Part shown: positions 1 to 20,384 of the stretch, piece by piece | Numbering within the stretch: the stretch's first letter is position 1 | Layout: each line of letters starts with the position of its first letter | DNA from: a virus | Strand: one strand, 5' to 3' | DNA length: 20,384 nucleotides | Virus record (IMG/VR): IMGVR_UViG_3300021960_000668 | Span: 1 to 20,384 of that record | Notes under the pieces: model-generated | What the model saw: only the letters and a program-made list of their open reading frames with translations | Database searches by the model: none | Told to the model about the DNA's origin: nothing | Position numbers and translations under genes: made by a program

Positions 1-30
1 CGCTGCTTTCAACCAGAGAGCTAAACCAGC
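1..30 (-). tRNA. 5' part of a tRNA, cut by the window edge
   Basis: Read on the minus strand from position 30, the sequence has a 7-nt 5' acceptor strand (GCTGGTT), then T8-A9, then a D-arm GCTC...AAGC. The D-loop contains GG, and a purine sits at position 26. The window ends three bases into the anticodon stem, so the anticodon and amino acid cannot be read. It lies 4 nt downstream of the next tRNA-like unit, in the same orientation, as in phage tRNA clusters. The last D-stem pair is C-A rather than Watson-Crick. To confirm it, the sequence beyond the window should supply AACCAGC as the 3' acceptor strand. Confidence 0.5.
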
Positions 31-34
31 AAGA

Positions 35-105
35 TAGTGTAGAAGACAGGATTTGATACCTGCATACCCTCATAGAGGTGTGTTTCCTTACATCACATCT
101 ACACT
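35..105 (-). tRNA. Degenerate or unusual tRNA-like unit
   Basis: The minus-strand ends pair perfectly over 7 bp (AGTGTAG at 105-99 with CTACACT at 42-36), followed by a single A that could be the discriminator. A T-arm-like hairpin (GCAGG / CCTGT) encloses a TATCAAAT loop, one base longer than the usual TTCAAAT. Three extra bases separate it from the acceptor strand. A D-arm-like GTG...CAC with GG in the loop is present. The anticodon arm cannot be folded cleanly; ACC...GGT with an 8-nt loop is the best I find. It sits between two better tRNA candidates with 2-4 nt spacers. It may be a decaying tRNA gene or one with a non-standard fold. No anticodon is assigned. Confidence 0.35.
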
Positions 106-107
106 AA

Positions 108-200
108 TGGAAGTGGAGGGAGTCGAACCCCCAACCGCGCACTAATCTGGTGCATACAGAAGGTATAAGCTTCTCGCTCTGCCAATTGAGCTACACTTCC
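108..200 (-). tRNA. tRNA with anticodon UAU (Ile, AUA codon) and long variable arm
   Basis: On the minus strand from 200: acceptor GGAAGTG pairs with CACTTCC at 115-109, and A at 108 is the discriminator. T8-A9 follows, then a perfect 4-bp D-stem GCTC/GAGC with loop AATTGGCA. The anticodon stem AGAAG/CTTCT encloses loop CTTATAC (169-163), with U33 and A37 present and UAU at 167-165. The T-arm GGGGG-TTCGACT-CCCTC is normal apart from one G-U pair. The variable region is 25 nt (157-133) and contains its own hairpin, GCAC-CAGATTA-GTGC. Isoleucine tRNAs are normally class I with a 5-nt variable loop, so identity as tRNA-Ile is inferred from the anticodon only. No CCA is encoded. Confidence 0.75.
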
Positions 201-211
201 TAGATGATGAA

Positions 212-385
212 CTACGATGCTTCGTTATTGTTCTCCGTGTATATTCGGACGAGTTCATCATCTGCTGGTATCATAACTGCTGCTCTTCCTTCTTCATCCA
301 CAATACCTATGTGTTCTCCATTTTCTACCCTTACGAGAAGAGAATCAAAGTTCTCTTCCCATTCCTTAACTGAAAATACTTCCAT
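212..385 (-). CDS. Phd/YefM-like antitoxin-type small protein
   Basis: This short protein (57 aa from the ATG at 385, 58 aa from the ATG at 388) starts MEVFSVKEWEENFDSLL, continues VRVENGEHIGIVDEEG and then AAVMIPADDE. This follows the N-terminal pattern of the Phd/YefM 'prevent-host-death' fold: a short strand, a helix with ExxxNFxxLL, a V-x-NGE turn, then G-x-x-AV-x-(I/V)P. Known family members bind DNA with the N-terminal half and neutralise a toxin with a C-terminal tail. Here the tail is only about 12 residues and no toxin gene is adjacent. The first ATG overlaps the upstream stop as ATGA, so translation is probably coupled. The GAGG upstream is better spaced for the second ATG. Family membership is a pattern match; a solitary regulator is as likely as an antitoxin. 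Confidence 0.6.
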   Translation of the reverse strand: MEVFSVKEWEENFDSLLVRVENGEHIGIVDEEGRAAVMIPADDELVRIYTENNNEAS

Positions 386-582
386 CATTCCTCAACAGCA
401 AGATCAGCATACTCAATCTGATGTGGCTCAAGATTGGCAGTTACAACTTCCAACACATTCATAAACTCTTCAACAGTATCGCATTGAACTTCTTTTTCAT
501 TGCCTTCATCGCTCAGCAGGAGGAAGGAGCGAGTACAAACATCAATAACGATGCCGAGGACGCTTTCTTGTGCGGTGCCCAT
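385..582 (-). CDS. Small acidic conserved-type protein, unknown function
   Basis: A 65-residue acidic protein with no transmembrane segment or signal peptide. The N-terminal half reads as short beta strands (GIVIDVCTRSFLLLSDEG), followed by a helix (TVEEFMNVLEVVTANL) and an acidic tail. I do not recognise the family. It is the first gene after the strong sigma70-like promoter at 608-636, with a leader of roughly 20 nt. Its TGA overlaps the ATG of the Phd-like gene (ATGA), so the two are probably made together. The compact strand-strand-helix layout and early position suggest a small host-takeover or regulatory protein, but that is only inference. The coupling to an antitoxin-like gene raises the toxin question, yet nothing in the sequence looks like a known toxin. 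Confidence 0.6.
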   Translation of the reverse strand: MGTAQESVLGIVIDVCTRSFLLLSDEGNEKEVQCDTVEEFMNVLEVVTANLEPHQIEYADLAVEE

Positions 583-607
583 TGGGTGTTCCGTTGATTA
601 CCTGAGT

Positions 608-636
608 ATTATAGGGTGGATTGGGTCTGGTGTCAA
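608..636 (-). promoter_or_regulatory. Consensus sigma70 promoter (TTGACA-17-TATAAT)
   Basis: The minus strand carries TTGACA (636-631) and TATAAT (613-608) separated by exactly 17 bp, a perfect match to the bacterial housekeeping consensus. It lies in the short gap between the zinc-ribbon gene and the 65-aa gene and points toward the two small genes and the tRNA cluster. Transcription should start near 600. T4-like cyanophages use host sigma70-type promoters for early genes, so this probably marks an early module next to late structural genes. Confidence 0.85.
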
Positions 637-640
637 GAGG

Positions 641-814
641 TCACCACTTACCAACTGGGCAGGAAGAGTTTGTAAGTCTTACCTTAATAGGCATAAAGCA
701 ACCACACTTCTTACATTGTCTAGTTGGTTTGAAAAAGTGTTCACATTTCAAACACATTTTCATTCTTTCAATTGCTGGACGATCATCCTTGATGTCAATT
801 TCATCCTTCTTCAT
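641..814 (-). CDS. Small zinc-ribbon protein
   Basis: A 57-residue protein. After a charged N-terminus it has MCLKCEHFFKPTRQC, then KKCGCFMPIKVRL, and ends SCPVGKW. The spaced cysteines C21, C24, C34, C37 and C39, plus the terminal C-P-x-G-K-W, form a zinc ribbon like those in small phage proteins of the DUF6171 type. The exact function is unknown; nucleic-acid or protein binding is the usual role of such ribbons. The start is supported by GGAGG at 828-824, 9 nt upstream of the ATG. The gene overlaps the end of the 193-aa gene by 14 nt in another frame, so it is probably the last cistron of the late structural array. It ends just before the early promoter at 608-636. Confidence 0.75.
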   Translation of the reverse strand: MKKDEIDIKDDRPAIERMKMCLKCEHFFKPTRQCKKCGCFMPIKVRLTNSSCPVGKW

Positions 815-1382
815 TTAATTCTGCCTCCGCTAAGTCAAAAACGTGATCTGCATCAAATTCTAAGTTTTCCAAAAATTCATCAAAAGAAAATCTTGGATCT
901 GCGATAAACTTTTCAACCTTAGACATTAATATATCTTTGAGTCTAGTATCGCCTTTACTTGCATAATACTCTACAACTGCCAAAACGTCAACAGCGTGAG
1001 CCAAACCAAAGTCTACTTTATTAGGAACAATCGTTGGCGTAAATCCTTGAGATATACTTGGATCTGGAATATATGGAGTAGATTGAATTTCAACTCTATT
1101 ACTACCATCCATCATAATCACTGTGGTGCTTCCAGTTGACACCTTAACTTCTTCATATGGATTATTGAGTGTCAATTTGGAAGATACTCTTTCCTCACCA
1201 ATTGTTATATTTTTATTCGTTATTGTTTCTGGATCTGGTAAAAAATCACTATCATATTTTGATACTGCATTATCAATTTCTTCTGCAGTGGCATCTGGTT
1301 GAATTGGAACCTTTGCCCATGATCCATCTTCAAACCTGACTTTTATTTGACCAGGAAATATTTTTTCAATTGTATATTTCAT
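801..1382 (-). CDS. Conserved-type phage protein, unknown function
   Basis: A 193-residue, mostly soluble acidic protein with no signal peptide or membrane segment. The N-terminal 50 residues (MKYTIEKIFPGQIKVRFEDG then SWAKVPIQPDATAEEI) look like a small beta domain plus a helix. The middle is beta-rich and low in complexity (TGSTTVIMMDGSNRVEIQST). The last 70 residues are helical and acidic. I do not recognise the family. It follows the glycine-rich adhesin in the structural array and has its own late-promoter-like box 24 nt upstream (1406-1413), so it is probably made late. Candidate roles are a minor virion protein or an assembly factor for the fibres. It overlaps the zinc-ribbon gene by 14 nt. 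No clear Shine-Dalgarno precedes the ATG. Confidence 0.7.
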   Translation of the reverse strand: MKYTIEKIFPGQIKVRFEDGSWAKVPIQPDATAEEIDNAVSKYDSDFLPDPETITNKNITIGEERVSSKLTLNNPYEEVKVSTGSTTVIMMDGSNRVEIQSTPYIPDPSISQGFTPTIVPNKVDFGLAHAVDVLAVVEYYASKGDTRLKDILMSKVEKFIADPRFSFDEFLENLEFDADHVFDLAEAELNEEG

Positions 1383-1405
1383 TTGGTATTAACAAAATGT
1401 AAAAA

Positions 1406-1413
1406 TATTTATC
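1406..1413 (-). promoter_or_regulatory. Late-promoter-like box GATAAATA
   Basis: The minus strand reads GGATAAATATTTTT just upstream of the 193-aa gene. It resembles the T4 late -10 box TATAAATA and the ATAAATA-type boxes of marine T4-like phages. The TAA inside the box is also the stop codon of the glycine-rich adhesin gene. The distance to the ATG at 1382 leaves room for a start site and a short leader. There is no -35 consensus, as expected for T4-type late promoters. Confidence 0.5.
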
Positions 1414-2455
1414 CTACTCTACCGTTACGAGTTCCGTTACTAATCCAGGTGACATTTGAATTGTTGACAATATAATATCCGGAAAGACCACCATCATATC
1501 CATTAAGACCATTTCCATTATTACCATTACCACCAGTTTCACCATCATCGCCAGGTTGACCATAAGAGCCACCATCTCCACCATCTCCACCAGTTCCAGC
1601 ATTAGTTCCACCACTAACACCACCAGCACCAGCAGTAGCTGCTCCATCATATCCTTGCCCCTTTCCACCAGTTCCACCATCTCCACCTGAGGTGTAGTTG
1701 GTATTGTAACCAGTACAAGTTCTGCGATAACAGCAAGTACAATCACAACATGCCCATAAGGGACCACTAAATCCATAGTTTGGTCGATTACAATTACAAG
1801 AATATGCGCTTGGATTTTGGCAAGAACATGCTCCCGAATAACTTCCACAATAGTGGAATCCACTACCACCACCAGAGTTACAATAGTCACAATTGTAACT
1901 ATATGAAGATGTATAATATCCACCACCACCATCTCCACCAGCGCCGCCACCGCCACCGCCAGCACTAATGGTTCCTTGGTTGTTAATTGATATATTATCA
2001 CCAGCAAAGACAGCATTTCCGCCATCTTCACCATCAGCATCATCTCCACCAGCACCACCAGCACCTAATATAAAACCATTATTATCTAATTGGAAATTTC
2101 CACCAAATCCTGATGGAACTGATATTGCATAATTTGAAGTATTTGTTGCACCAAGAGTAACTCCAGAATTAACAACTAGACGTTTTGGAACGCTAGATGA
2201 CCAGTCTGAAGAGTTGAAGTATGAGGAAGCATCTACATTTTCTGTATTTACTGTAATATAAACAACAATTTCTGCAATAGCGCAGAAAAAATCATCAAAA
2301 CTTATTTGACCACTAGTTGGAACATTTGTATTATTTGATGTTACATATGATCCATTTCTGTAATATTCATTGAGTGATATTGGATTTGTCCCACCAAATT
2401 CGGTTTGTATGTCTGCAAGACTAATTTGAGCTGGTCCAGGACAAGGTAGAGCCAT
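1409..2455 (-). CDS. Glycine-rich tail-fibre adhesin with a cysteine-rich insert
   Basis: A 348-residue protein that is probably the distal receptor-binding tip of the tail fibre. Residues 1-58 (ISLADIQTEFGGTNPISLNE, then NTNVPTSGQISFDDFF) form an N-terminal module I associate with cyanophage structural proteins. Residues 93-130 are beta strands leading into GGAGG and GGGGGG tracts (131-179) and a second glycine-rich tract (256-326) with GGDGG and GGNGN repeats. It ends NNSNVTWISNGTRNGRVG. This layout resembles gp38-type adhesins, where glycine-rich strands pack as polyglycine II helices. Between the tracts (189-247) lie 13 cysteines in 59 residues, including CC, CDCTCC and CNC clusters, an unusual insert. 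The start codon overlaps the fibre gene's stop (TAATG), consistent with the fibre-adhesin pairing. Specific receptor unknown. Confidence 0.7.
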   Translation of the reverse strand: MALPCPGPAQISLADIQTEFGGTNPISLNEYYRNGSYVTSNNTNVPTSGQISFDDFFCAIAEIVVYITVNTENVDASSYFNSSDWSSSVPKRLVVNSGVTLGATNTSNYAISVPSGFGGNFQLDNNGFILGAGGAGGDDADGEDGGNAVFAGDNISINNQGTISAGGGGGGAGGDGGGGYYTSSYSYNCDYCNSGGGSGFHYCGSYSGACSCQNPSAYSCNCNRPNYGFSGPLWACCDCTCCYRRTCTGYNTNYTSGGDGGTGGKGQGYDGAATAGAGGVSGGTNAGTGGDGGDGGSYGQPGDDGETGGNGNNGNGLNGYDGGLSGYYIVNNSNVTWISNGTRNGRVG

Positions 2456-5400
2456 TACTTACTCTCCAAATCTTCTACTCGTTTCGTTAATTTTTCAATA
2501 ATGTTTTGTTGCTCTTTAATCGATTCAATTAAGAGAGGAACAATCATTTCATACTTAACTGCCTTGTATCCATCTTCCCTAGTTGCCACAATCTCTGGCA
2601 ATACTTCTTCTATTTCTTGAGCGATTACACCTACATCATTCTTTCTTACAAAGAATCCATCTTCCCCACCTCTTTCTTCGATATAATCATCTTTCCAATC
2701 AAAATTCACACCATTGATTCTCAGTAACTTATTAAGAGCATCATTTATTGGTTTAATGTTTTCTTTGAGATTAATGTCTGATGAATAATAACCAGTGATG
2801 TTGTTAGTTGCTCTTATTTCTCCAGTGGTTCCTGATGCACCAGTTCCTACACCAAACGAATCAACCCTCACATCCTGGGCATTGAAATTTCCAGAAGCGT
2901 TTCTATAAACGATTGTATTTGCAGTATTTGCTGCAGTAGCATTACTTGTAACTGTAAATGTTACATCTTGACTATTGTCAAACGTTGCCGAACCACTAAT
3001 ACCATTACCATTAGTCCCCATCGTCAGGGTATGTGATAAATCACCACCGATTGATCCTGAAGAATTTATATTTGGAACCGTAAGTGTATTTGTTGATGGA
3101 TTGTATGTTATTCCAGCGTCAGTATAAACACTTTCATAAGTGGCAGATGATCCATTACTATCAACAAACGGAATATAAAAATTAGCATTTGTGCTATTCC
3201 TTTCCCGTTTAATCTTATCAGATTGTGCAACTGTTGCAGATGAAAAATTAACACCAACATTTGTTACACTAGTAATTCTTCCTTTAGAATCAACAGTAAA
3301 CTGTGGAATTGTTGAAGAATTTCCATAAGTATCTGCAGAAACGCCACTAGCAGAAAGAGTAAGATTTAGAGAAACGTTTGCACTTCCATCAAATGATACT
3401 GCAGGTGCAGATCCATCTCCAGTTATGCTAAAGTCCCTTGCTGTTGCTAATTTAGTTGCAGTATCTGCGTTTCCAATGATTGCACCTACAAATTCATTTG
3501 CATAAATCTTATCCCATTTAAGACTTGCTGTTCCTATATCATTAGTATTACCAGTGGAGGGGATAATATCACTATCAACTCTTCCTGTAAAAGTTATTGT
3601 GTCGCTAGTTCCATTTCCAAGATCAACATTTCCATTAAATTCTGCCAATCCTGTAACTGCTAAACTGCCAGCACTCAATAAATTTGTGCTTGGGTTATAT
3701 GATATTCCAGCATCAGTATATACAGACTCATATGAACCACTAGTATTATTACTGTCAACAAATGTCACATAGTGTGTTGCATTTGTAGATCTAGATGCTG
3801 TTAAGACAGTGTTAGATTGGGCAACTGTGGCATTAGCAAAATCAATACCAACATTAGATGCTGAAGTAATTCTTCCTTTCGAATCTACGGTGAATTGTCC
3901 AACTTCTGTGTCAGATCCATATGTACCTGCAGCAACACCTGTTGTGTCTAGTGCCGTTACTAAATTAACATTTCCAGTTCCATCAAATTCTACTGCAGAG
4001 GCATCAACGTCTCCAGTTATACTAAATTCTCTTGCAGTTTCTAATGCAGTAGCAGTATCGGCATTTCCTACAAAAGATCCATTAAATGTATCTGCATATA
4101 CAGCATTCCATCTCGATGACGTAGATCCCAGATCTATCGTTCCAGATGGTATTACATTACTATCAACAACACCATTAAATGTTATTGAATCAGACGAAGC
4201 ATTACCTAAATCGATATTGCCATTAAATGTTGCAGATCCTGATACTGATAAATTATCCGTAACCTGAACCGTTCCACCAGCAGAGTCTAATATTAAATTT
4301 CCTGATGATGTGTCAATTTCACTATTGCCAGAAACACCAATTCTAATGTTGTCGATTGTAGCACCACCATTGGCATCAATGGCACCAGTGAAAGTAGAAA
4401 TACCAGTAACTCTTAAACTATCTAATACTGATGGACCATCGACTGTTAGATCATTATTAATTAATGCCGCATTGACTGTAGCAAATCCAGTCACTCTAAG
4501 GTCTATAAGTTCAGTATCTACTACTGAAAGAGTAAAGACTGTAAGAATACCAGTTACGTTTGCATTGCTTATATTAATAAAGTCAACCGTACTTTCTCCA
4601 GTTACGGTTAGATCTTGATTTACAACTAAATTATCGTCTACAGTAGTTGTTCCACCAGCAGAATCAATGGTCAGATTGCCAGTAGAAGTATCAATCTCAT
4701 TATTATTAGCAACACCAATTCTAACATTGTCAATTGTAGCACCACCATTGGCATCTAAGAGACCAGTAAAAGTGCTTAAACCAGAAACACTAAGATTCGT
4801 TGCATTGAAATTATTAGTTGTTGTGAATCCAGTTACGTTAAGATAGTCAATCTCAGTTTGACCAGTTATTCTAGTTTCACCAAGGACATCTAGTCGTCTT
4901 GTTGGAAGAGTGCTTCCTATACCAACTCTATGATTGATATCATCATAGACAAAAAACTCTGCACCATCAACAACATTTGCCGTGTTGTGATATTGAATAC
5001 TTCTATAAGTTCCACCAGCACCAGGAGTAATGGTGCTTTGACTAATCCAAGTAAGACCACCAAATACATTTTTTGCTAATAACTGTGATGCTGTTCCAGC
5101 ATTATCAAAAAAGTCATATATGGTTCCATTTAATCTAATATCACCATTTACATGAAAATCTCTCTCTGGTCCAGTTGTACCTATTCCAATATTATTATTG
5201 GATACATCATAGAACATTGATGATGTTCCAGCAAAGTCATTGTTGTCATTAAACATGAACTGACCTTGCTCTCCAGGAGAAAATACAGTTACAGTAACTG
5301 CTACTCCAGGAGATGAATCTGGATTTGAGTATCCTTGTGCGCTAATTGCAGCACCAACAAAATTAAGTTGTGATGTGCTACTAATACCACCAGGAGGTGT

Positions 5401-5652
5401 AAGAACACCTTCATCGTAAATTGAAATAGCTCCCGTTGTTAATCCTGCACCAATCGGGATCCAATATCTTTCTCCAGGATTACTTTCTAATGAAATTATC
5501 TGATATTGTAATCCAAGAGGAGGAGAATCTCCAGGATAAACTGGGTCACCAAGATTTGGTTCAGTCTGATCTACTGATAGATAATCATACCTATCTTCTG
5601 TTAAATCTTCTTGAGGTCTTCTTTTAGACCTACCACTTAAATATCTTGGCAT
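2455..5652 (-). CDS. Long tail fibre with C-terminal S74 autoprotease chaperone
   Basis: A 1065-residue trimeric-fibre-type protein. The basic N-terminus (MPRYLSGRSKRRPQEDL) and residues up to about 130 look like the attachment module. Then come fibre repeats of the type NNIGIGTTGPERDFHVNG and RVGIGSTLPTRRLDVLG. A long beta-rich shaft of S-G-L-S-T-F-T-G units contains two sets of internal tandem repeats. The last ~109 residues are an S74 intramolecular chaperone: YYSSDINLKENIKPI, with the Ser958-Asp959 dyad expected to cut the chaperone off after folding, then GVIAQEIEEVLPEIV and a C-terminal coiled coil. The family chaperone trimerises the fibre and then releases itself. The glycine-rich adhesin gene follows with a TAATG overlap, suggesting fibre and tip are made together. 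Which T4 fibre it replaces is not clear from sequence alone. Confidence 0.85.
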   Translation of the reverse strand: MPRYLSGRSKRRPQEDLTEDRYDYLSVDQTEPNLGDPVYPGDSPPLGLQYQIISLESNPGERYWIPIGAGLTTGAISIYDEGVLTPPGGISSTSQLNFVGAAISAQGYSNPDSSPGVAVTVTVFSPGEQGQFMFNDNNDFAGTSSMFYDVSNNNIGIGTTGPERDFHVNGDIRLNGTIYDFFDNAGTASQLLAKNVFGGLTWISQSTITPGAGGTYRSIQYHNTANVVDGAEFFVYDDINHRVGIGSTLPTRRLDVLGETRITGQTEIDYLNVTGFTTTNNFNATNLSVSGLSTFTGLLDANGGATIDNVRIGVANNNEIDTSTGNLTIDSAGGTTTVDDNLVVNQDLTVTGESTVDFINISNANVTGILTVFTLSVVDTELIDLRVTGFATVNAALINNDLTVDGPSVLDSLRVTGISTFTGAIDANGGATIDNIRIGVSGNSEIDTSSGNLILDSAGGTVQVTDNLSVSGSATFNGNIDLGNASSDSITFNGVVDSNVIPSGTIDLGSTSSRWNAVYADTFNGSFVGNADTATALETAREFSITGDVDASAVEFDGTGNVNLVTALDTTGVAAGTYGSDTEVGQFTVDSKGRITSASNVGIDFANATVAQSNTVLTASRSTNATHYVTFVDSNNTSGSYESVYTDAGISYNPSTNLLSAGSLAVTGLAEFNGNVDLGNGTSDTITFTGRVDSDIIPSTGNTNDIGTASLKWDKIYANEFVGAIIGNADTATKLATARDFSITGDGSAPAVSFDGSANVSLNLTLSASGVSADTYGNSSTIPQFTVDSKGRITSVTNVGVNFSSATVAQSDKIKRERNSTNANFYIPFVDSNGSSATYESVYTDAGITYNPSTNTLTVPNINSSGSIGGDLSHTLTMGTNGNGISGSATFDNSQDVTFTVTSNATAANTANTIVYRNASGNFNAQDVRVDSFGVGTGASGTTGEIRATNNITGYYSSDINLKENIKPINDALNKLLRINGVNFDWKDDYIEERGGEDGFFVRKNDVGVIAQEIEEVLPEIVATREDGYKAVKYEMIVPLLIESIKEQQNIIEKLTKRVEDLESK
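3075..4250 (-). repeat. Imperfect ~0.6-kb tandem duplication inside the fibre gene
   Basis: Two consecutive ~195-residue shaft units share the same order of motifs: FNGNxDLGNxxSDxITF, then NADTAT, AR(E/D)FSITGD, QFTVDSKGRITS, ATVAQS, and YESVYTDAGI(S/T)YNPSTN. Matching segments at 3871 and 3277 (the VDSKGRITS region) are 594 bp apart, 198 codons exactly. The copies have diverged, with residue changes throughout and small length differences, so this is an old in-frame duplication that lengthens the fibre shaft. Confidence 0.75.
4265..4790 (-). repeat. Second internal repeat pair in the fibre gene
   Basis: The motif series STFTG-x-(L/I)-DANGGATIDN(V/I)RIGV, then EIDTS(T/S)GNL, then DSAGGT, occurs twice. 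The shared DNA segment encoding DANGGATID lies at 4736-4755 and again at 4358-4377, an offset of 378 bp or 126 codons. The unit is distinct from the ~0.6-kb repeat that follows it, so the shaft was extended by at least two separate duplications. Confidence 0.7.
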
Positions 5653-5655
5653 ATC

Positions 5656-6324
5656 TTACGTTGTGCTATTTTCAAGAATACTACAAATAAATTCCATTTG
5701 AAGCGGTCCAACAAGACCACCACTAACATAGGTATGAGCAATTCCAGCAACAACACCAGAATTTGTTGTAAATGTTAGAGAAGTTCCAACAGTTCCATCA
5801 ATTGAATCAACAACAAATGATTGTTGTGGTGATGGGAATATTGTTGTTGTAATTCCACTTCCAGATCCGCAGGTAAATGCAAGACCACTCATTGTAACTT
5901 CATCACCAACGTTGAAGTTATGAGCGGTCAATGTAGTAACCGTAGTTAATCCAGTAGTATTATCATACTGACAGTCGGTTACAGTTACAATACCTGACTG
6001 TGTCCCCTCAATTACAACGGAATCTGATATAAGTGCAGTTCTTTCTAAAACAAGTCTACCATCAATGATAATGATTGCATCATTTGGTGGTATTTCTGCG
6101 TCCTTTACGAGTCTATTGTTTCTAGTATTTCCAGAAGTTTTTGATGCTACACTCTTTCTTCTATGAGTAAATGTTACTGTTGGATATGTATTGACGCCAA
6201 CATTAGATGCTTGTGCATATAGAAGAATTGCAGATACACCAACAGGCGTTGTGTATATCGTCTGCTCTCCTGGCGCAACTGGAACCGCAATAGTAATAAA
6301 TTTATTAAGTGGTGCTACTGCCAT
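5656..6324 (-). CDS. Probable small virion structural protein
   Basis: A 222-residue beta-rich protein with no membrane segment. The N-terminal half (LNKFITIAVPVAPGEQTIYT, then VTFTHRRKSVASKT and DAIIIIDGRLVLERTALISD) resembles a small tail-associated beta domain. The second half has a motif I associate with cyanophage structural proteins (TTLTAHNFNVGDEVTMSG, then GLAFTC), usually an Ig-like or decorative beta module. It sits 3 nt after the beta-helix structural gene and 3 nt before the long fibre, so it likely helps connect the baseplate to the fibre. The function is inferred from position and composition only. No Shine-Dalgarno is obvious before the ATG. Confidence 0.65.
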   Translation of the reverse strand: MAVAPLNKFITIAVPVAPGEQTIYTTPVGVSAILLYAQASNVGVNTYPTVTFTHRRKSVASKTSGNTRNNRLVKDAEIPPNDAIIIIDGRLVLERTALISDSVVIEGTQSGIVTVTDCQYDNTTGLTTVTTLTAHNFNVGDEVTMSGLAFTCGSGSGITTTIFPSPQQSFVVDSIDGTVGTSLTFTTNSGVVAGIAHTYVSGGLVGPLQMEFICSILENSTT

Positions 6325-6327
6325 ATT

Positions 6328-8931
6328 TTATCTCAACGCAAGAATTAAAGGTGTAACTTCTGCTTGAATTGCTCTACTAAAATCTCTACCTCTGATTGTA
6401 GAAGTTGTTTGGTCGATTTGTATTCCATCTCCGATGTCAAAGTTTCCTTTTTGATCGGTGCTAGTGAATGGAATTTGAGCTCCATCTCTAGCATCAACTT
6501 CATTTGCCTTAATTGGCACAGCACCCTTAAGAGGTGTTGAGGTATTTATGTCTGTTCCAGTACCTATGTATTCAAATGAGTGTGAACTTGTAAGAATGCG
6601 ACTAATTCTTTTCAATTCAATTGTATCGTCTTCAAAAAGTTCATATGGAACAAACTCATTAAATGTGGTTGTTGTAATACCACTATTTGTAACTTCTGTC
6701 GATTCAAATACTGTAAAGTATATTGGATCCATCACAGCAGTTGCTAATCCAGTATTTCCATCAATATCAACCACAATATTTTGTGTTGATAAGTAGTTTC
6801 TACCCGTGCTTACAATATCTATTGCTGTAATTGTTCCTGCTGCACTTACAGTTGCAGAAGCTTCTGCAATAATACCTTGAGGTCCTTTTGGCACAAGCGT
6901 CCCATCATCATCACGAATAACTACACTTGGTGGTGTTGCAGCACTAAACCCAGATCCACCATCTAATACACGAATAGATCCAACCTCCCTAAGAGGAGCA
7001 GTAATTTGACCACTTCCTACAGTATCAGGGTAGTTGTCAAGATTAATTTTAAACCACAATGCCTGACCATCATAAGGTCTTCTTGGATTGCCAGATCCAT
7101 CAAAAACATCCTTCAGTGTTATTGTATCATTCTCAGCAGTTGTATTTGCATTTACAGAACCAGTAAACTCAGTTGATCCCAAACCAACAGCAACCAATCC
7201 ATAATTACCAAAGGAAGAATTGGAGTTTGTTAAGTCGCAAGAACCTCCAGTTGCTGCAAAGATTCCAATATCACAATTAATTGTGAATATAGAAACTAAC
7301 TGAGCATATCCATTATTGGTGATAGAAACACCAATACCATTTTCATTGTATTGTGTGAATGAATCACATACCATTGATTTTAGATCTGCACCAATTGTAG
7401 ATGCAGTTGCATGATCTCCATCAATCTTCATGCCAATGCTCTTGCTCATGAAGTTGGTGCAGTTTCTAATATAAGGACTTCTCCATCTTCCAGAAGATCC
7501 TTCTGTTGCTGGTCCTGGTTCCAAATATCCAGAAACTGCTGGACTTGATGGATCTGGGAATGAAATTGCACCAGCACCAGTATGTGCAACTGCTACACTA
7601 GATCCAGCAAAGTTTAGGTTCTCAATCAGACATCCTCTTCTGACATGGAAAACATCATTTGTTACATTGTTTGGAACGATCGTAACTAATCTTAAGTCCT
7701 GACCGGATACTGTAACATCTGTGCGTAATCCAATTGGATTATTTTCATAATAAACGCCAGAGCGGATGAATATAGTGTCTCCTTCCTGAGCAACTGTTGC
7801 TGCAGCACCAATAGTTCTTTTTGCGTCACCTTCAAGCAATCCAGTGTTTTCATCATTTCCATCTACAGTAACCCAAATAGCATTTTGAGTTTGAACTCCT
7901 GGTGGTCTCCAAGAAACTCCAGAACCAACTGATGCTAATCTATAGTCTGTTTTACCAGCTGCTACACTACCATTAACATCAATGAGAGTTGAATCTAATT
8001 CTAAAGATCCAGTCAGTAATGTGTTTCCACCAACATTTAATGATTTTTCTATACCAACACCACCATTGACAATTAATGATCCAGTATCTTTGTCTGAAGA
8101 ATCAGTCTCATCATTTAATCTGGTTATTCCCGATACTGTAAGAGTTGATTGAAGTAACGATGATCCATCAACAGTAAGTGTATCATTTAGTTCAGTTTCT
8201 CCTGTTACTTGCAAATTATTATCGAGAAGAGTATCATCTTCAACTCTAAGAGTTCCATTAACATCTAAGGTATATGATGGTATGCTATTTCCAATACCAA
8301 CATTGGTCATTCTATAGATGCTGGTGCTTGGTCCTACACCCCAAAAATCTTGCGATTGTATTTTAGCAATAAATCCAGGATTACTTGGATCTGGAATTGG
8401 AATTATATTATCAGATCCTATTCCAAGACTATCAATTTGAGCAAAGTTCAATGCCGTAAATGATTGTGCAGTTCCTGTAATAGGAATATCAACACCTTCA
8501 TCCTGAACAAAAATACCTTCTGAAAAAGATGGTTCAATCGTAATCCATCTTATACCTTCAGCATCTCTACTTAAATATCCACCATTCAATCCTGGTGAAT
8601 TTACAGAATCATAAATGAATTCATCAATTTTTGCACTACCAAGAATATCTAAAGATTGTTCTGGAGATAATGAATTTATACCTACTCTTCCCTGATCTGC
8701 ATCTACTTTTAATGTTGTCCCACCTGCACCAACATTTAAAAGTCTGTTAATTGTAACAAAGTCAAATGTAACATCACCCAAAAAAGTAGCGTCACCTTGA
8801 ACTTCTATATCACCAAAAATTTCTTTTGATTTATTTTCAAATTCATAATGCAAAGTTCCATAGACATAAACGTCTTTAAAGAACTTAGTATCCTCATTAA
8901 ACCAAGATTCCTGACCGTATACCTCTGGCAT
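6328..8931 (-). CDS. Beta-helix virion structural / tail-fibre-like protein
   Basis: An 867-residue protein. Residues 1-330 are fibre-like, with repeats such as GRVGINSLSPEQSLDILG, TNVGIGNSIPSYTLDVNG and LQVTGETELNDTLTVDG. Residues about 350-600 look like a right-handed parallel beta-helix of the pectate-lyase fold: it opens AIWVTVDGNDENTGL, then AQEGDTIFIRSGVYYE, followed by short repeating strands (GCLIENLNF, GIGVSITNNGYAQLVSIF, CDIGIFAATGG). Residues about 648-725 carry a G-S-G-F/Y module also seen in the gp5-like hub. The C-terminal ~120 residues end FDIGDGIQIDQTTSTIRGRD. No catalytic residues of a lyase are evident, so a structural or glycan-binding role is more likely. It lies between the spike gene and the fibre genes and is probably a baseplate-attached fibre or tailspike. 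Confidence 0.7.
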   Translation of the reverse strand: MPEVYGQESWFNEDTKFFKDVYVYGTLHYEFENKSKEIFGDIEVQGDATFLGDVTFDFVTINRLLNVGAGGTTLKVDADQGRVGINSLSPEQSLDILGSAKIDEFIYDSVNSPGLNGGYLSRDAEGIRWITIEPSFSEGIFVQDEGVDIPITGTAQSFTALNFAQIDSLGIGSDNIIPIPDPSNPGFIAKIQSQDFWGVGPSTSIYRMTNVGIGNSIPSYTLDVNGTLRVEDDTLLDNNLQVTGETELNDTLTVDGSSLLQSTLTVSGITRLNDETDSSDKDTGSLIVNGGVGIEKSLNVGGNTLLTGSLELDSTLIDVNGSVAAGKTDYRLASVGSGVSWRPPGVQTQNAIWVTVDGNDENTGLLEGDAKRTIGAAATVAQEGDTIFIRSGVYYENNPIGLRTDVTVSGQDLRLVTIVPNNVTNDVFHVRRGCLIENLNFAGSSVAVAHTGAGAISFPDPSSPAVSGYLEPGPATEGSSGRWRSPYIRNCTNFMSKSIGMKIDGDHATASTIGADLKSMVCDSFTQYNENGIGVSITNNGYAQLVSIFTINCDIGIFAATGGSCDLTNSNSSFGNYGLVAVGLGSTEFTGSVNANTTAENDTITLKDVFDGSGNPRRPYDGQALWFKINLDNYPDTVGSGQITAPLREVGSIRVLDGGSGFSAATPPSVVIRDDDGTLVPKGPQGIIAEASATVSAAGTITAIDIVSTGRNYLSTQNIVVDIDGNTGLATAVMDPIYFTVFESTEVTNSGITTTTFNEFVPYELFEDDTIELKRISRILTSSHSFEYIGTGTDINTSTPLKGAVPIKANEVDARDGAQIPFTSTDQKGNFDIGDGIQIDQTTSTIRGRDFSRAIQAEVTPLILALR

Positions 8932-8934
8932 CTC

Positions 8935-9459
8935 TTAGCAATCCTCTTTTAGTTTATTTTTCAATACATCATTACCAACAAATGTTCCTTCAAATGCTTT
9001 TTCAAGGAATGTCTTACCCTCTTCGGCAAGATTACCATCGATGGCTTCAACCTGTGCGGTATTTCCATCTAATATAATTTTAGTTGCCTCCAATCTCATT
9101 TCATTTCCAGCAGTTAATTCCATATCTCCACTTGCTTCAATAGCAATATGAGTGCCTCTTATTTTTATACACCCATTTCTATCTGCTGTAATAGAGATAT
9201 TACCACGTCTGCTGTGGATTAAAATATCCTCACCCTTGTTAGAATTTTCTTCACCAGCAACTATATCAATAGATACATCACTATTGATTTCCATTTTGCC
9301 AGACTGACTAACTCCAATAGAGAATTTTTTATTGTCGTCAGTAGCACCATATAATCTATAAACATCAGTCCCACTATATCCCATAGTCTGACCGTTGACG
9401 GTGACTCTGCAAGTGGGACCGTATGTTACTTTAAATTCTTTATTATAATCTTTTGCCAT
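8935..9459 (-). CDS. Beta-helix membrane-piercing spike-like protein (gp5 C-terminus-like)
   Basis: A 174-residue protein. Residues about 50-145 have repeating short strands (GEDILIHSRRGNISITADRN, CIKIRGTHIAIEASGDMELT, AGNEMRLEATKIILDGN), the rhythm of the triple-stranded beta-helix at the C-terminus of T4 gp5 and VgrG-type spikes. No lysozyme or OB fold is present. I chose the ATG at 9459 (MAKDYNKE) rather than an in-frame upstream one, because it overlaps the stop of the gp5-like gene as TAATG, the junction used elsewhere in this array. Its place directly after the OB-fold hub suggests that the parts of T4 gp5 are split here into separate polypeptides. A PAAR tip was not seen. Confidence 0.65.
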   Translation of the reverse strand: MAKDYNKEFKVTYGPTCRVTVNGQTMGYSGTDVYRLYGATDDNKKFSIGVSQSGKMEINSDVSIDIVAGEENSNKGEDILIHSRRGNISITADRNGCIKIRGTHIAIEASGDMELTAGNEMRLEATKIILDGNTAQVEAIDGNLAEEGKTFLEKAFEGTFVGNDVLKNKLKEDC

Positions 9460-11543
9460 TAGGTTATACAATCAATAACTTGTTTTACTTCACCTTGGAA
9501 ATCTGGTCGTATTCCAAGATTCGCTGACAACTGTGCGCCAGACCCAGTTTCACTTTGAATTTCAAGAATTGGGATATCATTAATATCTTTGCTATTTATT
9601 GGAGTGACTCTGATGATAGAACCAAGATTAATTTGAACATCATATTCATTTCCAAGATTGTCAGTAACAGTATCACCATCTCGATATCCAGATCCAGGAT
9701 TAATGACGGATACATTATCGACAATATAAGGACGTGACTCATCAATTGGATAATTTTCACCAACAGAAACAACATAAATTGTATCTATCTCTCCTCCTTT
9801 TATGGTTGCTCTTGCTACACAACCATATCCCTGACCACAACTATCAACAACCTGAACAAATGGTGGGAATGTATAATTGCTTCCGGGGTTTGTAACTTGA
9901 ATATCAATTATACTACCAGTATTTGTATCTTCATCAAGTAATCCCATGAGAGCAGTTGCTGCTCCACCTTCACCGCCACCGCCGAAGATATTGATTGTCG
10001 GTGGTCCGCAGATAGTTGGAATACCAGCAAAGCAAGAATCAACATCCCCAAGGAATTCATTCTTGGGATCTTTAATGGCATCACTAAAGACACCATAAGC
10101 ACCAACAATGTTGGAGACTGCATCTAGTGGGAATTCTGCTACAGATGCTGCTGCTGTTGCTGCATTAGCAGTATTTGCATCACCAATTAATTTTTCAAGG
10201 TCTGGCGAATCTTGTAAAACTGGTCCATATCCAAGCATATATTTACATGCACCAAACTTATCTTTAACTGCCTTTTTGAAACAAGATTTAAGACCAACCA
10301 AACCTAAGAGTGCATCAATACCATTTCTCAGTAAGTTTTCAAAACTAAAGTCTTCGAAGAATTTAAGGATCTTCGATATTCCATCAAGAAGTGGTAATAC
10401 ACCTTCTGTAAGTAAACCAATAATTCCATTGACTATTGCACCAACTGTTTGATCAGCAACACAATCAACAAAGTTTAAAACATTATCTGCTACAGATTTT
10501 AATATGTCTGCAACAATTGATGTAATCTTTCCAAGAACTTGATTAACTATACATTCAACAAGGCATTGCATTGCTTTCACTGCTGGAACCATAGCATTTT
10601 GTGCTGCAACACCAGCTGCGTGTGCTGCAGCAGGGTTTCCCGTAGCAGCAAGTGTCGTGGCATATACCTCAGAATAAAGCATCTTAATTCCACTATTGGA
10701 TATAGATGCCATACTAATCATGGCACTTCTAACCATACTACCAACTAACTTTGATGCATCGTTTGTTATATTTTCTGCGGCATCATCTATTTCCTTATCT
10801 ATCTCATCTCTTAACCATTCCAAATTTTCATCAAACAGAGCTTTCTTATTACCTAACCACTGAGTAAACCTTTCAACATCATTTTTTATATTCTCAATTG
10901 CTTTTGTTGCCTTACTTTTCTTTTTCTCACCACCAGAATTTGCCTTATCATCATTACCATTTCCACAAGGTAATGTTATTTTATATCCAGCAGAACTAGA
11001 AATTGCTGCTTTATTACCATTCTTTTGAGGATCGGTGGCAGCAGTTTTTGGAGATACATTTTGTGGATCTGGTCTTGATTTTGGATTGGCATCATTAGTC
11101 TCACTATTAGCAATTACATAATCTGATACCTTTTTGAATGATTTAGAATATCCAGAAAATACTCCAAACGGGAGTTTTTCACCATCAGGTGCTCTATAAC
11201 TAGATCTACCAAAAGAACCCATGATGACAGGAATCTGACCATCGTCACCATCAAGGAAAAATCCAACTACAACATCACCCTGAGTAAATTTGACAGTGGA
11301 TGAGATCATACCACCACCAGTTCCAGTTCCTGGGGGCAACATTACCAATGCCCAAGGAAGATCCTCATCTTTCAGTTGAGCAGTGCTATATGGGTGATAA
11401 CCCATAATACGAACTTTATACCTATAACCCCACCCATTTGCTTGAGAGTTTACACTCCAAGATTCTTCACTACTAATTTGCCCTACCCACCAGACAAATC
11501 CGTCTCTACCAACAAAATTATTTTTTACTAAAAAATCTTCCAT
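9459..11543 (-). CDS. 5: gp5-like baseplate hub, OB-fold, no lysozyme domain
   Basis: A 694-residue central hub protein. Residues about 15-115 form a gp5/VgrG-type OB fold: FVWWVGQIS, YRYKVRIMGYHP, DLPWALVMLPPG, FTQGDVVVGFFLDGDDGQIP and VIMGSFGRS. A lysine- and glycine-rich linker follows (115-215), then a long helical and hydrophobic middle (215-480) with paired cysteines, and a C-terminal part (544-680) holding two G-S-x-Y modules (VTNPGSNYTFPPFVQV; INPGSGYRDGD). T4 gp5 carries a lysozyme domain after its OB fold; I see no E-D-T catalytic lysozyme region here. The hydrolase function may lie in the SleB-type protein encoded two genes upstream. The gene is 3 nt downstream of the gp27-like hub, as expected for partners in the hub complex. 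Confidence 0.75.
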   Translation of the reverse strand: MEDFLVKNNFVGRDGFVWWVGQISSEESWSVNSQANGWGYRYKVRIMGYHPYSTAQLKDEDLPWALVMLPPGTGTGGGMISSTVKFTQGDVVVGFFLDGDDGQIPVIMGSFGRSSYRAPDGEKLPFGVFSGYSKSFKKVSDYVIANSETNDANPKSRPDPQNVSPKTAATDPQKNGNKAAISSSAGYKITLPCGNGNDDKANSGGEKKKSKATKAIENIKNDVERFTQWLGNKKALFDENLEWLRDEIDKEIDDAAENITNDASKLVGSMVRSAMISMASISNSGIKMLYSEVYATTLAATGNPAAAHAAGVAAQNAMVPAVKAMQCLVECIVNQVLGKITSIVADILKSVADNVLNFVDCVADQTVGAIVNGIIGLLTEGVLPLLDGISKILKFFEDFSFENLLRNGIDALLGLVGLKSCFKKAVKDKFGACKYMLGYGPVLQDSPDLEKLIGDANTANAATAAASVAEFPLDAVSNIVGAYGVFSDAIKDPKNEFLGDVDSCFAGIPTICGPPTINIFGGGGEGGAATALMGLLDEDTNTGSIIDIQVTNPGSNYTFPPFVQVVDSCGQGYGCVARATIKGGEIDTIYVVSVGENYPIDESRPYIVDNVSVINPGSGYRDGDTVTDNLGNEYDVQINLGSIIRVTPINSKDINDIPILEIQSETGSGAQLSANLGIRPDFQGEVKQVIDCIT

Positions 11544-11546
11544 GTT

Positions 11547-12845
11547 TTATTGGTTTCCAAATTCTCCGTAAGTATCTCTTATCAACTTCATAGAAGTGAG
11601 GGATTGAGTTCCATCAAAACTATGACACAGTTCCTTAATCATATATAGACCACTTTGCTCCCTATCAAATTCCTTATTTGCAGAAACTCTTGGGAAATTG
11701 CATTTAATTACATCACCAACTTCAAGATTTGTGTTGACTGGAACTGTCATTGACAACTGCTGCATAAACAAGAGATTATATCTCATCAATGATTGTCTCT
11801 GATACAGTAGACCAGATCCATTTGATGATATTGATGCACCAGAATCAATAGTGCCAACACTGGCAATAGAGGCAATGATTCTACTGGGCATATCTGCAAG
11901 AGTTAAATTAGATTCATTTAAAACTCTTGGTATTTCTGGGTCACCACCAAGGTTCTTTGTTTTATTGGTATAATCATTTAGATTAAATTTGCCATTTTGG
12001 GGGAGAGTAAATATTCCAGTTGCTGGATTGAATTCGGCAAAGAAACTAGAATATGTTCCAAGTCTCAACTTCTTCAAAAGGTCATTGTTTCTTTCAATAG
12101 AATAATTCAATATCTTAAAATCATCAGTTTCAATTGGATTTTTTGGTGCTTCGGAATAAGTATATGTTGATTTTGGATTAGATATTCCTGCAGAAATTAA
12201 TCTATCAACAGACTTAAATTTGAATCCACTCTTTGTTTGATAGAAGAAGAATCCTGCAAGTCCATCCACAGGAACCGCCTTTGATGCCAACCAAACTAAA
12301 AGGTTGAAAGGTCTTTTCAAATTTCCATAAAATCCATACTGATTCTGAGTCGTATCAGCGTCAATATCAGTCTTTAGATAATCTTCTCCTATTTTCTTTA
12401 CAGAGTCACTAATTCTTAAATCTCTTTTAAATTTTTCATGAACTCTTGTAGTTTCATTGGTAATTGCTTCTCTAGAAACTAAATCTAGTGCAAACAATTC
12501 TCTCTGCCCCTCACGAATAATATTGTTTACACTAGAGACATAAAAATAATCTTCTGCTTTAGAAGCAAAATCTAGTAGAGGATTATCTCCATTTGGTTTC
12601 ACTTTTATTGATAGTCTCTCTCCTCCTCTGATAGGAAGACCACTGTAGATAGATTCAAACTTATCATCTTTACCAGGAACTGTTCCACCAGTGTTGACTA
12701 CAATCATTTTTGCAGTGATTGTTGGTGAAAACAAATCCTCATAATATCTAAACGCAACAACACCTAACCTTAGGTCTACTGTTTTAGACCCATCATTAGA
12801 TTCTATAATAATCTCTTGGTATTCGGAAGAGTCTCTTGCTGACAT
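11547..12845 (-). CDS. 27: gp27-like baseplate hub protein
   Basis: A 432-residue protein with features of the gp27/gpD hub family, which forms the ring that adapts the sixfold tube to the threefold spike. The N-terminus (DLRLGVVAFRYYEDLFSPTI, then TAKMIVVNTGG, and RGGERLSIKVKP) looks like the first tube-like domain. The middle has FKSVDRLIS and LNYSIERNNDLL strands. The C-terminus (LSMTVPVNTNLEVGDVIKCN, then SGLYMIKELCHSFDGTQSLT) matches the second tube-like domain, a typical hub ending. T4 gp27 is 391 aa, so the size fits. It lies just before the gp5-like gene and follows gp26, gp51 and two tail proteins, the same relative order as T4. Its start ATG directly follows the preceding stop (TAAATG), with no visible Shine-Dalgarno. 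Confidence 0.75.
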   Translation of the reverse strand: MSARDSSEYQEIIIESNDGSKTVDLRLGVVAFRYYEDLFSPTITAKMIVVNTGGTVPGKDDKFESIYSGLPIRGGERLSIKVKPNGDNPLLDFASKAEDYFYVSSVNNIIREGQRELFALDLVSREAITNETTRVHEKFKRDLRISDSVKKIGEDYLKTDIDADTTQNQYGFYGNLKRPFNLLVWLASKAVPVDGLAGFFFYQTKSGFKFKSVDRLISAGISNPKSTYTYSEAPKNPIETDDFKILNYSIERNNDLLKKLRLGTYSSFFAEFNPATGIFTLPQNGKFNLNDYTNKTKNLGGDPEIPRVLNESNLTLADMPSRIIASIASVGTIDSGASISSNGSGLLYQRQSLMRYNLLFMQQLSMTVPVNTNLEVGDVIKCNFPRVSANKEFDREQSGLYMIKELCHSFDGTQSLTSMKLIRDTYGEFGNQ

Positions 12846-14462
12846 TTATGTTAGTGCTGTGAATTGCATTTTATCCCATGTATTATTTACCATAGCAATA
12901 GGTGCCTCAAAAGTTTTCTGTTGTTGTGGTTGTCTTGTTGTTGGTTGTTTTACTCTTACTGTTTCCTTTATTACTAAAAGATTTGTTGGAGCCTGAGCAA
13001 TAGAACTACTTCCATATAAACCACGCCTATTTGGCAATATACCACTAAAATTAAAATTCATACCAGGGTTTGCCTTTTTAAGTTCTTCAATTTCTTCTTT
13101 GGTATATTCAATACTACTACCAGTTTTCAGATTTAATGAATTTGCTGGTTTTGCTTTTGGAAGATTGAATGGTGCTGCTCCACCAGGTCTAATGGGAATA
13201 TATGCTGCTCCAGGAGGATTGCTAGTTATAAACTGGTTATCTTGGTCCGTTCCACGCCAAACTGTTCCAGGTATTATCCCATTTCTATCTGCCTGAATGT
13301 TATTGTTAGGATCATTATCACTATTAACTGCCCTAACTGTTGCTGGACTACCTCTAAACTCTAAGGCACCACCAACAAACGATGCCGCACTGGATTGTCT
13401 AGCAGGATCAGTCATAAGACTTATAACCTTTAGCAAGGTTGCTTGACTTTGACCAGACCAAGCAGATGCTTCCCCTAAACTTCTTATTGATTTAAATGAT
13501 GCAAGACCTCTTTTGTATACCCCAGCAAACTGACCAGGAGCACCAAGAACCTCAGTATAACTACTTCCATATCCAGGAGAAGCAACTCTATTAGCAACCA
13601 CCTGCAGCATATCAGCATATCCTTGATCACTATTACCTTCTGTGGTAAGTGCGGCAGCGATACGATACATCTCAGCAGATTTTGGATCTGGAAGTTGTGT
13701 TGAACCTCCTCCAGGATCTGTTCTACCTCCCCCTCCTTTTTCTTCAGGTTTTTTAACACCCAATGTCTCTAAAAACTTATTGAGACCGGGTATTTCAAAA
13801 TCACTAATTTTCATATTAAAATAATCTAACAGTTTATCAGCAGTGTCTATAGATTTAAATTTTAATACAAAATTATTAACTGTATTTTGAAGTTTGGAAA
13901 ATGATGTTTTTAACTTCTCTAAATTTTTATCAAAAAAGTCTTTTACAGTATCAAATCTAAATCCACTTAGACTAGTGAACACTTCACCAACTCTTTGTCC
14001 AAATCCAAGAAGAAATCCAGATACTCCACCAACAAAGTCTTGAAGTATTCCAAAATACTTCTGCATTCTCGTTGTGAGATCTTTTGCAAGATTTATAATT
14101 TTTGGAAGATTTAGTATTGCCCAACCTACAAGAATAGTTCCAACATAGTCAAGGATTCTTCCTAAGAAACCCTTAGTGCTATTCATAACTACCTTACCAG
14201 TTCTTCTGACAGCACCAACAACACTCCCTGCCTCAAGAATATCTTCTCTTTCTCTTCTTAATGTTGCTTCTTGTCTTCTGCGGAAAAGTGTTGATGTAAG
14301 AGAAAGTGATTTTCTCTTATTTCTATTACCCTCTAATAATGATTTTGATATATTTGCAGAGGAAGTTTGGGCATTTCTTACACTCTGCCCAAGGGAAGAA
14401 ACTGACTTATTAATTCTCTTTAGATTTAGGGATGATCCTAATGCTAAACTGGAGTTTGCCAT
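12846..14462 (-). CDS. Tail protein with SleB-type cell-wall hydrolase domain
   Basis: A 538-residue protein. The N-terminus is helical and very basic (KRKSLSLTSTLFRRRQEATL, 50-75), followed by a hydrophobic stretch (about 97-160, GRILDYVGTILVGWAILNLP) that could be a membrane or tube-lumen segment. A glycine/proline linker (243-260) leads to a domain like SleB/CwlJ cell-wall hydrolases (262-412): YRIAAALTTEGNSDQGYADM, LQVVANRVASPGYG, APGQFAGVY and IPGTVWRG. E275 in T-T-E-G is the expected catalytic glutamate. The proline/glutamine-rich tail is disordered-looking. SleB-family enzymes cleave peptidoglycan glycan strands. It lies where T4 has gp28/gp29, so a tail-borne lysin, possibly doubling as part of the tape or hub plug, is the best reading. 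Confidence 0.75.
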   Translation of the reverse strand: MANSSLALGSSLNLKRINKSVSSLGQSVRNAQTSSANISKSLLEGNRNKRKSLSLTSTLFRRRQEATLRREREDILEAGSVVGAVRRTGKVVMNSTKGFLGRILDYVGTILVGWAILNLPKIINLAKDLTTRMQKYFGILQDFVGGVSGFLLGFGQRVGEVFTSLSGFRFDTVKDFFDKNLEKLKTSFSKLQNTVNNFVLKFKSIDTADKLLDYFNMKISDFEIPGLNKFLETLGVKKPEEKGGGGRTDPGGGSTQLPDPKSAEMYRIAAALTTEGNSDQGYADMLQVVANRVASPGYGSSYTEVLGAPGQFAGVYKRGLASFKSIRSLGEASAWSGQSQATLLKVISLMTDPARQSSAASFVGGALEFRGSPATVRAVNSDNDPNNNIQADRNGIIPGTVWRGTDQDNQFITSNPPGAAYIPIRPGGAAPFNLPKAKPANSLNLKTGSSIEYTKEEIEELKKANPGMNFNFSGILPNRRGLYGSSSIAQAPTNLLVIKETVRVKQPTTRQPQQQKTFEAPIAMVNNTWDKMQFTALT

Positions 14463-14463
14463 A

Positions 14464-15759
14464 CTATCCTACCACGTTGTATTGTATTTGAGAATACATC
14501 AAGTAGAAATTATCTGGATTTGAACTTGCAATCGGTGGCAAATACGTTGCCTCACCAAGAACTGCTGGGATGTTTTGTGGATCTTCTCCTCCACCAGTTC
14601 CTCTATCAACATTCACAACATTTACTTTTGGAGTATTATTCTTAGCACTCTGTGTTAGAGTCTGGAATAATTTATCCTTTGTCAATCCAAGTTGAGGTAT
14701 AAAACTCTCAGCAGTAGGTTGTATTTGTTGATATGCCATATTTGCTAAAAATGGCAAACCAATACTAGCAGCAAGACCATATGGACCTGTCATACCAAGT
14801 AACCTTGGTAGAATTGCCAATCCACCAGCAGTTAAGGATTCTCCAACAGATCCACCAGTAAAGAAATTGATGATTGCTGCAAGTGGTCCAGCAACTCTAC
14901 CACTAACCATAGGAGCACCAGAGGTTTTACCACCAGTTGATGATTTTGGTGGTTGTTGAGCACCCGCCATTGTTGCTGCCGCTGCTGCTGGTGCTACTGC
15001 TGGTGCTACTGCTGGTGCAGCCTGTGCAGCAGATGATATAGCAGCCAGACCAGGTATTCTTATTGATTTCAATGCACTTGAAAGACTGCCAAAAACACCC
15101 TTTACAAGGTCCAACATTGCATTGATTGGTGCAAGGATAAGACCCCTAGTGGCAAGTCTTGTAATTAAACTAGTTACTCTAAGAAGAGCAGATGAGACAG
15201 TGGCAAAACCACCGTTTATGCCGATGAATAATGCACCAACAATGCCAAGATCTTTAACGATTTTATCGCCAAGGTTTTTAAGACTAAGTTGCCCTTTCTC
15301 AGATAATTCTGATACTGACTTTAATATACGATTGAGTAAGAATCCTCCCAATAATATATTGAAAAACGTTCCAAGATTAGCAAGAGATCTTTGTGCTACT
15401 GCTCCAACCTTTTGTAATGGTTTAACAAGTGCTGCTTGTATCTTTGTTTCTACTTGACTTTCTTTTCCTTCCCTTATTTGCCTTTCTGCTAATATCTTTT
15501 CTTGTCTTGCTTTCTGCTGTTCTCTTAGATTATCAATGGTAGAAGTCTCTTTGATCTGATTACCAATTCCTTGAAGAGACAAGGAAAGAACATTGACCTG
15601 CTCCGCAATTCTAACAAGAGAATTATTTACATTTGAGAGAGCAAGTTGATTTTGTCTGAGCGCAACAGTAGTGTCTACGTTTTCAGTTTGCGCTTGCTGC
15701 CTCTGAAAACGACCCAAAAAGGTATATGGTGATATTCTACCCCTTATTGGCTCAGCCAT
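14464..15759 (-). CDS. Helical hydrophobic tail protein (tape-measure-like position)
   Basis: A 431-residue protein. After a short N-terminal tag (MAEPIRGRISPYTFLG), residues 15-130 are a long charged helix or coiled coil (LRQNQLALSNVNNSLVRIAE; REQQKARQEKILAERQIREG). Residues 140-245 have several hydrophobic segments (GTFFNILLGGFLLNRIL; GIVGALFIGINGG; LAPINAMLDLVKGVFG). Next come an alanine/proline tract (about 255-285, APAVAPAVAPAAAAATM) and another hydrophobic region (about 320-350). Tape-measure and gp29-type proteins have this mixture, and the gene lies between gp51 and gp27 where T4 has gp28/gp29, but no direct family match is visible. Its helical and hydrophobic layout parallels the first 160 residues of the next gene. 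The start overlaps gp51 by 8 nt. Confidence 0.6.
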   Translation of the reverse strand: MAEPIRGRISPYTFLGRFQRQQAQTENVDTTVALRQNQLALSNVNNSLVRIAEQVNVLSLSLQGIGNQIKETSTIDNLREQQKARQEKILAERQIREGKESQVETKIQAALVKPLQKVGAVAQRSLANLGTFFNILLGGFLLNRILKSVSELSEKGQLSLKNLGDKIVKDLGIVGALFIGINGGFATVSSALLRVTSLITRLATRGLILAPINAMLDLVKGVFGSLSSALKSIRIPGLAAISSAAQAAPAVAPAVAPAAAAATMAGAQQPPKSSTGGKTSGAPMVSGRVAGPLAAIINFFTGGSVGESLTAGGLAILPRLLGMTGPYGLAASIGLPFLANMAYQQIQPTAESFIPQLGLTKDKLFQTLTQSAKNNTPKVNVVNVDRGTGGGEDPQNIPAVLGEATYLPPIASSNPDNFYLMYSQIQYNVVG

Positions 15760-15934
15760 TTAGTTCTGCTTGTCTTTGTTTTAAATTCTCTTCTTCAATA
15801 AATTGTTGGAGTAAAGTAAGATAGACTTCTCTTTCCCAAGGAATCATATTTTCAAGTTCTGTCAAAGAGTATTTATGATGCTGCATCAGGGAAAAATTAA
15901 TCTTAAAGTATGACTCAAGATCTTCATGAGCCAT
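15752..15934 (-). CDS. 51: gp51-like baseplate hub assembly protein
   Basis: A short, helical, charged protein of 60 residues (62 if the in-frame GTG at 15940 is used): MAHEDLESYFKINFSLMQHH, KYSLTELENMIPWEREVYLT, LLQQFIEEEN. The segment IPWEREVYLTLLQQFIEEE is typical of T4-type gp51 and of small tail-assembly chaperones. In T4, gp51 is a catalytic factor for hub assembly and is absent from the virion. Position supports the call: in T4 the order is 26-51-27, and here it follows gp26 directly. The GTG at 15940 overlaps the gp26 stop as GTGA and could be used instead. The 3' end overlaps the next gene by 8 nt. Confidence 0.7.
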   Translation of the reverse strand: MAHEDLESYFKINFSLMQHHKYSLTELENMIPWEREVYLTLLQQFIEEENLKQRQAELNG

Positions 15935-15936
15935 AC

Positions 15937-16653
15937 TCACCCGAAAAAAGCAGTCAGACCCTCCAGAACAATATCACTTTCAACACCAGTCTTTGGATTT
16001 TTAACCTTAACTGTATGAGACAACTTAGGCATGGTCTCAAAAAATGTTTCAATCTCTTTGAATTGTTTTGAACTTAACTGCTCCAAGAATTGTGTCAATT
16101 CCTTTTTAGTGCAATCTGAGGCAGACCATGATTCTTCTTCAGAATAAACTTGTTCAACACAAGAAGCGATCAAATCAAAAGTGTTGTCAACTGTTACTTC
16201 TTCTCCACTAAAATTGTTTTTAATGAACTCCTCAAGAGAAGGATACTTCATACGAAGAAATAGATCATCATCTAGTTTAATATCTCTTTTATGATTTTTG
16301 CCTCTGTGAACTCTAATTTCATCCAGGCTGATAATTGTAGGAACTTGTGTTACACCATCATCTGGACAAGTGACCATTACTTCTACTTCCTCACCAACAG
16401 ATTTACCTCTGATGTTAAGAAAGAGATATTCAATATCAAACGTTGAGAGTTGATCTACCTTAACTCCACGGGTGATAATGCAACTAGAAATTACATCCTT
16501 GATAGCACCAGTAATCTGCTTTTCATCCTCACTTTCCATAGCGATGATGAGAATTTTTTCTTCCTTAACTAGAAATGGTCTATATTTAATTTTCTTTCCA
16601 GTCGAAGGTAATTCCAACTCATACGTTGGCGTAGAGATCTTTGGTAAAGGCAT
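15937..16653 (-). CDS. 26: gp26-like baseplate hub protein
   Basis: A 238-residue protein of the T4 base-plate protein family (gp26-like, 208 aa in T4). The diagnostic N-terminal region reads MPLPKISTPTYELELPSTGK, then IKYRPFLVKEEKILIIAMES, DVISSCI and FDIEYLFLNIRGKSVGE. A beta-rich stretch with CPDDG follows (about 100-145) and then a helical C-terminal half. In T4, gp26 acts in hub assembly together with gp51, the next gene here. A GATAAATA box 27 nt upstream overlaps the stop of the gp54-like gene, so gp26 may have its own late promoter. The stop overlaps the possible GTG start of gp51. Confidence 0.8.
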   Translation of the reverse strand: MPLPKISTPTYELELPSTGKKIKYRPFLVKEEKILIIAMESEDEKQITGAIKDVISSCIITRGVKVDQLSTFDIEYLFLNIRGKSVGEEVEVMVTCPDDGVTQVPTIISLDEIRVHRGKNHKRDIKLDDDLFLRMKYPSLEEFIKNNFSGEEVTVDNTFDLIASCVEQVYSEEESWSASDCTKKELTQFLEQLSSKQFKEIETFFETMPKLSHTVKVKNPKTGVESDIVLEGLTAFFG

Positions 16654-16679
16654 AACAACCCAAAAAGTTCAGTTAAAGA

Positions 16680-16687
16680 TATTTATC
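16680..16687 (-). promoter_or_regulatory. Late-promoter-like box GATAAATA upstream of gp26
   Basis: The minus strand reads CTGGATAAATATCTTT, sharing the core GGATAAATAT with the box at 1406-1413. The TAA inside the box is the stop codon of the upstream gp54-like gene, again as at 1409-1413. It lies 27 nt before the gp26 ATG, which fits a T4-type late -10 box plus a short leader. Two independent cases with the same geometry make a chance match less likely. Confidence 0.5.
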
Positions 16688-17486
16688 CAGGTCCATAAGG
16701 ACTATCGTAAACTTGTCCACTATTAAGTGCCTCAGCATAAGTCATACCTTCGGGAATAAAGCTCACTCCACCAGATGCAGACGCAGCAGCAGATATTGGA
16801 ACGTATCTAGTATCATCTGAGGTAGATGTTGATGTTGAAACTTGACTATTATTTTGAATCTTATTATTATCAGTTCCACTGTGAATTGAGTAACTATCAA
16901 ACTTGCCAGCAATATATCTGTCGAAACTGAAAGTTGCGCTTGCTTTCAATATTTCAGAGTTTTCATACTTAACAGTTGTGGAAGATAGATCAATCGGAAA
17001 CATTCCGTAAAAAGTATATTGTATTTCTTGATTGTAGTCTCTATCAAATTTAACGATTTTAGTTTGGTTTGACTTATAAGAATCTGGATACTCCATTCGA
17101 TAATAATATCCAGCATTACTTTGTCCTTGACCAGATCCATTGCCAATGAATTCCATCCAATGATCTAAGAACTTTAGAGTTTTATATTCATCATCAACAT
17201 AAAATTCTAGTTGGATTTGAGTGAACAATCTAGTATGTGCCATCTTTTCAGAGACACCCATAAAATTTCCAACAATATCAGCAGTGGCAAGCCTACTACC
17301 AGGAAGAACTGCAGAATAGCAAAGGAGACCAGAAGTTTCTGTAATGAACCTATAATCAACTCCACGAACATTCAAGTGTTGTCTTAGGTCTGTTGGCAAC
17401 CCACCAAATATCACTTGATAATGGGATGTTTGTGCCAGATTAGTTAGTGTTGGTTTAAAATCAGATATTCTGCGGGGTGTTACCAC
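16683..17486 (-). CDS. 54: gp54-like baseplate tail-tube initiator
   Basis: A 267-residue protein with tail-tube-fold features. Examples are HYQVIFGGLPTDLRQHL near the N-terminus, YSAVLPGSRLATADIVGNFM, then GVSEKMAHTRLFTQIQLEFY and VDDEYKTLKFLDHWMEFIGN. IVKFDRDYNQEIQYTFYGMF and PIDLSSTTVKYENSEILKAS follow. Tube proteins of the gp19/gp54 group have this P-G-x-x-L/A-T pattern and the D-x-D-Y-K-x-L-x-F-L-x-H-W region. T4 gp54 (320 aa) starts tube polymerisation on the hub; this protein is shorter, with a Ser/Thr-rich disordered C-terminus. gp48, its partner in T4, is on the opposite strand about 0.9 kb away. The start is GTG with no clear Shine-Dalgarno. It could instead be another tube-fold baseplate protein. 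Confidence 0.6.
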   Translation of the reverse strand: MVTPRRISDFKPTLTNLAQTSHYQVIFGGLPTDLRQHLNVRGVDYRFITETSGLLCYSAVLPGSRLATADIVGNFMGVSEKMAHTRLFTQIQLEFYVDDEYKTLKFLDHWMEFIGNGSGQGQSNAGYYYRMEYPDSYKSNQTKIVKFDRDYNQEIQYTFYGMFPIDLSSTTVKYENSEILKASATFSFDRYIAGKFDSYSIHSGTDNNKIQNNSQVSTSTSTSDDTRYVPISAAASASGGVSFIPEGMTYAEALNSGQVYDSPYGPG

Positions 17487-17487
17487 T

Positions 17488-17494
17488 CTAAATA
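17488..17494 (+). promoter_or_regulatory. Late-promoter-like box CTAAATA driving gp4
   Basis: The plus strand reads TCTAAATAC 31 nt upstream of the gp4 ATG. CTAAATA is close to the T4 late consensus TATAAATA and resembles late boxes described for marine cyanomyoviruses. By analogy with T4 the start site would be about 6-7 nt after the box, near 17500, leaving a leader of about 25 nt. Confidence 0.55.
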
Positions 17495-17518
17495 CCTTAT
17501 ACGTCTTACATTATTAAG

Positions 17519-17525
17519 TATTTAG
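17519..17525 (-). promoter_or_regulatory. Late-promoter-like box CTAAATA driving the gp54-like operon
   Basis: The minus strand reads TCTAAATAC, the exact mirror of the plus-strand box, 32 nt upstream of the GTG at 17486. It should start the long minus-strand structural array. The last base of the 9-mer (17526) is the A of the gp4 ATG, so the box abuts the opposite gene. Predicted start is near 17513, which would make the two divergent transcripts overlap by about a dozen bases. Confidence 0.55.
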
Positions 17526-17963
17526 ATGGCATATAAGGGGAAATATCAACCTTCCAATCCAAAGAAATACAAAGGTGATCCAACTAATATCATTTACCGC
17601 TCTCTTTGGGAGCGCAAGATGATGAGATATTGTGACCTGAATGAAAATGTTTTAGAATGGCAATCAGAAGAATTTTGTATTCCTTATCGCTCACCAATAG
17701 ATAATAGAATTCATAGATATTTTCCAGACTTCTTTATCAAGTATAGAGATAGTAATGGGAAAATTAAGTCCTCCTTGATTGAAGTAAAACCTTTGAGGCA
17801 AACTACACCTCCACCAAAACCAAAGAGACAAACTCAAGGTTATATTCGTGAGGCATATGAGTATGCTAGAAACCAAGCAAAGTGGGAAGCAGCAAAAGAA
17901 TGGTGTCTTGATAGAGGTTATGAGTTTAGAGTCTTCACAGAGAAAGAACTCGGTATTAAGTAA
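17526..17963 (+). CDS. 4: gp4-like head-completion nuclease
   Basis: A 145-residue protein matching T4 gp4 (about 150 aa), the head-completion protein needed to finish packaged heads for tail joining. It has a TnsA-like PD-(D/E)xK nuclease core: SLWERKMMRYCDLNENVLEW with an early glutamate, then HRYFPDFFIKYRD (P67-D68), then SSLIEVKPLRQ (E86-V-K88), and a C-terminal helix-strand ending GYEFRVFTEKELGIK. The N-terminus (YKGKYQPSNPKKYKGDPTNI) is typical of the family. The ATG directly follows the mirror-image promoter box, and no Shine-Dalgarno is visible. The stop overlaps the next ATG as TAATG. Confidence 0.85.
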   Translation: MAYKGKYQPSNPKKYKGDPTNIIYRSLWERKMMRYCDLNENVLEWQSEEFCIPYRSPIDNRIHRYFPDFFIKYRDSNGKIKSSLIEVKPLRQTTPPPKPKRQTQGYIREAYEYARNQAKWEAAKEWCLDRGYEFRVFTEKELGIK

Positions 17964-18370
17964 TGCCAAGAAAGACCGTCAAACAGCAAAAACAAAAAAG
18001 GGTTACGGATACTGATACTAACCGCAACCGTATTCGTGCTGTCACTGATAATCTAGTTGGTAATGAAGATCCAGACGATATTATGCTAGAGTTAATGGAA
18101 TCTCTAGAAGAACTAACCGAAGCTCCACAATCTGGCAGATTTTATATCTTTGTTTATAATCCCAAAACTCCGAATATCGAATATGATCAGAATCCCTTTA
18201 TTGCCTTGACTGATATATTTGAATGGGGTTTTCGTGGAGTCAACTTCCACTGGGGAGAGACTAGACAATATACTTGGAACGAAGTCGCTGGTTCACTGTA
18301 TGAGGTTTATGCCTCAGAAGTAAAAGATCTTCAGGCACTACCTTTTGCAAAGTTCCGTCTAAATAGTTAG
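17963..18370 (+). CDS. Conserved-type phage protein, unknown function
   Basis: A 135-residue soluble protein. The N-terminal 25 residues are very basic (PRKTVKQQKQKRVTDTD), followed by an acidic helix (DPDDIMLELMESLEELTEAP). The C-terminal domain reads GRFYIFVYNPKTPNIEYDQN, then PFIALTDIFEWGFRGVNFHW. The pattern Y-x-P-K-x-x-x-x-x-x-Y-D-x-x-P ... F-x-G-x-N-x-H recurs, as I remember it, in small proteins of T4-like marine phages whose role is not established. The basic tail could bind DNA. It starts at the TAATG junction with gp4, so the two are translationally coupled, and it precedes gp48; a neck or tail-assembly role is plausible. It is not obviously gp2 or gp3. Confidence 0.65.
   Translation: MPRKTVKQQKQKRVTDTDTNRNRIRAVTDNLVGNEDPDDIMLELMESLEELTEAPQSGRFYIFVYNPKTPNIEYDQNPFIALTDIFEWGFRGVNFHWGETRQYTWNEVAGSLYEVYASEVKDLQALPFAKFRLNS
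18359..18365 (+). promoter_or_regulatory. Late-promoter-like box CTAAATA before gp48
   Basis: TCTAAATAG lies at the 3' end of the preceding coding region, 15 nt upstream of the gp48 ATG. If used, transcription would start near 18371, leaving only about 10 nt of leader with AAAGGA as ribosome-binding site. The match is the same octamer TCTAAATA as the divergent pair at 17487-17526, but the tight spacing makes this case weaker. Confidence 0.35.
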
Positions 18371-18380
18371 AAAAGGATAA

Positions 18381-19499
18381 ATGGCAGTTTCTCTCAGTGG
18401 AAATTTTCCAACTAGCACACCTTTTAGTGATGCGACCTTCTCTAGTTCCGATTCAACTTTAGGGTCATACCAGTCAGTGACTCCAGAAGGTCAAGCTAAA
18501 TTTACATCAGAATCTGGAAAAGGTGCCTCATATGAAGGCACTACAGTCAACAGATCTCTGAGATATCCTTATGCAATGTTGCAGGATAATACGGACTATT
18601 TGAAGATTGAAATTGCCGAATATCAACCACCTGGTCTTAGTTTAAGTGGTAATGAAACAAATGAAGGCGTAATAACTCAGGGTACGGATGAAAAAGGAGG
18701 TGCTATTGAAACAATAAATCCAAATTTCTCACTTCAAACTGGATCAAACACTAATAAAAACTCTCTTAAAAAACCAAAACACACAATCATTTTACCAATA
18801 CCACAACAACTCTCAGATTCAACTTCAGTATCTTGGGGAGATGCTGGTTTAAGTCCAATTGAAGCATATGGAATTGCTTCAACAGCTGGTGTAATGGAAA
18901 AAGGACTTAAAGGTGCTATAGAAGCTTTGATGACAGCATCAAATGGTTTGGGACAAATTGCAGGAGATGCACAACTACAGAGTGCAATTGTTGCTACTCT
19001 TTCTGGAGAAGCAATTGGTGCTCTTGGCGGAAACGTTAGTGGATCTCAACTAGTTTCCAGAGCAACTGGTCAAGTATTTAACCCAAATCTTGAACTTCTG
19101 TTTGAGGGTGTTAACATCAGATCTTTTCCATTCTCTTTTGAATTCTTCCCAAGAAATCCAAAAGAAGCAGATCAAGTAAAAAGAATTATTGGTGTTTTGA
19201 AAAGATCTATGAGCGCCAGGAAAGAAGGAAGCACTGGAAACATTTTTATTTCAGCACCAGATGTTTTCCAACTGACTTACATGAAAGGAAATAAAAAACA
19301 TCCTTTCTTAAATAGATTCTTACCTATGGCACTTACAAGTGTCAACATATCATACACTGGATCTAATACATATTCAACATTCTATGATGGAACTCCAACT
19401 CACATGAGAATGGATTTGACCTTCAAAGAACTCAACCCAGTCTACTTTGAAGATTATGAAGCTCTTGATAAATCTGGCGATACATCAGTAGGTTACTAA
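18381..19499 (+). CDS. 48: gp48-like baseplate tail-tube cap
   Basis: A 372-residue protein, close to T4 gp48 (364 aa), which caps the hub and with gp54 forms the platform for tube polymerisation. Recognisable parts are RSLRYPYAMLQDNTDYLKIE, PKHTIILPIPQQLSDSTSVS and WGDAGLSPIEAYGIA. The middle is alanine/glycine-rich and helical. The C-terminal region has NPNLELLFEGVNIRSFPFSF, EFFPRNPKEADQVKRIIGVL and PTHMRMDLTFKELNPVYFED, the strongest family signature. An AAAAGGA ribosome-binding site precedes the ATG. It lies 10 nt after the unknown 135-aa gene and 1 nt before gp53. Its partner gp54 is transcribed divergently, unlike T4, where genes 48 and 54 are adjacent. Confidence 0.8.
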   Translation: MAVSLSGNFPTSTPFSDATFSSSDSTLGSYQSVTPEGQAKFTSESGKGASYEGTTVNRSLRYPYAMLQDNTDYLKIEIAEYQPPGLSLSGNETNEGVITQGTDEKGGAIETINPNFSLQTGSNTNKNSLKKPKHTIILPIPQQLSDSTSVSWGDAGLSPIEAYGIASTAGVMEKGLKGAIEALMTASNGLGQIAGDAQLQSAIVATLSGEAIGALGGNVSGSQLVSRATGQVFNPNLELLFEGVNIRSFPFSFEFFPRNPKEADQVKRIIGVLKRSMSARKEGSTGNIFISAPDVFQLTYMKGNKKHPFLNRFLPMALTSVNISYTGSNTYSTFYDGTPTHMRMDLTFKELNPVYFEDYEALDKSGDTSVGY

Positions 19500-19500
19500 A

Positions 19501-20148
19501 ATGTCATACTTTAGAGAACTACCAGACTTATTTTATCAGTCTCCACTAGAGACTAAAAACTCCTCTACAGAATATGTAAGAGTCAAGAACCTTTTCAGAA
19601 GGGTTAAACTTCGTGATGATTTGCAAAGTGTTTTTACTCTGTTTAACAAGTACAGCGTTAGACAAGGAGAAAGACCAGACACAATCGCAGAAAAACTTTA
19701 CGGATCTGCTGATCTTGACTGGGTTGTGATGCTTACTGCTGGTATTATCAATCTTAGAGACCAGTGGGCACTTTCGGATTATGAATTATACAGATATGTC
19801 GAAAGTAAGTATGGTGATAATTTGAATGAAATTCGTTTCTATGAAACAAAAGAAGTTAAAGACTCTTCTGGTAGAATTGTTCTCCCAAAAGGAAAAGTTG
19901 TTGATTCTGGATTTACAATTCCAGATCCATCGAATAATTTAACAAATTTGAATCCTGTCAATGGAATCAGTAATTTTGAATATGAAGTCAGGAAGAATGA
20001 AGAAAAGCGTTTAATTTATATTTTAAAACCAGAATACTTACAACTCTACCTTAACGACTTGAGAAGAATTATGCAATATGAAAAGTCTTCACAATACATT
20101 AATGGAAGACTTGCTTCAACAGAAAATACTAGAAATACTTCACCATAA
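19501..20148 (+). CDS. 53: gp53-like baseplate wedge protein
   Basis: A 215-residue protein matching T4 gp53 (196 aa), which links the baseplate wedges around the hub. The N-terminus (MSYFRELPDLFYQSPLETKN) and FNKYSVRQGERPDTIAEKLY followed by GSADLDWVVMLTAGIINLRD are family hallmarks. The second has the LysM-like fold reported for gp53. The C-terminus (RLIYILKPEYLQLYLNDLRR) is also typical. It starts 1 nt after the gp48 stop, so it is in the same operon. The last 9 nt overlap the end of a convergent minus-strand gene, and no terminator hairpin is visible between them. Confidence 0.85.
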   Translation: MSYFRELPDLFYQSPLETKNSSTEYVRVKNLFRRVKLRDDLQSVFTLFNKYSVRQGERPDTIAEKLYGSADLDWVVMLTAGIINLRDQWALSDYELYRYVESKYGDNLNEIRFYETKEVKDSSGRIVLPKGKVVDSGFTIPDPSNNLTNLNPVNGISNFEYEVRKNEEKRLIYILKPEYLQLYLNDLRRIMQYEKSSQYINGRLASTENTRNTSP

Positions 20149-20384
20149 GAGTTCTAGTTTCTTATCAAACATCATAACGTATCGGTGCTTGCGGGAGCGG
20201 TCTTTCCATTCTCCCTCAGCACCTTTTATTTTGCCGCGTGAATGCTTGGTGCCGTCGGAATAGTAGAAGTCTTTTTTAGCATCTGTAAGCCCACAATATT
20301 TAAAGTTACAAGCGCGATAAATTGTGCCGCCATGAAAATCGCTATCAGCGTAAGATATGATGGCTCTGACTCGTGTATCTTTGC
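20140..20384 (-). CDS. Mom-like GNAT DNA-modification protein, 3' part only
   Basis: The minus strand is open from the window edge to a TGA at 20142-20140, giving the last 80 residues of a longer protein. It contains VRAIISYADSDFHGGTIYRA, CNFKYCGLTDAKKDFYYSDG, TKHSRGKIKG and ends RSRKHRYVMMFDKKLELLW. The run I-I-S-Y-A-D ... H-x-G-x-I-Y-x-A-x-x-(F/W)-x-Y-x-G, then a basic K-H-R-Y-V near the end, matches my recollection of Mom-related GNAT-fold phage proteins. These modify adenine in phage DNA to evade restriction (Mu Mom makes methylcarbamoyl-adenine). Codons such as CGC, GGC and TCC are frequent, unlike the AT-rich structural genes, suggesting separate acquisition. It ends convergently inside gp53. 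The N-terminus and start lie outside the window. Confidence 0.6.
   Translation of the reverse strand, partial: KDTRVRAIISYADSDFHGGTIYRACNFKYCGLTDAKKDFYYSDGTKHSRGKIKGAEGEWKDRSRKHRYVMMFDKKLELLW

Follow-up and report, generated by a model that had tools for sequence, protein, structure and literature searches.

Late promoters of the T4 type consist of a TATAAATA-like box at positions −13 to −6 (PMC1524935) and lack a −35 element; their transcripts begin about 6 nt past the box, in dependence on gp55, gp33 and gp45. Phage Aeh1 has CTAAATA as its published late box, and that of phage S-PM2 is NATAAATA (PMC1524935, PMC2984593). The open complex unwinds the DNA from −12 to +2 (PMC7892883) and the sliding clamp extends the footprint 13 bp upstream (PMC2988020). 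Two kinds of closely spaced divergent promoters have been described in bacterial systems: the Pr and Pc promoters of pLS20, which polymerase cannot occupy both at once (PMC4207663), and bidirectional promoters, in which opposite starts arise from symmetric −10-type DNA with coinciding elements, the starts usually lying 18 bp apart (Warman 2021; PMC10268837). A third relevant design is the hairpin lock of the T4 genes e, soc, 49, I-TevI and segB, in which a late box has its complement at the start codon and this second arm pairs with the ribosome site. A search among the accessible papers yielded no description of the gp4 junction treated here or of opposed T4 late promoters.

The DNA that was analysed (the window) is a viral record of 20,384 bases originating from a T4-like cyanophage. 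A 39 bp gap at 17487–17525 separates the GTG start codon of a minus-strand gene (17486) from the ATG of gp4 on the plus strand (17526). Copies of TCTAAATAC occupy both ends of this gap face to face, at 17487–17495 (+) and 17526–17518 (−), and a third copy is absent from the 20,384 bp. These coordinates bear out the sequence-only reading, which had described an exact inverted repeat in which each copy adjoins the start codon of the gene driven by the other copy. The left-hand late-promoter box, TCTAAATA at 17487..17494 (+), abuts the GTG and takes positions −13 to −6 for a gp4–gp2–gp48–gp53 operon. The right-hand box, TCTAAATA at 17519..17526 (−), belongs to a tail-tube/gp54-like–gp26–gp51 operon; base 17526 is shared, the A of the gp4 ATG being the last base of this box and its complement the first base on the minus strand. 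The two 7-base boxes are not coincident, being separated by 24 bp. Two copies of TCTAAATAC in any arrangement were obtained in one of 100 dinucleotide shuffles, and an order-2 Markov simulation gave an expectation of 0.0075 face-to-face CTAAATA pairs within 30 bp per window. A chance repeat was ruled out by this simulation together with the conservation in relatives described below. The absence of a clear Shine–Dalgarno sequence, claimed by the same reading for both genes, held for gp4; a weak AAGG precedes the GTG of the minus-strand gene by 8 nt.

The minus-strand gene (16683..17486) was assigned as a tail tube/gp54-like gene (phrog_45, E = 6.9e-43; PF23849, E = 1.8e-17). Its GTG start is annotated identically in P-SSM2 and S-SRM01, and a search of solved structures gave no match for its product. 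The second gene of its operon encodes the baseplate hub protein gp26 (15937..16653, minus strand; phrog_150, E = 4.4e-82; PF12322). On the plus strand, the gp4 head closure protein (17526..17963; phrog_218, E = 7.8e-60; PF08722, TnsA-like endonuclease N-terminal, E = 3.9e-26) is followed by a gp2-like DNA end protector (17963..18370; phrog_429, E = 2.3e-23), the baseplate tail tube cap gp48 (18381..19499; phrog_230, E = 7.2e-72) and the baseplate wedge subunit gp53 (19501..20148; phrog_232, E = 1.4e-69; PF11246). In S-SRM01 and S-SKS1, gp33 is annotated near the corresponding region. Elsewhere on the minus strand, the window carries a large tail-fibre-like protein (2455–5652), the C-terminus of which resembles by eye an S74-type self-cleaving chaperone domain, and a tRNA-Ile with anticodon TAT (108–200), which at 93 bases is unusually long for a tRNA-Ile.

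The window boxes have the features of T4-type late promoters, namely a consensus box that lies in sense orientation a short distance before late genes, and their CTAAATA core is that of the Aeh1 late promoter; the Aeh1 promoters are described singly in the available portion of PMC1524935, whereas those of the window form an opposed pair. The closest counterpart is the gp4|gp53 junction of T4 (77350–77370), where TATAAATA likewise faces TATAAATA in a short divergent gap (47 bp) before gp4. It differs in its partner gene, gp53, in a 7 bp spacer, so that the two starts should not overlap, and in the presence of Shine–Dalgarno sequences between the boxes and the start codons. Opposed late boxes occur in T4 at 4|53, inh|segE and 26|51. 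At the last of these (42451–42462) two late boxes are fused into a palindrome, TATTTATAAATA, a single shared element from which transcripts would run away from each other. As in pLS20, polymerase is not expected to occupy both window promoters at once, here from their geometry; the unequal strengths, repressor/activator and DNA looping of Pr/Pc have no counterpart seen in the window. Unlike the coinciding elements of the bidirectional promoters, the window boxes are separate and lie outside, with overlapping predicted starts inside, so that the pair falls outside the −10-symmetry class (coinciding elements, divergent starts 7–25 bp apart). Compared with the T4 hairpin locks, the second arm in the window matches the promoter of the opposite gene, and the pairing mostly ends at the box edge.

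The conservation of the inverted repeat in close relatives, which the sequence-only reading had named as a test of its proposal, was examined in two sets. The arrangement CACTCTAAATA...TATTTAGATG was found at the gp4 start in 75 of the 77 viral-contig relatives having sequence upstream of gp4. A wider set was assembled using gp4 proteins of the P-HM1, Syn9, P-SSM2 and T4 types (335 loci), from which loci with at least 90% ungapped gp4 identity were removed to leave 145; the comparison was gap-free, and a few near-identical loci may thus be counted twice. An opposed box pair was present at the gp4 start in 133 of these 145 dereplicated T4-like loci; the arrangement is conserved in relatives, and gp4 protein identity among the reference phages goes as low as about 40%. 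The inner spacing between the 7-base boxes ranged from 7 to 26 bp in the 133 paired loci, with no fixed helical spacing seen, and the spacer sequence was not conserved. In the 66 aligned loci of clade A, by comparison, the left box TCTAAATA and the right box TATTTAGATG were each 100% conserved. Whole records were also scanned. The pair was found at gp4 in ten of 11 cyanophage records (P-SSM2, S-SRM01, S-SKS1, Syn33, Syn9, P-HM1 and four further virus records, G001–G004), occurring once in nine of them and at a second site in G004 only; no opposed pair was present in the entire record of S-T4. Three T4-type records (G005–G007) had one pair each, at gp4. The scan of T4 itself returned four pairs, at gp4|53, inh|segE, segB (71917) and I-TevI (144430).

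In three of the 12 exceptions (L060, L063 and L086, the last being S-SKS1) the pair is intact 371–381 bp upstream of gp4, before an inserted ORF. This ORF of about 110 amino acids contains an I-HmuI-like NUMOD domain (PF22083), begins MSYKG or MAYKG, a copy of the first codons of gp4, and ends where gp4 restarts; it is a homing-endonuclease remnant occupying the promoter-proximal place of gp4. S-T4 and L141 retain the gp4-side box alone, which shows that the second promoter can be dispensed with or replaced and counts against the two-promoter reading given below. In the S-T4 locus the right-hand box is gone from the gap (4055–4125), and a minus-strand TATTTAT inside gp4 at 4191, about 137 bp away, may substitute for it. 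The boxes of L147 are 1 bp apart. The remaining exceptions are distant phages, the neighbour being called co-directional in two (L168 and L338).

The box type differs between clades: the pair is CTAAATA/CTAAATA in P-SSM2-like, ATAAATA/ATAAATA in P-HM1-like and CTAAATA/ATAAATA in Syn9-like loci, and T4 has ATAAATA/ATAAATA cores (TATAAATA/TATAAATA). Each clade switch yields a valid late box. Across the genomes, sense boxes clustered 20–30 nt before start codons, with 46 in P-SSM2, 25 in P-HM1 and 26 in Syn9 lying within 80 nt, whereas reversed boxes before starts numbered three, none and one, respectively. Direction therefore matters, which fits promoters rather than a translation signal or a symmetric protein-binding signal. 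The median box-to-start distance in these three genomes was 23–26 nt; at the gp4 junction it was 21–35 nt in cyanophages and 31 and 32 nt in the window.

The gene opposite gp4 also changes, being gp54-like in the P-SSM2 and P-HM1 types, gp48 in the Syn9 type and in L149 and L158, and gp53 in the T4 type. Since the pair persists while the opposite gene changes, it is tied to gp4 and not to a fixed operon couple. Comparison of the Syn9 locus (L089, 4128–6445) with that of P-SSM2 (L082, 3619–6450) showed that gp4 has switched sides of the promoter pair: it is co-directional with gp48 in P-SSM2, and in Syn9 it lies opposite gp48 and is co-directional with Syn9 gp11 and gp26. In a junction list for P-SSM2 and P-HM1, produced by a crude, simple ORF finder, the gp4 island was the single inverted virion operon, or head-to-head virion junction, seen; the pair is rare because such junctions are rare.

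The inverted repeat is very probably two separate late promoters of the gp55/sliding-clamp type, opposed in a near-minimal divergent gap. From the boxes we infer that both are used in the window phage, the left box directing the gp4–gp2–gp48–gp53 operon from a start near 17500 and the right box the gp54-like–gp26–gp51 operon from a start near 17513. With a T4-style start 6 nt past the box, the leaders would be 26 and 27 nt long and would overlap by 14 nt (17500..17513), by the T4 spacing given in PMC1524935; this agrees with the dozen or so bases of overlap predicted earlier. A near-standard leader in a squeezed gap presses each box against the start codon of the opposite gene, and such packing would require no special regulation. 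As the 31–32 nt of the window exceed the genome medians, the packing falls short of a strict minimum there. The arrangement is kept in cyanophages and T4, probably since it is close to the most compact layout from which two divergent late operons can start. Given the span of unwinding and the clamp footprint, two complexes should not fit on the same template, and a polymerase at one box should accordingly keep another from the opposite box of that DNA copy, as judged from complex size and geometry.

Such exclusion had earlier been proposed to force alternating expression of the two gene sets. A switch of this kind, in which mutual polymerase exclusion sets an alternating or strictly ratioed output of both operons, would suit the geometry being kept across loci despite differing partner genes, and it has a precedent in the overlapping divergent promoters of pLS20, where polymerase binds one at a time (PMC4207663). 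Forced alternation is nevertheless not supported by the inner spacing of 7–26 bp, by the unconserved spacer or by T4, where a 7 bp spacing should yield no transcript overlap, and no regulator site was seen; the switch is very doubtful. Late infection is expected to involve many genome copies, and exclusion acting on a single one need not make expression alternate within the cell; with replication under way on many copies, the two operons would be produced at the same time, and timed alternation is not needed. Quite improbable, too, is a broader proposal that the opposed gp4 pair is an old selected device of T4-like phages combining per-copy exclusion, which would balance two low-copy virion operons (e.g. 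gp54 versus gp48), with a start-codon lock against read-through. Pairing of the complementary mRNA 5′ ends in trans, by which the leaders would limit each other, could draw on the 14 bp perfect duplex (−18.5 kcal/mol) predicted from the putative starts. The overlap (spacer minus 10) is variable, however, being absent in T4, mostly 6 nt in Syn9-like loci and 16 nt at most, and this antisense mechanism can hardly be credited.

The remaining alternatives place the function of the reversed box in the RNA. As a hairpin lock, the two arms would pair in read-through RNA and hide the start codon, and transcripts from the late promoter, lacking the 5′ arm, would be translated; in this layout, promoter function would be required of just one arm for each direction. 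The same scan did find segB and I-TevI of T4, which are known or implicated cases (PMC3014915, PMC2988022), the minus-strand read-through RNA of the window folds at −17.2 kcal/mol (z = −3.85), and in relatives the minus-strand gp32-side genes lying past gp53 are a possible source of read-through. On the plus strand, however, z is only −1.03, the fold predicted for P-HM1 is not the hairpin (z = 0.43), the outer pair is C·T in 33 of 34 Syn9-like loci and reversed boxes at start codons find little use at other genes of these phages. Just inside the boxes, complementarity drops at most positions to that of shuffled sequence, which speaks against selected RNA pairing; the slight excess over shuffled sequence in clade A (0.36 versus 0.20 at the first inner position, 0.76 versus 0.51 at the fifth) may reflect shared ancestry. 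A lock is thus unlikely as the explanation of the repeat. A read-through lock could arise as a by-product of the box pair, since e, soc, 49 and I-TevI are locked in this way in T4 (PMC3014915, PMC2988022). The reversed box might instead be a translation signal and not a promoter, as it occupies the Shine–Dalgarno position and a gp4 Shine–Dalgarno sequence is rare (six of 140 non-T4 loci). It is almost absent before other genes of the same genomes, however, and its sequence tracks the late-promoter type and not the start context; this reading was disfavoured and is extremely improbable.

With two packed late promoters as the preferred reading, less than 40 bp is enough for opposed late promoters to serve both sides of a divergent late-operon junction, as occurs at gp4 in both cyanophages (Kyanoviridae) and T4-type phages (Straboviridae) although the opposite gene differs. 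The case also carries a warning, in that an inverted late box beside a start codon is not necessarily an RNA hairpin switch. The gp4 junction is a clean site for testing interference between two facing clamp-dependent polymerases.
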